Positions 1 through 64,000 of a stretch of DNA of 64,000 bases are shown in pieces (position 1 is the stretch's first letter; each line of letters opens with the position of its first letter). The position numbers and the translations under genes were made by a program. The notes under the pieces are model-generated. The model searched no databases and was not told the origin of the DNA. It worked only from the letters and a program-made list of their open reading frames with translations. Source of the stretch: Pseudomonas resinovorans NBRC 106553 (GTDB lineage Bacteria > Pseudomonadota > Gammaproteobacteria > Pseudomonadales > Pseudomonadaceae); the NCBI RefSeq assembly GCF_000412695.1, contig NC_021499.1, forward strand, positions 496,001-560,000, read 5' to 3'.

Positions 1-1
1 G

Positions 2-502
2 AAACTCCTCGGCCACCTGGTGATCCGTGGTGACGCCAAGGACGCGGCCTTCGCCGGCGGCGTGCACAGCGCCCTCGGCCTGGAGCTGCCGGTGGCCCTG
101 ACCCTGGTGGCCAGCGGCGACACCTCGCTGCAGTGGCTGGGGCCGGACGAGTGGCTGCTGATCGTTCCGGGCGGCACCGAGTTCGAGGTCGAGCAGCGCC
201 TGCGCAAGGCCCTGGATGGCCAGCACATCTCGGTGGTCAACGTCAGCGGCGGCCAGACCATTCTCGAGCTCTCCGGGGCCAAGGCCCGCGAGGTGCTGAT
301 GAAGTCCACCTCCTACGACGTGCACCCGAGCAACTTCCCGGTGGGCAAGGCCGTGGGCAGCAACTTCGCCAAGTCGCAGCTGGTGATCCGCCACACCGGC
401 GAGGAAACCTGGGAGCTGCTGGTACGCCGCAGCTTCGCCGACTACATCTGGCTCTGGCTGCAGGACGCCAGCGCCGAGTACGGGTTGGCGGTGAAGGCCT
501 GA
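2..502 (+). CDS. soxG: Sarcosine oxidase gamma subunit (5'-truncated by window edge)
   Basis: This is the C-terminal 166 residues of the gamma subunit of heterotetrameric sarcosine oxidase, which oxidatively demethylates sarcosine to glycine and passes the methyl group to tetrahydrofolate. The frame is open to the left window edge, so roughly 40 N-terminal residues are missing. The visible part has the GcvT-like features of the family: WLGPDEWLL near the start, then VVNVSGGQTILELSG, and an LLVRRSFADYIWLWL segment near the C-terminus. Immediate neighbours purU and fdhA on the same strand are the usual companions of soxBDAG in Pseudomonas and support the call. The rest of the sox operon should lie just outside the window. 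Confidence 0.9.
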   Translation, partial: KLLGHLVIRGDAKDAAFAGGVHSALGLELPVALTLVASGDTSLQWLGPDEWLLIVPGGTEFEVEQRLRKALDGQHISVVNVSGGQTILELSGAKAREVLMKSTSYDVHPSNFPVGKAVGSNFAKSQLVIRHTGEETWELLVRRSFADYIWLWLQDASAEYGLAVKA

Positions 503-519
503 TCGGCACGGGGCCCCTG

Positions 520-626
520 GTAGGTTGGCGCAGAGCGGAGCGAAGCCCAACGATACCGGCCCCGGAAGGACCTCAGGGAGCGCCATGCGCTCCTTGTTGG
601 GCTTCGCAAGCTCAGCACCAACCTAC
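520..626. repeat. REP doublet, type A, between soxG and purU
   Basis: A 107-nt inverted repeat starts with GTAGGTTGG and ends with CCAACCTAC. Each arm is itself an imperfect hairpin (GTTGG...CCCAAC) behind a GTAG head, the layout of REP sequences in opposed pairs (BIME/REPIN). Other type A copies lie at 11352, 23450 and 40384. It ends only 24 nt before the purU start, so it could affect read-through from the sox operon. Confidence 0.75.
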
Positions 627-650
627 GTTGTTGCGCCCCTGGAGATCGAG

Positions 651-1514
651 ATGAGCCGCACACCCGATACCTGGATCCTCACCGCCCACTGCCCGAGCGT
701 GCTCGGCACGGTGGACGCGGTGACGCGCTTCCTCTTCGAGCAGCATTGCTACGTCACCGAGCACCATTCCTTCGATGACCGGCTGTCCTCGCGCTTCTTC
801 ATCCGCGTCGAGTTCCGCCAGCCGGACGGTTTCGACGAGCAGGCCTTCCGCGCCGGCCTCGCCGAGCGCCTGGCGCCCTTCGACATGGACGTGGAGCTGA
901 CCCCACCGGGCTATCGCGCCAAGGTGGTGCTGATGGTCTCCAAGGCCGACCACTGCCTGAACGATCTGCTCTATCGCCAACGCATCGGCCAACTGGCCAT
1001 GGACGTGGTGGCGGTGGTGTCCAACCACCCGGACCTGGAACCCCTGGCCCGCTGGCACGGGATTCCCTACCACCATTTCCCCCTCGACCCCAATGACAAG
1101 CCGGCCCAGGAGCGCCGGGTGCTGCAGGTGATCGAGGTGAGCGGCGCCGAACTGGTGGTGCTCGCCCGCTACATGCAGGTGCTCTCGCCCGAGCTGTGCA
1201 AGCGCCTCGATGGCTGGGCGATCAACATCCACCACTCCCTGCTGCCCGGCTTCAAGGGCGCCAAGCCCTACCACCAGGCCTACCAGAAGGGCGTCAAGCT
1301 GGTGGGCGCGACGGCGCATTACATCAATAACGACCTGGACGAAGGCCCGATCATCGCCCAGGGCGTCGAGTCGGTGGACCACGCCCACTACCCCGAAGAC
1401 CTGATCGCCAAGGGTCGTGACATCGAGTGCCTGACCCTGGCCAAGGCCGTGGGCTACCACATCGAGCGACGGGTGTTCCTCAACGCCAACCGTACGGTGG
1501 TGCTCAACGCCTGA
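651..1514 (+). CDS. purU: Formyltetrahydrofolate deformylase
   Basis: PurU hydrolyses 10-formyl-tetrahydrofolate to tetrahydrofolate and formate, regenerating THF during sarcosine/glycine-derived C1 flux. The 287-aa product has an N-terminal ACT domain (about residues 8-90) and a C-terminal formyltransferase domain with INIHHSLLPGFKGAKPYHQA and LDEGPIIAQ, carrying the Asn, His and Asp of the catalytic site. The frame extends upstream to 525 through the REP element, but the ATG at 651 is preceded by GGAG with 6-nt spacing and gives the family's normal length (about 280-285 aa), so it was chosen. It lies between soxG and fdhA, which fits disposal of the formate and formaldehyde C1 units made by sarcosine oxidation. 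Confidence 0.95.
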   Translation: MSRTPDTWILTAHCPSVLGTVDAVTRFLFEQHCYVTEHHSFDDRLSSRFFIRVEFRQPDGFDEQAFRAGLAERLAPFDMDVELTPPGYRAKVVLMVSKADHCLNDLLYRQRIGQLAMDVVAVVSNHPDLEPLARWHGIPYHHFPLDPNDKPAQERRVLQVIEVSGAELVVLARYMQVLSPELCKRLDGWAINIHHSLLPGFKGAKPYHQAYQKGVKLVGATAHYINNDLDEGPIIAQGVESVDHAHYPEDLIAKGRDIECLTLAKAVGYHIERRVFLNANRTVVLNA

Positions 1515-1522
1515 GTGCCACT

Positions 1523-1564
1523 CCCCGGATTGCATCCGGGCTGCTTCGGTGCGCATGGCGCACC
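1523..1564. repeat. REP-like pair of hairpins, type D
   Basis: Two short hairpins in tandem: CCCGGAT-TGC-ATCCGGG (1524-1540 approximately) and GGTGCGC-ATG-GCGCACC (1548-1564). The first belongs to the type D sequence GTAGCCCGGATGCAATCCGGG also seen at 48215 and 58859. It sits in the 176-nt gap between purU and fdhA, so fdhA may have its own promoter. Confidence 0.6.
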
Positions 1565-1690
1565 CTATTTCACGGAACCCGCCCTGCCAGGTTTCACCGG
1601 CGGTGTCCGGCAACAGACGCAAGCTCCAGTACAAGGCCGCGTGGCCGAAGGTCGCGCCTTTGTGTTCACAACAACAACGGAGAATTACGC

Positions 1691-2890
1691 ATGTCTGGTA
1701 ATCGTGGTGTCGTTTATCTCGGTTCGGGCAAGGTCGAAGTGCAGAAGATCGACTATCCGAAGATGCAGGACCCCCGCGGCAAGAAGATCGAACACGGGGT
1801 GATCCTGAAAGTCGTTTCCACCAACATCTGCGGTTCCGACCAGCACATGGTGCGTGGTCGTACCACCGCCCAGGTCGGCCTGGTGCTCGGCCACGAGATC
1901 ACCGGCGAGGTGATCGAGAAGGGCAGCGACGTGGAAAACCTGAAGATCGGCGACCTGGTTTCCGTGCCGTTCAACGTGGCCTGCGGCCGTTGCCGTTCCT
2001 GCAAGGAACAGCACACCGGCGTCTGCCTCACCGTCAACCCGGCCCGCGCCGGCGGCGCCTATGGCTACGTCGACATGGGCGACTGGACCGGCGGCCAGGC
2101 CGAATACGTGCTGGTACCCTACGCCGACTTCAACCTGCTGAAACTGCCGGACCGCGACAAGGCCATGGAGAAGATCCGTGACCTGACCTGCCTCTCCGAC
2201 ATCCTGCCCACCGGCTACCACGGCGCGGTCACCGCCGGCGTCGGCCCGGGCAGCACCGTCTACGTCGCCGGTGCCGGCCCCGTGGGTCTGGCCGCCGCCG
2301 CTTCCGCCCGCCTGCTGGGCGCCGCGGTGGTCATCGTGGGTGATGTGAACCCGGTGCGCCTGGCCCATGCCAAGGCCGTCGGCTTCGAGATCGCCGACCT
2401 GTCCCTGGACACCCCGCTGCACGAGCAGATCGCCGCCCTGCTGGGCGAGCCGGAAGTGGATTGCGCCGTCGACGCGGTGGGCTTCGAGGCCCGTGGCCAC
2501 GGCCACTCCGGTGCGCAGCACGAGGCGCCGGCCACCGTGCTCAACTCGCTGATGCAGGTCACCCGCGTGGCCGGCAAGATCGGTATCCCCGGCCTCTACG
2601 TCACCGAAGACCCGGGCGCGGTGGACGCCGCCGCGAAGATCGGTGCCCTGAGCATCCGCTTCGGCCTCGGTTGGGCGAAATCCCACAGCTTCCACACCGG
2701 CCAGACCCCGGTGATGAAGTACAACCGCGCGCTCATGCAAGCGATCATGTGGGACCGCATCAACATCGCCGAAGTGGTGGGTGTGCAGGTCATCAGCCTG
2801 GACGACGCGCCCCGTGGCTACGGCGAGTTCGATGCCGGCGTGCCGAAGAAATTCGTCATCGACCCGCACAAGACCTTCAGCGCGGCCTGA
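1691..2890 (+). CDS. fdhA: Glutathione-independent formaldehyde dehydrogenase
   Basis: This zinc-dependent medium-chain dehydrogenase oxidises formaldehyde with tightly bound NAD(H) and no glutathione; the homologue from P. putida is a tetramer and can also dismutate aldehydes. The product is 399 aa, the same length as the P. putida enzyme. Catalytic zinc ligands are visible as C47 (NICGSDQ) and the H of LGHEITGE. The structural zinc cysteines are in CGRCRSCKEQHTGVC, and the Rossmann motif is GAGPVGLAAA. ATG 1691 follows an AACGGAGAA ribosome site; the upstream open frame through the type D repeat is not coding. It completes the soxG-purU-fdhA set that detoxifies C1 units from sarcosine and choline breakdown. 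Confidence 0.95.
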   Translation: MSGNRGVVYLGSGKVEVQKIDYPKMQDPRGKKIEHGVILKVVSTNICGSDQHMVRGRTTAQVGLVLGHEITGEVIEKGSDVENLKIGDLVSVPFNVACGRCRSCKEQHTGVCLTVNPARAGGAYGYVDMGDWTGGQAEYVLVPYADFNLLKLPDRDKAMEKIRDLTCLSDILPTGYHGAVTAGVGPGSTVYVAGAGPVGLAAAASARLLGAAVVIVGDVNPVRLAHAKAVGFEIADLSLDTPLHEQIAALLGEPEVDCAVDAVGFEARGHGHSGAQHEAPATVLNSLMQVTRVAGKIGIPGLYVTEDPGAVDAAAKIGALSIRFGLGWAKSHSFHTGQTPVMKYNRALMQAIMWDRINIAEVVGVQVISLDDAPRGYGEFDAGVPKKFVIDPHKTFSAA

Positions 2891-2942
2891 TCGTTCGCAA
2901 GACCCCCGACGCCGCGATGTGACAGCCGCGGCGTCTGTCCCT

Positions 2943-2970
2943 CAAGGGGCCCTTCGGGGTCCCTTTTTTT
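2943..2970 (+). terminator. Rho-independent terminator after fdhA
   Basis: Stem AAGGGGCCC / GGGTCCCTT with a TTCG-type loop (one G-U pair), followed by seven T residues. It lies 53 nt after the fdhA stop and ends the sox-purU-fdhA transcript. Confidence 0.85.
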
Positions 2971-3444
2971 ATCCTCCGCATGGCGGGCGGAGTTCTTGTA
3001 GGGGCGAATTCATTTGAACTCGGGAAACCACGTCCTTAGGACGTGGTCATGAGTCATCGGCTCTGCGTGTGACGATTGAGCTGCCTGGCTACCAGGATGA
3101 CGGTTGTAGGATGTGGTTGAGCGAAGCGATACCCATCAGCGCCCGCGCACAGCATGGGTATCGCTTCGCTCAACCCATCCTACGTTGCTGCGTCGCGGTG
3201 GTCAGTTTCGTCGCGAGGAAGAGCTCAGGGAAAAGTTCTGCCAGCGCTCTCGGATTTCCTCCGGGCTACGAATTGCCAGGCGGCACCGAGATGCCCCCTT
3301 CCAGGGGGCCAAAAGCAAGTCCATGTTCTACGAACGTGGATGTTTACTCGCCAAGGGCCGCGCAGCAGCCCCATCGGCCTCAGAGGGCAGACCTGCGGCC
3401 TGCTTGGCGAATGAGTTCGCCCCCAACGAAGAGCCAGGGCGAGT
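2971..3444. other. Gene-free region packed with inverted repeats
   Basis: No credible gene was found here. Visible structures are a half REP of type C (GTAGGGGCGAATTCA at 2998), a 19-nt palindrome CCACGTCCT-T-AGGACGTGG near 3028-3046, the full type B doublet at 3106-3183, a degenerate type D arm (CGGATTTCCTCCGGGCTACG near 3250), and a type C right arm (GGCGAATGAGTTCGCCCCC near 3404-3423). The convergent genes fdhA and the DUF1704 gene point into it. Confidence 0.6.
3106..3183. repeat. REP doublet, type B
   Basis: A 78-nt inverted repeat with arms GTAGGATGTGGTTGAGCGAA and its near-complement ending CCATCCTAC. Inside each arm ATGGGT.../...ACCCAT forms a hairpin behind the GTAG head. Further copies of this type are at 4747, 45425, 55139 and 62054. 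Confidence 0.8.
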
Positions 3445-4698
3445 TTATTCCTCCTCGAGCTCCACGAACCGTTCCAGGTCCACCACCTCCAGATTGATCC
3501 GCCCGACGAAGGCGGAGAAGGCCAGGGCGGCCGCCAGGCGACGCAGGTCGGCGGCCCAGGGTGGGACGTAGCGCGGTTGCTGCAGCCAGCCGGATTCGAA
3601 CAGCGGCGCCAGGCGCACCACATCGCCCGCGCTCATGCGTCCGGCGAACAGCTGGCGCAGCAGTTCCGGGCGGTTATCGCGCACCGCCACCCGCAGCAGG
3701 GTGTGTACCCCGAGCATGCCGATCACGTAGCAGGCGTCCTTGGTGAAGGCACCGCCACCGCGCACATCGGCGCCCCTGAACACCCGTTGGGTGGAGCGGA
3801 AGGATTCCTCCTCGCTTTGCCCTGCGTCGAGGAAACCCTGGAACACCTCGATGAAGTCGGCGCCGTCCAGGGCCTGCTGCACCGCCACCACCCGCAGGGC
3901 GACACGGCGCAGGCGCTGGATGTCGATGCTGCCGGTGAGCAGCTCGGCAAGCATGGCGATACCTTCCTGGGTCTGGGTGGTGCGCGGCGAACCCAGGGCC
4001 AGGCTGGTCAGGTGCGGTTGCGCACGGCCGTTCAGCGCGGTGGCGACATGCACGAAGGCCTCGTGTTGCAGCAACTGGGCCTTGTCCAATTCGGAAAAAC
4101 GCGCCGAGGCGCGCAGGCGGATGCGGGTGGCGCCGGCGATGGCCTTGGAGGCGAGGTCCGGGTCCACTACCACCTTGACCTGGTCGGGGCCGAAGAAGGC
4201 GTCCACCTCGGTGCGCATCCAGGCGGCGAAGTCCTCCGCCGGGATGGTCGCCTCGGTGGCGGGAATGCTGCGGTTGTCCAGCAGGGCGTCGGTGGTGTCG
4301 AGGAAGAAACGCGCCGCGACCAGGGGCGTCATTCTCTGCCGCTCGTAGTAATGGTCGGGGCGCTGGTAGAGGCGCGAGGAATACTCACTGAAGGCCGGCG
4401 TGCCGATGCCGCCGAGCATGCGCCCGGCGCAGGCGTAGCTGCGCGCGGTGGCGGCGAGGAAGGTACCGGCGGGGTGGCCCTCGTCGCACTGCCCGGCAAG
4501 GGTTTCCAGGGCATTGATCTCTGCGTAGTGATCCCGGGGTTCGAGCCGCACCTCCGGGAGCCTTGGATGGCCAGCGCGCCAGTCGGCGAGGAAGCGCTCC
4601 TCGATACCGTCCGGCCAGGCGATGGCCTCCAGCACGCGAATCTTGCGCGCCAGGCGGGGGAGGGCGGCGTCCAGTTCGACAAGGCGGGTTTCGTTCAT
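3445..4698 (-). CDS. DUF1704 / MATCAP-like metallopeptidase (QEGLA-motif protein)
   Basis: The 417-aa product belongs to the DUF1704 family (TIGR02421, once described as flavohemoglobin expression-modulating QEGLA-motif proteins). The family also contains the eukaryotic tyrosine carboxypeptidases MATCAP/KIAA0895. The metal site is visible: H212-E213-A-F-V-H217 (HExxxH) and the downstream glutamate in Q244-E245-G-I-A. So it is probably an active zinc metallopeptidase with an unknown bacterial substrate. ATG 4698 was chosen over a TTG 30 nt upstream because it opens the conserved region with an AGG-containing leader. It is flanked by REP doublets on both sides and appears to be monocistronic. 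Its link to flavohemoglobin is by family name only. Confidence 0.8.
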   Translation of the reverse strand: MNETRLVELDAALPRLARKIRVLEAIAWPDGIEERFLADWRAGHPRLPEVRLEPRDHYAEINALETLAGQCDEGHPAGTFLAATARSYACAGRMLGGIGTPAFSEYSSRLYQRPDHYYERQRMTPLVAARFFLDTTDALLDNRSIPATEATIPAEDFAAWMRTEVDAFFGPDQVKVVVDPDLASKAIAGATRIRLRASARFSELDKAQLLQHEAFVHVATALNGRAQPHLTSLALGSPRTTQTQEGIAMLAELLTGSIDIQRLRRVALRVVAVQQALDGADFIEVFQGFLDAGQSEEESFRSTQRVFRGADVRGGGAFTKDACYVIGMLGVHTLLRVAVRDNRPELLRQLFAGRMSAGDVVRLAPLFESGWLQQPRYVPPWAADLRRLAAALAFSAFVGRINLEVVDLERFVELEEE

Positions 4699-4746
4699 GG
4701 CGGCGGAACCTGAAGTCTGGTCTTTCAAGGCTAGCCCAGGGGCACC

Positions 4747-4818
4747 GTAGGATGGGTAGAGCCTGCGAAACCCATCAATTCGCGGTGATGGGTTTCGCTT
4801 CGCTCAACCACATCCTAC
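4747..4818. repeat. REP doublet, type B
   Basis: A 72-nt inverted repeat from GTAGGATGGGTAGAGCCTGC to CAACCACATCCTAC, with two ATGGGT/ACCCAT hairpins. It lies in the divergent space between the DUF1704 gene and the DUF2780 gene. Confidence 0.8.
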
Positions 4819-4941
4819 GTACTGAACAGCGCCGACAGGAGGCGGGGAACACGCGGCCCGCCGCCGCTGTCACAGACACGAGCTTCCGCTCACCGTCCGG
4901 TACGCAGTGTTCCGGTTCGGATTCATTCTCGAGGTCCTCCT

Positions 4942-5625
4942 ATGCACAGTCCCCGTAGCCTGACCCTGGCCGTCCTGCTCAGCCTGGCCGCCAGCCCGGT
5001 GTTCGCCGTTACCCTGGGCGATGTCGTTGCCGCCGCTGCCGCGAGTGGCGCGGGCCAGGAAGAGAAGGCGCCGGGTATTGCGCCGGCGGAGTCGGCGGCG
5101 CTGCTGGAGCAACTGGGCGGCCAGTTGAATATCACCCCGGAGCAGGCCATCGGCGGTGCCGCTGCGCTGTTCGGCCTGGCACGCAACAATCTGCCGGCCG
5201 AGCAGTTCTCTCAGTTGGACCAGGCGGTGCCGGGCGTCGGCATGCTCACCGACCCCAACACCCAGGGCCTGCTGAGCAGCATCGGCGGCCTGCTCGGCCA
5301 GCAGGCGGGCACTGCCCTGGGCGGCCAGCCCGGCGTGCTTGCCGGGCAGCAGATGAACAGTATGGCGGATGTCAGCCAGGCCTTCGGTTCGCTGGGCATG
5401 GATAGCGGCCTGATCGGCCAGTTCGCTCCGCTGATCCTGTCCTTCCTCGGTCAGCAGGGCCTGGCCGAGAACCTGCTGCAAAACCTGGGCAACCTCTGGA
5501 AGTGGACCGTGCCGCCGGTCACCCCGGGGCTGCAGCAAGCGCCCGTGCAGCAGACCCCGGTCCAGCAGGCGCCGGCACAGCCGGTACTACCGCTGCAACC
5601 GGCGGTGAGCGGCCTGTCGACCTGA
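4942..5625 (+). CDS. Secreted DUF2780 (VcgC/VcgE family) protein
   Basis: A 227-aa protein with a clear signal peptide (MHSPRSLTLAVLLSLAASPVFA, probable cleavage after FA) and a DUF2780-type body rich in Gly, Leu and Gln, including GLLGQQAGTALGGQPG and LILSFLGQQGLAENLLQNLGNLW. The C-terminus is a low-complexity Gln/Pro/Val tail of imperfect repeats (QQAPVQQTPVQQAPAQP). A strong GAGGTCCTCC-type leader precedes the ATG. The biological role of the family is unknown; an exported, possibly envelope-associated function is all that can be said. The gene stands alone between a REP doublet and a convergent acyltransferase. Confidence 0.8.
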   Translation: MHSPRSLTLAVLLSLAASPVFAVTLGDVVAAAAASGAGQEEKAPGIAPAESAALLEQLGGQLNITPEQAIGGAAALFGLARNNLPAEQFSQLDQAVPGVGMLTDPNTQGLLSSIGGLLGQQAGTALGGQPGVLAGQQMNSMADVSQAFGSLGMDSGLIGQFAPLILSFLGQQGLAENLLQNLGNLWKWTVPPVTPGLQQAPVQQTPVQQAPAQPVLPLQPAVSGLST

Positions 5626-5634
5626 TTCGCAAGG

Positions 5635-5660
5635 GGGGTAGGTGCCCGCGCGCCTACCCC
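5635..5660. terminator. Hairpin between convergent genes
   Basis: GGGGTAGG...CCTACCCC with an extra GC/GC extension forms a stem of about 10 pairs, overlapping the stop codon of the acyltransferase gene. There is no U-run on either side, so termination activity is uncertain. Confidence 0.45.
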
Positions 5661-6547
5661 TGCAGTTCCGCGCGCAGCGCTGCGACGCGCGCATCCTTCT
5701 CCTGCCAGAGCCGGCTGACCCAGGCCTGCAGGTATTGGCGAAATTCCCCGTCGTTCTCGTAGTCGCCCTGCCACAGGGCCGGGTCCAGCTCGCGGGTCTG
5801 GATGTCCACGATCACGCGCGGCACCTGGCCGCTGAGCAGCGCCCAGAAGCCGGGCACGCCCTCGCCGGGGTAGGCCAGGGTGACGTCGAGGATGGCGTCC
5901 AGCTGCTCGCCCAGGGCCGCCAGGACGAAGGCCACGCCACCGGCCTTGGGCTTGAGCAGGTGGCGGTAGGGCGAGCCCTGGTTGGCATGCTTGGCCGGGG
6001 TGAAGCGGGTGCCCTCCAGGTAGTTCACCACGGTCACCGGCATGCGCTTGAACTTCTCGCAGGCGGCACGGGTGATCTCCAGGTCCTTGCCCTTCATCTC
6101 CGGGTGCTTTTCCAGGAAGGCCTTGCTGTAGCGCTTCATGAAGGGGTAGTCCAGGGCCCAGAACGCCAGGCCCAGCAAGGGCACCCAGATCAGCTCCTTC
6201 TTGAGGAAGAACTTGAAGTAGGGCGCCTTGCGGTTGAACGCCTGGACCAGCGCCGGGATGTCCACCCAGGACTGGTGATTGCTGATGACCAGGTAGGAGG
6301 TGTCGCGGCGCAGCCCGTCGCCGCCGCGGATATCCCAGTGGGTGGGGGTGAAGACGGCGAAGACCCGCTTGCAGTTCTCCGCCCAGGCTTCGGCGATCCA
6401 CATCACCGTGCGTGAACAGGCGTCGCGCAGGGCCTGGCCGGGCAGGATCAGCTTGAGCAGGGCGACGGCCAGCATGGGGCCGATCAGGGCCAGGGTGTTG
6501 AGCAACAGCAACAGGGTGGTGGCGAGTCCGGTCAGCAATGCCCGCAT
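5654..6547 (-). CDS. PlsC-family acyltransferase (YihG-like)
   Basis: A 297-aa inner-membrane lysophospholipid acyltransferase of the 1-acyl-sn-glycerol-3-phosphate acyltransferase superfamily, closest in layout to E. coli YihG. An N-terminal membrane segment (about residues 5-35) is followed by the catalytic NHQSWVD (HX4D) motif near residue 90. The substrate-binding YLEGTRFTP motif is near residue 165. It would transfer a fatty acyl chain to lysophosphatidic acid or a related acceptor on the cytoplasmic face. It is monocistronic on the minus strand and divergent from the HD-GYP gene, with about 150 nt between them. The specific acceptor cannot be told from sequence. Confidence 0.88.
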   Translation of the reverse strand: MRALLTGLATTLLLLLNTLALIGPMLAVALLKLILPGQALRDACSRTVMWIAEAWAENCKRVFAVFTPTHWDIRGGDGLRRDTSYLVISNHQSWVDIPALVQAFNRKAPYFKFFLKKELIWVPLLGLAFWALDYPFMKRYSKAFLEKHPEMKGKDLEITRAACEKFKRMPVTVVNYLEGTRFTPAKHANQGSPYRHLLKPKAGGVAFVLAALGEQLDAILDVTLAYPGEGVPGFWALLSGQVPRVIVDIQTRELDPALWQGDYENDGEFRQYLQAWVSRLWQEKDARVAALRAELQG

Positions 6548-6700
6548 GGGTCCTTGGCTCCTCGTCCGTTTGAGTCCGCGCCATGATACCCAGACGTTGC
6601 CCGTGCGACGAGCGGTCGGCCGGCGCTACGGGCGCTTGCCTGGCCCCGGCCCAGGTGGATTATGCTGTCGTCCTGATATCGCCTGCCTAGCGTACCCGTC

Positions 6701-7942
6701 GTGCTCAAACGAATTGTCGTGACCGACCTGCGGATCGGTATGTACATCCAGGAACTCTGTGGCTCCTGGATGGACCATCCGTTCTGGAAGACCAGCTTCC
6801 TGCTTGCCAATGCCAAGGACCTGCAGCGCATCCTCGATAGCGCCGTGGGGGAGGTCTGGATCGACACCGCCAAGGGCCTGGACGTGGCGGCAGGGGAAAG
6901 CGCCGAGGAAGTCGAGGCGCAGGCCGAGAGCCAGCTGCAGTCGGCGGATGTCGAACCGCCGCCGGCGCCGAATCCCACCAGGGTCAGCCTGGACGAGGAA
7001 ATGGGCCGCGCCCTGCGCCTGTGCGCCCGCTCCAAGCAGGCGGTGATGGCGATGTTCAACGATGTCCGTCTCGGGCACGTGGTGGAGATGGCCGAGGCCC
7101 ACCTGCTGGTGGAGCAGATCACCGAATCGGTGATCCGCCATCCCAATGCCCTGATCAGCCTGGCGCGGCTGAAGACCAGCGACGAATACACCTACATGCA
7201 CTCGGTGGCGGTCTGCGCCCTGATGGTGGCCCTGGCGCGCCAGCTGGCCATGGGCGAGGCAGAGGTGCGCGAGGCGGGCCTCGCCGGCCTGCTGCACGAC
7301 ATCGGCAAGATGGCGGTGCCGCTCGAGTTGCTGAACAAGCCGGGCAAGCTGTCCGATGGCGAATTCGCCGAGGTGCGCAAGCACCCCACGGCCGGCGCGC
7401 GCATCCTGCTGGACAGCCGCCAGGTCAGCGCGGCGGTGCTGGATGTCTGCCTGCATCACCACGAGAAGTACGACGGCTCGGGTTACCCTCATCGCCTGGC
7501 GGGTGAGCAGATCAGCGTGCTGGCGCGCATGGGGGCGATCTGCGACGTGTATGACGCCATCACCTCCGACCGCCCCTACAAGAAAGGCTGGAGCCCCGCC
7601 GAGGCGGTGCGCAAGATGGCCGAGTGGACCCGTGGCCACTTCGATCCGCATCTGTTCCAGGCCTTCGTCAAATCCATCGGCATCTACCCCACCGGCTCCC
7701 TGGTGCGCCTGGAAAGCGGCCGCCTCGGAGTTGTCCTGGAGCAGCACCCGCAATCGCTGCTGACCCCGCTCGTGAAGGTCTTCTTCTCGGCGCGCTCCCA
7801 GCTGCCCATCCCCCAGGAAGTGATCGACCTGTCCAGGGGCGACCGCATCGAAAGCCGCGAGTCGCCGGAGGACTGGGGCTTCAAGAAGCTCGATGAACTC
7901 TGGAGTGGCGTGACCATCGGTCGCGGCGCCCTGTTCGATTGA
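6701..7942 (+). CDS. DUF3391 plus HD-GYP domain c-di-GMP phosphodiesterase
   Basis: The 413-aa protein has an N-terminal DUF3391 domain (about residues 1-130) and an HD-GYP domain (about 150-320). The metal ligands and signature are intact: H167, H199-D200 in LLHDIGK, HHH at 252-254, and the GYP in EKYDGSGYP. It should therefore hydrolyse c-di-GMP to pGpG and GMP. It resembles the active P. aeruginosa PA4108 by domain order. The start is GTG 6701, which opens the conserved LKRIVVTDLRIGMYI segment; the leader has only a weak ribosome site. There is no signal sequence or receiver domain, so its input is unknown. A diguanylate cyclase lies 28 kb away in this window. Confidence 0.9.
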   Translation: MLKRIVVTDLRIGMYIQELCGSWMDHPFWKTSFLLANAKDLQRILDSAVGEVWIDTAKGLDVAAGESAEEVEAQAESQLQSADVEPPPAPNPTRVSLDEEMGRALRLCARSKQAVMAMFNDVRLGHVVEMAEAHLLVEQITESVIRHPNALISLARLKTSDEYTYMHSVAVCALMVALARQLAMGEAEVREAGLAGLLHDIGKMAVPLELLNKPGKLSDGEFAEVRKHPTAGARILLDSRQVSAAVLDVCLHHHEKYDGSGYPHRLAGEQISVLARMGAICDVYDAITSDRPYKKGWSPAEAVRKMAEWTRGHFDPHLFQAFVKSIGIYPTGSLVRLESGRLGVVLEQHPQSLLTPLVKVFFSARSQLPIPQEVIDLSRGDRIESRESPEDWGFKKLDELWSGVTIGRGALFD

Positions 7943-8005
7943 TGGCGAACCATTGAGCGTCCCGCCAGTCCGAGAAACTTACCCCCTCAACCAGGAGATG
8001 CTGCG

Positions 8006-8518
8006 TTGAAACCCCTGATTGCCCTGCTCGCCCTGGTGGCGCTGCCCGCCGTCGCCGCCAAGGAGCCCACCCTCTACGGCCGCTACGAATACGTTCGCCT
8101 GCCGGAAATCGGCCAGACCCTGAAGGCGAAGATGGACACCGGCGCCCTGACCGCATCGCTGTCGGCCAAGGACATCGAGCTGTTCAAGCGCGATGGCGAG
8201 GAGTGGGTGCGCTTCCGCGTGGCAGCCAAGGATGCCGACGACACTCTCTTTGAACATCGCCTGTCGCGCATGAGCAAGATCAAGAACCGCGCCGACGAGC
8301 TGGGCGAGGAAGACGAGGCGCCCAGCGCGGAGATTTCCAAGCGCCCGGTGGTGGACCTGGAAATGTGCCTGGGCGGGACCAAGCGCACGGTCGAGGTCAA
8401 CCTCACCGACCGCTCCAGCTTCAACTACCCGCTGCTGATCGGCGCCAAGGCCCTGCGTGAGTTCAAGGCCGCCGTGTACCCGGGCCGCAAGTTCACCGCC
8501 GGCAAGCCGCAATGCTGA
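8006..8518 (+). CDS. Exported retropepsin-like protein (former 'ATP-dependent zinc protease' family)
   Basis: A 170-aa protein with an N-terminal signal peptide (MKPLIALLALVALPAVA) and a retropepsin-like fold with the active-site motif K-M-D-T-G-A-L-T-A-S-L near residue 45. The family (PF05618) was first named zinc protease, but the DTGA motif indicates an aspartic peptidase-like fold. The start is TTG 8006: the only nearby ATG (7998) hits a stop after three codons, and AGGAG lies 9 nt upstream of the TTG. It sits 69 nt before creB, an arrangement I recall for the PAO1 homologue, suggesting a link to envelope stress handled by Cre. Substrate unknown; the call of activity rests on one motif. 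Confidence 0.75.
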   Translation: MKPLIALLALVALPAVAAKEPTLYGRYEYVRLPEIGQTLKAKMDTGALTASLSAKDIELFKRDGEEWVRFRVAAKDADDTLFEHRLSRMSKIKNRADELGEEDEAPSAEISKRPVVDLEMCLGGTKRTVEVNLTDRSSFNYPLLIGAKALREFKAAVYPGRKFTAGKPQC

Positions 8519-8587
8519 CCGGCGCCTGATTGACGGAGTGCGTGCCTTGGGGCAACGTCCCTCCCATTTCCATGAGCCGGGACGCCC

Positions 8588-9274
8588 ATGCCGCACATCC
8601 TCATCGTCGAAGATGAATCCGCCATTGCCGACACCCTGGTCTACGCCCTCGAGGCCGATGGCAACGCCACCACCTGGCTGAGCCTGGGCGGCCCGGCGCT
8701 GGAGCTGTTGCGCCAGGGCACGGTGGACCTGGTGATACTGGACGTGGGCCTGCCCGACACCAGTGGCTTCGAGCTGTGCAAGGCGCTGCGGCGTTTCTCC
8801 GAGGTGCCGGTGCTGTTCCTTACCGCGCGCAACGCGGAGATCGACCGGGTGGTGGGCCTGGAAATCGGCGCCGACGACTATGTGGTCAAGCCCTTCAGCC
8901 CTCGTGAAGTGGCCGCGCGGGTGCGCGCCATCCTCAAGCGAACGGCACCCCGCGCGGAGGCGCCCGGCGCGGCTTCCGACGGCCCCTTCCAGGTGGATGC
9001 CGAGCGCGTGCGCATCCACTACCACGGGCAGTTGCTGGCGCTGACCCGCCACGAATTCCGCCTGTTGCAGGCCCTGCTGGCGCAACCCGAGCGGGTGTTC
9101 AGCCGCGAGCAGCTGCTGGATGCCCTGGGGGTGGCCGCCGACGCGGGCTACGAACGCAACATCGACAGCCACATCAAGAGCCTGCGGGCCAAGCTGCGCC
9201 AGGTGGCGCCCGCCGCCGAGCCGATCCAGACCCATCGCGGCCTGGGCTACAGCTACTCGCCGGACCACGCCTGA
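8588..9274 (+). CDS. creB: Two-component response regulator CreB
   Basis: A 228-aa OmpR-type regulator with a receiver domain (acidic pocket E8-D9-E10, phospho-acceptor D52, T79, K101 in VVKPF) and a C-terminal winged helix ending QTHRGLGYSYSP. It is the DNA-binding partner of CreC. In P. aeruginosa, CreBC responds to penicillin-binding protein 4 inhibition and drives creD. The stop codon overlaps the creC start as TGATG, so the two are translationally coupled. Identity as CreB rather than another OmpR-type regulator comes from the creC and creD neighbours and the typical sequence. Confidence 0.93.
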   Translation: MPHILIVEDESAIADTLVYALEADGNATTWLSLGGPALELLRQGTVDLVILDVGLPDTSGFELCKALRRFSEVPVLFLTARNAEIDRVVGLEIGADDYVVKPFSPREVAARVRAILKRTAPRAEAPGAASDGPFQVDAERVRIHYHGQLLALTRHEFRLLQALLAQPERVFSREQLLDALGVAADAGYERNIDSHIKSLRAKLRQVAPAAEPIQTHRGLGYSYSPDHA

Positions 9275-10704
9275 TGCCACTGGGCATACGCATCTTCCTG
9301 GTGTGCTTCCTCTTCGTCGGCCTGGCCGGCTGGTTCGTGCTCAGTACGGTGATGGAGGAAATCCGTCCCGGCGTGCGCCAGTCCACCGAGGAAACCCTGG
9401 TGGATACCGCCAACCTGCTGGCGGAGATCCTCAAGGAAGACGTCCGCACCGGCACCCTCGACCAGGGCCGTCTGCCCGAGCTGCTCAAGGCCTATGGCGA
9501 ACGCCAGCCGGAGGCCGAGATCTGGGGCGTGCGCAAGAACCGGGTCAACCACCGCATCTATGTCACCGACGCCGCCGGGCGGGTGCTGCTGGACTCCAGT
9601 GGCGTGGCGGTGGGCCAGGACTACTCGCGCTGGAACGACGTCTACCTGACCCTGCGCGGCCAGTACGGCGCCCGCTCCACCCGCGCGGACCCGAACGACC
9701 CGGACTCCTCGGTGATGTACGTGGCCGCGCCCATCCGCGATGGCGAGCGGATCATCGGCGTCGTCTCGGTGGCCAAGCCCAACGCCTCACTGCAGCCCTA
9801 CATCGAGCGTTCCCAGCGGCGCCTGGCCTGGCTCGGCGCCGGGCTGATCGTCCTCGGCCTGCTGGTGGGCGGGCTGCTTTCCTGGTGGCTCAGCCGCTCG
9901 TTGCGGCGCCTGCGCAACTACGCCCAGGCGGTGAGCGAGGGCCAGCGGGCGGAGCTGCCGAGCATGAGCGGCGGCGAGCTGCGCCAGCTGGCCAGCGCGG
10001 TGGAGCGCATGCGCACCCAATTGGAAGGCAAGGCCTATGTCGAACGCTATGTGCACACCCTGACCCACGAGCTGAAGAGCCCGCTGGCTGCTATCCGTGG
10101 CGCGGCGGAGTTGCTCGAAGGGGATATGCCGGCCGAACAGCGGCAGCTCTTCGTGGCCAATATCGGCAACGAGGGCGCGCGCGTGCAGCAGTTGATCGAG
10201 CGGTTGCTCAATCTGGCCCAGGTGGAGCAGCGCCAGGGGCTGGAAGAGCAGGTGCCGGTGCCGCTGCGCGAGTTGGCCGAGGCGCTGTTGCAGGCCCAGG
10301 CGGCGCGCATCGAAACCGCGGGCCTCAAGGTGGAGAACCTGATTGCACCAGGACAGTGCGTGGTCGGCGAGCGTTTCCTGCTCAGTCAGGCCCTGGCCAA
10401 CCTGCTGGATAACGCCCTGGACTTCACCCCGCCCGGCGGCGCGCTGCGACTGGCGGCGGAGCGGCAGGGCCACTGGCTGGAGTTGCGTGTGTTCAACCAG
10501 GGCGAGGCCATCCCCGAGTTCGCACTGGCGCGCCTCACCGAACGCTTCTATTCCCTTCCGCGCCCCGCAACGGGGCGCAAGAGCACGGGCCTTGGCCTCA
10601 ATTTCGTGCAGGAAGTGGTCGGCCTGCATGGCGGTGAACTGCGCGTGCTGAATGTCGAGGGCGGCGTGGAAGCCCGTCTGCGACTACCCGCCGTCGCGGA
10701 TTGA
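9274..10704 (+). CDS. creC: Two-component sensor histidine kinase CreC
   Basis: A 476-aa inner-membrane histidine kinase. TM1 is at about residues 6-26 and TM2 at about 186-206, enclosing a periplasmic sensor domain. A HAMP-like region and the phospho-acceptor H265 in THELKSPLAAIRG follow, then an ATPase domain with NLLDNALDFTPPGG and GRKSTGLGLNFVQEVV. It phosphorylates CreB. The start overlaps the creB stop. The downstream target creD is about 0.9 kb away, separated by a CBS-domain gene and repeats. Confidence 0.93.
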   Translation: MPLGIRIFLVCFLFVGLAGWFVLSTVMEEIRPGVRQSTEETLVDTANLLAEILKEDVRTGTLDQGRLPELLKAYGERQPEAEIWGVRKNRVNHRIYVTDAAGRVLLDSSGVAVGQDYSRWNDVYLTLRGQYGARSTRADPNDPDSSVMYVAAPIRDGERIIGVVSVAKPNASLQPYIERSQRRLAWLGAGLIVLGLLVGGLLSWWLSRSLRRLRNYAQAVSEGQRAELPSMSGGELRQLASAVERMRTQLEGKAYVERYVHTLTHELKSPLAAIRGAAELLEGDMPAEQRQLFVANIGNEGARVQQLIERLLNLAQVEQRQGLEEQVPVPLRELAEALLQAQAARIETAGLKVENLIAPGQCVVGERFLLSQALANLLDNALDFTPPGGALRLAAERQGHWLELRVFNQGEAIPEFALARLTERFYSLPRPATGRKSTGLGLNFVQEVVGLHGGELRVLNVEGGVEARLRLPAVAD

Positions 10705-10889
10705 CATGCGGCCGCCGCCCGGCGGCACCGGTCGCATCAACCATCGACTATAAATTGAGCAGGACGACGCCCTGACCATCGGCGGATGTCGCCACCCTGT
10801 AATCAGGTTTTGGCTTGATTCTTGATTCGGCCAGCTACGTTGCGCCGAGCTTCCACCACAAGAACCACAGGCCCTTCAGGAGCTGCCGG

Positions 10890-11324
10890 ATGAAAAGCGT
10901 CGCCGAGATTCTCAGAGCCAAGTCCCACACCCACCTGTTCGGTGTCGAGCCCACGACCACCGTACTGGAAGCCGCCCTGCTGATGGCCGAGAAGGACATC
11001 GGCGCCCTGGTGGTGATGCAGGGCGGCGAACTGGTGGGCATCGTCACCGAGCGTGACTTCGTGCGCCGGGTGGCCGCCCTGGAGCGCTCCGCCTACGCCA
11101 CCACCATCGAGGAGGTGATGACCTCCAACCTCTTCGTGGTGACCCCGCGCGACAGCAACCAGTACTGCATGCAGCTGATGACCGAGAAGAACCTGCGCCA
11201 CCTGCCGGTGCTGGACAACGGCAAGCTGGTGGGCCTGCTGTCCATCCGCGACCTGGTACGCGACATCACCGCCGAGCAGGAAAGCCTGATCCAGCACCTG
11301 GAGCAGTACATTCGCGGGGCGTAG
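10890..11324 (+). CDS. Stand-alone CBS-domain pair protein
   Basis: A 144-aa cytoplasmic protein made almost wholly of two CBS motifs (about residues 8-65 and 75-135), the second ending LRHLPVLDNGKLVGLLSIRDLVRDI. Such Bateman modules bind adenosyl nucleotides such as AMP, ATP or NADH and act as energy sensors; no effector domain is attached. ATG 10890 has CAGGAG 8 nt upstream; the 25 extra upstream codons are poorly conserved in character and were dropped. It lies between creC and creD but is separated from both by more than 180 nt, so it is probably transcribed on its own. Partner unknown. Confidence 0.85.
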   Translation: MKSVAEILRAKSHTHLFGVEPTTTVLEAALLMAEKDIGALVVMQGGELVGIVTERDFVRRVAALERSAYATTIEEVMTSNLFVVTPRDSNQYCMQLMTEKNLRHLPVLDNGKLVGLLSIRDLVRDITAEQESLIQHLEQYIRGA

Positions 11325-11351
11325 GACTCGATACGAACTCTTTAGGGGCCT

Positions 11352-11435
11352 GTAGGTTGTGGCTGAGCGACGCGAAGCCCAACACCCCCGCCTCACCGCA
11401 CCTCGTTGGGCCGCGCTGCGCTTGGCCCAACCTAC
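11352..11435. repeat. REP doublet, type A
   Basis: An 84-nt inverted repeat from GTAGGTTGTGGCTGAGC to GGCCCAACCTAC, with two inner GTTGGG/CCCAAC hairpins. It lies in the space upstream of creD. Confidence 0.75.
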
Positions 11436-11465
11436 AGCTGAGACGCCAATTCGAGCGAGTATCCC

Positions 11466-11505
11466 GTAGGAGCGAGCTCTGCTCGCGAGCAGAGCTCGCT
11501 CCTAC
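11466..11505. repeat. Perfect 40-bp palindrome (type C REP-like)
   Basis: The left half GTAGGAGCGAGCTCTGCTCG is followed directly by its exact complement CGAGCAGAGCTCGCTCCTAC with no spacer. The GTAGGAGCGA head links it to the type C repeats. A spacerless palindrome of this length is unusual because it can extrude as a cruciform. Confidence 0.85.
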
Positions 11506-11644
11506 AATTTCTGCATCTGTGTGCGAATGAATTCGCCCCCACAGAATCGCTGCCGCCCATTCCCCACACAATCTCCACATTTCCCCCATAGGCCCACCTC
11601 GGGCGCTGCCCAGACTCTCCCCATCCCAAACAAGGAGAGTCGCC

Positions 11645-12994
11645 ATGACCCGAACCCTCGGATTCAAGCTGGGCACCATCGCCCTGTTGATGCTGCTGTT
11701 GATGATCCCGCTGACGCTGATCGATGGCCTGATCGGCGAACGTCAGGCCGCCCGCGATGGCGTGCTGGCCAACATCGCCCAGAGTTCCAGCTACAGCCAG
11801 CGCATCACCGGGCCGATCCTGGTGGTGCCTTACACCCGGACGGTGCGCGAGTGGAAGACCTACGAGCAGACCGGCCAGCGCCAGCTGGAGGAGAGCGAGG
11901 TGAGCAGCCGGCTGTACTTCCTGCCGGAGCGCTTCAACCTGACCGGCACGGTGGATACGGAGCTGCGCGCCCGCGGCATCTACACGGCGCGGCTGTACAA
12001 GAGCGACAGCCAGGTGAGCGGAGAAATCCTGCTGCCGGCCAACTACGGCATCGTCGAGAACCTTGCGGACTACCGCTTCGAGCAGCCCTTCCTCGCCGTG
12101 GGCATCAGCGATATCCGTGGTATCGGCAACGCCTTGAAGGTCCGCCTCAACGGCCAGTCCCTGGACTTCCAGCCCGGCAGTAACGAGCGCCTGCTGGGCG
12201 CTGGCGTGCACGTGCCCCTGGCCAGCCTGCAGGCCGGTGCGCCGCAGAGCCTGGATTTCGCCTTCGAGCTCAAGCTGCAGGGCACTTCCCGGCTCAGCGT
12301 GACGCCGGTGGGCCGCGATTCGCGGGTGGAGTTGAGTTCCAGTTGGCCGCACCCGAGCTTTATCGGCGAGTTCCTGCCCAGCGAGCGCAGCATCGATGCC
12401 AAGGGCTTTTCGGCGATCTGGCAGACCAGCTTCTTCGCCACCAACCTGCAGGAGGCGCTGGCCCGCTGCGTGGGCGAGGGGCAGTGCGACGAGTTCAACT
12501 CGCGGGAGTTCGGCGTCAGCTTCGTCGACCCGGTGGACCAGTACCTGAAGACCGACCGGGCCATCAAGTACGCCCTGTTGTTCGTGGCCCTGACCTTCGC
12601 CGGCTTCTTCCTGATGGAAGTGCTCAAGCGCCTTGCCATGCACCCGGTGCAGTACGGCCTGGTGGGCCTGGCCCTGGCGTTGTTCTACCTGCTGCTGCTG
12701 TCGCTCTCCGAGCACCTGCCCTTCAGCCTGGCCTACGCGATCGCGGCCTCCGCCTGCGTGGCGCTGGTGGGGTTCTACGTCAGCCATGTGCTGCAAGGCT
12801 GGGTGCGCGGCGGCGGTTTCACCCTCGGCCTGGCGGCGCTCTACGGCCTGCTCTACGGCCTGCTGCGCGCGGAGGACTACGCACTGCTGATGGGCTCGCT
12901 GCTGGTGTTCGGCCTGCTGGCCTGCGTGATGGTGCTGACCCGCAAGCTGGACTGGTACGGCGTTGGCCGTGGCCAGCCGGCCAGCGGCAATTGA
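11645..12994 (+). CDS. creD: Inner-membrane protein CreD
   Basis: A 449-aa inner-membrane protein of the CreD family, the main member of the CreBC regulon in Pseudomonas and Aeromonas, linked to envelope integrity and beta-lactam response. One N-terminal TM helix (about 10-30) anchors a large periplasmic domain (about 35-300). A C-terminal bundle of about five TM helices follows (from KYALLFVALTFAGFFLMEVL to the end). AAGGAGAG precedes the ATG with ideal spacing. Two small membrane or cytoplasmic ORFs follow closely and may be cotranscribed. Confidence 0.93.
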   Translation: MTRTLGFKLGTIALLMLLLMIPLTLIDGLIGERQAARDGVLANIAQSSSYSQRITGPILVVPYTRTVREWKTYEQTGQRQLEESEVSSRLYFLPERFNLTGTVDTELRARGIYTARLYKSDSQVSGEILLPANYGIVENLADYRFEQPFLAVGISDIRGIGNALKVRLNGQSLDFQPGSNERLLGAGVHVPLASLQAGAPQSLDFAFELKLQGTSRLSVTPVGRDSRVELSSSWPHPSFIGEFLPSERSIDAKGFSAIWQTSFFATNLQEALARCVGEGQCDEFNSREFGVSFVDPVDQYLKTDRAIKYALLFVALTFAGFFLMEVLKRLAMHPVQYGLVGLALALFYLLLLSLSEHLPFSLAYAIAASACVALVGFYVSHVLQGWVRGGGFTLGLAALYGLLYGLLRAEDYALLMGSLLVFGLLACVMVLTRKLDWYGVGRGQPASGN

Positions 12995-13006
12995 GGAGGA
13001 GCGGGC

Positions 13007-13324
13007 ATGCGCGTACTCATGCAGTTCGGTGGTTGCTTCCTGCTCGGCCTGGTGATGGCGGTGTTGCTGCTGGGCGGCCTGATGTTCGCCGGTGCGTTCG
13101 GCGTCATCGAGCTCTGGCTGTTCACCGGCAAGCCCCTGGCGAGCCTGGCCCTGTGGGCGCTGCCGGGCGGCTTCTGGCAGGGCCTGACGGGGCTGGTGGA
13201 CGCGGCGCGGAATGCCGCGCTGCGTTCCTTCCTCGAACTCTGCGCGGCCTTGGGCCAGGGCGCGCTGTTGCTGGCGGCGGGCTTCTACCGGCTCTGGTAC
13301 CGGCGCGCGGGAGGTGGCCAATGA
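13007..13324 (+). CDS. Small two-helix membrane protein downstream of creD
   Basis: A 105-aa hypothetical protein with a strong hydrophobic segment at residues 8-35 (LLGLVMAVLLLGGLMFAGAFGV) and a second near 75-95 (LCAALGQGALLLAAGFYRLWY). It starts 12 nt after the creD stop behind GAGGAGCGGGC and ends in an ATGA overlap with the next small ORF, so it is very likely in the creD transcript. No family was recognised. A role as a CreD partner in the membrane is a guess from position only. Confidence 0.75.
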   Translation: MRVLMQFGGCFLLGLVMAVLLLGGLMFAGAFGVIELWLFTGKPLASLALWALPGGFWQGLTGLVDAARNAALRSFLELCAALGQGALLLAAGFYRLWYRRAGGGQ

Positions 13325-13473
13325 GCTGGCTGGGATTGCGCGAGGATCAGGAACGGGCGGCGCGGCTGGCGGCGGCGCTGGACAGGCTGTTCAGCGCCAG
13401 CCTGCCCCGCCCCCGGGGCCGTTCAGGGCGCCGGCGCGGTGGCCTGCAGCGAGGACCGCTGGCCGACGCTTGA
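13321..13473 (+). CDS. Possible 50-aa Arg-rich small protein
   Basis: The ATGA overlap with the preceding gene and the GGAGGTGGCC leader suggest translation of a 50-aa protein (MSWLGLREDQERAARLAAAL...). Its last 17 codons overlap, in convergent orientation, the 3' end of the GST gene on the opposite strand. The N-terminal half looks like an amphipathic helix and the C-terminal half is Arg/Gly-rich. No family was recognised, and it could be a chance extension. Confidence 0.45.
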   Translation: MSWLGLREDQERAARLAAALDRLFSASLPRPRGRSGRRRGGLQRGPLADA

Positions 13474-14046
13474 GTACCAGGCGGCGAGCTTGGGGTAGTC
13501 GCGGCGCCAGTTCAGGTCGGTGATGCGGAAGTCCAGATAGCCCAGCGCGCAGGCGGCGCCAATGGCTGCCACATCGAAGCGTTGGCCCAGTTCGTCGGCG
13601 GATTTTTCGAAGTGTGCCAGGGCCCGGTCGATCTTGTTGCACTGGCCCAGTACCCAGTCGTCCCAGCGTTTGTCCTCGGGCCGCAGGAAGGTCTCGTAGC
13701 GCACCAGGATGGCGGCATCCAGTACCGCGTCGGCCAGGGAGGCCAGGGTCAGGCGCCGCCAGCGCGCGGCCCCCTCGCGGGGGATCAGCGGCTCGCCGCC
13801 GTGCAGCTGGTCGAGGTAGTCGAGGATCACCCGGCTGTCGTGCAGCACGCTGCCGTCGGCCAGTTGCAGGGCGGGGATCTTGCCGGCGGGGTTGTGCTCG
13901 TTGACCTCGGCGCTGGGGTTCAACGGGGTCAGGGTCACGCCGTGCAGGCGCACCGCGTCCAGCTGGCCGGTTTCATGAAGCAGCACCATGACCTTGCGGA
14001 CATAGGGCGAGGTGGGGGAGTAGAACAGGGTCAGGCTGGCGCTCAT
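13423..14046 (-). CDS. Glutathione S-transferase
   Basis: A 207-aa GST with an N-terminal thioredoxin-like domain (FYSPTSPYVRKVMVLLHE, then NPAGKIPALQLADGSVLHDSRVILDYLD with the cis-Pro IPAL and the S/D glutathione gamma-glutamyl contacts). An all-helical C-terminal domain follows from about residue 90. It resembles E. coli YibF in layout. It would conjugate or reduce substrates with glutathione; the substrate is unknown. It stands alone and converges with the creD-linked small ORFs, overlapping the last one by 51 nt. Confidence 0.88.
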   Translation of the reverse strand: MSASLTLFYSPTSPYVRKVMVLLHETGQLDAVRLHGVTLTPLNPSAEVNEHNPAGKIPALQLADGSVLHDSRVILDYLDQLHGGEPLIPREGAARWRRLTLASLADAVLDAAILVRYETFLRPEDKRWDDWVLGQCNKIDRALAHFEKSADELGQRFDVAAIGAACALGYLDFRITDLNWRRDYPKLAAWYSSVGQRSSLQATAPAP

Positions 14047-14187
14047 GCGGGTTCCTCAGTGTCTGCAAGGGAGCAATGGCGCAGTTATACCGCATCGGGC
14101 CAGGGCCGGGCTCGTGGCGCCGAACTGGCGGCTGAAGGCCTCAGCGGTTCGAAGAGCATTCACGGTGGAGTGGCGACGCCGACGCGA

Positions 14188-14892
14188 TCAGAGGGCCGGA
14201 GCCTGCTGCCGGCGTTGCCAGCGGGCGAGGGCCGAGGCCAGCGCGGCGGGGCTCTCCAGGCCCTGGCGACGAGCGCGGCTGAAGAGGATCAGGGCAATCT
14301 CGGCGGTGACCAGGGCATCGGCGCTGGCATTGTGGCGTTGCTGCACCTGCAGGCCGAAATGCTCCACCCAGTCGTCCAGGCCGCCATTGCGGATGCCGGC
14401 CTCGGGACAGAGCATGGGCGCCAGCTCGGCGATGTCCATGAAGCCATGGCGCAGGCGATGGTCGAGGTCGTGCTTGAGGGCGCGGCTGAGCATGCGTTGG
14501 TCGAAGGTGGCGTGGAAGGCCAGCAACGGGCTGTCGCCGAGGAACTCCATGAAGCCCAGCAGCGCCTCCACCGGTTCGACGCCGGCGGCCAGCTCGCTCG
14601 GCGCGATGCCGTGGATCAGCACACTGGCGTTCAGCTTGCCGGTGTCGCGCTGGAGGGTGCATTCGAACTGGTTGCCGAGGTCGATGGCGCCGTCTTCGAT
14701 GGTCACCGCGCCGATGGACAGCACCAGGTCTCGGCTCATGTTCAGGCCGCTGGTTTCCAGGTCCAGCACCACGAAGCGCTGTTGGCGCAGGGGACGTTCG
14801 TCCAGCGCCTGGGGATCGGGCAGGCGGTCGCGGCGGTCGGCGAGGACCGGGTCCAGGGGCGTGCGGCGGGTGAACCAGGGGAATCCGTTCAT
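14188..14892 (-). CDS. DnaQ-like 3'-5' exonuclease
   Basis: A 234-aa DEDD-superfamily exonuclease. Exo I is FVVLDLETSGLN (D and E ligands), Exo II is LLAFHATFDQRML, and Exo III is HNASADALVTAEIAL, giving a DEDDh active site like DNA polymerase III epsilon, but it is not the replicative dnaQ. Its ATG overlaps the stop of the upstream cNMP/CBS/DUF294 gene (ATGA), so the two are cotranslated. This pairing recurs in gammaproteobacteria, often beside acetate genes, although none are seen here. The nucleic-acid target is unknown. Confidence 0.88.
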   Translation of the reverse strand: MNGFPWFTRRTPLDPVLADRRDRLPDPQALDERPLRQQRFVVLDLETSGLNMSRDLVLSIGAVTIEDGAIDLGNQFECTLQRDTGKLNASVLIHGIAPSELAAGVEPVEALLGFMEFLGDSPLLAFHATFDQRMLSRALKHDLDHRLRHGFMDIAELAPMLCPEAGIRNGGLDDWVEHFGLQVQQRHNASADALVTAEIALILFSRARRQGLESPAALASALARWQRRQQAPAL

Positions 14893-16823
14893 AGTTGATA
14901 ACGTAGCGCCAGGCTCGATTGCAGGCGCTGGGCCTGACGGAAGGACTCGCGCAGGATGCGTCGGTCCAGGTGGTTGAGGGTGTCCGGATCGAGCCGATTG
15001 GAGTAGGGCAGGCCCTGGCGGGCCTGATGCTGGTGCTGCTGCATGCGGGTCTGCTGGATGAAGTGGTAGGCCTCTTCATAGGCGGCGCCGTCGAGGGCGT
15101 CCACGACCTCCTGGGCCACCAGCTGGCGCAGGCGTTCCAGGGTATTGCAGGCGCCGATGCCGTGGGCCAGGGCCAGCAGCCGGGCGCCGTCGACGAAGGG
15201 CGTGAGGCCCTGCACCTTGAGGTCGAGGGTGTCCTTCTCGGCGCCCCGGCGGGCCACCACGAAATCGCGGAATCGGCCCACCGGCGGTCTCTGGCGCAGG
15301 GCGGTCTCGGCCATCATGCGCTGGAACAGGCTGTTGTCGGCGACCATCAGCAGCAGCTCCCGACGCAACGCCTCGCATCCTTCCATGGGCCCCCAGACCG
15401 CGCGCAGGTCGAAGTAGATGCAGGACGCCAGCAGGTTCTCCGGCGTCGCCTCGCGAACGAAACTGGCGAAGCGCCGGCTCCACTCGCTGCGCGACAGGCA
15501 GAGCTGTGGATTGCCCGCCATGATGCCGCCCTTGCACAGCTCGAAGCCGCACAGGGCCAGGGCCTGGTTGATGCGCTCGGCCAGCGGCAGCAGGCGCCCG
15601 CGAATGGCGGCGGCCTCTACCGCGTCGGCCGCCTCGAAGAGGATGCCGTTGTCCTGGTCGGTGTGCAGGGTCTGCTCGCAGCGGCCTTCGCTGCCGAAGC
15701 AGAGCCAGGTGAAGGGTACGCCGGGGTCGCCCATTTCCTCGATCACCAGTTCGATCACCCGGCAGACGGTGTGGTCGTTGAGCAGGGTGATGATGCGGGT
15801 GATCTGGGTGGAGCTGGCGCCGTGGGCGAGCATGTTGTCCACCAGGCGCTGGATCTCGCCGCGCAGGGCGGCCAGGGTCTCGACCCGGCCGGCGTGGCGG
15901 ATGGTGCGTGCCAGGTGGACCAGGTCGACCCGCTGCAGGGAGAACAGGTCGCGCTCGGACACCACGCCCAGCAGCCGGTCGTCATGCACCACGCAGACGT
16001 GGGCGATGTGCCGCTCGGTCATGGCCAGCGCGGCGTCGAAGGCGCTGGCGTCGGGTGGCAGGTGGAAGGGCGCCTGGGTCATCACGTCGCGAATGGGCTG
16101 GGCCAGGTCGGCGCTGGCGTCGGCGATCACCCGGCGCAGGTCGCGCAGGGTGAAGATGCCCAGCGGCCGTTGCCTGGGGTCGACTATCACGATGCTACCC
16201 ACCTGCTGTTCGTGCATCAGCCGCACGGCGTCGCGCAGGGGGAGTCCCGCCAGGCAGGCGATGGGCTGGCGCACCGCCAGTTCGCCCAGGCGGGTATCCA
16301 GGGAGTACTGGGCGCCGAGGGTTTCCGCCGCGCGCAGCTGGACCTGCTGGTTGACCTGGTCGAGCAGGCTGCTGACCCCGCGCAGGGCGAAGTCGCGGAA
16401 GGGGTTGGACAGGGCGAACAGTTTGACGAAGGCGGACTTGCCCAGCAGCAGGCAGAAGGTGTCTTCGCCGGCCAGGTGCTCGGTGCGGGTCGCGCGCTCG
16501 CCGAGCAGGGCGGCCAGGGGGAAGCATTCGCCGCTGGCGATCTCGAAGGTGGTCTCGGTGCCGCGCCGGGCCGAATGGGGCCGTTCGCCCACCACACGGC
16601 CCTGCTTGACGATATAGAAGTGCTCCACCGGCCCGTCCTGGGGCTTGATGATGGAGTCGCCGGCGGCATAGAAGCGCAGCAGGCAATGTTCCACGAGGAA
16701 GGCCAGGTGGGCGCTTTCCATCTGGTTGAAGGGCGGGTACTTCTGCAGGAACTCCATGGTGCCGTGGATGTTCTGCATCACTGCCTGCTTGCCGGCCTGG
16801 GCAAAGGCGTCTGCCTTGTTCAT
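14889..16823 (-). CDS. cNMP-binding / CBS / DUF294 nucleotidyltransferase-like protein
   Basis: A 644-aa cytoplasmic protein with four modules. These are an N-terminal cyclic-nucleotide-binding domain (about 25-145), a CBS pair (about 165-285), a DUF294 putative nucleotidyltransferase domain (about 320-455) and the DUF294 C-terminal domain (about 490-640). The DUF294 domain carries CFGSEGRCEQTLHTDQDNG with the GSxxR and DxD residues typical of GlnD-like nucleotidyltransferases. It looks like a signal-integrating enzyme that senses a cyclic nucleotide and an adenosyl nucleotide and may transfer a nucleotidyl group to an unknown protein. Translational coupling to the exonuclease suggests a joint role. 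Confidence 0.88.
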   Translation of the reverse strand: MNKADAFAQAGKQAVMQNIHGTMEFLQKYPPFNQMESAHLAFLVEHCLLRFYAAGDSIIKPQDGPVEHFYIVKQGRVVGERPHSARRGTETTFEIASGECFPLAALLGERATRTEHLAGEDTFCLLLGKSAFVKLFALSNPFRDFALRGVSSLLDQVNQQVQLRAAETLGAQYSLDTRLGELAVRQPIACLAGLPLRDAVRLMHEQQVGSIVIVDPRQRPLGIFTLRDLRRVIADASADLAQPIRDVMTQAPFHLPPDASAFDAALAMTERHIAHVCVVHDDRLLGVVSERDLFSLQRVDLVHLARTIRHAGRVETLAALRGEIQRLVDNMLAHGASSTQITRIITLLNDHTVCRVIELVIEEMGDPGVPFTWLCFGSEGRCEQTLHTDQDNGILFEAADAVEAAAIRGRLLPLAERINQALALCGFELCKGGIMAGNPQLCLSRSEWSRRFASFVREATPENLLASCIYFDLRAVWGPMEGCEALRRELLLMVADNSLFQRMMAETALRQRPPVGRFRDFVVARRGAEKDTLDLKVQGLTPFVDGARLLALAHGIGACNTLERLRQLVAQEVVDALDGAAYEEAYHFIQQTRMQQHQHQARQGLPYSNRLDPDTLNHLDRRILRESFRQAQRLQSSLALRYQL

Positions 16824-17071
16824 GGACCTGCCTGCTGATTCTTGTTAGTGGGCTCATGCTGCGCGAGGCAGCCAGCGGCACAAATTGGACGTAAGTCTAA
16901 AAACAGGCAAGTCGTCGGAAGGCAAGGGCAAAAGGCTACCGTTCGGCGGATGCCGCATTCTGTACGGGAACTTGCGTGCAATTTGCGTATCCGAGCAGCG
17001 AACCCCGTGCTAAAGCTAATGCAGCAGTGGGGAGTTGGGCCTGCCAGGAAGGCCCCTTTCGAGGACAACCC

Positions 17072-17599
17072 ATGAGTTACGGTGACCTGCTGAGTGACGC
17101 CGAGCTGCAAGCGCTTGATGAGATCATGCGCGTGCCCAGCGCGCCGCCCAGCGTACTGCTGGTGGACGACGACGAGGTCGGGCGCGATGCCCTGGCCGAT
17201 GAACTCGTCGCCAAGGGCATTCCCTGCATCACCGCCGACAGCGGCGAGCAAGCCTTGGCACTGCTGGTCACGCGCCCATCCATCGGCCTGATGATCACCG
17301 AGCTCCACATGCAATGCGGCAGCGGTCTGGAGCTGGTGCGCCAGGTACGCCAGTCGGCGCGGGCGAGCCTGCCGGTGATCATCGTTTCCGGCGACGCCGA
17401 CGTGCAGGACGCCATCGAGGCGATGCACATGAAGGTGGTGGACTTCCTGCTCAAGCCGGTAGACCTCGGCCGCCTCGGCAACCTGGTGCGCAACGAGCTG
17501 GGCACCCCGCCCGAACCCAAGGCGCCACCTCCTCAGGTGAGGCCCAGGCCGGAAAAAGCGAAAACCAAAGCGAAGGTAATCGCGCTGAAAAGCGCTTAA
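17072..17599 (+). CDS. Stand-alone receiver protein with Glu in place of the phospho-acceptor Asp
   Basis: A 175-aa protein with a single receiver domain (about residues 27-140) and a short Lys/Pro-rich tail (PKAPPPQVRPRPEKAKTKAK). The acidic pocket D32-D33-D34, S106 and K128 (LLKP) are in place. The position of the phospho-acceptor in LMIT-E-LHM is E77 (GAG), where an Asp is expected. Glu often mimics the phosphorylated state, so the protein may be constitutively active or phosphorylation-independent. ATG 17072 follows GAGGACAACC. It is divergent from the cNMP/DUF294 gene and has its own terminator. No kinase is nearby. Confidence 0.85.
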   Translation: MSYGDLLSDAELQALDEIMRVPSAPPSVLLVDDDEVGRDALADELVAKGIPCITADSGEQALALLVTRPSIGLMITELHMQCGSGLELVRQVRQSARASLPVIIVSGDADVQDAIEAMHMKVVDFLLKPVDLGRLGNLVRNELGTPPEPKAPPPQVRPRPEKAKTKAKVIALKSA

Positions 17600-17603
17600 A
17601 GAG

Positions 17604-17627
17604 CCGCCAGGGAAAGGCGGTTTTTTT
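17604..17627 (+). terminator. Rho-independent terminator after the receiver gene
   Basis: CCGCC-AGGGAAA-GGCGG followed by seven T residues, 5 nt after the stop codon. Confidence 0.85.
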
Positions 17628-17726
17628 ATGCGTGTTTGCGAGGCTCCGGGAGGTCTGTTCCCAGCGGGCAATATCGCGTGATTGTTCTACCTGGCTCCCA
17701 GCGGGCGGATATCTCCCTCACCCCCG

Positions 17727-17749
17727 CCCCTCTCCCAGAGGGAGAGGGG
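17727..17749. repeat. GA/CT-rich hairpin repeat
   Basis: CCCCTCTCCC-AGA-GGGAGAGGGG, a perfect 10-bp stem with a 3-nt loop inside a CTCACCCCCGCCCCTCTCCC context. I recall closely similar sequences as common intergenic repeats in proteobacterial genomes. Confidence 0.6.
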
Positions 17750-17835
17750 GTGACGCAGTCCTGGTGCCTGATCGGACGTGTAACGACGTAGAGAAGATGA
17801 CGCCGCGCAAACGCCCCTTCAGGAGGCCGAGTGGA

Positions 17836-18035
17836 ATCGTTGCAGAGGGGGACGAGCGGCATGGATGCCGCGAGAGCCGCGCAGGGCCATGGATGGCCCT
17901 TCGCGGCGGGTCCCGGAGCAAGGATGGATCGAGGGGAGTTTGGCGAAGCCAAACCCGAATGGTGGGGCAAGTTTTTTGGTTCCTTTTCAACGATTGGAAA
18001 AGGGACTCGCCCGGGAAGGCGAAACAGCAACCCAC
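17836..18035. repeat. Hairpin-rich intergenic element of about 200 nt
   Basis: At least four hairpins in a row: GCGGCATGGATGCCGC (17856-17871), GGGCCATGGATGGCCC (17884-17899), GTTTGGC-GAA-GCCAAAC (17938-17954), and CCTTTTC/GAAAAGG (17982-18003). ACTCGCCCGGGAAGGCGAAAC follows. Small ORFs across it encode typical spurious products (such as one containing MDAARAAQGHGWPF). From memory, very similar sequences recur in many Pseudomonas genomes. No protein or known RNA family was recognised; it might be a mobile repeat or a structured RNA. Confidence 0.55.
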
Positions 18036-18097
18036 AGCCCACTCGGAAATGAGCTGGACTACAGAACTCCAACCGGATTGCCGACATTCCCCAACTC

Positions 18098-19618
18098 TCA
18101 GTGGTGCACGCTGTCCACCGCGATGCCTTCGCCACCTACCTCCAGATGCTCGACACGGCGGTCGGCGATGGCGTAGTAGATCAGCCCGGCGAGACCAGCA
18201 CCGAAAAACCAGGAGAAGGGCGACAGCGCCTCGAAGGCCGGCAGCAGCGCCAGCAGGGTGGCGATCGTCGCGGCCGGGAGGAAGGCGATCAGCGCCCGTG
18301 GGTTCACGCCCCGCTGGTAGTGGTAGGCGGCATCGCGACTCTCCGTGTACAGCTCGGGCAGGTTCACCCGGCCACGGCGCAGCAGGTAGTAGTCGACGAT
18401 CATGATCCCGTACAGCGGGCCGAGCAGGGCGCCCAGGCCGCCGAGGAAATAGAGGATCACGCCGGGGCTGTTGTACAGGTGCCAGGGCAGGATCAGCACG
18501 GCGATGGTGGCGCTGAGCAGGCCGGCGCGGCGGAAGTTGAGCAGGCGGGGAGCGAGGTTGGTCAGCACGTAGGCCGGCGCGACGAAGTTGGCCATGATGT
18601 TCACCGCCACGGTGACGATCAGGAAGGCCAGGCAGCCGAGTACCAGGAAGCCCGTGTGGGGCAGGGCCGCGACTATGTCGGTGGGGCTCTGGATCAGCCG
18701 GCCGTCGATGCTGAACTGGGCGCCGGCGAGGATCACCGCGATCAGGGCGAACAACAGCATGTTCACCGGCAGTCCCCAGAAGTTGCCCTGGCTGATGGTG
18801 CGCTTGTCCGGGCAGTTCCGCGCGAAGTCACAGAAGTTGAGGATCATGGTGCCGTAGAGGCTCACCCAGAGCGCCGCGCCGCTGAACACCTTGAGCCACA
18901 TCTGCGAGCCGCTGGCCGGGGTGCCGTTCGACCAGGCGATGGAGAGGCCGCTGCGCCAGTACATCCAGCCCGCCAGTGCGGCCACCGTGACCAGGATGAC
19001 CGGGCCGGCGAAGGATTCGTAACGCCGCACCATCTCCATGCCGTAGGCGAAGATCAGCAACTGCACGCACCAGATGCCGAGGAAGGTCAGCCAGCCCAGG
19101 CTGGACAGCCCCAGCAGCGAGTCCTGGTCGTAGGCCGCGAGGGAGGGGAAGACTGCCCGCAGCAGCACCCTGAGGACCACCGAGGCGAGGTAGGTCTGGA
19201 TGCCGAACCAGGCGATGGCGATCACCGCGCGGATCAGCGCCGGCAACTGGGCGCCGTGGATGCCGAAGCTGATGCGGCACATCACCGGGTAGGGCAGGCC
19301 GGTCTTCTGGCCCATGTAGCCGGAGAGGTTCATCAGGCCGTAGATCAGCAGCGCGCCCAGGGCGATGGCGCTGAGGATCTGCGCGCCGCTCATGCCGAGG
19401 GCGAACAGGCCGATGGCGAAGGAGTAGTTGGCGATGTTGTGGACGTCATTGGTCCAGAGTGCGAACAGGCTGTAGCGGCCCCAGCGGCGACCCGCCTGGC
19501 GGGTGGGTGCCAGGTCGGCGCTGTACAGGCGCGGACTCAGGGAGGGGGAGCCGGGGGCTACCCTGTCGGCGGCTGGGGCGTCGAGGGGGGTAACGCCGGA
19601 AAGGGGGGGAGTTGCCAT
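18098..19618 (-). CDS. NCS1-family nucleobase/allantoin/hydantoin-type permease
   Basis: A 506-aa inner-membrane symporter of the NCS1 family (about 12 TM helices), which imports nucleobases or related compounds with Na+ or H+. Typical features are LWTNDVHNIANYSFAIGLF in TM1, the NLSGYMGQKTGLPYPVMCRISFG stretch, and YGIMIVDYYLLRRGRVNLPELY near the C-terminus. ATG 19618 follows GGAGGCTCC; 18 further upstream codons look unconserved. Substrate is not predictable: relatives take allantoin, uracil, hydantoin, cytosine or thiamine. No catabolic gene is adjacent, and the gene is likely monocistronic. Confidence 0.85.
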   Translation of the reverse strand: MATPPLSGVTPLDAPAADRVAPGSPSLSPRLYSADLAPTRQAGRRWGRYSLFALWTNDVHNIANYSFAIGLFALGMSGAQILSAIALGALLIYGLMNLSGYMGQKTGLPYPVMCRISFGIHGAQLPALIRAVIAIAWFGIQTYLASVVLRVLLRAVFPSLAAYDQDSLLGLSSLGWLTFLGIWCVQLLIFAYGMEMVRRYESFAGPVILVTVAALAGWMYWRSGLSIAWSNGTPASGSQMWLKVFSGAALWVSLYGTMILNFCDFARNCPDKRTISQGNFWGLPVNMLLFALIAVILAGAQFSIDGRLIQSPTDIVAALPHTGFLVLGCLAFLIVTVAVNIMANFVAPAYVLTNLAPRLLNFRRAGLLSATIAVLILPWHLYNSPGVILYFLGGLGALLGPLYGIMIVDYYLLRRGRVNLPELYTESRDAAYHYQRGVNPRALIAFLPAATIATLLALLPAFEALSPFSWFFGAGLAGLIYYAIADRRVEHLEVGGEGIAVDSVHH

Positions 19619-19918
19619 GGAGCCTCCGCGAACGGTGTGTGCACTTTTTTGTGGTTTTTGTATGCAAGCCATTTTCGTGCCATGGCCTGGGGTTGGCGTT
19701 TCCAGGAGGCGATAGCCGTTGTGCGTGCACCGCCAGTGAGCATCAGGAAGCGTTGTGGGGCCTGGCTTTCATTCGTTGTAGTGGCATTTGTCCTTATATT
19801 TCATTGACTTGAAAGTCAGCTTGTCTGCGGCTGGTGTCCGGAACAGGAGCGGGAACTTTGTACACAATTTTTGTATGCAGTGTTACGCGGGGCTTCCCAC
19901 CTGCTTTTCCCCGGGCAT
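19619..19918. promoter_or_regulatory. Permease promoter region with recurring TTGTATGCA-type motifs
   Basis: No gene is visible in these 300 nt. TTTTTGTATGCA occurs twice (19655-19666 and 19868-19879), and a related TTGTACACAA lies at about 19858. A 14-bp palindrome TGACTT-GA-AAGTCA is at 19805-19818. The first motif lies 37 nt upstream of the permease start and could be an operator; the regulator is unknown. Confidence 0.35.
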
Positions 19919-19946
19919 AAAAAAACCGCCCCGAAGGGCGGTTTTT
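19919..19946. terminator. Terminator after glcB
   Basis: AAAAACCGCCC-CGAA-GGGCGGTTTTT, an 11-bp stem with a tetraloop, A-run and T-run on opposite sides, so it can act in either direction. It lies 12 nt after the glcB stop (minus strand). Confidence 0.9.
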
Positions 19947-19957
19947 CAAGCGCGGGA

Positions 19958-22135
19958 TCAGAGGCCGTTCTTGGCCTTGAACTCGCGGCGACGACGGTGC
20001 AGGACCGGCTCGGTGTAGCCGTTGGGCTGCTTGGTGCCCTCTACCACCAGTTCCAGCGCGGCCTGGAAGGCCACGTTGTCGGCGAAGTTCGGCGCCATCG
20101 GGCGGTACAGCGGGTCGCTGGCGTTCTGGCGGTCCACCACCGAAGCCATGCGCTCCAGGCTCTCGATGATCTGGGCCTGGCTGACCACGCCGTGGCGCAG
20201 CCAGTTGGCCAGCAGCTGGCTGGAGATACGCAGGGTGGCGCGGTCTTCCATCAGGCCGACGTCGTTGATGTCCGGCACCTTGGAGCAGCCGACGCCCTGG
20301 TCGATCCAGCGCACTACATAACCGAGGATGCCCTGGGCGTTGTTGTCCAGTTCGTTCTGGATTTCTTCGACGGTCCAGTTGGTGTTCGGCGCCAGCGGGA
20401 TGGTCAGGATGTCGTCCACCGAAGCCGGCGCGCGCTTGGCCAGTTCGGCCTGACGGGCGAACACGTCGACCTTGTGGTAGTGCAGCGCGTGCAGGGTGGC
20501 GGCGGTCGGCGACGGGACCCAGGCGGTGTTGGCACCGGCCATGGGATGGCCGATCTTCTGCTCGAGCATGCCGGCCATCAGGTCCGGCATGGCCCACATG
20601 CCCTTGCCGATCTGCGCCTTGCCTTGCAGGCCGGTGGCCAGGCCGACGTCGACGTTGTTGTTCTCGTAGGAGCCGATCCACTTCTCTGTCTTCATGGCGC
20701 CCTTGCGCACCATGGCGCCGGCTTCCATGGAGGTGTGGATTTCGTCACCGGTGCGGTCGAGGAAGCCGGTGTTGATGAACACCACGCGCTCGCTGGCGGC
20801 CTTGATGCAGGCCTTGAGGTTGACCGTGGTGCGGCGCTCCTCGTCCATGATGCCGACCTTCAGGGTGTTGCGCGCCAAGCCCAGCACGTCTTCGACGCGG
20901 CCGAAGATTTCGGTGGCGAAGGCGACTTCTTCCGGGCCGTGCATCTTCGGCTTCACGATGTACATCGAGCCGGTGCGGGTGTTCTTGCGGCTGGTGTTGC
21001 CCTTGAGGTTGTGCAGGGCGATCAGGCCGGTGAACAGGCCGTCCTGGATGCCTTCCGGTACTTCGTTGCCAGCGGCGTCGAGGATGGCCGGGTTGGTCAT
21101 CAGGTGACCGACGTTGCGCACGAACAGCAGGGAACGGCCGTGCAGGGTCAGCTCGGAACCGTCGGCCTTGGTGTAGACGCGGTCGGGGTTCATGGTGCGG
21201 GTGAAGGTCTGGCCGCCCTTGCTGACTGCTTCAGCGAGGTCGCCCTTCATCAGGCCGAGCCAGTTGCGGTAGATCACGACCTTGTCGTCGGCGTCGACGG
21301 CGGCGACCGAGTCTTCGCAGTCCATGATGGTGGTCAGCGCGGACTCCATCAGCACGTCCTTCACGCCAGCGGCGTCGGTCTGGCCGATGGGGCTGGTAGG
21401 GTCGATCTGGATTTCGAAGTGCAGGCCGTTGTTCTTAAGCAGCACGGCTTGCGGCTTGGCGGCGTCACCCTGCAGGGCGATGAACTGGGCGGCGTTCTTC
21501 AGGCCGACTTCGCTGCCGTTCTTCAGGGTCACGGCGAGCTGGCCGTTCTTCACGACGTAGGCGGTGGCGTCGACGTGGGACGCGCCTTCCAGCGGCGCGG
21601 CCTCATCGAGGAAGGCGCGGGCGAAGGCAATCACCTTGTCGCCACGGACCTTGTTGTAGCCCTTGCCCTTCTCGGCGCCACCTTCTTCGCTGATGGCGTC
21701 GGTGCCGTAGAGGGCATCGTAGAGCGAACCCCAACGGGCGTTGGCGGCGTTCAGGGCGAAACGTGCGTTCATCACCGGCACGACCAGCTGCGGGCCGGCC
21801 ATGGTGGCGATTTCTTCGTCGACGTTCTGGGTAGTGGCCTGGAAGTCGGCCGGTTCCGGCAGCAGGTAGCCGATCTCCTGGAGGAACGCCTTGTAGGCCA
21901 CGGCATCATGGGCCTGGCCGGCGCGTGCCTGGTGCCAGGCATCGATCTTGGCCTGCAGGTCATCGCGTTTGGCGAGGAGGGCTTTGTTCTTCGGAGCCAG
22001 GTCGTTGATGACGGCTTCCACACCGGCCCAGAACTTCTCGGCGGCGATGCCGGTTCCGGGGATGGCTTCGTTGTTCACGAAGTCGAACAGGACTCTGGCG
22101 ACCTGAAGGCCACCGACTTGAACGCGCTCAGTCAT
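19958..22135 (-). CDS. glcB: Malate synthase G
   Basis: A 725-aa malate synthase, isoform G (monomeric, long form), which condenses glyoxylate with acetyl-CoA to give malate in the glyoxylate shunt. Family hallmarks include [53 protein letters not shown] and the C-terminal [21 protein letters not shown]. Length matches the Pseudomonas enzyme. ATG 22135 ([10 protein letters not shown]) was chosen over an in-frame start 21 nt upstream because it gives the normal N-terminus. The gene is monocistronic with a strong terminator. A C8 inverted repeat in the leader may be regulatory. Confidence 0.96.
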
Positions 22136-22162
22136 TGCTTGCCTCACTCTGCTCAATATCCG

Positions 22163-22197
22163 TTCGGACTGGGGTCTTTCCCTTCTTGTAGTCCGAA
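22163..22197. repeat. Inverted repeat in the glcB upstream region
   Basis: TTCGGACT and its exact complement AGTCCGAA separated by 19 nt, 28 to 62 nt upstream of the glcB start codon. It may be an operator or a leader stem. The remainder of the 307-nt divergent gap (22136-22442) shows no gene. Confidence 0.4.
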
Positions 22198-22442
22198 GCG
22201 CGGCATACTACATGAAGCCGTCGTGAAAATCAGTGGGGTCGCGTCGCTATGCGACTAAAAGACGGTTTACGGTCACGACGGCGGACAGAATGTTCGCAAA
22301 AAACTAGCGCTTTGTTCCAGTTAAATCTGAAAAATGTACACGATTTATTTTGCCACGGAACTGCGACAGGCCGTCGCACGGCGTTGTAAGCGGGTTTCGG
22401 GGGCTTCTCTATACTCCAGCGAATTCCATCAGGAGTCCGTCC

Positions 22443-22889
22443 ATGCCAGTAACCGCCGTCACCTCCGCCGACCTCGACCAGCTCGCGCCGCTGTTTGCCG
22501 GCTACCTGGAGTTCTACCAGGTACCCAGGCCCTTGAGCGACATCCAGGCCTTCCTCGAACAGCGCCTCGAGCGGGGCGACTCGACCCTGTTCATCGCCCG
22601 CAACGATGCTGGCGAGGCCCTGGGCTTCACCCAGCTCTATCCCTTTCTCTCGTCGCTGGCGCTGGCACCGGCCTGGTTGTTGAGCGATCTTTATGTAGTG
22701 CCCGCCGCCCGCCGTCAGGGTGTCGGCGAAGACCTGATGAACGCCGCCCGCGACCATGCCCAACGCACCGGCGCCTGCGGCATCCAGCTGGAAACCGCGA
22801 AGACCAACCTGGCCGGCCAGGCGCTCTACGAACGGCTTGGCTACAAGCGGGACGACGTCTACTACACCTACTGGCTGAGCCTGGCCTGA
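22443..22889 (+). CDS. GNAT-family N-acetyltransferase
   Basis: A 148-aa single-domain GNAT enzyme that would transfer acetyl from acetyl-CoA to an amine. The acetyl-CoA pyrophosphate loop is RRQGVGEDL near residue 98 after LLSDLYVVPAA, and the C-terminal NLAGQALYERLGYKRDDVYYTYWL is typical of motif B. ATG 22443 follows AGGAG with 9-nt spacing. It is divergent from glcB and 35 nt ahead of the ACT-domain gene, and may be cotranscribed with it. Substrate unknown. Confidence 0.87.
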   Translation: MPVTAVTSADLDQLAPLFAGYLEFYQVPRPLSDIQAFLEQRLERGDSTLFIARNDAGEALGFTQLYPFLSSLALAPAWLLSDLYVVPAARRQGVGEDLMNAARDHAQRTGACGIQLETAKTNLAGQALYERLGYKRDDVYYTYWLSLA

Positions 22890-22924
22890 AGCCTGGCGCC
22901 GGTTGCCCATATAAGGAGTCGAGC

Positions 22925-23443
22925 GTGGATCATCTGGTACTTACCGTCATAGCTCCGGACCAGCCGGGGCTGGTGGAACGCATCGCGCAGTGCATCGCCG
23001 CCCATGGCGGCAACTGGCTGGAAAGCCGCATGTCTCGCATGGCCGGGCAGTTCGCCGGCATCCTGCGCGTAGCGGTGCCGGCCGAGGGCTACGACGAGCT
23101 GGTGGAAGGGCTGCAGGGCCTGAACGCCCACGGCATCCGCGTGATGCTGGCGCAGAGCGGCATCGACCCGGCCTGCACCTGGAAGCCGATCCTGCTGGAT
23201 CTGGTGGGCAACGACCGGCCGGGCATCGTCCGCGACATCACCCGCCTGCTGGCGGAGCTGGGGGTGAACCTGGAAAGCCTGATCACCGAGGTGATGCCGG
23301 CGCCCATGAGCAGCGAACCGCTGTTCCACGCCGAAGCGGTGTTGGCGGTGCCCCTGACCCTGTCGCTGGATGTACTGCAGGCCAAGCTGGAAACCCTGGC
23401 CGATGACCTGATGGTGGAGCTCAACCTGCACAAGGAGAAGTGA
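22925..23443 (+). CDS. GcvR-like tandem ACT-domain regulator
   Basis: A 172-aa protein with two ACT domains (about residues 3-80 and 88-165), the layout of the glycine cleavage system repressor accessory protein GcvR: VLTVIAPDQPGLVERIAQ at the start and LDLVGNDRPGIVRDITRLLAE at the second domain. Such proteins bind glycine or another amino acid and modulate a DNA-binding partner. The start is GTG 22925, with AAGGAG upstream. No gcv genes are nearby, so the assignment to glycine control is by family only. Confidence 0.8.
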   Translation: MDHLVLTVIAPDQPGLVERIAQCIAAHGGNWLESRMSRMAGQFAGILRVAVPAEGYDELVEGLQGLNAHGIRVMLAQSGIDPACTWKPILLDLVGNDRPGIVRDITRLLAELGVNLESLITEVMPAPMSSEPLFHAEAVLAVPLTLSLDVLQAKLETLADDLMVELNLHKEK

Positions 23444-23449
23444 GCGTTC

Positions 23450-23533
23450 GTAGGTTGGCGCCAAGCGTAGCGCGGCCCAACACTGCAGAGTCGGGCCGGA
23501 ACATGTTGGGCTTCGCTTCGCTCAACCCAACCT
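23450..23533. repeat. REP doublet, type A (one arm degenerate)
   Basis: GTAGGTTGGCGCCAAGCGTAGCG...to CGCTCAACCCAACCT. The right end has lost the final CTAC. It separates the convergent GcvR-like gene and rarD. Confidence 0.7.
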
Positions 23534-23542
23534 CCGGGCGCC

Positions 23543-24430
23543 TCAGCTATTGCGCCGCAGGGTGAGCCAGGCGTCGACGCTGTAGATGGCCAGGCCCGCC
23601 CAGATGAAGGCGAAGGCCACCAGCTTGCTCGGGTCGAAATGCTCGTTGAAGAGGAAGATCGCCTGCAGCATCACCAGGGTCGGCGCCAGGTACTGGAGGA
23701 AGCCCAGGGTGGTGTAGGGCAGGTGGCGTGCGGCGGCGTTGAAGCACACCAGCGGCACCAGGGTGATAGGGCCGGCGGCGATCAGCCAGAGGGCCTCGGG
23801 CGTCGTCCAGAAACTGGCCTGGGCGGACTCGGCGTTGGGCGTCAGCAGCAGCCAGCCGATGGCCAGGGGTAGCAGTATCCAGGTTTCCACCACCAGGCCG
23901 GGCAGGGCCGCCACCGGCGCCTTCTTGCGGATCAAGCCATAGAAACCGAAGGTCAGCGCCAGGGTCAGGGAGACCCAGGGCAGCGCGCCCACCTGCCAGA
24001 TCTGTTGCGCCACACCGATGGCGGCGAAGGCCACGGCGATCCATTGCAGGCGCCGCAGGCGCTCGCCGAGAAGCAGCATGCCCAGCAGCACGTTCACCAG
24101 CGGGTTGATGTAGTAGCCGAGGCTCGCTTCCAGCATCCGTCCGTTGTTCACCGCCCAGACATAGACCAGCCAGTTGCCGGCGATGAGCATGCCGCTGGCG
24201 GCGAGCACGCCGAAGCGTTTGGGGTTTTCCCGCAGTTCGCGGAACCAGCCGGGGTGCTTCCAGACCAGCAGCAGGGCGGCGCCGAACAGCGCGGACCAGA
24301 TCGCCCGGTGGACGATGATCTCCAGCGCCGGCACGCTCTGGATGGCTTTGAAATAGAGCGGAAAGAGTCCCCAGATGATGTAGGCGGTGAGCCCCAGTAT
24401 GTACCCGCGGCGCGGGTCGGCGGTGGCCAT
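23543..24430 (-). CDS. rarD: EamA-family transporter RarD
   Basis: A 295-aa inner-membrane protein with ten predicted helices, of the drug/metabolite transporter superfamily, RarD subfamily. Typical stretches are GYILGLTAYIIWGLFPLYFKAI at the start, VNNGRMLEASLGYYINPLVNVLLGMLLLGERL, and LPYTTLGFLQYLAPTLVMLQAIFLFNE. RarD proteins were linked to chloramphenicol sensitivity in Pseudomonas, but the transported compound is unclear. ATG 24430 follows an AAGGACC leader. It is monocistronic between repeats. Confidence 0.9.
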   Translation of the reverse strand: MATADPRRGYILGLTAYIIWGLFPLYFKAIQSVPALEIIVHRAIWSALFGAALLLVWKHPGWFRELRENPKRFGVLAASGMLIAGNWLVYVWAVNNGRMLEASLGYYINPLVNVLLGMLLLGERLRRLQWIAVAFAAIGVAQQIWQVGALPWVSLTLALTFGFYGLIRKKAPVAALPGLVVETWILLPLAIGWLLLTPNAESAQASFWTTPEALWLIAAGPITLVPLVCFNAAARHLPYTTLGFLQYLAPTLVMLQAIFLFNEHFDPSKLVAFAFIWAGLAIYSVDAWLTLRRNS

Positions 24431-24581
24431 GGAAGGTCCTTGTTAGGCAGCTAACGAATAGGCCGACATTCTAGTGGGCGCCGCTGCGGCTTGTCTGTGC
24501 GCTCAGGTTTTTTCCGCAGGAATGTGCAAGTGAAACCCGTAAGGGGTTCTTTACGCCGGGATCCTTCGCGAGGCTTTCCTG

Positions 24582-24673
24582 GTAGGGGCGATTTCAATCG
24601 CCAAGCAGGCCGAAGGTCTGCCCTGTGCGGCTTTGGGGGCTGCCATGCAGCCCTCGGCGAATGAATTCCCCCC
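24582..24673. repeat. REP doublet, type C
   Basis: Left arm GTAGGGGCGATTTCAATCGCC, right arm GGCGAATGAATTCCCCCCAC, enclosing a GC-rich middle with AGGCCGAAGGTCTGCCCTG. It fills the gap between rarD and srkA. Confidence 0.65.
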
Positions 24674-24686
24674 ACACAGGCAGGGC

Positions 24687-25661
24687 TCAGAACAGCTTCA
24701 GCGGTTCCTCGTCCAGCGCCGCCAGCTGTTCGCGCAGGGTCAGGATCTGGTCACCCCAATAGCGTTCGTTGCCGAACCAGGAGAAGTGCATGGGGAAGGC
24801 CGGGTCGTCCCAGCGCCGGGCGATCCAGGCGCTGTGGTGCATCAGGCGCAAGGCGCGCAGGCCTTCGATCAGTGGCAGTTCGCGGGGGTCGAAATCGTGG
24901 AACTCCTGGTAGCCGTCCACCAGTTCGGAAAGCTGCGACAGGCGTTCGTGGCGTTCGCCGGCGAGCATCATCCACAGGTCCTGTACCGCCGGGCCCATGC
25001 GGCAGTCGTCCAGGTCCACCACATGGAAGACCTCGTCGCGGCACAGCAGGTTGCCGGGGTGGCAGTCGCCGTGCATGCGGATGGGTTGGTAACGCACCTC
25101 GGCGAACAGGCGGTCGAGGCGTTTCAGCAGGTCGCGGGCCACCGACTCGTAGGCCGGCAGCAGGCTGCGTGGGATGAAGCCGCCTTCCAGCAGGGTGGCC
25201 AGGGACTGGTGGCCGAAATTCTCCACCGCCAGGCTTTCGCGATGCTCGAAGGGCCGCGTGGCGCCCACCGCGTGGAAGCGGCCGAGGAGCTGGCCAAGGC
25301 GGTAGAGCTGGTCCATGTTGCCCGGCTCCGGTGCGCGGCCGCCTCGGCGGGGGAACAGGGCGAAGCGGAAGCCCGCATGCTCGAACAGGCTTTCGCCGTC
25401 GCGCTGCAGCGGCGCCACCACCGGTACCTCGCACTCGGCGAGTTCGGCGCTGAAGCTGTGCTCTTCAAGGATCGAGGCGTCGCTCCAGCGTTGAGGCCGG
25501 TAGAACTTGGCGATCAGCGGCTCGCTGTCCTCGATGCCCACCTGGTAGACGCGGTTCTCGTAGCTGTTGAGCGCCAGGATGCGCGCATCGCTGAGGTAGC
25601 CAAGGCTTTCCACGGCGTCCAGCACGAGGTCGGGGGTGAGGTCATCGAAAGGGTGGGACAT
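24687..25661 (-). CDS. srkA: Stress response Ser/Thr kinase SrkA (YihE/RdoA)
   Basis: A 324-aa kinase of the choline/aminoglycoside phosphotransferase fold. In E. coli, SrkA (YihE) counters MazF-linked death and responds to Cpx envelope stress. Active-site residues are visible in RMHGDCHPGN (catalytic D199, N204) and the metal-binding D217 in HVVDLDDCRMGP. The N-terminal lobe contains YENRVYQVG and LIAKFYRPQRWS with the ATP-binding Lys. GGAG precedes the ATG. Monocistronic. Confidence 0.92.
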   Translation of the reverse strand: MSHPFDDLTPDLVLDAVESLGYLSDARILALNSYENRVYQVGIEDSEPLIAKFYRPQRWSDASILEEHSFSAELAECEVPVVAPLQRDGESLFEHAGFRFALFPRRGGRAPEPGNMDQLYRLGQLLGRFHAVGATRPFEHRESLAVENFGHQSLATLLEGGFIPRSLLPAYESVARDLLKRLDRLFAEVRYQPIRMHGDCHPGNLLCRDEVFHVVDLDDCRMGPAVQDLWMMLAGERHERLSQLSELVDGYQEFHDFDPRELPLIEGLRALRLMHHSAWIARRWDDPAFPMHFSWFGNERYWGDQILTLREQLAALDEEPLKLF

Positions 25662-25754
25662 GGGCGACTCCGGCAGTGAAGCGCCCAGTCTATTCCCAAC
25701 GATCGGCTGCGCGTCGGAATTACTGCATTGCGAAGGGTTTTCCGGCTGGGGGCC

Positions 25755-25829
25755 AGAGCCCGCTCACGATCCTGCGAGCCTGCTCTTAACGCAGCAGCGC
25801 CGATGCACAGCTGATCGTGGGTGGGCTCT
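25755..25829. repeat. 75-nt inverted repeat abutting the modE-like stop codon
   Basis: Arms AGAGCCCGCTCACGATC and GATCGTGGGTGGGCTCT pair over 17 nt with a three-base mismatch. An inner CTGCG/CGCAG hairpin is present. The right arm ends at the first base of the modE-like stop codon, so it may act as a terminator or 3'-protective structure. Confidence 0.55.
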
Positions 25830-26593
25830 CAGAGGGCGGTGCCGAGAAGGACCTGGCTGGCGGCGAACTGCGCGCGAACCTGGTCGCCGGCCTTGAGGCC
25901 GAGCTGCGCCAGGCGTTCGGGCTCGACCAGGGCACAGAGGGTCTGGCCGCTGGCCAGGGCGATGCGGACCTCGCTGGGGCCGTCGTCGGCGTCGAGGACT
26001 TCCTCGATGCGGCCCTGCAACTGGTTCAGGGTCTCGTCGACCTCTGCCGAAGCGGCTTGCAGTTTCAGCCAGCCGGCCTTGATCAGCGCCACCACGTTGC
26101 GGCCCGGTGCCAGTTCGAGTTTCTCGGTGCTGTCGTGGGTGATCTGCGCCGCGAGGTGGAAGCCGCCGGCCAGCTCGATGCTCACCAGGTCGTTGCGACC
26201 CCTGGATTCGATGGCGAGTACGCGGCCGCTCAGCTGGTTGCGGGCGCTGGTGCGCAGCATCAGGCGGCCCAGCAGTTCCAGGTCCTGCTCGCTTTCGGCG
26301 CTTTCCAGCAGGCGCGCCTGCAGGCTTTCCAGGCGCTTGTAGAGGGCCAGCAGGCGCTCGCCCTCGGCGGTCAGCCGCGCGCCACCGCCGCCCTTGCCGC
26401 CCACCGAGCGCTCAACCAGGGGCCGTTCGGCGAGGTTGTTCAACTCGTCGATGGCGTCCCAGGCGGCCTTGTAGCTCAGGCCGGCGGCCTTGGCGGCACG
26501 GGTGATGGAGCCCTGCACGGCAACCTGCTCCAGCAGCGCCAGGCGCTGGGGGCGGCGGGTGAGTTGCTGGGTGAGGGCGCTGGTAAGGCTCAT
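25829..26593 (-). CDS. ModE-like molybdate-responsive transcriptional regulator
   Basis: A 254-aa ModE-type protein with an N-terminal winged helix (about 15-110: ALLEQVAVQGSITRAAKAAGLSYKAAWDAIDELNNLAERPLVERSVGGKGGGG) and a C-terminal pair of TOBE/Mop domains (about 115-250: LSGRVLAIESRGRNDLVSIELAGG and LQGRIEEVLDADDGPSEVRIALASGQ). It binds molybdate and controls molybdenum uptake or molybdoenzyme genes. No mod transport genes are nearby, so targets lie elsewhere. The leader shows only a weak ribosome site. Confidence 0.9.
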   Translation of the reverse strand: MSLTSALTQQLTRRPQRLALLEQVAVQGSITRAAKAAGLSYKAAWDAIDELNNLAERPLVERSVGGKGGGGARLTAEGERLLALYKRLESLQARLLESAESEQDLELLGRLMLRTSARNQLSGRVLAIESRGRNDLVSIELAGGFHLAAQITHDSTEKLELAPGRNVVALIKAGWLKLQAASAEVDETLNQLQGRIEEVLDADDGPSEVRIALASGQTLCALVEPERLAQLGLKAGDQVRAQFAASQVLLGTAL

Positions 26594-26656
26594 GGCGTTG
26601 GCGGGTCCGGGTATCTGGCGCGCAGGCTGCGCCCCTCCACGGGTTGCGTCAAGCCT

Positions 26657-27385
26657 TCAGCGGTCGCCGGGCCGCGGCGTGCGGGCCAGGCAATAGACGT
26701 CCACCCGTGCCGCGCCCGCGCGTTTCAACAGGCGGGCCAGCAGGTGTGCGGTGGTGCCGGTGGTGAGCACGTCGTCCACCAGCGCCAGGTGCAGGCCCGC
26801 CACCTGCGCCTGGCTGCCCAGGTCGAAGGCGTTGCGCAGGTTGCGCCGGCGCGCGGCGGCGTCCAGGTCCTGTTGCGACGGGCTGTCGGTGATGCGTCGG
26901 AGCCAGCTGTCCTGCACCGGGATACGCAGTTCGTCGCCGAGCCAGCGGGCGAGCATCTGCGCCTGGTTGAAGCCGCGGCGTCGCAGGCGTGGCGCCGCCA
27001 GCGGCACGGGCAGCAGACAGGCGGGGCGTGGCAGCCCTTCGTCGAAGGCATGGGCCAGGTGGCGGGCGAGCATTTCCCCCAGCAGCCGGCCAAGGGGCCA
27101 GCGGCCCTGGTGCTTGAAGCGGGTGACCAGGCTGTCCAGGGGGAAGGCGTAGCGCCAGGGAGCTTCGACGCGGTCGAAGGCCGGCGGCCGTTTCAGGCAG
27201 TCGCCGCAGGGCAGGCCCTGTGTCGGCAGGGGCAAGGCGCATTGGACGCACTGCCCGGTCAACCAGGGCAGGTCGGCTTCGCAACCGGTGCAGATCGCCA
27301 GCTCGCCGCCCGGGGCGCGACACAGCTGGCAGCTGGGGGTATGGCGAAGCCAGGCCGGTCGCAGCCGGGCAAGAAGTCTATGCAT
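26657..27385 (-). CDS. ComF-family phosphoribosyltransferase-like protein
   Basis: A 242-aa ComF/GntX-type protein. It has an N-terminal double zinc-ribbon region (CQLCRAPGGELAICTGCEADLPWL and CVQCALP...CGDCLKRPP) and a C-terminal type I phosphoribosyltransferase domain with the PRPP loop LVDDVLTTGTTAHLLARLL. ComF proteins take part in DNA uptake in competent bacteria and carbon-source use in others. AAGGAGGAG precedes the ATG. It lies 63 nt upstream of the modE-like gene on the same strand. Confidence 0.88.
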   Translation of the reverse strand: MHRLLARLRPAWLRHTPSCQLCRAPGGELAICTGCEADLPWLTGQCVQCALPLPTQGLPCGDCLKRPPAFDRVEAPWRYAFPLDSLVTRFKHQGRWPLGRLLGEMLARHLAHAFDEGLPRPACLLPVPLAAPRLRRRGFNQAQMLARWLGDELRIPVQDSWLRRITDSPSQQDLDAAARRRNLRNAFDLGSQAQVAGLHLALVDDVLTTGTTAHLLARLLKRAGAARVDVYCLARTPRPGDR

Positions 27386-27419
27386 GGTCTCCTCCTTGAG
27401 ACTGGGGCGAGCCCGTGGT

Positions 27420-27713
27420 TCAGGCGATCAGCCAGCTCATCACCACCAGGCCGAGAAAGGTCAGCACCAGGCCGCCGATGATCGATTTGCGGATGAAGGC
27501 GCGAATCCCGCTGTAGAGCAGGAGCAAGCCGATCACCAGGAAAATCAGGCTGAAGATCGACACATCCATGCCGATGGCCCGTGCCAGGCCATTGATGAAG
27601 TCGTCGATGGCCTGGCTGAAGCCGCCGAGGATGCCGGACAGCAGATCGACGACGAAACGGATGGCGGTGCCGATGATCCGGCCGAGCCACTCGAAAAATC
27701 CTTCGGTACGCAC
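27420..27713 (-). CDS. Small hypothetical membrane protein
   Basis: A 97-aa protein with an amphipathic N-terminal half (GTAIRFVVDLLSGILGGFSQAIDDFI) and two TM helices near residues 50-70 and 78-96 (SIFSLIFLVIGLLLLYSGIRAF and IIGGLVLTFLGLVVMSWLIA). The start is GTG 27713 with AGGAGCTCC upstream. It is 34 nt before comF on the same strand and may share its transcript. No family or function was recognised. Confidence 0.75.
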   Translation of the reverse strand: MRTEGFFEWLGRIIGTAIRFVVDLLSGILGGFSQAIDDFINGLARAIGMDVSIFSLIFLVIGLLLLYSGIRAFIRKSIIGGLVLTFLGLVVMSWLIA

Positions 27714-27881
27714 TGAGTGGAGCTCCTTGAGGGTTGGACGATCATTTTGAGTCTGCTGCGACGGCCGGGTTCAGCGGCGCGGGTGTCGGTTCTGGGCAAG
27801 GGTATAGCCCAGTCCGGCGCGGCCCGTCACCAGAATGGGGCGAGATTGGGTGTATCCATGCGTTGATCAGTAAGTGAACAG

Positions 27882-27913
27882 TTGTCGACTTGTGTCGAGA
27901 TCCTGGTTGACAG
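27882..27913. promoter_or_regulatory. Candidate BirA operator upstream of bioB
   Basis: TTGTCGACT-N14-GGTTGACAG matches the gammaproteobacterial BirA box TTGTAAACC-N14/15-GGTTTACAA at 6 of 9 and 7 of 9 positions, with the same spacing and symmetry. It overlaps the -35 element of the bioB promoter, the position expected for biotin-dependent repression. Confidence 0.55.
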
Positions 27914-27934
27914 CGTCACAACGCAAATTATGAT
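27907..27934 (+). promoter_or_regulatory. Sigma70-type promoter of bioB
   Basis: TTGACA (27907-27912), 16-nt spacer, TATGAT (27929-27934). Transcription would begin near 27941, about 70 nt before the bioB start. This is the best sigma70 match noticed in the window. Confidence 0.7.
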
Positions 27935-28012
27935 GCCCTAAGCCTGAATTCCCTGACTTCGCGTCCGGGTATCCCCGACAAGAGGCGCCCTGAAGCGTCG
28001 AAGGAAACCTCC

Positions 28013-29071
28013 ATGAGTGCAACCGCATCCATCGCTACCCGTCACGACTGGTCCCTCGCCGAGGTGAAGGCACTGTTCGAGCAGCCGTTCAACGACCTGC
28101 TGTTCCAGGCCCAGACCGTTCATCGCGCGCACTTCGACCCGAACCGGGTACAGGTTTCCACCCTGCTGTCGATCAAGACCGGCGCCTGCCCGGAAGACTG
28201 CAAGTACTGCCCGCAGTCCGGCCACTACAACACCGGCCTGGACAAGGAAAAGCTGATGGAAGTGCAGAAGGTCCTGGAGGCCGCTGCCGACGCCAAGGCC
28301 ATCGGCTCCACCCGCTTCTGCATGGGCGCCGCCTGGAAGCACCCGTCCGCCAAGGACATGCCCTACGTGCTGGAAATGGTGAAGGGCGTGAAGAAGCTCG
28401 GCCTGGAAACCTGCATGACCCTGGGCCGCCTGGACCAGGATCAGACCAAGGCCCTGGCTGACGCAGGCCTGGACTACTACAACCACAACCTGGACACCTC
28501 GCCGGAGTTCTACGGCAACATCATCACCACCCGCACCTATGGCGAGCGTCTGCAGACCCTGGCCTACGTGCGCGAGGCGGGGATGAAGATCTGCTCCGGC
28601 GGCATTCTCGGCATGGGTGAGTCGGTGGCCGACCGCGCCGGCCTGCTGATCCAGCTGGCCAACCTGCCGGAGCATCCGGAATCGGTGCCGATCAACATGC
28701 TGGTTAAGGTCAAGGGCACCCCCCTGGCCGAGGAGAAGGATGTCGATCCCTTCGACTTCATCCGCACCCTGGCGGTCGCCCGGATCATGATGCCCAAGTC
28801 CCACGTGCGCCTGTCCGCCGGCCGCGAGCAGATGAACGAGCAGATGCAGGCCCTGGCCTTCATGGCCGGCGCCAACTCGATCTTCTACGGCGAGAAGCTG
28901 CTGACCACCAAGAACCCCCAGGCGGACAAGGACATGCAGCTGTTCGCCCGCCTCGGCATCAAGCCGGAAGAGCGCGAAGAGCACGCCGACGAAGTGCACC
29001 AGGCCGCCATCGAGCAGGCCCTGGTGGAGCAGCGCGACTCCCAGCTGTTCTACGACGCCGCATCCGCCTGA
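28013..29071 (+). CDS. bioB: Biotin synthase
   Basis: A 352-aa radical SAM enzyme that inserts sulfur into dethiobiotin, the last step of biotin synthesis. The SAM [4Fe-4S] cluster cysteines are C59, C63 and C66 in [14 protein letters not shown]. Other family stretches are [26 protein letters not shown] and the [2Fe-2S]-site region SAGREQMN. It leads the operon bioB-F-H-C-D behind a sigma70-type promoter and candidate BirA box. The 109-nt gap to bioF holds a stable hairpin. Confidence 0.97.
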
Positions 29072-29080
29072 CGGGCCCCC

Positions 29081-29106
29081 GGGTGGGTGGCGCGCGCCAT
29101 CCACCC
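29081..29106 (+). other. Stable hairpin in the bioB-bioF gap
   Basis: GGGTGGGTGGC-GCGC-GCCATCCACCC, an 11-bp stem with one G-U pair, 10 nt after the bioB stop. There is no T-run, so it may be an RNA-processing or stability structure that changes bioB to bioF output rather than a terminator. Confidence 0.5.
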
Positions 29107-29180
29107 CATGCGGACCCTGACCTCTTCGCAGGCTGGATGGCCCCTCGCGGTCATCCGGCCGCTACCGGTGATCCATTCCG

Positions 29181-30362
29181 ATGTCCTTCGATCTCGCCTC
29201 GCGCCTCAAAGCCCGCCATGGGGACAACCTCTATCGCCAGCGCCCGCTGCTCGAGAGCCCCCAGGGCCCCGAGGTGGTGGTGGATGGCCGGCCCATGCTG
29301 GCCTTCTGTTCCAACGACTACCTGGGCCTGGCCGCCCACCCCGAGGTGAAGGCCGCCCTGCAACGCGGCGTCGACCGCTGGGGTGCCGGTGGCGGCGCCT
29401 CGCACCTGGTGATCGGCCACAGCGGCCCCCATCACGACCTGGAACTGGCCCTGGCGGAGTTCACCGGCAGGCCGCGCGCGCTGCTGTTCTCCACCGGCTA
29501 CATGGCCAACCTGGGGGCGGTGACCGCGCTGCTGGGCAAGGGCGATAGCGTGCTGGAAGATCGCCTCAACCACGCCTCCTTGCTGGACGCCGGGCTGCTC
29601 TCCGGGGCGCGTTTCTCGCGTTACCTGCACAACGATGTCGCCAGCCTGGAAAGCCGCCTGGCAAAAGCCGAAGGCAACACCCTGGTGGTCACCGACGGCG
29701 TGTTCAGCATGGATGGCGACCTGGCCGATCTGCCTGCCCTCTGCGCGGCGGCGAAGGCTCGCGGCGCCTGGGTGATGGTGGACGACGCCCACGGATTCGG
29801 CCCCCTGGGTGCCACCGGTGGCGGGATAGTCGAGCATTTCGGCCTGGGTCTTGCGGATGTGCCGGTACTGGTCGGCACCCTGGGCAAGGCCTTTGGCACC
29901 GCTGGTGCCTTCGTCGCCGGTAGCGAGGAGCTGATCGAGACGCTGATCCAGTTCGCCCGTCCCTACATCTACACCACCAGCCAGCCGCCGGCCGTGGCCT
30001 GCGCCACCTTGAAGAGCCTGGAGCTGCTGCAGCGCGAAACCTGGCGCCGTGAGCACCTGGACCGGCTGATCAGCCGCTTCCGCCAAGGCGCCGCGGAAAT
30101 CGGCCTGACCCTGATGGACAGTCCGACGCCTATCCAGCCAATCCTCATCGGCGACAGCGCCCGCGCCATGAAGCTGTCGGCGCTGCTGCGCGAGCGCGGC
30201 ATCCTGGTCGGCGCCATCCGTCCGCCGACCGTTCCGGCCGGTAGCGCACGACTGCGCGTCACTTTCTCCGCCGCCCACAGCGAAGAACAGCTTGAATCCT
30301 TGCTCAGTGCCCTGGCCGAATGCTGGGCAACCCTGGCGAAGGAGGATGCCCCCCATGCGTGA
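29181..30362 (+). CDS. bioF: 8-amino-7-oxononanoate synthase
   Basis: A 393-aa PLP-dependent alpha-oxoamine synthase that condenses pimeloyl-ACP with L-alanine to give KAPA. The PLP lysine is K236 in [14 protein letters not shown]. The cofactor-binding [10 protein letters not shown] and substrate motif FCSNDYLGL are present. Its last 8 nt overlap the start of bioH. Part of the bioBFHCD operon. Confidence 0.96.
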
Positions 30363-31080
30363 GCGCCTGATTCTGTTGCCCGGCTGGGCGATTGGCCCGG
30401 CCGCCCTCGAACCCCTGCGCGACGCCCTGCTGGAGCGCGCGCCGCACCTGACGGTGGAGATCGAACCGCTGCCGGCCCTGGAGCAGTCCGGTGCCTGGCT
30501 CGATGAGCTGGACGCGCGCCTGCCCAGGGACAGCTGGCTGGCCGGCTGGTCCCTGGGCGGTATGCTCGCCGCGCAACTGGCGGCGCGCCGTGGCGACGCC
30601 TGCCGTGGCCTGATCGGCCTGTGCAGCAACATGAATTTCCGCGATCGCGACGACTGGCCCCACGCCATGCCTCGGGAAGTCTTCAGCACCTTCCATGAGG
30701 CTTGCCGCCTCGACCCGGCGCAGACCCTCAAACGCTTCACCCTGCTGGTGGCCCAGGGCGCGCGCGATGCCCGCACCCTGGCGCGGCAGCTGCAGGTCAC
30801 CCAACTGGCCTCCACGCCCAAGGTACTGGACGCCGGCTTGCGCCTGCTGGACGTGCTGGACATCCGCGCCGCGGTCCAGGGCTATGCCGGCCCGCAGCTG
30901 TACCTCTTCGGCGGGCGCGATGCACTGGTGCCCGCCGGCGCCGCCGAGGCCCTGCTGGAGTGGCTGCCGGACGTCGAGGTGCAAGTGTTCGATGAGGCCA
31001 GCCACGGCCTGCCCCTGGAACGACCGGACGAAGTCGCGGCGAGCATCCTCGGTTTCATGCGCGAGGGTGACGATGTCTGA
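30355..31080 (+). CDS. bioH: Pimeloyl-ACP methyl ester esterase
   Basis: A 241-aa alpha/beta hydrolase that removes the methyl group from pimeloyl-ACP methyl ester, ending the BioC-BioH pathway for the pimelate moiety. The catalytic triad is S66 (GWSLGG), D189 (GGRDALVP) and H217 (ASHGLPLE). ATG 30355 overlaps the bioF stop by 8 nt, and its own end overlaps bioC by 8 nt, so the genes are translationally coupled. Longer upstream starts lie inside bioF and were rejected. Confidence 0.94.
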
Positions 31081-31882
31081 TTCGCCCAGCGCCGCCGACG
31101 GCCACTTGCCGGACAAGCGCCAAGTGGCGGCGTCCTTTTCCCGTGCAGCCAACAGCTACGACAGCGTCGCCGCACTGCAGCGGGCCGTGGGCCACGAACT
31201 GTTGCGACGCCTGCCCCAGGGCTTCGCGCCGGAGCGCTGGCTCGACCTGGGTTGTGGCACCGGGTACTTTTCCCGTGCCCTGGCCGAGCGCTTCCCTGGC
31301 AGCGACGGCCTGGCCCTGGACATCGCCGAAGGCATGTTGCGCCATGCCCGCCCCCAGGGCGGCGCGCGCCGCTTCGTGGCCGGGGATGCCGAGCACATGC
31401 CCCTGGCCGGCGGCACCCAGCAACTGATCTTCTCCAGCCTCGCCGTGCAGTGGTGCGCCGACTTCGCCGCCGTGCTCGCCGAGGCTCGTCGGGTACTGCA
31501 GCCAGGTGGCGTGTTCGCCTTCAGCAGCCTGTGCGTCGGGACCCTGCAGGAGTTGCGCGACAGCTGGCAGGCGGTGGACGGCTTCGTCCACGTCAACCGT
31601 TTCCGCCGCCTGGAGGACTACCAGGACCTCTGCGCGGCCAGCGGCTTCCTGCCGCTGGACCTGGGCAGCGAGCCCCAGGTGCTGCACTACGCCGACCTGC
31701 GCACCCTGACCCACGAACTCAAGGCCCTTGGCGCCCACAACCTCAACCCCGGCCGCCCCGGCGGACTCACCGGGCGGGCACGCATCCGCGCCCTGGCCGA
31801 GGCCTATGAAGGTTTCCGCCAGCCCACGGGCCTGCCGGCCACCTACCAGGTGGTCTACGGCGTATTGAAAAAGGAAGACTGA
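31073..31882 (+). CDS. bioC: Malonyl-ACP O-methyltransferase
   Basis: A 269-aa SAM-dependent methyltransferase that methylates malonyl-ACP, disguising it so that fatty acid synthase can build the pimelate chain. Motif I is [15 protein letters not shown], and the post-motif region ends [13 protein letters not shown]. The N-terminal [26 protein letters not shown] is characteristic of BioC. ATG 31073 overlaps bioH by 8 nt; the gap to bioD is only 1 nt. Confidence 0.95.
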
Positions 31883-31883
31883 C

Positions 31884-32579
31884 ATGGCAGCGGCCTACTT
31901 CGTCACCGGCACCGACACCGAGATCGGCAAGACCACCATCGCCGCCGGCCTGCTGTATGCCGCGCGGGCGCGCGGGCTGTCCACCGCCGCCGCCAAGCCG
32001 GTGGCCTCGGGCTGCGAAGACAGCGCCGACGGCCTGCGCAATGGCGATGCCCTGGCGCTGCTGGGCGAATGCTCGCTGCCCCTGAGCTATGAACAGGTCA
32101 ACCCGCTGGCCTTCGCCCCGGCCATCGCGCCGCACCTCGCCGCCCGTGAAGCGGGCGTGACGCTGGATGTGGCAGCCCTGGCCGAACCGGTGCGGCGCAT
32201 CCTGGCCATGGGCGCCGACTTCAGCCTGGTGGAAGGTGCCGGTGGCTGGCGCGTCCCCCTGGCTGGCACCGCCAGCCTGTCCGACCTGCCCATCGCCTTG
32301 GGCCTGCCGGTGATCCTGGTGGTGGGCGTGCGCCTGGGCTGCATCAACCATGCACTACTGACGGCCGAGGCCATCCAGCGCGACGGCCTGGTCCTCGCCG
32401 GCTGGGTGGCCAACGTGGTGGACCCGGCCACCTCCCGCCTGGAGGAAAACCTCGCCACCCTGAGCGAACGGCTGCCGGCCCCTTGCCTGGGCCGCGTGCC
32501 GCGCCTGGCCGAGGCGACCCCGGCGGCGGTGGCCGACTACCTCGATCTCGCACCGCTGGGGCCGTTCGCCCCGCGCTGA
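31884..32579 (+). CDS. bioD: Dethiobiotin synthetase
   Basis: A 231-aa ATP-dependent enzyme that closes the ureido ring of dethiobiotin from DAPA and CO2. The P-loop is G9-T-D-T-E-I-G-K16-T-T; KPVASGCE and VEGAGGWRVPL carry further active-site residues. It is the last biotin gene of the operon. No terminator follows it directly; the next one comes after the 81-aa gene. Confidence 0.95.
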   Translation: MAAAYFVTGTDTEIGKTTIAAGLLYAARARGLSTAAAKPVASGCEDSADGLRNGDALALLGECSLPLSYEQVNPLAFAPAIAPHLAAREAGVTLDVAALAEPVRRILAMGADFSLVEGAGGWRVPLAGTASLSDLPIALGLPVILVVGVRLGCINHALLTAEAIQRDGLVLAGWVANVVDPATSRLEENLATLSERLPAPCLGRVPRLAEATPAAVADYLDLAPLGPFAPR

Positions 32580-32642
32580 TTGCGTTGTGCCGGTGCGCCT
32601 GCTTCAATGCCGGGCATCGTCAATCGAGCTTTGGTAATCGCC

Positions 32643-32888
32643 ATGGAAATCCAGGGAAGCGGCTTCAGCGCCGGTCTCGGCGCCATCCAGTCCGGCCAGC
32701 GCATGATCCAGAAGGCCGCCGGCGAAATAGCCAGCAACACGGTCGCCGGCACCGAAGGGCAGCAGCCCGCGGACCTCACGTCCATCCTGCTGGCCCTCCA
32801 GGCCGGCAAGATCCAGGCCGAGGCCGGCAGCCAGGTGGCCAAGGCCACCGACCAGATGATCGGCAGTCTCATCGACACCTTCGCCTGA
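32643..32888 (+). CDS. Small 81-aa protein with a flagellar rod/hook-like N-terminus
   Basis: An 81-aa protein whose opening (GFSAGLGAIQSGQRMIQKAAGEIASNTV) resembles the N-terminal helix of flagellar rod and hook proteins (GL-x-A-x-Q...A-x-x-I-A-x-x-x-T). It lacks the rest of any flagellar domain. The remainder is an Ala/Gln-rich helix (LLALQAGKIQAEAGSQVAKATDQMIGSLIDTFA). ATG 32643 is preferred over earlier codons. It lies 63 nt after bioD and shares the operon terminator. Function unknown; the resemblance may be only helical composition. Confidence 0.7.
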   Translation: MEIQGSGFSAGLGAIQSGQRMIQKAAGEIASNTVAGTEGQQPADLTSILLALQAGKIQAEAGSQVAKATDQMIGSLIDTFA

Positions 32889-32892
32889 CCCC

Positions 32893-32917
32893 AAGGGCCG
32901 CCTAGCGCGGCCCTTTT
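32893..32917 (+). terminator. Terminator of the biotin operon
   Basis: AAGGGCCGC-CTAGC-GCGGCCCTTTT, a GC-rich stem with a short T-run, 5 nt after the 81-aa ORF. Confidence 0.8.
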
Positions 32918-33064
32918 GCTTTCTCCCTTCCCCGCATCGCCCCACGTCCGTTCGTCGTTTCTTGATCTTTACTGTCAGTAGGCAGGGCGCCGTGCCGCCT
33001 GCCAGGGACGTGACCGGTCAGTCGGGCGACGCGCTTGACAGGGCATTGGCGTAAACGTATGTTT

Positions 33065-33078
33065 CAAACGCCTGTTTG
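33065..33078. promoter_or_regulatory. PsrA-type operator upstream of the first fadE
   Basis: CAAAC-GCCT-GTTTG fits the published Pseudomonas PsrA motif (C/G)AAAC-N2-4-GTTT(G/C) exactly. It lies 90 nt before the acyl-CoA dehydrogenase start. PsrA represses beta-oxidation genes and is released by long-chain fatty acids. Confidence 0.6.
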
Positions 33079-33167
33079 ATTGCCCTCGGCAATCACTAAC
33101 CAGAATGCCCCAAGCGACCGGCGCCCCGGTCAGCTGAACTAGGAACCTACCGCAGAGGTTTACCGCG

Positions 33168-34973
33168 ATGCCCGATTACAAGGCCCCCTTGCGTGATATT
33201 CGCTTCGTTCGTGACGAGCTGCTCGGCTACGACGCGCACTATCAGAGCCTGCCTGGCTGCCAGGACGCCACCCCGGACATGGTTGACGCCATCCTCGAGG
33301 AAGGCGCCAAGTTCTGTGAGCAAGTCATCGCTCCGCTGAACCGTGTGGGTGACATCGAAGGCTGCACCTGGAGCGAGTCCGGCGTTAAGACCCCGACCGG
33401 CTTCAAGGAAGCCTACAAGCAGTTCGTCGAAGGCGGCTGGCCGAGCCTGGCCCATGACGTCGAGCACGGCGGCCAAGGCCTGCCGGAGTCCCTGGGCCTG
33501 GCCATCAGCGAGATGGTCGGTTCGGCCAACTGGTCCTGGGGCATGTACCCCGGCCTGTCCCACGGCGCGATGAACACCCTGTCCGCCCACGGCACCGACG
33601 AGCAGAAGCACACCTACCTGACCAAGCTGGTATCCGGCGAGTGGACCGGCACCATGTGCCTGACCGAGCCGCACTGCGGTACCGACCTGGGCATGCTGCG
33701 CACCAAGGCCGAGCCCCAGGCCGATGGTTCCTACAAAGTCTCCGGCACCAAGATCTTCATCTCCGCCGGTGAACACGACATGGCCGACAACATCGTCCAT
33801 ATCGTCCTGGCCCGCCTGCCCGACGCACCGGCCGGCACCAAGGGTATTTCCCTGTTCATCGTGCCGAAGTTCATGCCCACCGCCGAAGGCGCCGTAGGCG
33901 AGCGAAACGCGGTTACCTGCGGCTCCATCGAGCACAAGATGGGTATCCACGGCAACGCCACCTGCGTGATGAACTTCGACGGCGCCACCGGCTTCCTGAT
34001 CGGCCCGGCGAACAAAGGCCTGAACTGCATGTTCACCTTCATGAACACCGCTCGCCTGGGTACCGCGCTGCAAGGCCTGGCCCACGCCGAGATCGGTTTC
34101 CAGGGTGGCATCAAGTACGCCCGCGACCGTCTGCAGATGCGTTCCCTGACCGGCCCGAAAGCGCCGGACAAGGCGGCCGACCCGATCATCGTCCACCCGG
34201 ACGTGCGTCGCATGCTGCTGACCATGAAGGCCTTCGCCGAAGGCAACCGCGCCATGGTCTACTTCACCGCCAAGCAGGTGGACATCGTCCAGCACAGCCA
34301 GGACGAAGAGCAGAAGAAAGCCGCTGACGGCCTGCTGGCCTTCCTGACCCCCATCGCCAAGGCCTTCATGACCGAGGTGGGCTTCGAGTCCGCTTCCCAC
34401 GGCATGCAGATCTACGGTGGCCACGGCTTCATCAGCGAGTGGGGCATGGAGCAGAACCTGCGCGACTGCCGCATCTCCATGATGTACGAAGGCACCACCG
34501 GCGTTCAGGCCCTCGACCTGCTGGGCCGCAAGATCCTGATGACCCAAGGCGAAGCGCTCAAGGGCTTCACCAAGATCGTGCACAAGTTCTGCCAGGCCAA
34601 CGAAGGCAACGAAGCCGTCAAGGAATTCGTCGAGCCCCTGGCCAAGCTGAACAAGGAGTGGGGCGAACTGACCATGAAGGTCGGCATGGCTGCCATGAAG
34701 GACCGCGAGGAAGTGGGCGCCGCTTCGGTGGACTACCTGATGTACTCCGGCTACGCCTGCCTGGCCTACTTCTGGGCCGACATGGCTCGCCTGGCCGCCG
34801 AGAAGCTGGCTGCCGGCGACGGCGACGCCGCCTTCTACAAGGCCAAGCTGCAGACCGCGCGCTTCTACTTCAAGCGCATCCTGCCGCGTACCCGTACCCA
34901 TGTCGAAACCATGCTGTCCGGCGCAAGCAACCTGATGGACATGGCTGAGGAAGACTTCGACCTGGGCTACTAA
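33168..34973 (+). CDS. Acyl-CoA dehydrogenase (long-chain FadE type)
   Basis: A 601-aa FAD-dependent acyl-CoA dehydrogenase of the large Pseudomonas type (N-terminal, middle and C-terminal ACAD domains plus an extra C-terminal domain from about 470). The FAD/substrate loop is [20 protein letters not shown]. The likely catalytic base is E441 in [13 protein letters not shown]. By position it corresponds to PAO1 PA0506 (FadE1, long-chain), as I recall. It catalyses the first step of beta-oxidation. A PsrA box precedes it, so fatty acids likely induce it. A strong terminator follows. Confidence 0.92.
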
Positions 34974-35002
34974 GAACAGGCTCTACGGTCTAGCGCGACA
35001 CA

Positions 35003-35031
35003 GGAAAAGCCCGCCATTCGGCGGGCTTTCT
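35003..35031 (+). terminator. Terminator after the first acyl-CoA dehydrogenase
   Basis: GAAAAGCCCGCC-ATTC-GGCGGGCTTTC, 29 nt after the stop codon. The T-run is short (TTTCTCGTTT). Confidence 0.8.
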
Positions 35032-35151
35032 CGTTTATTGGGCTGCTTGTGCGGGACTTCGCAGCCACGGCCCGTGCTTGTGTCGCCGGGCTGTGCAATC
35101 ATATCGCCATCTCGATATTTCCCCGTCTTTCGAAATCCAGGATCAGAACCC

Positions 35152-36444
35152 GTGCGGCCCCGTGCGTCCTATCGCGTCAGCCACTTCCTGCCCCCCTTGC
35201 TGCTGGTGCTGGGCGGTGGCGTGGTGGGTTCGCTGACCGCGCTGAGCGATTTCTTCATCTCCCTGTTCAATGTGCTGCCGACGCTGCTCCTGCTCCTGGG
35301 CGGCGCCTTCTGCTCGGCCTACGGACGGGTGCGCCAGGTGGCGTTGCTGCTGGTGGTCTACCTGGCCTACTACCAGCTCGATACCCAGGTGGACTACTAC
35401 CAGGCCGAGGGCGTGGTGCGGGAAGACGCCGGCTTGGTGTTCCACCTGGTCAGCCTGCTGCTGCCCATGCTCTACGGCCTGTACGGCTGCTGGGAAGAAC
35501 GCACCCACCTGCTGCAGGACTTCGTCGCCCGTGGCGCGGTGCTGCTGGCGCTGCTCGGCGTGGTGGTGGCCCTGGGCAGCAGCTACCCGGATGCAGTGCT
35601 CGGCTTCATCGGCAAGGTCCACTGGTCCTGGCTGCACGGCAGCTGGATGCGCCTGGTCCAACTGGCCTACCTCGCCTTCGCCGCCGCCCTGGTGGCACTG
35701 ATGCTGGTGTACTGGCGCCAACCGCGCCCCCAGCACGCCGCACAGCTGCTGGGCCTGCTCGGCGTGCTCTGGATGATGCCCAAGGTCTTCATGCTGCCCC
35801 ATGCCCTGCATGTGATGAGCAGCATGGTGATGCTCGCGCTCACCGCCTCGGTGGCCCATGAGGCCTACCAGATGGCCTTCCGCGACGAACTCACCGGCCT
35901 GCCCGGTCGGCGTGCGCTCAACGAGCGGCTGCGGCGCCTCGGTCGCAACTACGTGCTGGCGATGACCGACGTCGACCACTTCAAGAAATTCAACGACACC
36001 TACGGCCACGACGTCGGCGACCAGGTGCTGCGCCTGGTCGCCAGTCGACTGCGCAAGGTGGGCGGCGGCGGCAAGGCGTATCGCTATGGCGGCGAGGAGT
36101 TCACCATCCTCTTCTCCGGCAAGACCATGGACGAATGCATGCCGCACCTGGAAGCCGTGCGCCAGGCCATCGAGCAGTACCAGATGCAGCTGCGCGACCA
36201 GGGCGCCCGGCCGAAGAACGACGACGCCGGACGCGCCAAGCGGGGCGCCGCCGGCGGCCAGTCGGTGTCGGTGACCATCAGCATCGGCGTCGCCGAACGG
36301 GACGCCGAACAGCGCACCCCGGAAGAAGTGATCAAGGCGGCCGACCAGGCCCTCTACAGCGCCAAGAGCGCCGGTCGCAACCGGGTGTTCCGGCACGGCG
36401 AGAATCGTCGGGGAGCGGTACGGGTGAAGCGAACTCCGGCTTGA
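35152..36444 (+). CDS. Membrane-bound diguanylate cyclase (GGDEF)
   Basis: A 430-aa protein with about six or seven TM helices (residues 10-230) and a C-terminal GGDEF domain (about 240-420). The active-site motif is GGEEF (313-317) in YRYGGEEFTILF, so c-di-GMP synthesis is expected. The inhibitory RxxD I-site is absent: GGGG occupies that position. A Lys/Arg-rich insert (RPKNDDAGRAKRGAAGG) lies inside the domain after the GGEEF motif. The start is GTG 35152 with AGGA upstream; the longer frame reaches into the terminator. It sits between two acyl-CoA dehydrogenases that are adjacent in PAO1, so it looks inserted here. Confidence 0.87.
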   Translation: MRPRASYRVSHFLPPLLLVLGGGVVGSLTALSDFFISLFNVLPTLLLLLGGAFCSAYGRVRQVALLLVVYLAYYQLDTQVDYYQAEGVVREDAGLVFHLVSLLLPMLYGLYGCWEERTHLLQDFVARGAVLLALLGVVVALGSSYPDAVLGFIGKVHWSWLHGSWMRLVQLAYLAFAAALVALMLVYWRQPRPQHAAQLLGLLGVLWMMPKVFMLPHALHVMSSMVMLALTASVAHEAYQMAFRDELTGLPGRRALNERLRRLGRNYVLAMTDVDHFKKFNDTYGHDVGDQVLRLVASRLRKVGGGGKAYRYGGEEFTILFSGKTMDECMPHLEAVRQAIEQYQMQLRDQGARPKNDDAGRAKRGAAGGQSVSVTISIGVAERDAEQRTPEEVIKAADQALYSAKSAGRNRVFRHGENRRGAVRVKRTPA

Positions 36445-36457
36445 TACGGGAGCTTAT

Positions 36458-36489
36458 GACGCTGCATTCAGCAGCGGCAGCGTCGTTGT
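36458..36489 (+). other. Hairpin after the GGDEF gene
   Basis: GACGCTGC and GCAGCGTC form a perfect 8-bp stem with an 11-nt loop, shortly after the diguanylate cyclase stop. No clean T-run follows, so termination is only possible. Confidence 0.4.
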
Positions 36490-36551
36490 GAGCGGGGCGG
36501 AGGCGCAGTAGGGTCGGTGGATCGAGCGCCACCCTTCAAGGAGAACCCGCC

Positions 36552-38345
<1,794 letters not shown>

Positions 38346-38364
38346 GGCACCGATGGACGGTCCG

Positions 38365-38388
38365 AGGCCCGCCTGGCGCGGGCCTTTT
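38365..38388 (+). terminator. Terminator after the second acyl-CoA dehydrogenase
   Basis: GGCCCGC-CTGGC-GCGGGCC followed by TTTT, 20 nt after the stop. Confidence 0.8.
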
Positions 38389-38533
38389 CCATTGTGAAAG
38401 GGTGTGTGACTGATTGTGAATGTATGGTCACTAAATGACACTATGTCTCTAAAAAGTTGGTCATGTACACTCCCGGTCTATCCGTGAAACCGGCCCCCAG
38501 CGGCCACCTGTAAGTGATTGCGAGGTTCTGCAC

Positions 38534-40312
38534 ATGGCTGACTACAAAGCGCCCCTGCGCGATATGCGCTTCGTCCTCAACGAAGTCTTCGAGGTTGCCA
38601 AGCTCTGGGCGGAACTGCCGGCCCTGGCCGAAGTGGTCGACGCCGATACCGCCTCCGCCATCCTGGAAGAAGCCGGCAAGGTCACCGGTGGCGTGATCGC
38701 CCCGCTGAACCGCAGCGGCGACGAAGAAGGCTGCCAGTGGAAAGACGGTGCCGTGAGCACCCCGGCCGGTTTCCCCGAGGTCTACAAGACCTACGCCGAG
38801 GGCGGCTGGGTCGGCGTGGGCGGTGATCCCGTCTTCGGCGGCATGGGCATGCCCAAGGTCATCTCCGCCCAGGTGGAAGAGATGGTCAACGCGGCCAACC
38901 TGTCCTTCGGCCTCTACCCCATGCTGACCGCCGGAGCCTGCCTGTCGATCAACGCCCACGCCAGCGAAGAGCTGAAGGAAAAGTACCTGCCCAACATGTA
39001 TGCGGGTGTCTGGGCCGGCTCCATGTGCCTGACCGAACCCCATGCCGGCACCGACCTCGGCATCATCCGCACCAAGGCCGAACCCCAGGCCGACGGCAGC
39101 TACAAGATCAGCGGCACCAAGATCTTCATCACCGGCGGCGAGCACGACCTGACCGAGAACATCATCCACCTGGTACTGGCCAAGCTGCCGGACGCCCCGG
39201 CTGGCCCGAAAGGCATCTCGCTGTTCCTGGTGCCCAAGGTGATGGTCAACGCCGACGGTTCCCTCGGCGAGGCCAACGCCGTGTCCTGCGGCTCCATCGA
39301 GCACAAGATGGGCATCAAGGCTTCCGCCACCTGCGTGATGAACTTCGACGGCGCCACCGGCTACATCGTCGATGCCCCGAACAAGGGCCTGGCCGCCATG
39401 TTCACCATGATGAACTACGAGCGTCTGGGCGTGGGCATCCAGGGCCTGGCCTCCGGCGAGCGTTCCTACCAGAGCGCCGTGGAGTACGCCCGCGAGCGTA
39501 TCCAGAGCCGCGCCCCGACCGGCCCGGTGGCCAAGGAAAAAGCCGCCGACCCGATCATCCATCACCCGGACGTGCGTCGCATGCTGCTGACCATGAAGGC
39601 GGCCAACGAAGGCGGCCGTGCCTTCTCCAGCTACGTCGCCATGCAGCTGGACACCGCCAAGTTCAGCGAAGACCCCACCGTGCGCAAGCGCGCGGAAGAA
39701 ATGGTCGCCCTGCTGACCCCGGTGGCCAAGGCCTTCCTCACCGACCTCGGCCTGGAAACCACCATCCACGGCCAGCAGGTCTTCGGCGGCCACGGCTTCA
39801 TCCGCGAGTGGGGCCAGGAGCAGCTGGTGCGTGACGTGCGCATTACCCAGATCTACGAAGGCACCAACGGCATCCAGGCCCTCGACCTGATGGGTCGCAA
39901 GGTGGTGGGTAGCGGCGGCGCGTTCTACAAGCACTTCGCCGACGAGATCAAGGCCTTCGCCAACGGCGCGTCCGCCGAGCTGGCCGAGTTCACCGAGCCG
40001 CTGAAGGCCGCCGTCGCCAACCTCGACGAGTTGACCGCCTGGGTCCTGGACCGCGCGAAGAACAACCCCAACGAAATCGGCGCCGCCTCGGTGGAGTACC
40101 TCCACGTGTTCGGCTACACCGCCTACGCCTACATGTGGGCCCTGATGGCCCGCGCCGCGCTGGGCAAGGAAGGCCAGGACGACTTCTACGCCAGCAAGCT
40201 CGGCACCGCGCGCTTCTACTTCGCCCGCCTGCTGCCGCGCATCCACTCCCTGACCGCCTCGGTGAAGGCAGGCAGCGAGGCGCTCTACCTGCTGGACGCC
40301 GAGCAGTTCTGA
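38534..40312 (+). CDS. Acyl-CoA dehydrogenase (medium-chain FadE type)
   Basis: A 592-aa acyl-CoA dehydrogenase of the same large type (starting [15 protein letters not shown]), more divergent from the first two than they are from each other. It has MCLTEPHAGTDLGIIRTKA and YEGTNGIQALDLMG with E442 as the likely base. By order it corresponds to PAO1 PA0508 (FadE2, described as medium-chain), as I recall. The leader contains an AT-rich stretch with GTCACTAAATGAC that may be an operator. A terminator follows directly. Confidence 0.92.
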   Translation: MADYKAPLRDMRFVLNEVFEVAKLWAELPALAEVVDADTASAILEEAGKVTGGVIAPLNRSGDEEGCQWKDGAVSTPAGFPEVYKTYAEGGWVGVGGDPVFGGMGMPKVISAQVEEMVNAANLSFGLYPMLTAGACLSINAHASEELKEKYLPNMYAGVWAGSMCLTEPHAGTDLGIIRTKAEPQADGSYKISGTKIFITGGEHDLTENIIHLVLAKLPDAPAGPKGISLFLVPKVMVNADGSLGEANAVSCGSIEHKMGIKASATCVMNFDGATGYIVDAPNKGLAAMFTMMNYERLGVGIQGLASGERSYQSAVEYARERIQSRAPTGPVAKEKAADPIIHHPDVRRMLLTMKAANEGGRAFSSYVAMQLDTAKFSEDPTVRKRAEEMVALLTPVAKAFLTDLGLETTIHGQQVFGGHGFIREWGQEQLVRDVRITQIYEGTNGIQALDLMGRKVVGSGGAFYKHFADEIKAFANGASAELAEFTEPLKAAVANLDELTAWVLDRAKNNPNEIGAASVEYLHVFGYTAYAYMWALMARAALGKEGQDDFYASKLGTARFYFARLLPRIHSLTASVKAGSEALYLLDAEQF

Positions 40313-40324
40313 TCGGTACCCACT

Positions 40325-40355
40325 AAAAAGGCCCCGCATTCGCGGGGCTTTTTTT
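40325..40355 (+). terminator. Terminator after the third acyl-CoA dehydrogenase
   Basis: GCCCCGC-ATTC-GCGGGGC flanked by an A-run and seven T residues, 12 nt after the stop. Confidence 0.9.
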
Positions 40356-40383
40356 GTGCGCCAGGGAAATTTGCCGCTTCCAT

Positions 40384-40455
40384 GTAGGTTGGGCCAAGCG
40401 CAGCGCGGCCCAACGGGAGGGTTGTTGGGCTTCGCGTAGCTCAGCCGCAACCTAC
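40384..40455. repeat. REP doublet, type A
   Basis: A 72-nt inverted repeat from GTAGGTTGGGCCAAGCG to CCGCAACCTAC, with two GTTGGGC/GCCCAAC hairpins, between the last fadE and endonuclease I. Confidence 0.75.
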
Positions 40456-40503
40456 GCTCTGCCCCCCTTGGCTGATCCGCTCGGCCGTCCCCACGGAAAC
40501 GCG

Positions 40504-41151
40504 CTACGGCTGCAACGAATCCCCTAGCGTCGGATCGTCGATGAAGCGGTTGCGGTTGCCCTGGAGGAACTCGATCTGGTCATTGCGCGCGCGTTCCTCG
40601 TCGTCCACCGGGTCGAGGCGGTTCCACTGCTGGAACATCTGCAGCTGGCCGACGATGGGCAGGTCGTATTCGCTGTGCATGTAGAAGATCGCCCGGGCCA
40701 CGTTGCCCTTGGCGGCGTCGCGGGGCTCCAGCAGTTGGTAGGCGGACTTGAGGTCGCAGTCGGCCAGTTTGCTCTGGCCGCCTTCGCCCACCGTGCCGAA
40801 CAGCGCATTGCGCCGCGCCAGTTCGACGCGCGACTGTTCCGGATAGAGGTTGTGCAGGTCGGCCAGCATGTAGGGGAACTGCGCATTGCCGGCCTGGCAC
40901 TGGCCGTCGGTGACGCAACGCAGGGCGCTCTTGATCTGCTTGGCGCTGTACACCGGACTGGCGCTGAGGCCGGCAGGAGTGCTGAAGGGCTTGCCGCAGT
41001 AAAGGGTGGTGCCGCCTCGGCCGTAGAGCTGTTGCCAGAAGGCCTGCTCGACCGCCGCCTTGGGATCGGCGAGACGATCCTGGCCACCGGCGAGGACGAT
41101 GCTGGCGGCGCAGGCCGCCAGGCAGGAAAGGGCAAAAACGACTGGACGCAT
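40504..41151 (-). CDS. endA: Endonuclease I family protein
   Basis: A 215-aa exported nuclease of the EndA/Dns family. A signal peptide (MRPVVFALSCLAACAASIVLA) targets it to the periplasm or outside. The betabeta-alpha-metal region is visible as ADLHNLYPEQSRVELARRNALFG, and NVARAIFYMHSEY lies downstream. It cleaves double-stranded DNA non-specifically. The ATG at 41151 is preferred over one 6 nt upstream because AGGG has better spacing. It is divergent from rsmY. Confidence 0.85.
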   Translation of the reverse strand: MRPVVFALSCLAACAASIVLAGGQDRLADPKAAVEQAFWQQLYGRGGTTLYCGKPFSTPAGLSASPVYSAKQIKSALRCVTDGQCQAGNAQFPYMLADLHNLYPEQSRVELARRNALFGTVGEGGQSKLADCDLKSAYQLLEPRDAAKGNVARAIFYMHSEYDLPIVGQLQMFQQWNRLDPVDDEERARNDQIEFLQGNRNRFIDDPTLGDSLQP

Positions 41152-41299
41152 GGTCATGACCCTGGGACCGCCGTGTCGGGGGTTCTTGTAGGACAAAACG
41201 AGTCTAACAATAGCCCGGGGTCGCACCAAGCCCTACCGATCGCTTGCTTGGTTGAATCCGCTGGCGGCGATAAGGCAATCCCTGCTAATTGCCAAATCG

Positions 41300-41317
41300 T
41301 GTAAGCATTGGCTTACA
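41300..41317. promoter_or_regulatory. GacA upstream activating sequence of rsmY
   Basis: TGTAAG-CATTGG-CTTACA is an exact match to the GacA box TGTAAG-N6-CTTACA. Its centre lies about 66 nt before the inferred rsmY start. In Pseudomonas, GacA binds such boxes almost only upstream of the Rsm small RNA genes. Confidence 0.92.
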
Positions 41318-41374
41318 TGCGCTGGTGTCTATGGCTCCTTCCGGGCTCAGGTGAGCGGGATTAATCTTCACTCC

Positions 41375-41496
41375 ATTGGACGTCGCGCAGGAAGCGCACT
41401 GCAAAACAGGGATACGCCGGATTTCCGCCAGGATGGCGGTTCGATCAGGGATGTCGGAATACAGTCTGCAAAACCTCGCTTCGGCGGGGTTTTTCT
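41375..41496 (+). ncRNA. rsmY: Small RNA RsmY
   Basis: RsmY is a decoy RNA that sequesters the translational repressor RsmA/CsrA. The roughly 120-nt transcript inferred here has seven GGA motifs. Two are presented in hairpin loops: GCGC-AGGAA-GCGC (41385-41397) and CCGCC-AGGAT-GGCGG (41425-41439). The 5' part GGACGTCGCGCAGGAAGCGC resembles the start of P. aeruginosa RsmY. A -10-like TAATCT (41362-41367) and the GacA box lie upstream. Transcription ends at AAAACCTCGC-TTCG-GCGGGGTTTTT. In PAO1, rsmY likewise lies next to the LysR gene PA0528, followed by the same MOSC-aminotransferase-amidotransferase set. Exact ends are estimates. Confidence 0.92.
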
Positions 41497-41501
41497 TTTT
41501 T
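41470..41501 (+). terminator. Terminator of rsmY
   Basis: AAAACCTCGC-TTCG-GCGGGGTTTT with one G-T pair, then TCTTTTTT. The opposite-strand A-run/T-run arrangement may also end the converging LysR transcript. Confidence 0.88.
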
Positions 41502-41516
41502 GGCCGGCGCAAACGG

Positions 41517-42413
41517 CTACAGCAACATCTCCTTCTGCACCACCCCTTCCAGCAACGAGCGCAGCAGCTCCAGGGTTGCCTGCTGGCGTTGCGCATCGCG
41601 AAACACCAACCCCACCTTCAAGGGCACCCGTGGCTCGCTGAGGGGTTTCCACAGCAGGTGCTGGTTGGCATGCATCTGCCGCGCGCGACCGGGCAGCACC
41701 GTGGCCAGCCTGGTGTGCGGCAGGCTGTCGAGAATCCCCGCCATGTGGTTCAGCTCCGCCTGCACATGGGGGCGGCGGCCGAGCAGGGCGAGCTGTTCCT
41801 GCCAGATCTGCCGCACGCGGAATTCCTCGCCCAACAGCAGCATCGGCAACTCGGCGGCCTGGCCCAGGGACACCTTCTTGAACTCCTTCAGCGGATGTTC
41901 GTCCGGAATCACCAGCTGCAGTTCGTCCTCGTACAGCAGTTGGCTGTGCAGCCCAGGCTGGCGTGGCGGCAGGAAGCCGATGCCGATATCCAGGTTGCCG
42001 GTGAGCAGGCGCCGCTCGATATCCAGCCCGGACAGCTCGTAGATCTGCACCACCAGCTGTGGCTGCGCCTCGCGCAGGCGTTCCAGCAGCATGGGCACCA
42101 GCGCCGCGTTGACCGTCTGCAGCACGCCGATGGCCAGGCTGCGCGGTGACTGGCCACGGAAGCCGCGCAGGGCCTCGCGGGCGCGCTCCAGGCCATCCAG
42201 CAGGGGCAGGGCGTGGCTGTACAGGGTATGGGCGGCGAGGGTCGGCAGCAGGCGCTTGCCGCTGCGCTGGAACAGGCTGACGTCGAGGTTCTGCTCCAGC
42301 TGACGGATCTGCTGGGAAAGCGCCGGCTGCGACAGGCTCAGGCGCTCGGCGGCGCGGCCTACATGACCCTCCTCGTAGAGGGCGACGAAGTAACGAAGCT
42401 GTCGAAAATCCAT
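41517..42413 (-). CDS. LysR-family transcriptional regulator (CynR-like)
   Basis: A 298-aa LysR regulator with an N-terminal winged helix (MDFRQLRYFVALYEEGHVGRAAERLSLSQPALSQQIRQLEQNLDV) and an effector-binding domain (about 90-290). It is divergent from the MOSC operon with a 103-nt gap, so it probably regulates that operon. It converges on rsmY. By position it is the counterpart of PAO1 PA0528. Effector unknown. Confidence 0.9.
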   Translation of the reverse strand: MDFRQLRYFVALYEEGHVGRAAERLSLSQPALSQQIRQLEQNLDVSLFQRSGKRLLPTLAAHTLYSHALPLLDGLERAREALRGFRGQSPRSLAIGVLQTVNAALVPMLLERLREAQPQLVVQIYELSGLDIERRLLTGNLDIGIGFLPPRQPGLHSQLLYEDELQLVIPDEHPLKEFKKVSLGQAAELPMLLLGEEFRVRQIWQEQLALLGRRPHVQAELNHMAGILDSLPHTRLATVLPGRARQMHANQHLLWKPLSEPRVPLKVGLVFRDAQRQQATLELLRSLLEGVVQKEMLL

Positions 42414-42516
42414 AAGTTCTGCTTATCGAAAAAGTTGGAAAATCGAAATGGCTCCTGTCTCCCTAAGCCCATAGCCTATGCCGCGTAGAGACTGTTTCTA
42501 GCACTGGAGAGGGCCA

Positions 42517-43215
42517 ATGTCCGCGTGGGTAGTGCAGGGTGTTTTCATAGGTAAAGCCGAAGATATCGGCGGTGGCTTGTCCAGCGCAATCGACAAGCGT
42601 CCGATTGACCACCGGCTCTGGCTCTGGCCCCAGGGGCTCGGCAGTGACGAGCAGGGCGACCCGCGTTTCCATGGCGGCCCCGAACGTGCCCTGCATCACT
42701 ACCCCGCCGAACACTACGCCTACTGGCGCAAGCATTTCCCTCAGCTTGCGTGGAAGGCCCCGAGTTTCGGCGAGAACCTCTCCACCTGCGGGCTGACCGA
42801 GGAGCAGGTGTGTATCGGCGATATCTTCCGCTGGGGCCAGGCCTTCATCCAGGTCAGCCAGCCGCGCTCGCCCTGCTACCGCCTGAGCCGGCGCTGGGGA
42901 ATCCCCGGCCTGCCCGAGCAGGTGCAGGAAAGCGGCCGCTGCGGCTGGTTCTACCGTGTGCTGCGCCCCGGCTTCGTCAGCGCCGATGACAGCCTGGAGC
43001 TGATCCAGCGCAGCTACCCCGGGCTGACCGTCGCCCACGCCGTGCAGAGCTTCTTCCACTCCCCGCTGGAACACGCCGGCCTGCAACAGTTGCGCGAATG
43101 CGCGGCGCTGTCCGCTCGCTGGCGCGATACCGCCGGCAAGCGCCTGGCGAGCGGCCAGCTGGAAGACTGGAGCTCCCGCCTGCAAGGCCTGCCGCTGGAG
43201 GGCATGCGTGCATGA
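42517..43215 (+). CDS. MOSC-domain protein (YiiM-like)
   Basis: A 232-aa MOSC-domain protein related to E. coli YiiM, which handles N-hydroxylated bases such as 6-hydroxylaminopurine with molybdenum cofactor. The conserved MOSC cysteine is in VSQPRSPCYRLSRRW, preceded by FHGGPERALHHYPAEHY and FGENLST. It is the first gene of a tightly overlapping four-gene operon (ATGA overlap with the next). Substrate in this operon is unknown. Confidence 0.88.
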   Translation: MSAWVVQGVFIGKAEDIGGGLSSAIDKRPIDHRLWLWPQGLGSDEQGDPRFHGGPERALHHYPAEHYAYWRKHFPQLAWKAPSFGENLSTCGLTEEQVCIGDIFRWGQAFIQVSQPRSPCYRLSRRWGIPGLPEQVQESGRCGWFYRVLRPGFVSADDSLELIQRSYPGLTVAHAVQSFFHSPLEHAGLQQLRECAALSARWRDTAGKRLASGQLEDWSSRLQGLPLEGMRA

Positions 43216-43451
43216 ACGACTACCGAATCCACCTGCGCCGCGACCAGGTGCTCATGGCCGAGATCAACGTCAGCCAGGCGCGCTACGTCGAGATGACCCG
43301 CGAGCTGCGCCAGCGCTTCCCTGCCGAAGACGGCTTCAGCCTGCACATCGAACGTCGCCGCGAGCTGCGCCGCATCCTCGAACAGGGCCCGGAAGGCCTG
43401 CGCCTGCTGGGCATCGAGTACCGCCATGAAGAGGTCCCCGAGCATGCGTGA
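43212..43451 (+). CDS. 79-aa protein of unknown function in the MOSC operon
   Basis: A charged, helical 79-aa protein (MNDYRIHLRRDQVLMAEINVS...ERRRELRRILEQGPEGLRLLG) with no recognised domain. It starts inside the MOSC stop (ATGA) and ends overlapping the aminotransferase start by 8 nt, so it is almost certainly translated. It may be an accessory subunit of one of its neighbours. Confidence 0.8.
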   Translation: MNDYRIHLRRDQVLMAEINVSQARYVEMTRELRQRFPAEDGFSLHIERRRELRRILEQGPEGLRLLGIEYRHEEVPEHA

Positions 43452-44640
43452 CCCCCTTGCCAGCCTGCGCCTGATGAAGACCGTCGAGCGCCCCGCGCAG
43501 CTCTTCGTGCGCGGCCAGGGTTCCTGGCTCTGGGACGCCGACGACCGCGCCTACCTGGACTTCACCCAGGGCTGGGCGGTCAACAGCCTCGGCCACAGCC
43601 CCAGCGTGGTGGTGGACGCCTTGAAACGACAGGCCGAAGCGGTGATCAACCCCGGCCCGGCCTACTACAACCGCGGCATGCTCAAGCTGGCCTCGCGGCT
43701 GTGCCAGGCCAGCGGCAGCGACCAGGTCTACTTCCTCAACAGCGGCGCCGAGGCCGTCGAGGGCGCCATCAAGCTGGCGCGCAAGTGGGGCCGGCTGCAT
43801 CGCGGCGGCGCCCATCGCATCGTCACCGCCGGCAACAGCTTCCACGGTCGCAGCCTGGCCACCATGTCCGCCTCCGGCAAGCCGGCCTTCGCGGACCTGT
43901 TCGAGCCCAAGGTGCCGGGCTTCACCAAGGTGCCCTACAACGACCTCGATGCACTGGCCGCGGCGGTGGACGAGACGACCGTGGCGGTGCTGCTGGAACC
44001 GGTGCAGGGCGAGGCCGGCGTGATCCCCGCCACCCTGGACTACCTGCAGGGCGCCGAGCGCCTGTGCCGCGAGCGCGGCGTGCTGTTGATCCTCGACGAA
44101 GTACAGACCGGCATCGGCCGCTGCGGCACCCTGCTGGCCGAGGAGCTATACGGCATCCGCGCCGACATCATCACCCTCGGCAAGGGCCTGGGCGGCGGCG
44201 TGCCGCTCGCGGCGTTGCTCGCCCGTGGCAATGCCTGTTGCTTCGAGCCCGGCGAGCAGGGCGGTACCTACCATGGCAATGCGCTGATGACCGCCGCCGG
44301 GCTGGCGGTGCTCAATACCGTGCTGGAGCCGGGCTTCCTCGAGCAGGTCCGCGAGGTCGCCCAGCACCTGCGCGAAGGCCTGGCGCGGGTTTCCCGCCGC
44401 CATGGCCACGGCCCCCTGCGCGGCCATGGGCTGATGATCGGCCTGCCGCTGATCCAGCAGTCCGCGCCCCTGGTGGTGCGCCATGCCCTCGCCGAGGGGC
44501 TGCTTATCAACGCGCCGCAGCCCGGCTGCCTGCGTTTCACCCCGGCGCTGACGGTGAGCCACGCCAATGTCGATGAAATGCTCAAACGCTTGAACCGCGC
44601 GTTCGCCCTGGCCAAGAGCAAACCCCTGGAGATTGCCTGA
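43444..44640 (+). CDS. Class III aminotransferase (acetylornithine aminotransferase-like)
   Basis: A 398-aa PLP enzyme of fold type I, subgroup III, similar in layout to ArgD/AstC. The PLP lysine is K247 in ITLGKGLGGGVPL, with LNSGAEAVEGAIKLARK for the phosphate and LDEVQTGIGR for the pyridine-ring Asp. It would transfer the omega-amino group of an ornithine-like or similar diamine-derived substrate. It overlaps the preceding 79-aa gene by 8 nt and is 1 nt from the amidotransferase. Counterpart of PAO1 PA0530 by order; physiological substrate not known to me. Confidence 0.88.
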   Translation: MRDPLASLRLMKTVERPAQLFVRGQGSWLWDADDRAYLDFTQGWAVNSLGHSPSVVVDALKRQAEAVINPGPAYYNRGMLKLASRLCQASGSDQVYFLNSGAEAVEGAIKLARKWGRLHRGGAHRIVTAGNSFHGRSLATMSASGKPAFADLFEPKVPGFTKVPYNDLDALAAAVDETTVAVLLEPVQGEAGVIPATLDYLQGAERLCRERGVLLILDEVQTGIGRCGTLLAEELYGIRADIITLGKGLGGGVPLAALLARGNACCFEPGEQGGTYHGNALMTAAGLAVLNTVLEPGFLEQVREVAQHLREGLARVSRRHGHGPLRGHGLMIGLPLIQQSAPLVVRHALAEGLLINAPQPGCLRFTPALTVSHANVDEMLKRLNRAFALAKSKPLEIA

Positions 44641-44641
44641 T

Positions 44642-45346
44642 ATGCGCGTCGCCATCCTGCAGCACGTCCCCTTCGAAGGCCCCGGCCGCGTCAAGCAGTG
44701 GCTCGACCTGCGCGCCGCGCGGGCACGGACACACCTTCTGTATGCCGATGCGCGCCTGCCCGAGCCGGAAGACTTCGAGCTACTGATCGTCATGGGTGGC
44801 CCCATGAGCGTTCATGACGAGGCCGAACTGCCCTGGCTCAAGGCCGAGAAAGCGCTGATCCGCCAGGCCCTGGACGCCGGCAAGCGGGTACTCGGCATCT
44901 GCCTTGGCGGCCAGTTGCTGGCCGAGGTGCTGGGTGCCGAGGTGCGCAAGGGCGAGGTGGAAATCGGCTGGTGGCCCATGGAGAAACACGCCGGGGCGGA
45001 GCGTTCGCCACTGGGACGGATGCTGCCCCAACGGCTGTTGGCCATGCACTGGCACGGCGAGACCTTCGACCTGCCGCCGGGCGCCATTGCGCTCTACGGC
45101 TCGGCCGCTTGCGCCAACCAGGGTTTCGTCTGGGAGGAGCGCGCCATCGGCCTGCAGTGCCACCTGGAGGCCACGCCCGAGAGCATCGAGGCCATGCTCG
45201 ACGCCTGCGCGGCGGACCTTGCGATGGAGGGATCGGTGGAGGACGCGGCGGCCATCCGCGACGGCTACCCCCATTGCAGTGCCCTGGCGCCGACCCTGTT
45301 CCGCTTGCTGGATTACCTCACCGGGCCCCATGCGGCACTGACCTGA
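44642..45346 (+). CDS. Class I glutamine amidotransferase
   Basis: A 234-aa stand-alone class I GATase. The triad is C87 (LGICLGGQLLAE), H174 and E176 (LQCHLEATPE). Proteins of this type hydrolyse gamma-glutamyl amides or supply ammonia; with no synthase partner here, a gamma-glutamyl hydrolase-like role is possible. It is the last gene of the MOSC operon. A REP doublet follows instead of a clear terminator. Confidence 0.87.
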   Translation: MRVAILQHVPFEGPGRVKQWLDLRAARARTHLLYADARLPEPEDFELLIVMGGPMSVHDEAELPWLKAEKALIRQALDAGKRVLGICLGGQLLAEVLGAEVRKGEVEIGWWPMEKHAGAERSPLGRMLPQRLLAMHWHGETFDLPPGAIALYGSAACANQGFVWEERAIGLQCHLEATPESIEAMLDACAADLAMEGSVEDAAAIRDGYPHCSALAPTLFRLLDYLTGPHAALT

Positions 45347-45373
45347 GGACTCCAGGCGGCGCCGGCTCGCGTT

Positions 45374-45495
45374 GATGGGTTTCGCTTCGCTCTACCCATC
45401 CTACGGAAGAGCTGAACCACCTTTGTAGGATGGGTTGAGCTTGCGAAACCCATCGATTCGCGGTGATGGGTATCGCTCCGCTCAACCCATCCTAC
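45374..45495. repeat. Type B REP: one half copy plus one full doublet
   Basis: A right-hand half (GATGGGTTTCGCTTCGC...CCATCCTAC, 45374-45404) is followed by a full doublet (45425-45495) running from GTAGGATGGGTTGAGC to CTCAACCCATCCTAC. Three REP units lie in a row in the convergent gap between the amidotransferase and davA. Confidence 0.8.
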
Positions 45496-45511
45496 GGGGT
45501 CCTACCGAGGG

Positions 45512-46306
45512 TCAGACCAACGGCCGATACAGCTCCGCGCGCCGGTCCTGCAGGTAGGTGACGGCGGCGCGGGATTTCTCCAAGAGGTCGCGGCGCAGGT
45601 CGGCGAAGGCCAGGGTTTCCTCGCGGCCGCAGACGGCGGTGAGGCTGCCGTCCGGCGCGGAGACGCTGGACAACCCGCAGTAGCGGATCTCGCCCTCGGC
45701 ACCGCAGTAGTTGGCGTAGGCCAGGTAGCACTGGTTCTCGAAGGCGCGGGCGCGCACCAGCACATCGCAGACGAAGTCGAAGGGCTCCATATTGGCCGTG
45801 GGCACCAGCACCGCATCGGCGCCTGCCAGGGCCAGTCGGCGGACGTTCTCGGGGAACTCCACGTCGTAGCAGATCAGCAGCCCCAGCTTCCAGCCATCCA
45901 GCTCCAGCAGCGGATACTCATCGCCGCCGGCGCTGAACATGCCGTGGTCCAGCTCGCCGAACAGGTGGGTCTTGCGGTAGTTGCCGACGCGCTGGCCGGT
46001 GGCGTCCACCAGCTGCACCGAGTTGAACAGCCCACCTTGCGCGGCGCGTTCCGGATAGCCGTAGACGATCGCGATGCCTTGCTCACGGGCGATCGCCGCC
46101 ACCGCCTCGGCCCAGGCGCCATCGGCCGGCTGAGCGAGCCCGTCGACCGCCTCCAGGCCGATGTTGTAGCCGCTGAGGTACATCTCGGGCGTCACCAGCA
46201 ACGCGGCGCCGCGCCGGGCCGCCTCGGCCGCCCGCAGGCCGAGGCGTTCGAGGTTGGCCGCAGGCTCCAGCGGCAGGGGCGGGCACTGGTAGAGGGCGAT
46301 GCGCAT
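45512..46306 (-). CDS. davA: 5-aminopentanamidase (delta-aminovaleramidase)
   Basis: A 264-aa nitrilase-superfamily amidase. The catalytic triad is E41 (TPEMYLSGY), K112 (YRKTHLFG) and C146 (LICYDVEFPE). With DavB directly upstream (14-nt gap), it hydrolyses 5-aminopentanamide to 5-aminovalerate in lysine catabolism, as in P. putida. The davB-davA pairing is the main reason for the specific name. AGGAG precedes the ATG. Confidence 0.92.
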   Translation of the reverse strand: MRIALYQCPPLPLEPAANLERLGLRAAEAARRGAALLVTPEMYLSGYNIGLEAVDGLAQPADGAWAEAVAAIAREQGIAIVYGYPERAAQGGLFNSVQLVDATGQRVGNYRKTHLFGELDHGMFSAGGDEYPLLELDGWKLGLLICYDVEFPENVRRLALAGADAVLVPTANMEPFDFVCDVLVRARAFENQCYLAYANYCGAEGEIRYCGLSSVSAPDGSLTAVCGREETLAFADLRRDLLEKSRAAVTYLQDRRAELYRPLV

Positions 46307-46320
46307 GGGGCTCTCCTGGT

Positions 46321-48003
46321 TCAGTCCGGCAGGGCGATGGGGCCGAGTTCGGCGAACAGGTCGCCGGGGCCGGGGTTCTCGGCGGCGGTGCTGCCGCCGA
46401 AGTGCTTCATGATGCCCCAGACCGCGTTGAGCGAGGTCTGTACCGCGCCTTCCACCCAGGCCGGGGTCCAGGACACGTCGTCACCGGCGATGAACATGCC
46501 GCGCTGTTCGGCGGGCATGTCGTCCTGCATGAAGTGCGCGTACATCCGCTGGTTGTAGCGATAGTGGCCCGGCAGCGCGCCCTTGAAGGCGCCGAGGAAG
46601 TGCGGGTCGGACTCCCAGGAAATGGTGATGGGGTCGCCAATGATATGGCCGGCGATGTCCACCTCCGGGTAGATCTTCTTCAGCGCATCCAGGGCCAGCT
46701 TCACGCGCTTCTCCACCGGGTGCGGGAGCATCTTCAGGGCGTCGCTCATCCAGGAGTAGGACAGGCAGATCACCCCCGGCTTGTCGTCGCCGTTGTCGAA
46801 CAGGTAGGTGCCACGGGTGAGACGGTCGGTCAGGGTCATGCTCAGGGTGTCGCGGCCGGTGACCGGGTCCTTGTCCTTCCAGAAGGGCCGGTCGACCATC
46901 ACGAAGGTCTTCGACGACTGCATGTAGCGGGTGCGGTCCAGGGCCATCCAGAGCTTCTGCGAGAACAGCGATTCCTCGCACTCGATCTGGGTGGTCAGCA
47001 GCCAGGTCTGGCAGGTGGCGAGCACGGCCGCGTAGTGACGGGTATCGCCCCAGTTGTCGGTCACCGCCAGGGTGCCGTCGGTGGCGCGGGCGATGCGTTT
47101 GACGCCGGGGCGCGGCGCGCCGTTGTGCAGGGACGCCAGGCTGGTGCCGGCCGGCCAGTGCACGCAGCGTTCGGGCACGTGGCGCCAGATGCCCATGGGC
47201 ACCTGCTGCACGCCGCCGACGATCAGGTGCTGGTTGTCGTCGCAGGCGGTCATCACCACGCGGAAGATTTCCAGCATCGAGTTGGGGAAGTCCGAGTCCC
47301 AGCCGCCGGTGCCGAAGCCCACCTGGCCGAACACCTCGCGGTGGTGGAAGGACAGCTTGGCGAAGGCCTTGGAACTGGCCACGAAGTCGTAGAAGGTGCG
47401 GTCGTCCCAGAGCGGCACCAGGGTGTCCCACAGCTCTTTCAGGCGCTTCACGTCGCGGTCGCGGATGGCCTGCTGGATGTCGCCGAAGCGGGCGCCGTCC
47501 TCCAGGGCGTCGGCCCAGGCATCGGCCACTTCCTGGAACAGCGCCGGCAGGTCGGAAATCTGCTCGGCGTAGTAGGTCTTGCCCTCGAGGTCGATCACCG
47601 TGCTGCCCGAGGCCGGGGTCAGCGGGTTGGGGAAGGGCCGGGTTTCCAGGCCGAGCATGTCCACGTAGTGGTAGAAGGCGGTGGAGGAGGCCGGGAAGCG
47701 CATGCCGCCCAGCTCGGCGATGATCCCGTCGGTGCCTTCGAAGGTCTGCGAACGCAGGCGTCCGCCCATCTTCGAGGCTTCGTACACCACGGGTTTCAGG
47801 CCCAGTTTCATCAGCTCGTAGGCCGCCACCAGGCCGGCGATGCCGGCGCCGACTATCGCCACTTCGGCGCCATGCTGCGCGGCGGGAATACTGCCGAGGC
47901 CGGCCGGATGCTGGATCCAGTCATCGAAGGCGAAGGGGAAGTCCGGGCCGAAGATGGTGATGGGTTTCTTGCCGTCGGCGGGGTGGCGATTGTTGTTGTT
48001 CAT
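46321..48003 (-). CDS. davB: L-lysine 2-monooxygenase
   Basis: A 560-aa FAD flavoprotein of the amine oxidase fold that converts L-lysine to 5-aminopentanamide and CO2 with O2. The FAD-binding Rossmann motif is VAIVGAGIAGLVAAYELMKLG, followed by GGRLRSQTF, and the C-terminal FAD contact is FIAGDDVSWTPAWVEGAVQTS. Length matches the Pseudomonas enzyme (560 aa). An AAGG leader precedes the ATG. It forms an operon with davA, with an Lrp-type regulator upstream on the same strand. Confidence 0.94.
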   Translation of the reverse strand: MNNNNRHPADGKKPITIFGPDFPFAFDDWIQHPAGLGSIPAAQHGAEVAIVGAGIAGLVAAYELMKLGLKPVVYEASKMGGRLRSQTFEGTDGIIAELGGMRFPASSTAFYHYVDMLGLETRPFPNPLTPASGSTVIDLEGKTYYAEQISDLPALFQEVADAWADALEDGARFGDIQQAIRDRDVKRLKELWDTLVPLWDDRTFYDFVASSKAFAKLSFHHREVFGQVGFGTGGWDSDFPNSMLEIFRVVMTACDDNQHLIVGGVQQVPMGIWRHVPERCVHWPAGTSLASLHNGAPRPGVKRIARATDGTLAVTDNWGDTRHYAAVLATCQTWLLTTQIECEESLFSQKLWMALDRTRYMQSSKTFVMVDRPFWKDKDPVTGRDTLSMTLTDRLTRGTYLFDNGDDKPGVICLSYSWMSDALKMLPHPVEKRVKLALDALKKIYPEVDIAGHIIGDPITISWESDPHFLGAFKGALPGHYRYNQRMYAHFMQDDMPAEQRGMFIAGDDVSWTPAWVEGAVQTSLNAVWGIMKHFGGSTAAENPGPGDLFAELGPIALPD

Positions 48004-48122
48004 GCTGGACCTTGATGGCGTGTGGGAGAGCGGCCCGGTGGGCGCGATGGGGCCATTCTAGGGAGCGCCGATTTCGTCCATAAGACCAATAGTGTCGTCG
48101 TTTGGCAGTCGTTAACTACAAA

Positions 48123-48149
48123 ATGACGTACAAAAGCTTCAATATGACG
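48123..48149. promoter_or_regulatory. Candidate operator upstream of davBA
   Basis: Two direct ATGACG repeats start 21 nt apart (48123 and 48144), two helical turns, within an A/T-rich tract about 120-145 nt upstream of davB. It may be a binding site for the neighbouring Lrp/AsnC regulator. No experimental basis. Confidence 0.35.
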
Positions 48150-48214
48150 AAATCGACCTGAGCCGTTTCCTTCAAAGGTTAGTCAGCGGGGAGAAGTTGT
48201 CCGGGGTTGGACTC

Positions 48215-48235
48215 GTAGCCCGGATGCAATCCGGG
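48215..48235. repeat. Type D REP unit
   Basis: GTAGCCCGGATGCAATCCGGG: GTAG head plus CCCGGAT/ATCCGGG hairpin, single copy, 10 nt from the 3' end of the Lrp-type gene. Confidence 0.65.
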
Positions 48236-48245
48236 AGCGGTGGGG

Positions 48246-48713
48246 TCAGGGTGCCGGCGCCGCCAGCGGCTGGCCTCGATCGAGCTTGCAGCTGAGGATG
48301 ATGGAGGTGGTGGTCTTCTCCACGCCGTCCACGCTGCCGATCTGGTCCAGCAACTCGTCCAGGCGCTCGGGGGAGTCGGCGCGCAGCCAGGCCACGTAAT
48401 CGAACTCGCCGCTCACGGCGCAGAGCACCTGCACTTCGGCCATGCCGGTCAGGCGCCGCAGGACGTCCTTGCCGCTGCGCGGCTTCACCGTGATCCCCAC
48501 ATAGGCCTGCAGGCCGCCATCGGCCACGCGCTGGCCCAGGCGCACGCCGTAGCCGGTGATGACCTGCGCCTTTTCCAGCCGCACCAGCCGCGAGGTCACC
48601 GTGGTGCGCGCAATACCCAGGCGGCGCGCCAGCATGGCCACGCTCTCGCGGGCGTTGATCTGCAGGGCGGCGAGCAGTTGGCGGTCGATTTCGTCGAGGG
48701 GCAGGTCGGACAT
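48246..48713 (-). CDS. Lrp/AsnC-family transcriptional regulator
   Basis: A 155-aa Lrp-type regulator with an N-terminal HTH (DEIDRQLLAALQINARESVAMLARRLGIARTTVTSRLVRLEKAQVITGYG) and a C-terminal RAM ligand-binding domain (about 70-150). Such proteins sense amino acids. It sits upstream of davBA on the same strand, as in P. putida, so lysine-responsive control of davBA is likely. ATG 48713 gives the normal length; an upstream in-frame start adds 22 atypical residues. Confidence 0.9.
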   Translation of the reverse strand: MSDLPLDEIDRQLLAALQINARESVAMLARRLGIARTTVTSRLVRLEKAQVITGYGVRLGQRVADGGLQAYVGITVKPRSGKDVLRRLTGMAEVQVLCAVSGEFDYVAWLRADSPERLDELLDQIGSVDGVEKTTTSIILSCKLDRGQPLAAPAP

Positions 48714-48881
48714 GGACGGGCTCGGTGGGAGAGGTTGACGGCTGCGCAAGGCTACCTGAAGCCGACGGGTGGCGCCCACTGGTCGGCATCGCCATCAGGG
48801 CGTTCACGGCCGATCCAGACTCTAGTGGACATGGCCGGCACCGCGCCGACCCCATTCACTCGCACCAGGAGTGCCGCTGTC

Positions 48882-49331
48882 ATGCGTACCCTCACTGCCT
48901 ACCGCTGTACGCTGCTCGCCTCGCTGGTCTGCCTGCCCGTCTTCGCCGAAACCGTGGTACCGCTCCAGGGCCAGACCCAGCAACAGATCCAGCAGGACGT
49001 CGCCAATTGCCAGGCCCAGGCCGGCACGCCCACCACCAGTACTTCGTCGCACACCGGCGGCCGGGTGCGCGGCGCCGCCGCAGGCGCGATGGCGGGGGCG
49101 GCAGTGGGACAGGTGCGCGCCAACGATTACGACCGCATCGATGATGATCGCAAGCAGGATTACCGGCAGGAAAAGGCCAAGAACGCCGCGGTGGCCGGCG
49201 CCGTGGTCGGCGGCTCACGCCAACGCCAGGAGCGCCGGCAGGACCGCCGCACCAACGAACAGGCCAGCAGCAATGCCTCGGCGGCCTACACCAGCTGCCT
49301 GCAGCAGCGCGGTTACCAGGTGACGCCCTAG
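48882..49331 (+). CDS. Exported glycine-zipper protein
   Basis: A 149-aa protein with a signal peptide (MRTLTAYRCTLLASLVCLPVFA) and a glycine-zipper segment (GAAAGAMAGAAVGQV, with a second AAVAGAVVGGS). A Gln/Arg-rich tail contains a lone CLQQRGY near the end. Such proteins sit in the outer membrane or periplasm; function unknown. AGGA lies 11 nt before the ATG. The last 4 nt overlap the convergent DUF533 gene. Confidence 0.75.
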   Translation: MRTLTAYRCTLLASLVCLPVFAETVVPLQGQTQQQIQQDVANCQAQAGTPTTSTSSHTGGRVRGAAAGAMAGAAVGQVRANDYDRIDDDRKQDYRQEKAKNAAVAGAVVGGSRQRQERRQDRRTNEQASSNASAAYTSCLQQRGYQVTP

Positions 49332-50062
49332 GCGTTCCCCCGCGCATGCTGTTCCAGCTGCGCTTGGAGATTCGGGTCGAGCTTGAGCTGGTAGGCCAGC
49401 TCGTCCAGGTAGGTGCGCTCGGCGGCCTGCTGGTCGTCCACCAGCATCACGCTGGCGAGGTACATCTCGGCGGCCATACCAGGGTTGCTCGCGGCCTGGG
49501 CGACTTCTGCGGCGTCCAGCGGGCGACGTACTTCGTCATCCAGCCACGCCTGCAGCTGCGGGTCGTCGGTATGCCGGGAGATCTCGGCGTAGATGGTCTG
49601 CTTTTCCTGCTCGTCGATACGCCCGTCGGCCTTGGCCGCGGCGATCAGTGCGCGAAGGATGGCCAGGCTGTGGTCCTGGGCCTCGGCGCCCTCCAGCTGG
49701 TCGACGGTGCGCAGCGCCTGTTGTGGCGCGGCGGGTTGCCGGCTTTGCCAGGCCTGGTACGCCTGGAAGGCCATCATGCCGAGGGAGGCCAGTGCCGCGT
49801 AGTTGGGCCCGCCGGAACGGCCCTGGCTGCCACCCATGGACGCGCCGCCCATGCCACCGCCCATACCGCCACCGAGGATGCCGCCGAGCAATCCGCCCAG
49901 GCCTCCCAGGCCGCCACCGCCGCCGCCACTGCCTCCACCCGCGAGTCCGCCCAGCAGGCCGCCGAGCCCGCCCAATGGGTCCTGCGACGCGCCGCCGCCT
50001 TGTTGCGACATCGAGCCCTGGCCGGCCCGTAGCAGTTGTTCGAGCAGATCACTGGTGTTCAT
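49328..50062 (-). CDS. DUF533 (YebE-like, TerB-fold) protein
   Basis: A 244-aa protein with a long Gly/Leu/Met-rich low-complexity region (residues 20-85), a short hydrophobic stretch near 90-105 and a C-terminal TerB-like DUF533 domain (about 125-240: LRALIAAAKADGRIDEQEKQTIYAEI). E. coli YebE belongs to this family and is part of the envelope stress regulon. GAGGACGAGGCC precedes the ATG. The function is unknown. The Gly tract is encoded by varied codons, so slippage is unlikely. Confidence 0.85.
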   Translation of the reverse strand: MNTSDLLEQLLRAGQGSMSQQGGGASQDPLGGLGGLLGGLAGGGSGGGGGGLGGLGGLLGGILGGGMGGGMGGASMGGSQGRSGGPNYAALASLGMMAFQAYQAWQSRQPAAPQQALRTVDQLEGAEAQDHSLAILRALIAAAKADGRIDEQEKQTIYAEISRHTDDPQLQAWLDDEVRRPLDAAEVAQAASNPGMAAEMYLASVMLVDDQQAAERTYLDELAYQLKLDPNLQAQLEQHARGNA

Positions 50063-50287
50063 GGCCTCGTCCTCGCCTGGTGGCCGTCAACCGGTCTGGC
50101 AACGATAGACCTGCCTTGGCGCCTCGACATGACCGTCGGGCGGCGGGGATTGTTGCGCGCCACGGAAAGGCGCTTTCAGCAAAGTCGTCTTTTTCCCGCG
50201 CCCTGTCTGGAGTCGAATGGGCACATCGGCCGACAGCGCACCAACAGTGGGTGCCAGGGCCTTCCCAGGCAAACAAGGAGTTCCATC

Positions 50288-50545
50288 ATGAACCGCGCAA
50301 TCACCACCGCCACCAGCCTGATGCTCGCCGTCCTGGCCAGTGGCAGTGTCTTCGCCGCCAAATCCGCCGACGCCGTGCCCTACAGCTACGGCATGCCGCT
50401 GGACGTCGCCCGGGTCATCTCCATCGACGAACCCAACTCGCTGAACTGCGAGACCGTGCAGGCGACGATGATCTACGTCGACACCAGCGGCGAACAGAAG
50501 TCCGTGACCTACCTGAAAGAATCCAGCGCCTGCGCCAACAGCTGA
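50288..50545 (+). CDS. Small secreted DUF2790 protein
   Basis: An 85-aa exported protein with a signal peptide (MNRAITTATSLMLAVLASGSVFA) and the DUF2790 body YGMPLDVARVISIDE...CETVQATMIYVDTSGEQKSVTYLKES, with two cysteines that could pair. Pseudomonads carry many DUF2790 paralogues of unknown role. CAAGGAG precedes the ATG with ideal spacing. Confidence 0.85.
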   Translation: MNRAITTATSLMLAVLASGSVFAAKSADAVPYSYGMPLDVARVISIDEPNSLNCETVQATMIYVDTSGEQKSVTYLKESSACANS

Positions 50546-50582
50546 AGCGGGTGCGCGTCGGGCTCGTTCCCCGACCCCCCAC

Positions 50583-51455
50583 CTAGCTGACCATCTCCGC
50601 CACGAACGCCTCGAACGAGGTCGCCGTGGTGTTCGCCGGTCGACGTCCCTCCAGGGATTTCACCAATCCCTCGTTGATGCCCCGGGCCAGCTCGGCATAG
50701 AGCCCGGCCAGGTCGGCGGAGAACCCCGCTTCCTGGAGGATTCCCGCCATCTCCCCGTAGGGCAGCTGCACATAGGGCAGGTCCGGCCGGCCCAGGCGCT
50801 CGCCGAGGATGCGCGTGGCCTCGCCATAGCTGATATCCCGCTGCCCCAGCAGTTCGCGGATTTGCAGCCCGTGCCAGCTCGGGTCGAGCAGCGCGGCGCT
50901 GGCGGCATCGGCGATGTCCTTCGAAGCGATCATCGGCAGCTGCATGTCCGCGCCCATGCCGTCGGCCACCAGGCCGTGCTGCTCGATCAGCTCCAGCGCC
51001 GGCAGCAGGTTCTCGAAGAAGGCGCCAGCGCGCAGGATCAACAGGTCGATGCCGGGCAGGGCGCGCAGCCGCCGTTCCTGCGCATGCATGCTGGCGATGG
51101 GGCCGTTGCCTGTGGCCAGCTCGGCGCCGACGCTGGAGAGCGCCACCACGCGGCGCACGCCGCTTCCCTGTATCGCCTGGACGATGGCCTCGCCCACGGC
51201 CGCCTGCTGGCCCAGGTAGTCGCTCACCGAGGGGTCATAGGGCAGCAGGCTGTAGATCGCCTCGGCGCCGCGAAAGGCCTCGGTCAGGTAGGCCCCATCG
51301 TTCGGCTCACCCACCAGCACCTCGGCGCCGGCCCGCCGCAGCGCGTCCAGGCGCTCGGCGGAACGGCCCAGCGCACGAACCGGCTCGCCGGCCTTCAACA
51401 GTGAATCGACGATGCGTTTACCGGTATGCCCGGTGGCGCCCATTACCGTGATCAT
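50583..51455 (-). CDS. NmrA-like NAD(P)-binding oxidoreductase
   Basis: A 290-aa atypical short-chain dehydrogenase fold with the NmrA/QorB-type dinucleotide motif VMGATGHTGKRIVDSLL and RALGRSAERL. It lacks a canonical YxxxK catalytic pair, as do NmrA and QorB proteins, so it may be a redox sensor or a quinone reductase. ATG 51455 has AGGAG 6 nt upstream; the longer frame overlaps the divergent AraC gene. It is divergent from the AraC regulator, which likely controls it. Confidence 0.85.
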   Translation of the reverse strand: MITVMGATGHTGKRIVDSLLKAGEPVRALGRSAERLDALRRAGAEVLVGEPNDGAYLTEAFRGAEAIYSLLPYDPSVSDYLGQQAAVGEAIVQAIQGSGVRRVVALSSVGAELATGNGPIASMHAQERRLRALPGIDLLILRAGAFFENLLPALELIEQHGLVADGMGADMQLPMIASKDIADAASAALLDPSWHGLQIRELLGQRDISYGEATRILGERLGRPDLPYVQLPYGEMAGILQEAGFSADLAGLYAELARGINEGLVKSLEGRRPANTTATSFEAFVAEMVS

Positions 51456-51614
51456 CTCGTTCTCCTGCGGCGCTTGTCGGTGCGGCACATGCCTGAGCGC
51501 CTGGGGTCCAGTTTCCGGCGAATGGCCTGGACGGAAAATGATCTGGAGTCGATGCTTCATGATCGATCGTCCAGAGTTGCTGGACGACCAGTCTCTTGGC
51601 GCGAGGCTCGGCAC

Positions 51615-52565
51615 ATGGACCCGAATACCCCCTGGCAATCCCGCGACCCCCTGGGCGAGGCCCTGCACCTGTTGCGCATGAGCGGCACGCTCTATTGCGC
51701 GTCGGAGTTCACCGCGCCCTGGGGGCTGGGCCTGCCGCCGCTGGAAGACTGCCTGATGTTCCATGTGCTGACGGCCGGGGAGTGCTGGCTGGAGGTGAGC
51801 GGGCATGACCCCTTGCTGCTGCGCACTGGCGACCTGGCCCTGGTGCCCCATGGCCAGGGCCACAGCCTGCTGAGCGCGACGGACGTGGCGGCGGTGCCGC
51901 TGTTCGATCTGCCACGGGAGTGCCTGAGCGAGCGCTACGAGATCATTCGCCATGGCGGCGGCGGGGCGCCGGTGAGCCTGGTGTGCGGCGCGGTGCGTTT
52001 CGACCACCCGCTGGCACGGCAGCTGGTGCGCCTGCTGCCGTCGTTGCTGCACGTGGAGGCCGTCAACGCCGAGCATGCCGACTGGCTGCAGGGCACCCTG
52101 CGCTTCATGCGCGACGAGGCGCGGGCCATGCGGCCGGGTGGCGAGACCGTGGTGACGCGGCTGGCGGACATCCTGGTGATCCAGGCCATTCGCGCCTGGA
52201 TCGCCCGCGACCCAGCGGCGCAGACCGGCTGGCTCGGCGCCCTGCAGGACCGCCAGATCGGCCGCGCCATCGGCCTGATCCACCGCGATCCGGCGCGGGA
52301 CTGGAGCCTGGTATCCCTGGCCGAGGCGGCGGCCATGTCACGCTCGGCCTTCGCCGCGCGCTTCACCGCCCTGGTGGGGGAGCCGGCCATGCAGTACCTG
52401 ACCCGCTGGCGCATGAACCTGGCGCTGGGCTGGTTGCAGGAAGGGGAGGTGGCCATCGCGGTGCTGGCCGAGCGCCTTGGCTACCAGTCGGAGGCGGCGT
52501 TCAGCCGGGCCTTCAAGCGTTGCCACGGCTATTCGCCAGGGGCGGTGCGGCGGGCAACGGGCTGA
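51615..52565 (+). CDS. AraC-family regulator with N-terminal cupin
   Basis: A 316-aa AraC regulator with an N-terminal cupin_6-type sensor domain (about 20-190: LTAGECWLEVSG, LRTGDLALVPHGQGH) and a C-terminal double HTH (about 215-312: WSLVSLAEAAAMSRSAFAARF...AIAVLAERLGYQSEAAFSRAFKRCHGYSPG). It is divergent from the NmrA-like gene, 160 nt apart, a common arrangement for AraC activators and their oxidoreductase targets. Inducer unknown. Confidence 0.87.
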   Translation: MDPNTPWQSRDPLGEALHLLRMSGTLYCASEFTAPWGLGLPPLEDCLMFHVLTAGECWLEVSGHDPLLLRTGDLALVPHGQGHSLLSATDVAAVPLFDLPRECLSERYEIIRHGGGGAPVSLVCGAVRFDHPLARQLVRLLPSLLHVEAVNAEHADWLQGTLRFMRDEARAMRPGGETVVTRLADILVIQAIRAWIARDPAAQTGWLGALQDRQIGRAIGLIHRDPARDWSLVSLAEAAAMSRSAFAARFTALVGEPAMQYLTRWRMNLALGWLQEGEVAIAVLAERLGYQSEAAFSRAFKRCHGYSPGAVRRATG

Positions 52566-52593
52566 GCCGTCCCCACCGACCGCGGGGCGGCAC

Positions 52594-53157
52594 TCAATTC
52601 ATCTGCAGCTTTTTCAAGGCCTCGCAGCTCGGCGCGAACTGCCGGTCGCAGGCGCTCTGGAACAGCGCGCGGGCCTGGTAGGGGTCGCGCTTGAGGCCTT
52701 CGGCGCCCTGGGCGTACATGCCGCCGAGCACATGCTGGGCCATGGCATTGCCGGAGGCGGACGCCTGGTTGAGGTACTTGAACATGGCGCGCTGGTCGGC
52801 GAAGGCGGGGTCGGTACGGCCGGTGTAGAGGAAGGCCAGGCTGAAGGCGGACTGGGAATGGCCCTTGTCGGCGGCCTGCTTCCACCAGTACTCGGCCTGC
52901 TTGAGGTCCTTCTGCGGCTTGCCGGCGAAGTAGAGGCTGGCGAGCTGGTACTGGCTGTCGAGGTCGCCGCGCATGGCCTGCTGGCGAATCCGCTCGAACT
53001 CGCTGGTCTGTTGCTCCTGCTGGGTCGGTGCCGGAGCCTGGGGCTGCCCGGGAGCAGGTGGCGGGGTGGTGGCTTGCTGTTGCTGCTGGACGCAGGCTCC
53101 GAGCAGGACGAATGCGGCGATGCAGGACAGGCGCGCCAAGGCGCGGGGAATGGACAT
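52594..53157 (-). CDS. Sel1-repeat lipoprotein
   Basis: A 187-aa probable lipoprotein: signal peptide with lipobox LLGAC, then a Gln/Pro-rich linker (QQQQQATTPPPAPGQPQAP) and about three Sel1-like repeats (for example AEYWWKQAADKGHSQSAFSLAFLYTG). Such repeats mediate protein interactions in the periplasm. ATG 53157 was chosen because it opens a regular signal peptide. Function unknown; it is monocistronic. Confidence 0.83.
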   Translation of the reverse strand: MSIPRALARLSCIAAFVLLGACVQQQQQATTPPPAPGQPQAPAPTQQEQQTSEFERIRQQAMRGDLDSQYQLASLYFAGKPQKDLKQAEYWWKQAADKGHSQSAFSLAFLYTGRTDPAFADQRAMFKYLNQASASGNAMAQHVLGGMYAQGAEGLKRDPYQARALFQSACDRQFAPSCEALKKLQMN

Positions 53158-53262
53158 GGCGGGATGCTCTCTGGCGTAACTGGGAGCAGGGTAGTTCCAT
53201 CCGACCGCCACGTCACTGCCTGGCTGGGCGCGCTGGGGCCGCAGCGCGGCCCCCGGACGGGC

Positions 53263-54063
53263 TCAGTCCCACTGCGGGGCGAAGTCCGGATTGGCCAGGC
53301 GTTCGCCCCGCTCCAGGGTGGCGATGGCCGCCATCTCGGCCTCGCTCAGCACCAGGTCGCTGGCTCGCTGGTTGCTCGCCAGGTTCTCGCGGCGGGTGGA
53401 GGAGGGGATCACCGCGAAGCCTTGCTGCAGCAGCCAGGCCAGGGTCACCTGGGCCGGGGTGGCGGAGTGGGCGGCGGCGATACCCTGGATCACCGGGTCC
53501 TGCATCACCTTGCCGTAGGCCAGCGGCATGTAGGCGGTGAGGTGGAGACCCTGCTCGTGGGCGAACTCCACCACCTGGCGGTTCTGCAGGAAGGGGTGGA
53601 TCTCCACCTGGTTGGTGGCGATCTCCTGGGCGCCCACCGCCGCGATGGCCTCGCGCATCTGCCGGATGGTGAAGTTGGAGATGCCGATGCGCTGGGCCAG
53701 GCCACGCTGTCTGGCTTCGGCCAGGGCATTCATGTACTCGGCCACCGGAATGGTGTCGCCGGGGCTGGGCCAGTGGATCAGCGCCAGGTCCAGTCGCTCC
53801 AGGCCGAGCTTGGCCAGGCTCTCTTCGAGGCTTGGGATCAGGCGGCCGCCGCCCAGGTGCTCGGTCCAGACCTTGGTGGTGACGAACAGCTCCTCGCGGG
53901 GCACGCCGCTTTCGGCGATGGCGCGGCCCACTTCGGCTTCATTGCCGTAGATCTGCGCGGTGTCGATGTGCCGGTAACCCAGCTCCAGGCCGTTGCGGAC
54001 CGAGTCGATGACCTGCTGGTCCTTGAGGCGGAAAGTGCCGAGGCCGAGGGCGGGAATGCTCAT
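53263..54063 (-). CDS. dkgB: Aldo/keto reductase (2,5-diketo-D-gluconate reductase B-like)
   Basis: A 266-aa NADPH-dependent aldo/keto reductase with the complete tetrad D34, Y39, K64 (VTTKVW) and H97 (LIHWPSP). The phosphate-binding [13 protein letters not shown] is near the C-terminus. It reduces methylglyoxal and other aldehydes or 2,5-diketogluconate. Divergent from a LysR gene as in E. coli dkgB-yafC, which supports the name. Confidence 0.9.
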
Positions 54064-54194
54064 GGGATGTCTCCAGTTCGACTGAGGGGCGGTACCGTCA
54101 GGGCGGCGGTCACCGGGATGGCGAGTAGTTTCATGTCTCGACCCATGCGGAAAAACCGGGTATCAAGCCAAAGATATTTGCCTGGGAGTCATGA

Positions 54195-55106
54195 ATGAAA
54201 ACCACCCTGGACGAACTGCTGGCCTTCACCACCGTGGTCGATACCGGCTCCATCACCGCCGCCGCCGAGCAGTTGGCGCAGACCGCCTCGGGGGTCAGCC
54301 GTGCCCTCAGCCGCCTGGAGGACAAGCTCGAGGTCACCCTGTTGCGCCGCACCACCCGCCGCCTGGAACTCACCGAGGAAGGCGAGGCCTTCCTGGCCCA
54401 GGCGCGGCGCATCCTCGCCCAGGTGGAAGAAGCCGAGGAGCAGATGGCCTTGCGCCGGCAGAAGCCCGCCGGACGCCTGCGGATCAACGCCGCCTCGCCG
54501 TTCATGCTGCATGTGCTGGTGCCGTTGGTGGCCGGGTTTCGTGAGCGCTACCCGGAAGTCGAACTGGAACTGCACAGCAGCGAGCGGATCATCGACCTGA
54601 TCGAGCACCGCACCGATCTCGCCATCCGCATCGGCGCCCTGCGCGACTCCAGCCTCCACGCCCGCCCACTGGGCAGCAGCCGCATCCGCGTGCTGGCGAG
54701 CCCGGAATACCTCCAGGCCCATGGCGCCCCTGCATCGGTAGAGGCATTGCAGGGACGCTGCCTGATCGGCTTCACCCAGCCGGAAAGCCTCAACCACTGG
54801 CCCCTGCGCCATGCCCAGGGCGACAGCCTGCCGATCGACCCGGCGATCAGCGTGTCCAGCGGCGAGACCTTGCGCCACCTGGCCCTGGCCGGCGCCGGCA
54901 TCGTCTGCCTGTCCGACTTCATGACCCAGGCCGACCGCGCCGAGGGTCGCCTGGTACAGGTGCTGGCCGACGACACCCTGGAAGTGCGCCAGCCGATCAA
55001 CGCCGTCTACTACCGCAATACCGCGCTGGCCTCGCGCATCGTCTGTTTCCTCGACTACCTGGCGGAGTGCCTGAAGCAGCAGGCATGGGCGCAGCGCACG
55101 ACCTGA
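54195..55106 (+). CDS. LysR-family regulator (YafC-like)
   Basis: A 303-aa LysR regulator with an N-terminal winged helix (LLAFTTVVDTGSITAAAEQLAQTASGVSRALSRLEDKLEV) and an effector domain beginning near 90 (GRLRINAASPFMLHVLVPLV). It is divergent from dkgB with about 130 nt between, resembling E. coli yafC-dkgB. It likely regulates dkgB and itself. Confidence 0.88.
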   Translation: MKTTLDELLAFTTVVDTGSITAAAEQLAQTASGVSRALSRLEDKLEVTLLRRTTRRLELTEEGEAFLAQARRILAQVEEAEEQMALRRQKPAGRLRINAASPFMLHVLVPLVAGFRERYPEVELELHSSERIIDLIEHRTDLAIRIGALRDSSLHARPLGSSRIRVLASPEYLQAHGAPASVEALQGRCLIGFTQPESLNHWPLRHAQGDSLPIDPAISVSSGETLRHLALAGAGIVCLSDFMTQADRAEGRLVQVLADDTLEVRQPINAVYYRNTALASRIVCFLDYLAECLKQQAWAQRTT

Positions 55107-55138
55107 TCCCGGTACTCCCTTGTGGGGGAAGCACGCCC

Positions 55139-55210
55139 GTAGGATGGGGTGAGCCTGCGATACCCATCAATCCGGACCGCATGGGTATCGCTCTGCTCAA
55201 CCCATCCTAC
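55139..55210. repeat. REP doublet, type B
   Basis: A 72-nt inverted repeat, GTAGGATGGGGTGAGCCTGC to CTGCTCAACCCATCCTAC, with two ATGGGT/ACCCAT hairpins, after the LysR gene. Confidence 0.8.
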
Positions 55211-55276
55211 GGGCCTGTCCATAATTTCACTCAATTGGTTGGCTGGAAGGCCCTTTATTTGGCGGCTTGGTGGTTA

Positions 55277-55300
55277 CTGTGTTGTTTATTTGCAACACAG
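55277..55300. promoter_or_regulatory. Candidate operator upstream of the polyamine oxidase-like gene
   Basis: CTGTGTTG-N8-CAACACAG is a perfect 8+8 inverted repeat 71 nt before the start codon in an A/T-rich promoter region. A second imperfect repeat, CGTGAATTCTG...CAGAAAGTTCACG (55311-55362), lies between it and the gene. A PauR/PuuR-like regulator is encoded next door and may bind here. Confidence 0.45.
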
Positions 55301-55370
55301 GGCTTGGCTTCGTGAATTCTGTCGTGTAAATTTTCATGAAATTATCAATCAGAAAGTTCACGAGGCTTCC

Positions 55371-56660
55371 ATGTTCAAGCAGTCCGCCCAGCATGTCGGC
55401 ACCTACTACGCCCGCACCTTCCCGGGCAGCATCCCGCTGCGGCCGTCCCTGGCGGGCAGCGAGGACGCCGATGTACTGATCATCGGCGCCGGTTTCAGTG
55501 GTTTGCACACCGGACTGCGCCTGGCCCTGGCCGGCAAGCGAGTGGTGCTGCTGGAAGCCAGCCGCGTGGCCTGGGCCGCCTCCGGGCGCAATGGTGGGCA
55601 GGCACTGCTGGGATGGTCCTGCGACATGCCGCCCCTGGAAAAGGCCCTGGGCCTGGAGCGCACCCGTCGCCTGTGGGACAGCATGCGCTGGGCCGCCAGC
55701 GAGATGCGCGAACTGCCGCAACGCCATGGTTTCGACGTGGACTACCGCGTCGGCAGCCTGTGGACCGCCGTGATGGAGCGCCGGGTGAAGCTGCTGGAGG
55801 AAGCCCAGCACGACGCCATCCACAAGTGGGGCTACGACCGGATGCGCATGATCGGCCGGGACGAACTGCCGGAGTGGATCGACAGCCCGCGCTACCAGGC
55901 CGCCCTCTACGACCCGGAAGCCGCCCACCTCAACCCGCTCAAGCTGGCCCAGGGCCTGGCCGCCGCCATCGAGGCCGCCGGTGGCCGCATCTTTGAACAG
56001 ACGCGGGTGCTGGAATACCGTGAAACGCCGTCCGGCTACGTGGCCCGTACCGCCCAGGGCGAAGTACGCGCCGACGTGCTGGTGCTGGCCTGCAACGCCT
56101 ATGTCGACCGTCTCGACCGCCAGCTCTCCAGCCGCCTGCTGCCGGTGGGCTCGTACCAGGTGGCCACCGCGCCGCTGGACCCGGAACTGGCCCGCTCGCT
56201 GCTGCCGAAGAACAGCTGCGCCATCGACAACCAGTTCGTCCCCGACTACTTCCGCCTGACCCCCGACCATCGCCTGCTGTTCGGGGGCGGCTGCACCTAC
56301 CTGGGTGGCCTGCCCAAGGACGTGCCGGCGGCCACCCGACCCTACCTGGAGCGTGTCTTCCCGCAGCTCAAGGGCGTGGAAATCGAATTCGGCTGGGGCG
56401 GGCATATCGACGTCAGCATGAAACGCACCCCGGACATCGGCCGCCAGGGCCAGCGCTACTGGCTGCAAGGCTTCTCCGGCCACGGCATCCTGCCGACCCT
56501 GGCCGGCGCCAAGGCGGTGAGCGACGCCATCCTGGGCGATGACGGGCTGCTCGACCTCTACCAGGCCATCGGCAATCCGCGCTTCCCAGGTGGATCGCTG
56601 CTGGCCGCGCCATTGGAAGCCGCCGGCAAGGCCTATTACCGGTTGCGGGATGTGATTTAA
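55371..56660 (+). CDS. FAD-dependent gamma-glutamylpolyamine oxidase-like enzyme (PuuB/PauB)
   Basis: A 429-aa DadA/PuuB-type flavoprotein with the FAD motif VLIIGAGFSGLHTGLRLALAG, followed by EASRVAWAASGRNGGQAL (ATG-type second FAD motif) and a C-terminal GFSGHGILPTLAGAKAVSDAI. In the gamma-glutamylated polyamine route it oxidises gamma-glutamylputrescine or similar to the aldehyde with H2O2. GAGG lies 6 nt before ATG 55371; the longer upstream frame crosses a repeat and was rejected. The nearby glutamine synthetase-like gene and cupin regulator support the polyamine role. Confidence 0.85.
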   Translation: MFKQSAQHVGTYYARTFPGSIPLRPSLAGSEDADVLIIGAGFSGLHTGLRLALAGKRVVLLEASRVAWAASGRNGGQALLGWSCDMPPLEKALGLERTRRLWDSMRWAASEMRELPQRHGFDVDYRVGSLWTAVMERRVKLLEEAQHDAIHKWGYDRMRMIGRDELPEWIDSPRYQAALYDPEAAHLNPLKLAQGLAAAIEAAGGRIFEQTRVLEYRETPSGYVARTAQGEVRADVLVLACNAYVDRLDRQLSSRLLPVGSYQVATAPLDPELARSLLPKNSCAIDNQFVPDYFRLTPDHRLLFGGGCTYLGGLPKDVPAATRPYLERVFPQLKGVEIEFGWGGHIDVSMKRTPDIGRQGQRYWLQGFSGHGILPTLAGAKAVSDAILGDDGLLDLYQAIGNPRFPGGSLLAAPLEAAGKAYYRLRDVI

Positions 56661-56722
56661 GTGCCTGCCCTGAAGCGGCTGCGCGTCGGCCATACGGCGT
56701 TGGAAGCGGTCTCGGGATGCTC

Positions 56723-56739
56723 ATTTACGGCGAGTAAAC
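56723..56739. promoter_or_regulatory. ATTTAC...GTAAAC inverted motif upstream of the XRE-cupin gene
   Basis: ATTTAC-GGCGA-GTAAAC about 75 nt before the regulator start, within GCTCATTTAC...GTAAACTCCGC. A similar CTCATTTAC/GTAAACTCCGC sequence is, to my memory, common in Pseudomonas intergenic regions. Operator or repeat cannot be told. Confidence 0.35.
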
Positions 56740-56813
56740 TCCGCTCCCTCGACCCTTTCCGCCTTGTCTGGCTCTAGCTCGCGCGCTCCAGAACAGGCAC
56801 TACGGAGACATCC

Positions 56814-57371
56814 ATGGACAAGCACGACGAAATCGAAGCCCTCGCGATCCTGATTCGCGACCTGCGCAAGCACAAGAACGTGACCCTGGGCGATCTCGCC
56901 ACGCGCATCGACCGCTCGGTGGGCTTTCTCTCCCAGGTGGAGCGCGGCCTGTCGCGCCCGACCGTGGCCGACCTCACCGCCATCAGCGAGGCGCTGGGTG
57001 TGCCCACCACCTACTTCTACAACCTGAGCAAGCCGCGCGGGACGCCCTGGGTGACCCGCCCGGGCGAACGCCGCACGCTCTACTACGCGGGCGGCATCAC
57101 CGATGTGCTGGCCTCGCCCACCATGTCCGGCGGCTTCTCCATGCTCGAAAGCCATCTCGCACCCGGCGCCACCAGTGGCGAAGGGCATCTGGATGACAGC
57201 TCCGAACAGGGCGGTTTCGTGCTCGAGGGCGAACTGACGGTCTGGTACGGCGACGACGCCGAGCCCGTGACCCTCAAGCCCAACGACAGCTTCCAGCTGC
57301 CGCCCCATGCCCAGTTCCGCTACGCCAATCTTTCCGACAAACCGACGCGAGTGTTGTGGGTGTTCACCTGA
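56814..57371 (+). CDS. XRE-family regulator with cupin domain (PuuR/PauR-like)
   Basis: A 185-aa regulator with an N-terminal HTH_3 domain (IRDLRKHKNVTLGDLATRIDRSVGFLSQVERGLSRPTV, residues 12-70) and a C-terminal cupin (about 105-185: EGHLDDSSEQGGFVLEGELTVWYGDD). This is the layout of PuuR (E. coli) and PauR (P. aeruginosa), repressors of putrescine/polyamine catabolism. It sits between the oxidase-like and synthetase-like genes. The exact ligand is inferred from context. Confidence 0.87.
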   Translation: MDKHDEIEALAILIRDLRKHKNVTLGDLATRIDRSVGFLSQVERGLSRPTVADLTAISEALGVPTTYFYNLSKPRGTPWVTRPGERRTLYYAGGITDVLASPTMSGGFSMLESHLAPGATSGEGHLDDSSEQGGFVLEGELTVWYGDDAEPVTLKPNDSFQLPPHAQFRYANLSDKPTRVLWVFT

Positions 57372-57396
57372 AACCCCGCCTCGCAGGACCGCAGTG

Positions 57397-58749
57397 ATGA
57401 CAACAACAAACCAGTACCCCGATCTGCTCAGCGAAGTACGCGCCTTCCGTGCCAAGTACCCGGATATCCGCTACATCGACCTGATCTGCCTGGACATTCC
57501 CGGCCACTTCTACGGCAAGCGCTACCCCGTGGACATGGTCGAGAAAGTGGCCGCCGGCAGCCCCCTCAAGGTGCCGCAGAACTGCGTGCTGCTGGGTACC
57601 CAGGGCGGGCTCTACCCCATCGGCGACTACTGCTTCGCCGACGGTGACCCGGACGCCCCGCGCCGCCTGGTGCCGGGAACCCTGGTGCCGGTGCGTTGGG
57701 AAAAGGAACCCCTGGGGCAGATGCTGATCACCTCCGACGGCACCGAGGCGCCCATCGAGTTCGAGCCCCGCGAGGTGCTGGCCCAGGTCATCAAGCGTCT
57801 GGAACGCCGTGGCATCCGCCCGGTAGTGGCCTTCGAGCTGGAGTTCTACCTGTTCGACCGCAAGCTCAAGGACGGCCTCCCGCAGTTCCCTCGCGACCCT
57901 TTGTGCGAGGACGAGGACGACCAGCCGAACATGCACATCGAGCGCCTGTCGCGCTTCTCTAGCGTGCTGCATGAAATGGTCGAGGCGGCCAACGAGCAGG
58001 GCGTCGCCGCCAACGTCATCACCGCCGAACTCGGCCCCGGCCAGTTCGAGATCAACTTCGGCCACTGCGACGATGGCCTCAAGGCCGCCGACTGGGCCGC
58101 GCTTTTCTGCCGCAGCACCCGTGGCGTGGCGCTCAAGCATGGCCACCGCGCCAGCTTCATCAGCAAGCCGTACCTCGACGCGCCCGGCAGCGGCATGCAT
58201 GTGCACGTCAGCCTCTACGACCGTGACGGCAACAACCTGCTCGACGGCGACGGCCAGCGCCCCCTGCGCCACGCAGTGGCCGGCTGCCTCGACCTGCTGC
58301 CCCACTGCATGCCGATCTTCGCCGCCAACCACAACGCCTTCCGCCGCTACGGCGCCATGGTCAACGCCGCCAGCCGCGCCAGCTGGGGCTTCGAGGACCG
58401 CGATGCGTGCATCCGCATCCCCGAGTCCGACGGCCGCAACCTGCGCATCGAGCACCGCCTGGCCGGCGCCGACGCCAACCCCTACCTGGTGCTGGCGGCC
58501 ATCCTCACCGGCATGGAACACGGCCTGGACGCGGCCCGCGAACCCATCGCCCCGCTCAACGAAGACCGTGGCAGCGGCATCGATTTCCCGAAGGACATGC
58601 TCACCGCCGTGACCGCCATGCGTAGCCACCCGGTGGTCAACCAGGGCCTGGGCAGCGAATTCGTGATGGTCTACTGCGAGAACAAGCGCCAGGAGTACCT
58701 GGACTTCATGAACGAAGTGAGCGCGCGGGAGTACCGCTGGTACCTGTAA
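57397..58749 (+). CDS. Glutamine synthetase-family gamma-glutamylpolyamine synthetase-like enzyme
   Basis: A 450-aa class III-type glutamine synthetase homologue like PuuA/PauA, which ligates glutamate to putrescine or other polyamines. Visible are the metal/substrate residues in VVAFELEFYLFDRK and AELGPGQFEINFG, SGMHVHVSLYD, and IEHRLAGADANPYLVLAAIL. It lacks the adenylylation-site region of GlnA, as expected for this family. It lies 25 nt after the regulator gene, so they form an operon. Together with the flavin oxidase it would start the gamma-glutamylated polyamine pathway. Confidence 0.88.
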   Translation: MTTTNQYPDLLSEVRAFRAKYPDIRYIDLICLDIPGHFYGKRYPVDMVEKVAAGSPLKVPQNCVLLGTQGGLYPIGDYCFADGDPDAPRRLVPGTLVPVRWEKEPLGQMLITSDGTEAPIEFEPREVLAQVIKRLERRGIRPVVAFELEFYLFDRKLKDGLPQFPRDPLCEDEDDQPNMHIERLSRFSSVLHEMVEAANEQGVAANVITAELGPGQFEINFGHCDDGLKAADWAALFCRSTRGVALKHGHRASFISKPYLDAPGSGMHVHVSLYDRDGNNLLDGDGQRPLRHAVAGCLDLLPHCMPIFAANHNAFRRYGAMVNAASRASWGFEDRDACIRIPESDGRNLRIEHRLAGADANPYLVLAAILTGMEHGLDAAREPIAPLNEDRGSGIDFPKDMLTAVTAMRSHPVVNQGLGSEFVMVYCENKRQEYLDFMNEVSAREYRWYL

Positions 58750-58761
58750 GGGGAACCCTTT

Positions 58762-58852
58762 GTAGGAGCGAATTCATTCGCGAATGCGGACCGTAGGTCC
58801 GCCCCCGGTAAGGCCTGCTGCGCAGGCCGATCGCGATTGAAATCGCTCCTAC
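58762..58852. repeat. REP doublet, type C
   Basis: GTAGGAGCGAATTCATTCGCG at the left and CGATTGAAATCGCTCCTAC at the right enclose GGACCGTAGGTCC and GGCCTGCTGCGCAGGCC hairpins. Confidence 0.75.
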
Positions 58853-58858
58853 ACGTTC

Positions 58859-58918
58859 GTAGCCCGGATGCAATCCGGGGAAATCTTCACCATCGCTCCC
58901 GGATTCCATCCGGGCTAC
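58859..58918. repeat. REP doublet, type D
   Basis: GTAGCCCGGATGCAATCCGGG and CCCGGATTCCATCCGGGCTAC form opposed arms with a 19-nt spacer, directly after the type C doublet and overlapping the end of the LysR gene by 4 nt. Confidence 0.75.
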
Positions 58919-59835
58919 GGTTTCGGGACGCGTGGTTCACCTTCGGCGAAGGCGGCCAGCAAATCCTCCACGAACGCCACCTGTGCCTCGCTCGGTTGCC
59001 GTCCGCGATGGCTGCCGAGGTGGAACTGCACGCGGTAGCCGGCCTCATCCGCCAGCAGCCGGCGTAACTGCCCGCTGGCTTCCCAGGGCGCGGCCACGTG
59101 CTCGGGCAGGAAGCCGACATGGGCCCCGGACAGGACGAACGCCAGGCTGCACTCCACCTGTTCGGTGCGGGCGCTGCTCGGGCCGCTGGGGAAGGGCTGC
59201 CGGGCTTCTTCGAAGCGGTAGGGGTGATGCACCAGGTCGCAGGCGGCGAGGTCCTCGAGGCCGACCTCGGCGCGTTGGAACAGCGGGTGCCCGACGCCGC
59301 AGAACAACCCCTGCTGCTCACTGAACAAGGGCTGGTAGTCCAGCGCCGCCTGGCTGCCGGAGAAGTAGCCGATGGCCAGGTGCAGCCGGTCCTGCAGCAG
59401 GCGCCGCTCCAGTTCGGCGGGCATGGCGCTGATCAGCTCGAAATGCACCGCCTGGTGGCGCTGGCGGAAGCGTCCGATGGCCGCTCCCAGGCGTTGCAGC
59501 ACCTGGTCGTCGAGTGATTCGGAAAGGCCGATGCGCAGCTCGCCGAGCAACAGGTCGGCCATGCCCTGCGCCTCGCCCTTGAAGGTCTCGATGGCGCCGA
59601 ACAGCTTGCGCGTGGCGGCCAGCACCTGCTCACCCTTGGGGGTCAGGCGAAAGCCCGCCTTGCCCCGTTCGCAGAGGCGAAAGCCCAGGCGTGTCTCCAG
59701 CTTGGCCATCTGCGTGCTGATGGTGGACTGGCCGATGCCCAGCTCGCCCTGGGCGGCGCTGAAGCCGCCGCTTTCCACCACCGTGACGAAAATGCGCAGC
59801 AGTTGCAGGTCGAGGTCATGGAGCTGGCTGAGCAT
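58915..59835 (-). CDS. LysR-family transcriptional regulator
   Basis: A 306-aa LysR regulator with an N-terminal HTH (LDLQLLRIFVTVVESGGFSAAQGELGIGQSTISTQMAKLETRLG) and an effector-binding domain (about 90-300). It is divergent from the polyamine-binding protein/agmatinase pair with about 110 nt between, so it likely controls them. Start ATG 59835 is used; another ATG lies 15 nt upstream and cannot be excluded. Its 3' end runs into a REP doublet. Confidence 0.86.
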   Translation of the reverse strand: MLSQLHDLDLQLLRIFVTVVESGGFSAAQGELGIGQSTISTQMAKLETRLGFRLCERGKAGFRLTPKGEQVLAATRKLFGAIETFKGEAQGMADLLLGELRIGLSESLDDQVLQRLGAAIGRFRQRHQAVHFELISAMPAELERRLLQDRLHLAIGYFSGSQAALDYQPLFSEQQGLFCGVGHPLFQRAEVGLEDLAACDLVHHPYRFEEARQPFPSGPSSARTEQVECSLAFVLSGAHVGFLPEHVAAPWEASGQLRRLLADEAGYRVQFHLGSHRGRQPSEAQVAFVEDLLAAFAEGEPRVPKP

Positions 59836-59945
59836 AGCGGCACCAAACATTGATAGTCGTAGATGCCAAAGTAGAACACTTCATATTTATCAGAAGCAAA
59901 GCCCGGCGCAGCATGGCTCCACCGTGATTCCTCCTGGAGCCCACC

Positions 59946-61028
59946 ATGCGTCTTCCCCTCTTGCTCGCCACCCTGTTCGCCTGCGTCCTGCCCGTGCACG
60001 CGGAAGACAAGGTGCTGAACCTCTACAGCTGGTCCGCCTATATCCCGGAGAAGGCGCTCGCCGGCTTCAAGGCCGAAAGTGGTATCGAGGTGAAATACGA
60101 CATCTTCGACAGCGCCGAGGCCCTGGACGCCAAGCTGCTCACCGGCGGCAGCGGCTATGACGTGGTGTTCCCCGCCAGCAGCGGCCTGGCCCGCGCCATC
60201 CAGGCCAAGGCGGTGCAGCCGATGCAGCGCGAGCGGCTGAAGAACTTCGCCAACCTCGACCCCGAGCTGCTGGCCAAGCTGGCCAGCGTGGACCCGGAGA
60301 ACCGCTTCGGCGTGCCCTACACCTGGGGCACCGTGGGCCTGGGGATCAACAAGGAGGCGGTGACCAAGCGCATTCCCGATGCGCCGCTGAACAGCCTCGA
60401 CCTGCTGTTCAAGCCCGAGTACGCCAGCCGGCTGAAGGACTGCGGCATCGCCGTGATCGATTCGCCCCAGGAGGTCATCAGCATCGCCCTGCATTACCTC
60501 GGCAAGGACCCCTACAGCACCGACAAGGCCGACCTGAAGGCGGTGGGCGAACTCTTCGCCACGCTGCAACCCAACGTGCGCTACGTCGGCGCCGGCAAGC
60601 ACATCAACGACCTGGCCAAGGGCGAAATCTGCCTGGCCCTGACCTACAACGGCGACGCCGCCATCGCCGCCGACCAGGCACGCCAGGCGTCGATGCCCTT
60701 CGAGGTGATCTACCGCATCCCCCGCGAAGGCACGCTGATCTGGTTCGACACCATGGTGATCCCCGCCGATGCGCCGCATCCCCAGGCCGCCCACGCCTTC
60801 ATCGACTACATGCTGCGCCCCGAGGCCATCGCCGAGCTGACCAACAGCCAGTTCTTCGCCAACGCCAACCAGGCCGCCACGCCGCTGCTGGCGCCGGAGG
60901 TGGTGGGCGACCCGGACATCTACCCGAGCAAGGAGGTGCGCGACCGCCTGTTCAGCGAGCAGATCCAGAACCTCAAGGACCAGCGCGCCCGTACCCGCCT
61001 CTGGACCAGTTTCCGCACTCAGTACTGA
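59946..61028 (+). CDS. Periplasmic polyamine-binding protein (PotF/SpuD-like)
   Basis: A 360-aa solute-binding protein of the spermidine/putrescine family (PotD/PotF/SpuD/SpuE). Signal peptide MRLPLLLATLFACVLPVHA is followed by LNLYSWSAYIPEKAL, VPYTWGTVGLGINK, NGDAAIA and GTLIWFDTMVIPADAPH, which carry the aromatic and acidic polyamine contacts. No permease or ATPase genes are adjacent, so it either works with a transporter elsewhere or acts as a sensor component. It is 46 nt ahead of the agmatinase gene, suggesting agmatine or putrescine as ligand. Confidence 0.9.
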   Translation: MRLPLLLATLFACVLPVHAEDKVLNLYSWSAYIPEKALAGFKAESGIEVKYDIFDSAEALDAKLLTGGSGYDVVFPASSGLARAIQAKAVQPMQRERLKNFANLDPELLAKLASVDPENRFGVPYTWGTVGLGINKEAVTKRIPDAPLNSLDLLFKPEYASRLKDCGIAVIDSPQEVISIALHYLGKDPYSTDKADLKAVGELFATLQPNVRYVGAGKHINDLAKGEICLALTYNGDAAIAADQARQASMPFEVIYRIPREGTLIWFDTMVIPADAPHPQAAHAFIDYMLRPEAIAELTNSQFFANANQAATPLLAPEVVGDPDIYPSKEVRDRLFSEQIQNLKDQRARTRLWTSFRTQY

Positions 61029-61074
61029 ACCCGCACAGACGGGAAAACAACCACCCCTACGGGAGCCCGATGAG

Positions 61075-62037
61075 ATGGACCACGCCTTCGACAACGACCA
61101 GGCCATTACCCGCGACAGCCTCTATGGCACCGCAGCCGAATCCACCTACGCCGGCATCACCAGCTTCATGCGCCGCCGCTACAGCCGCGACCTCGCCGGC
61201 GTCGACCTGGTGGTGAGCGGGGTGCCCTTCGACACCGCCACCACCAACCGTCCCGGCAGCCGCTTCGGGCCGCGCGCCATCCGCGCCGCCTCGGTACAGA
61301 TGGCCTGGGCCCGGCACTTCCCCTGGGAGTTCGATCCCTTCGACCACCTGGCGGTGATCGACTACGGCGACTGCTCCTTCGACCACGGTACGCCGCAGCA
61401 CACCCCGGAAATCATCCAGGCCCATGCCGCGCGCATCCTCGACGCCGGCGCCGCCATGCTCACCCTGGGCGGCGACCACTTCATCAGCTACCCGCTGCTC
61501 AAGGCCCATGCGGCCAAGCACGGTCCGCTGTCGCTGATCCACTTCGACGCCCACAGCGACACTTGGCCGGACGAAGAGGTGAAGCGCATCGACCACGGCA
61601 CCATGTTCTACCACGCCGCCCGCGAGGGCCTGGTGGACCCGTCGCGCTCGGTGCAGGTGGGCCTGCGCACCACCAACGACGACGTCATGGGCTTCCAGGT
61701 GCTGGACGCCCGCGAGGTGCACCGCCACAGCCCCGAGCAGATCGCCGAGCGCATCCGCGCGCGGGTGGGCGACAACCCGGTGTACCTGACCTTCGACATC
61801 GACTGCCTCGACCCGGCCTTCGCCCCCGGCACCGGCACCCCGGTGTGTGGCGGGCTGTCCAGCCACCAGGCGCTGGAAATCCTCCGTGGCCTGCGCGGCA
61901 TCAACCTGGTGGGCATGGACGTGGTGGAAGTGGCACCGCCCTACGACAACGCCGAGGTCACCGCCCTGGCCGGCGCCACCCTGGCCATGGAGATGGTCTG
62001 CCTGTACGCCGCGCGGCATAAGTTGGGGATGCGCTGA
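61075..62037 (+). CDS. speB: Agmatinase-like ureohydrolase
   Basis: A 320-aa ureohydrolase very similar to E. coli SpeB (FDIDCLDPAFAPGTGTPV and VGMDVVEVAPPYD are nearly identical). It hydrolyses agmatine to putrescine and urea. Binuclear manganese ligands are in GGDHFISYP, HFDAHSDTW and FDIDCLDP. Related Pseudomonas enzymes act on guanidinobutyrate or guanidinopropionate, so the substrate should be treated as likely, not certain. It is coupled to a polyamine-binding protein; putrescine would feed the neighbouring gamma-glutamyl pathway. A bidirectional terminator lies after the REP that follows. Confidence 0.88.
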   Translation: MDHAFDNDQAITRDSLYGTAAESTYAGITSFMRRRYSRDLAGVDLVVSGVPFDTATTNRPGSRFGPRAIRAASVQMAWARHFPWEFDPFDHLAVIDYGDCSFDHGTPQHTPEIIQAHAARILDAGAAMLTLGGDHFISYPLLKAHAAKHGPLSLIHFDAHSDTWPDEEVKRIDHGTMFYHAAREGLVDPSRSVQVGLRTTNDDVMGFQVLDAREVHRHSPEQIAERIRARVGDNPVYLTFDIDCLDPAFAPGTGTPVCGGLSSHQALEILRGLRGINLVGMDVVEVAPPYDNAEVTALAGATLAMEMVCLYAARHKLGMR

Positions 62038-62053
62038 GTCCGTCCAGGGGGAC

Positions 62054-62134
62054 GTAGGATGGGTTGAGCGAAGCGATACCCATCAATGGCCTGATGTTCC
62101 GCTCGATGGGTATCGCAAGCTCAACCCATCCTAC
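62054..62134. repeat. REP doublet, type B
   Basis: An 81-nt inverted repeat from GTAGGATGGGTTGAGCGAAG to GCAAGCTCAACCCATCCTAC, just after the agmatinase gene. Confidence 0.8.
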
Positions 62135-62158
62135 AAACTACAAACGAGCTCCGAGCGG

Positions 62159-62194
62159 TAAAAAAGACGCGGGCCCAACACGGGCCCGCGTTTT
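62159..62194. terminator. Bidirectional terminator
   Basis: ACGCGGGCCC-AACAC-GGGCCCGCGT with an A-run on the left and TTT on the right, between the convergent agmatinase and CoA-transferase genes. Confidence 0.85.
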
Positions 62195-62206
62195 CACGCA
62201 CGAAAC

Positions 62207-63766
62207 TCAAGCTGGCTGGATCAGTTGGCGCAGGCCCATGCGTGGCTCGCCGAACAGCCGCGCATCCATCACCTTCGGCGCGCGGACGATGGGGCGGAAG
62301 TCCATGCGCGCGACAATGTTCCGCTCGATATCCACTCCCGGTGCCACCTCGATCAGCTCCAGCCCCCCGGGGCTCAAACGGAACACGCAGCGCTCGGTGA
62401 CGTAGAGCACCGGCTTGCCCGACTCGGCCGCCAGGCGGCCGGCGAAGGTGCGATGTTCTACCTCGCCGACGAACTTGCGCACCGCGCCGTCCTGGATGAT
62501 GCGCAGGGCGCCGCCCTCGATGCGGATGTCCTGCTCGCCCGCGCTGAAGGTGCCGACGAAGACCACCGCCTTGGCGTTCTGGCTGATGTTGATGAAGCCG
62601 CCGGCGCCGGCCAGGCGCGTGCCGAACTTAGACACGTTGAGGTTGCCCTCGGCGTCGGCCTGGGCGAGGCCCAGGAAGGCGATATCCAGGCCGCCGCCGT
62701 CGTAGAAGTCGAACTGGTAGGGCTGGTCGATCAACGCGGCGTGGTTGCTCGCCGCGCCGAAGTCCAGGCCCGAGGCCGGCACGCCACCGATCACGCCCGG
62801 TTCGGCGGTCAGGGTCAGCAGGTCGATCACCCCTTCCTCGGCGGCCACCGCCGCTACGCCCTCGGGCATGCCGATGCCGAGGTTGACCACGGCGCCGGGC
62901 CGCAGCTCCAGGGCGGCGCGGCGGGCGATCAGCTTGCGCAGGTCCAGCGGCATCGGCGCCAGGCTGTCCACCGGTACCCGCACCTCGGCGGCGAAGGCCG
63001 GGTTGTAGGCGGTGGCGAAGGTCTGCTGGTGGTTCTCGGGGCTGGCCACCACCACGCAATCCACCAGGATGCCGGGAATCTTCACGTCGCGGGGGTTCAG
63101 CGAGCCGCGTGCCACCACCCGCTCCACCTGGGCGATCACCAGGCCGCCGGAATTGCGCGCGGCCATGGCGATGGCCAGGCTCTCGATGGTCAGCGCTTCG
63201 CGCTCCATGGAGAGGTTGCCGTCTTCGTCGGCGCTGGTGGCGCGGATCACCCCGACCTGGATCGGGAAGGCCTTGTAGAAGAGGTAGTCCTCCCCATCGA
63301 TGGGCATGCGCCGCACCAGTTCATCGGTGGTCCGGGCGTTGAGCTTGCCGCCGCCGAAGTCGGGGTCGACGAAGGTGCCCAGGCCGACCTTGGACAGTTG
63401 CCCCGGCTTGCCGGCGGCGATGTCGCGAAACAGCTGGGAGATCACCCCCTGGGGCAGGTTGTAGGCTTCGATGCGGTTTTCCACGGCCAGCTTCTGCAGC
63501 CCCGGCACCAGGCCCCAGTGGCCGCCGATCACCCGGCGCACCAGGCCTTCGTGGGCCAGGTGGTTGAGCCCCCGTCCCTTGCCGTCGCCTTGGCCGGCGG
63601 CATACACCAGGGTCAGGCCACGGGGCGCCTGCTCGGCCTGGAAGCGCCGCTCCAGGGCGATGGCGATTTCCTCGGCGAAGCCGATGCCGACGAAACCGCC
63701 GGTGGCGAGGTTGGCGTTGTCCGGAATCCGCGCCACCGCGTCGGCGGCGCTCATCACTTTGCTCAT
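62207..63766 (-). CDS. Acyl-CoA:carboxylate CoA-transferase (YdiF/propionate CoA-transferase type)
   Basis: A 519-aa fused alpha/beta family I CoA-transferase. The N-terminal half carries [16 protein letters not shown] and the C-terminal half [19 protein letters not shown]. The catalytic Glu is likely E322 in [10 protein letters not shown]. It exchanges CoA between short-chain acyl-CoA and a carboxylate such as acetate, propionate or acetoacetate. The next gene on the same strand encodes a membrane protein, so a short-chain acid uptake and activation unit is possible. Confidence 0.88.
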
Positions 63767-63778
63767 CTTTTGAATCCT

Positions 63779-63874
63779 GTAGGGGCGAATTCATTCGCCA
63801 TGCAGGACAACGTCCTGCCTTTGGGCCTTGCAGGGGGCCGCTTCGCGGCCCTTCGCGAATGAATTCGCTCCTAC
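63779..63874. repeat. REP doublet, type C
   Basis: GTAGGGGCGAATTCATTCGCC at the left and GCGAATGAATTCGCTCCTAC at the right, with CAGGACAACGTCCTG and GGCCGCTTCGCGGCC hairpins inside. It lies in the gap upstream of the CoA-transferase. Confidence 0.75.
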
Positions 63875-63896
63875 ATGGATAGCCCATTGCATGCGA

Positions 63897-64000
63897 TCAG
63901 AAGCTCCCGAAGGTACTGCCGAGGATGATCACCACCGTCAGGGCCAGCAGCGGGAAGATCACCGTGTTCATGAAGATGAAGCGGTAGGAATCGCGGTGGG
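63897..64000 (-). CDS. C-terminal end of a membrane protein (truncated by window edge)
   Basis: The last 33 codons and the stop are visible: HRDSYRFIFMNTVIFPLLALTVVIILGSTFGSF, one hydrophobic helix. Lying upstream of the CoA-transferase on the same strand, it may be a short-chain acid transporter of the AtoE or similar type, but the fragment is too short to assign. Confidence 0.5.
   Translation of the reverse strand, partial: HRDSYRFIFMNTVIFPLLALTVVIILGSTFGSF

Follow-up and report, generated by a model that had tools for sequence, protein, structure and literature searches.

An intact rsmY gene and a probably damaged Gac/Rsm cascade in Pseudomonas resinovorans CA10

Introduction

The Gac/Rsm cascade is described as a pathway in which GacS phosphorylates GacA, GacA drives rsmY and rsmZ, and the two RNAs sequester RsmA-type proteins (PMC8395346). 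According to the work cited in PMC4682653, rsmY and rsmZ are the only direct GacA targets found in P. aeruginosa. In the account of PMC8395346 both genes also receive GacA-independent inputs in this species, and two further sponge RNAs, RsmV and RsmW, are not directly Gac-dependent. A second system that is close to the case presented here is P. fluorescens SBW25 with the pQBR megaplasmids. When carrying pQBR103 it is reported to lose gacA/gacS repeatedly, and RsmQ of this plasmid to bind pieces of RsmY and RsmZ (PMC10062694, PMC8544851, PMC9928087).

Here, we analysed a stretch of 64,000 nucleotides from the chromosome of P. resinovorans CA10 (contig NC_021499.1, positions 496,001 to 560,000; hereafter the window), together with the rest of the genome. 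The replicons of this strain are a chromosome of 6,285,863 bp and the 198,965-bp plasmid pCAR1.3 (PMC3735057); coordinates on them are preceded by C1 and C2, respectively, and those in the window stand alone. CA10 and pCAR1 appear in published plasmid work. The RsmY gene of the window is routine in itself, and its main value is that it points to a Gac/Rsm switch whose sensor and one of whose two known output RNAs appear to be broken in the sequenced genome. This should be allowed for in work on the physiology of CA10 or on the effects of pCAR1 on its hosts. We are fairly confident of the explanation as a whole, that is, of an rsmY gene standing in a damaged Gac cascade.

Identity and anatomy of the rsmY RNA

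The following features were located on the forward strand of the window.

41300..41317, +, GacA box (upstream activating sequence), exact, TGTAAGCATTGGCTTACA, by pattern search
41318..41375, +, linker and core promoter region of rsmY, by alignment of 18 genus genomes
41376..41493, +, RsmY RNA (118 nt), extent from the Rfam match
41385..41397, +, hairpin 1 with GGA in the loop, by Rfam alignment and minimum-energy fold
41425..41439, +, hairpin 2 with GGA in the loop, by Rfam alignment and minimum-energy fold
41470..41493, +, intrinsic terminator (stem-loop, then a T-rich tail), by fold and terminator scan
41378, 41390, 41410, 41419, 41431, 41449 and 41456, +, starts of the GGA motifs (n = 7), by motif count

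A sequence-only reading had named an rsmY small RNA gene in this gap and proposed an Rfam covariance search as a check. In that search the RsmY model RF00195 matched 41376-41493 (+) over its full length (1-121) with 99.9 bits at a cut-off of 57, which, together with the synteny described below, bears the identification out. The same reading had seen seven GGA motifs in a segment of about 120 nt, two of them in hairpin loops, and a terminator at its end. All of this was found again: the seven motifs lie within the 118 nt, GGA 2 and GGA 5 occupy loop positions in the minimum-energy fold (z = -2.68) as well as in the Rfam alignment, and the segment closes with the terminator at 41470-41493. Seven GGA per 118 nt is uncommon for such GC-rich DNA, at least seven being present in 283 of 127,764 windows of this size (0.22%, both strands) and in 128 of 20,000 shuffles. 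The description of the gap as free of open reading frames holds for likely genes, but mechanical frames of 94-257 aa do cross it.

The score, the GGA hairpins with the terminator, and the distance of the GacA box all agree with membership in the RsmY family. The RNA resembles RsmY of P. aeruginosa (RF00195) in its seven GGA motifs, two GGA loops, terminator and GacA box at -76. Judged by these features of the sequence, the segment 41376-41493 is an intact, ordinary rsmY and a routine addition to a known family. An rsmX gene was also sought in the genome, and the sole match of the rsmX model was the rsmY locus itself, with a weak score under the cut-off (35.9 bits, cut-off 56). Because visual inspection places it among ordinary terminators, a further hit of the RsmY model at C1:4768795 (26.8 bits, under the cut-off) appears fortuitous.

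The GacA box and the rsmY promoter

The palindrome TGTAAG-N6-CTTACA, reported earlier as exact, was confirmed at 41300-41317, and it is the single match in the window even when up to two mismatches are allowed. Base composition predicts 0.0005 exact matches; shuffles gave a mean of 0.34 matches at up to two mismatches, with at least one match in 28 of 100. Genome-wide there are two exact boxes, and the other one adjoins a gene judged by eye to be rpoS. The form with two mismatches is not enriched across the genome (25 matches versus 46 for a reversed-pattern control), thus only exact or near-exact boxes in context are informative. The box had been placed 66 nt before the RNA; measured to the Rfam 5' end the gap is 58 nt, or 76 nt counted from the start of the box. 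A simple scan revealed no sigma-70 consensus promoter at rsmY, and a TAATCTTC block at 41362-41369 is largely conserved in the alignment of 18 genus genomes. Elsewhere on the chromosome, a GacA-box-like palindrome with one mismatch (C1:294757-294774) lies upstream of a gene resembling the sigma-32 factor rpoH by eye.

RsmY exceeded the cut-off in all 18 genomes of the genus (CA10 included) and in 30 of 57 genomes overall. The box stands at -76/-77 of rsmY in each of the 18, and is exact in 16. When all 30 loci over the Rfam cut-off were counted, a box with at most two mismatches was present at -75 to -79 in 28.

The neighbourhood of rsmY

The gap that holds rsmY is flanked by an endonuclease I gene and a LysR gene, in the following order.

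38534..40312, +, acyl-CoA dehydrogenase, left side
40504..41151, -, endonuclease I family protein (PF04231), left neighbour
41517..42413, -, LysR-family regulator, right neighbour
42517..43215, +, MOSC-domain protein
43426..44640, +, class-III aminotransferase
44633..45346, +, class-I glutamine amidotransferase

Related loci were found through the LysR gene, and the best 51 of 66 were compared, the 15 weakest being left out. A MOSC gene lies within 1.5 kb to the right of LysR in 43 of the 51. On the left side, a relative of the acyl-CoA dehydrogenase or of its neighbour occurs within 3.5 kb in 24 loci, and endonuclease I within 1.5 kb in five. A Dnr-type protein (above 45% identity, within 10 kb) was found in one locus, that of P. 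aeruginosa PA7; it has Crp-type domains and is the protein which we take to be Dnr. Several loci being short or covered no further than 10 kb, these counts are lower bounds.

The claim that the right-hand neighbours match the P. aeruginosa PAO1 locus stands for the order LysR, MOSC, aminotransferase, which is alike in the window and in PA7, our comparison genome in place of PAO1. The left boundary had been regarded as rearranged in the window, and here the counts reverse the picture: with acyl-CoA dehydrogenase on the left in 24 of 51 loci and dnr in PA7 only, the left arrangement of the window is, as far as these loci tell, common, and it is P. aeruginosa that departs from it. CA10 thus differs from P. 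aeruginosa rsmY in its left neighbours, endonuclease I and acyl-CoA dehydrogenases instead of dnr, and further in its split gacS.

A frame change in gacS

The match of the BarA/GacS model falls into two abutting parts, C1:4935338-4936822 and 4936822-4938057, each in a frame of its own. In all 17 congeners gacS is one open frame; in one of them (G002) the model match reaches only position 786 of 920, the alignment ending early. All 17 congener proteins place the CA10 frame change at locus positions 2523-2541, about C1:4936822-4936840. The front piece carries sCache_4, HAMP, HisKA and HATPase domains and the rear piece the receiver and Hpt domains, so that in CA10 the order sensor-HAMP-HisKA-HATPase-receiver-Hpt is not contained in a single frame. 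The frameshift therefore severs the phosphorelay domains from the kinase. The 890-bit cut-off of NF008318 (BarA-type) was reached by none of the 18 genus members. The front piece matches the solved structures 7z8n and 5o7j, both labelled only as histidine kinase, which we take to be those of P. aeruginosa GacS; the probable identity of the split kinase as GacS rests on these matches and on the domain order. The gacA gene is intact (316.4 bits, cut-off 280).

An insertion sequence in the rsmZ promoter

A further lesion was found at rsmZ.

C1:4968881-4970070, IS5-family element of 1190 bp in the rsmZ core promoter, by comparison of the flanks and of the plasmid copy

The RsmZ RNA itself is intact (RF00166, 113.7 bits) and, like the usual PrrB/RsmZ, lies beside rpoS, between genes that read by eye as rpoS and ferredoxin. 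It differs from the usual PrrB/RsmZ in that its core promoter is split by the 1190-bp element and its GacA box stands at -1385 and not at about -191. Thirty rsmZ loci of the 41 matches listed were examined: 28 of the 29 others have their box between -178 and -193, and the remaining locus (L087) has no box within one mismatch. When the flanks are rejoined without the element, the CA10 box falls at -191, the usual value for the genus. The -35-like TTGCCC, which scores only 4 of 6, and the -10 TAATAT of rsmZ are now on opposite sides of the insertion.

The insert belongs to the IS5 family by its DDE transposase (PF01609), terminal inverted repeats (13 of 20 positions matching) and CTAA target duplication, and it is named IS1384 in plasmid records. 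Five near-full-length matches to the element occur on the plasmid contig, four at 85% and one identical, with 0 differences in 1190 positions; this identical copy has a different target duplication, TTAG. As the target duplications differ and native flanks are present on both sides, the data argue against an assembly chimera. The identity to the plasmid copy indicates that the jump into the rsmZ promoter was probably recent. An IS near rsmZ does not seem to be unprecedented, since an ISPsy6 transposase is listed among the genes drawn near rsmZ in some strain in a figure legend of PMC4353343.

RsmA/CsrA proteins of the chromosome and the plasmid

The chromosome has a csrA/rsmA gene (90.9 bits), and a homologue is carried on the plasmid.

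C2:112859-113014, CsrA/RsmA homologue, by profile match; annotated as csrA on pCAR1

A third match, at C1:4864829 (24.6 bits, under the cut-off), was dropped, as the pattern scan gave no recognisable CsrA frame. The pCAR1 CsrA is 100% identical to the protein in four of 187 matching plasmid records, namely NC_004444 (pCAR1), NC_011838, NZ_OP918264 and NZ_CP089552, and 53.7% identical to the CsrA of a 157-kb SBW25 plasmid, probably pQBR55. The presence of csrA on a plasmid is unremarkable by itself, because the gene is reported on 63 of 330 Pseudomonas plasmids (PMC7366521).

Proposed state of the Gac/Rsm cascade in CA10

By analogy with the family, phosphorylated GacA would bind the palindrome at 41300-41317 and start the 118-nt RsmY, whose GGA hairpins would sequester RsmA-type proteins and so relieve the translational repression of target mRNAs. 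This mechanism is taken from the family, and what was established at the locus itself is identity, anatomy and conservation. In CA10 the cascade appears to be damaged above RsmY, by the gacS frameshift, and beside it, by the IS that splits the rsmZ promoter and moves its GacA box 1.2 kb away. Since both gacS and the rsmZ promoter are broken, GacA-dependent expression of RsmY is doubtful, and a low level of sponge RNA is to be expected. The rsmY gene seems to be the only Gac-type sponge gene found with an intact promoter, the search having covered rsmX, rsmY and rsmZ. RsmY is probably poorly activated, and we infer that CA10 probably remains at low RsmY and high free RsmA; the CsrA encoded on the plasmid may contribute to this state. 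GacA might also be phosphorylated by another route. Among the publications listed on pCAR1, on resinovorans gacS and on an IS at rsmZ, titles and abstract openings announce no such lesions, which is not proof that they are unpublished.

Origin of the two lesions

How the lesions arose is a separate question. We give even chances to the view that both are a by-product of laboratory culture or of relaxed selection, in which a gacS mutant came first and decay of the rsmZ promoter followed, the plasmid having supplied the IS but no selection. The probably recent jump of an element identical to the plasmid copy fits this view, as does the suggestion in PMC10062694 that gacA/gacS may be contingency loci, at which mutation rates are raised, but nothing that we saw tells culture history apart from plasmid selection.

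The selective alternative, by which the plasmid drove the erosion of the Gac/Rsm switch and CA10 would be a natural instance of it, seems unlikely. Under it, pCAR1 would have brought its own RsmA homologue as well as an IS that inserted in the rsmZ core promoter, and the host would have lost gacS; all three changes would push the cell to high free RsmA, the direction taken by SBW25 when it evolves tolerance of pQBR plasmids in experiments. The repeated loss of gacA/gacS in SBW25 carrying pQBR103 makes such a link plausible, and CA10 is likewise a plasmid host with an apparent gac loss and a plasmid-borne CsrA/RsmA homologue. However, SBW25 was evolved and measured, whereas CA10 offers only a sequence pattern. 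Against the link, PMC10062694 reports gacS mutations also with a plasmid devoid of rsmQ, and gac loci may just be prone to mutation. In the account of PMC8544851, earlier soil experiments did not detect gac loss; with pQBR57 such loss brought an equivocal benefit, and it reduced conjugation roughly tenfold. If the lesions do answer plasmid carriage, they would parallel in nature the compensatory evolution known from the laboratory.

Other readings of the damaged cascade

An assembly error could account for the gacS frame change. It is rather improbable, though worth keeping in mind, that RsmY works normally in CA10 and that only rsmZ is affected, the gacS change being either a mistake in sequencing or a variant of the sequenced stock alone. 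Single-base errors do occur in assemblies, and gacA and the rsmY locus are untouched. However, no homopolymer longer than 4 occurs within 80 nt around the frame change, and the CA10 assembly was checked and manually corrected with 75-fold Illumina reads (PMC3735057).

We also consider it doubtful that rsmZ is still transcribed, independently of Gac, from a promoter at the end of the IS joined to the retained -10. This reading gains from the fact that TAATAT and the entire RsmZ RNA are intact and that the AT-rich stretch of rsmZ now lies beyond the IS; at such an AT-rich site MvaT is reported to inhibit rsmZ in P. aeruginosa (PMC3985676, PMC8395346). On the other hand, among hybrid -35 sequences from the IS end at spacings of 15-19 none is better than 3 of 6, and the transposase reads away from rsmZ.

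Finally, that 41376-41493 is some other leader or attenuator, as the weaker overlapping Rfam matches to rnk_pseudo (27.4 bits, cut-off 55) and istR (25.5 bits, cut-off 45) might suggest, is refuted in practice by the gap to the full-length 99.9-bit RsmY match and by the conserved synteny and the GacA box.

A dispersed repeat with GGA loops

The window contains one other Rfam match, to TwoAYGGAY (RF01731; 17849-17913, +, 45.4 bits), a model of the same clan as RsmY. This copy belongs to a dispersed repeat with at least 60 matches in CA10 and 0 to 40 in 12 congeners; 86 candidates were scored per genome, so the larger counts may be low. For the analysis of pairing we used nine copies from nine genomes (9 of 13 cores), and 20 of the at least 60 CA10 copies were fetched. 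In the nine copies 98.5% of cells pair and eight of 22 pairs change on both sides, both measures lying above all 500 shuffles; the number of further pair types was equalled in 44 of the 500. GGA is invariant in both loops of all nine copies. As these loops presumably resemble RsmA sites, the repeat could be a set of candidate scattered RsmA-binding sites, or a scattered sponge, if it is transcribed.
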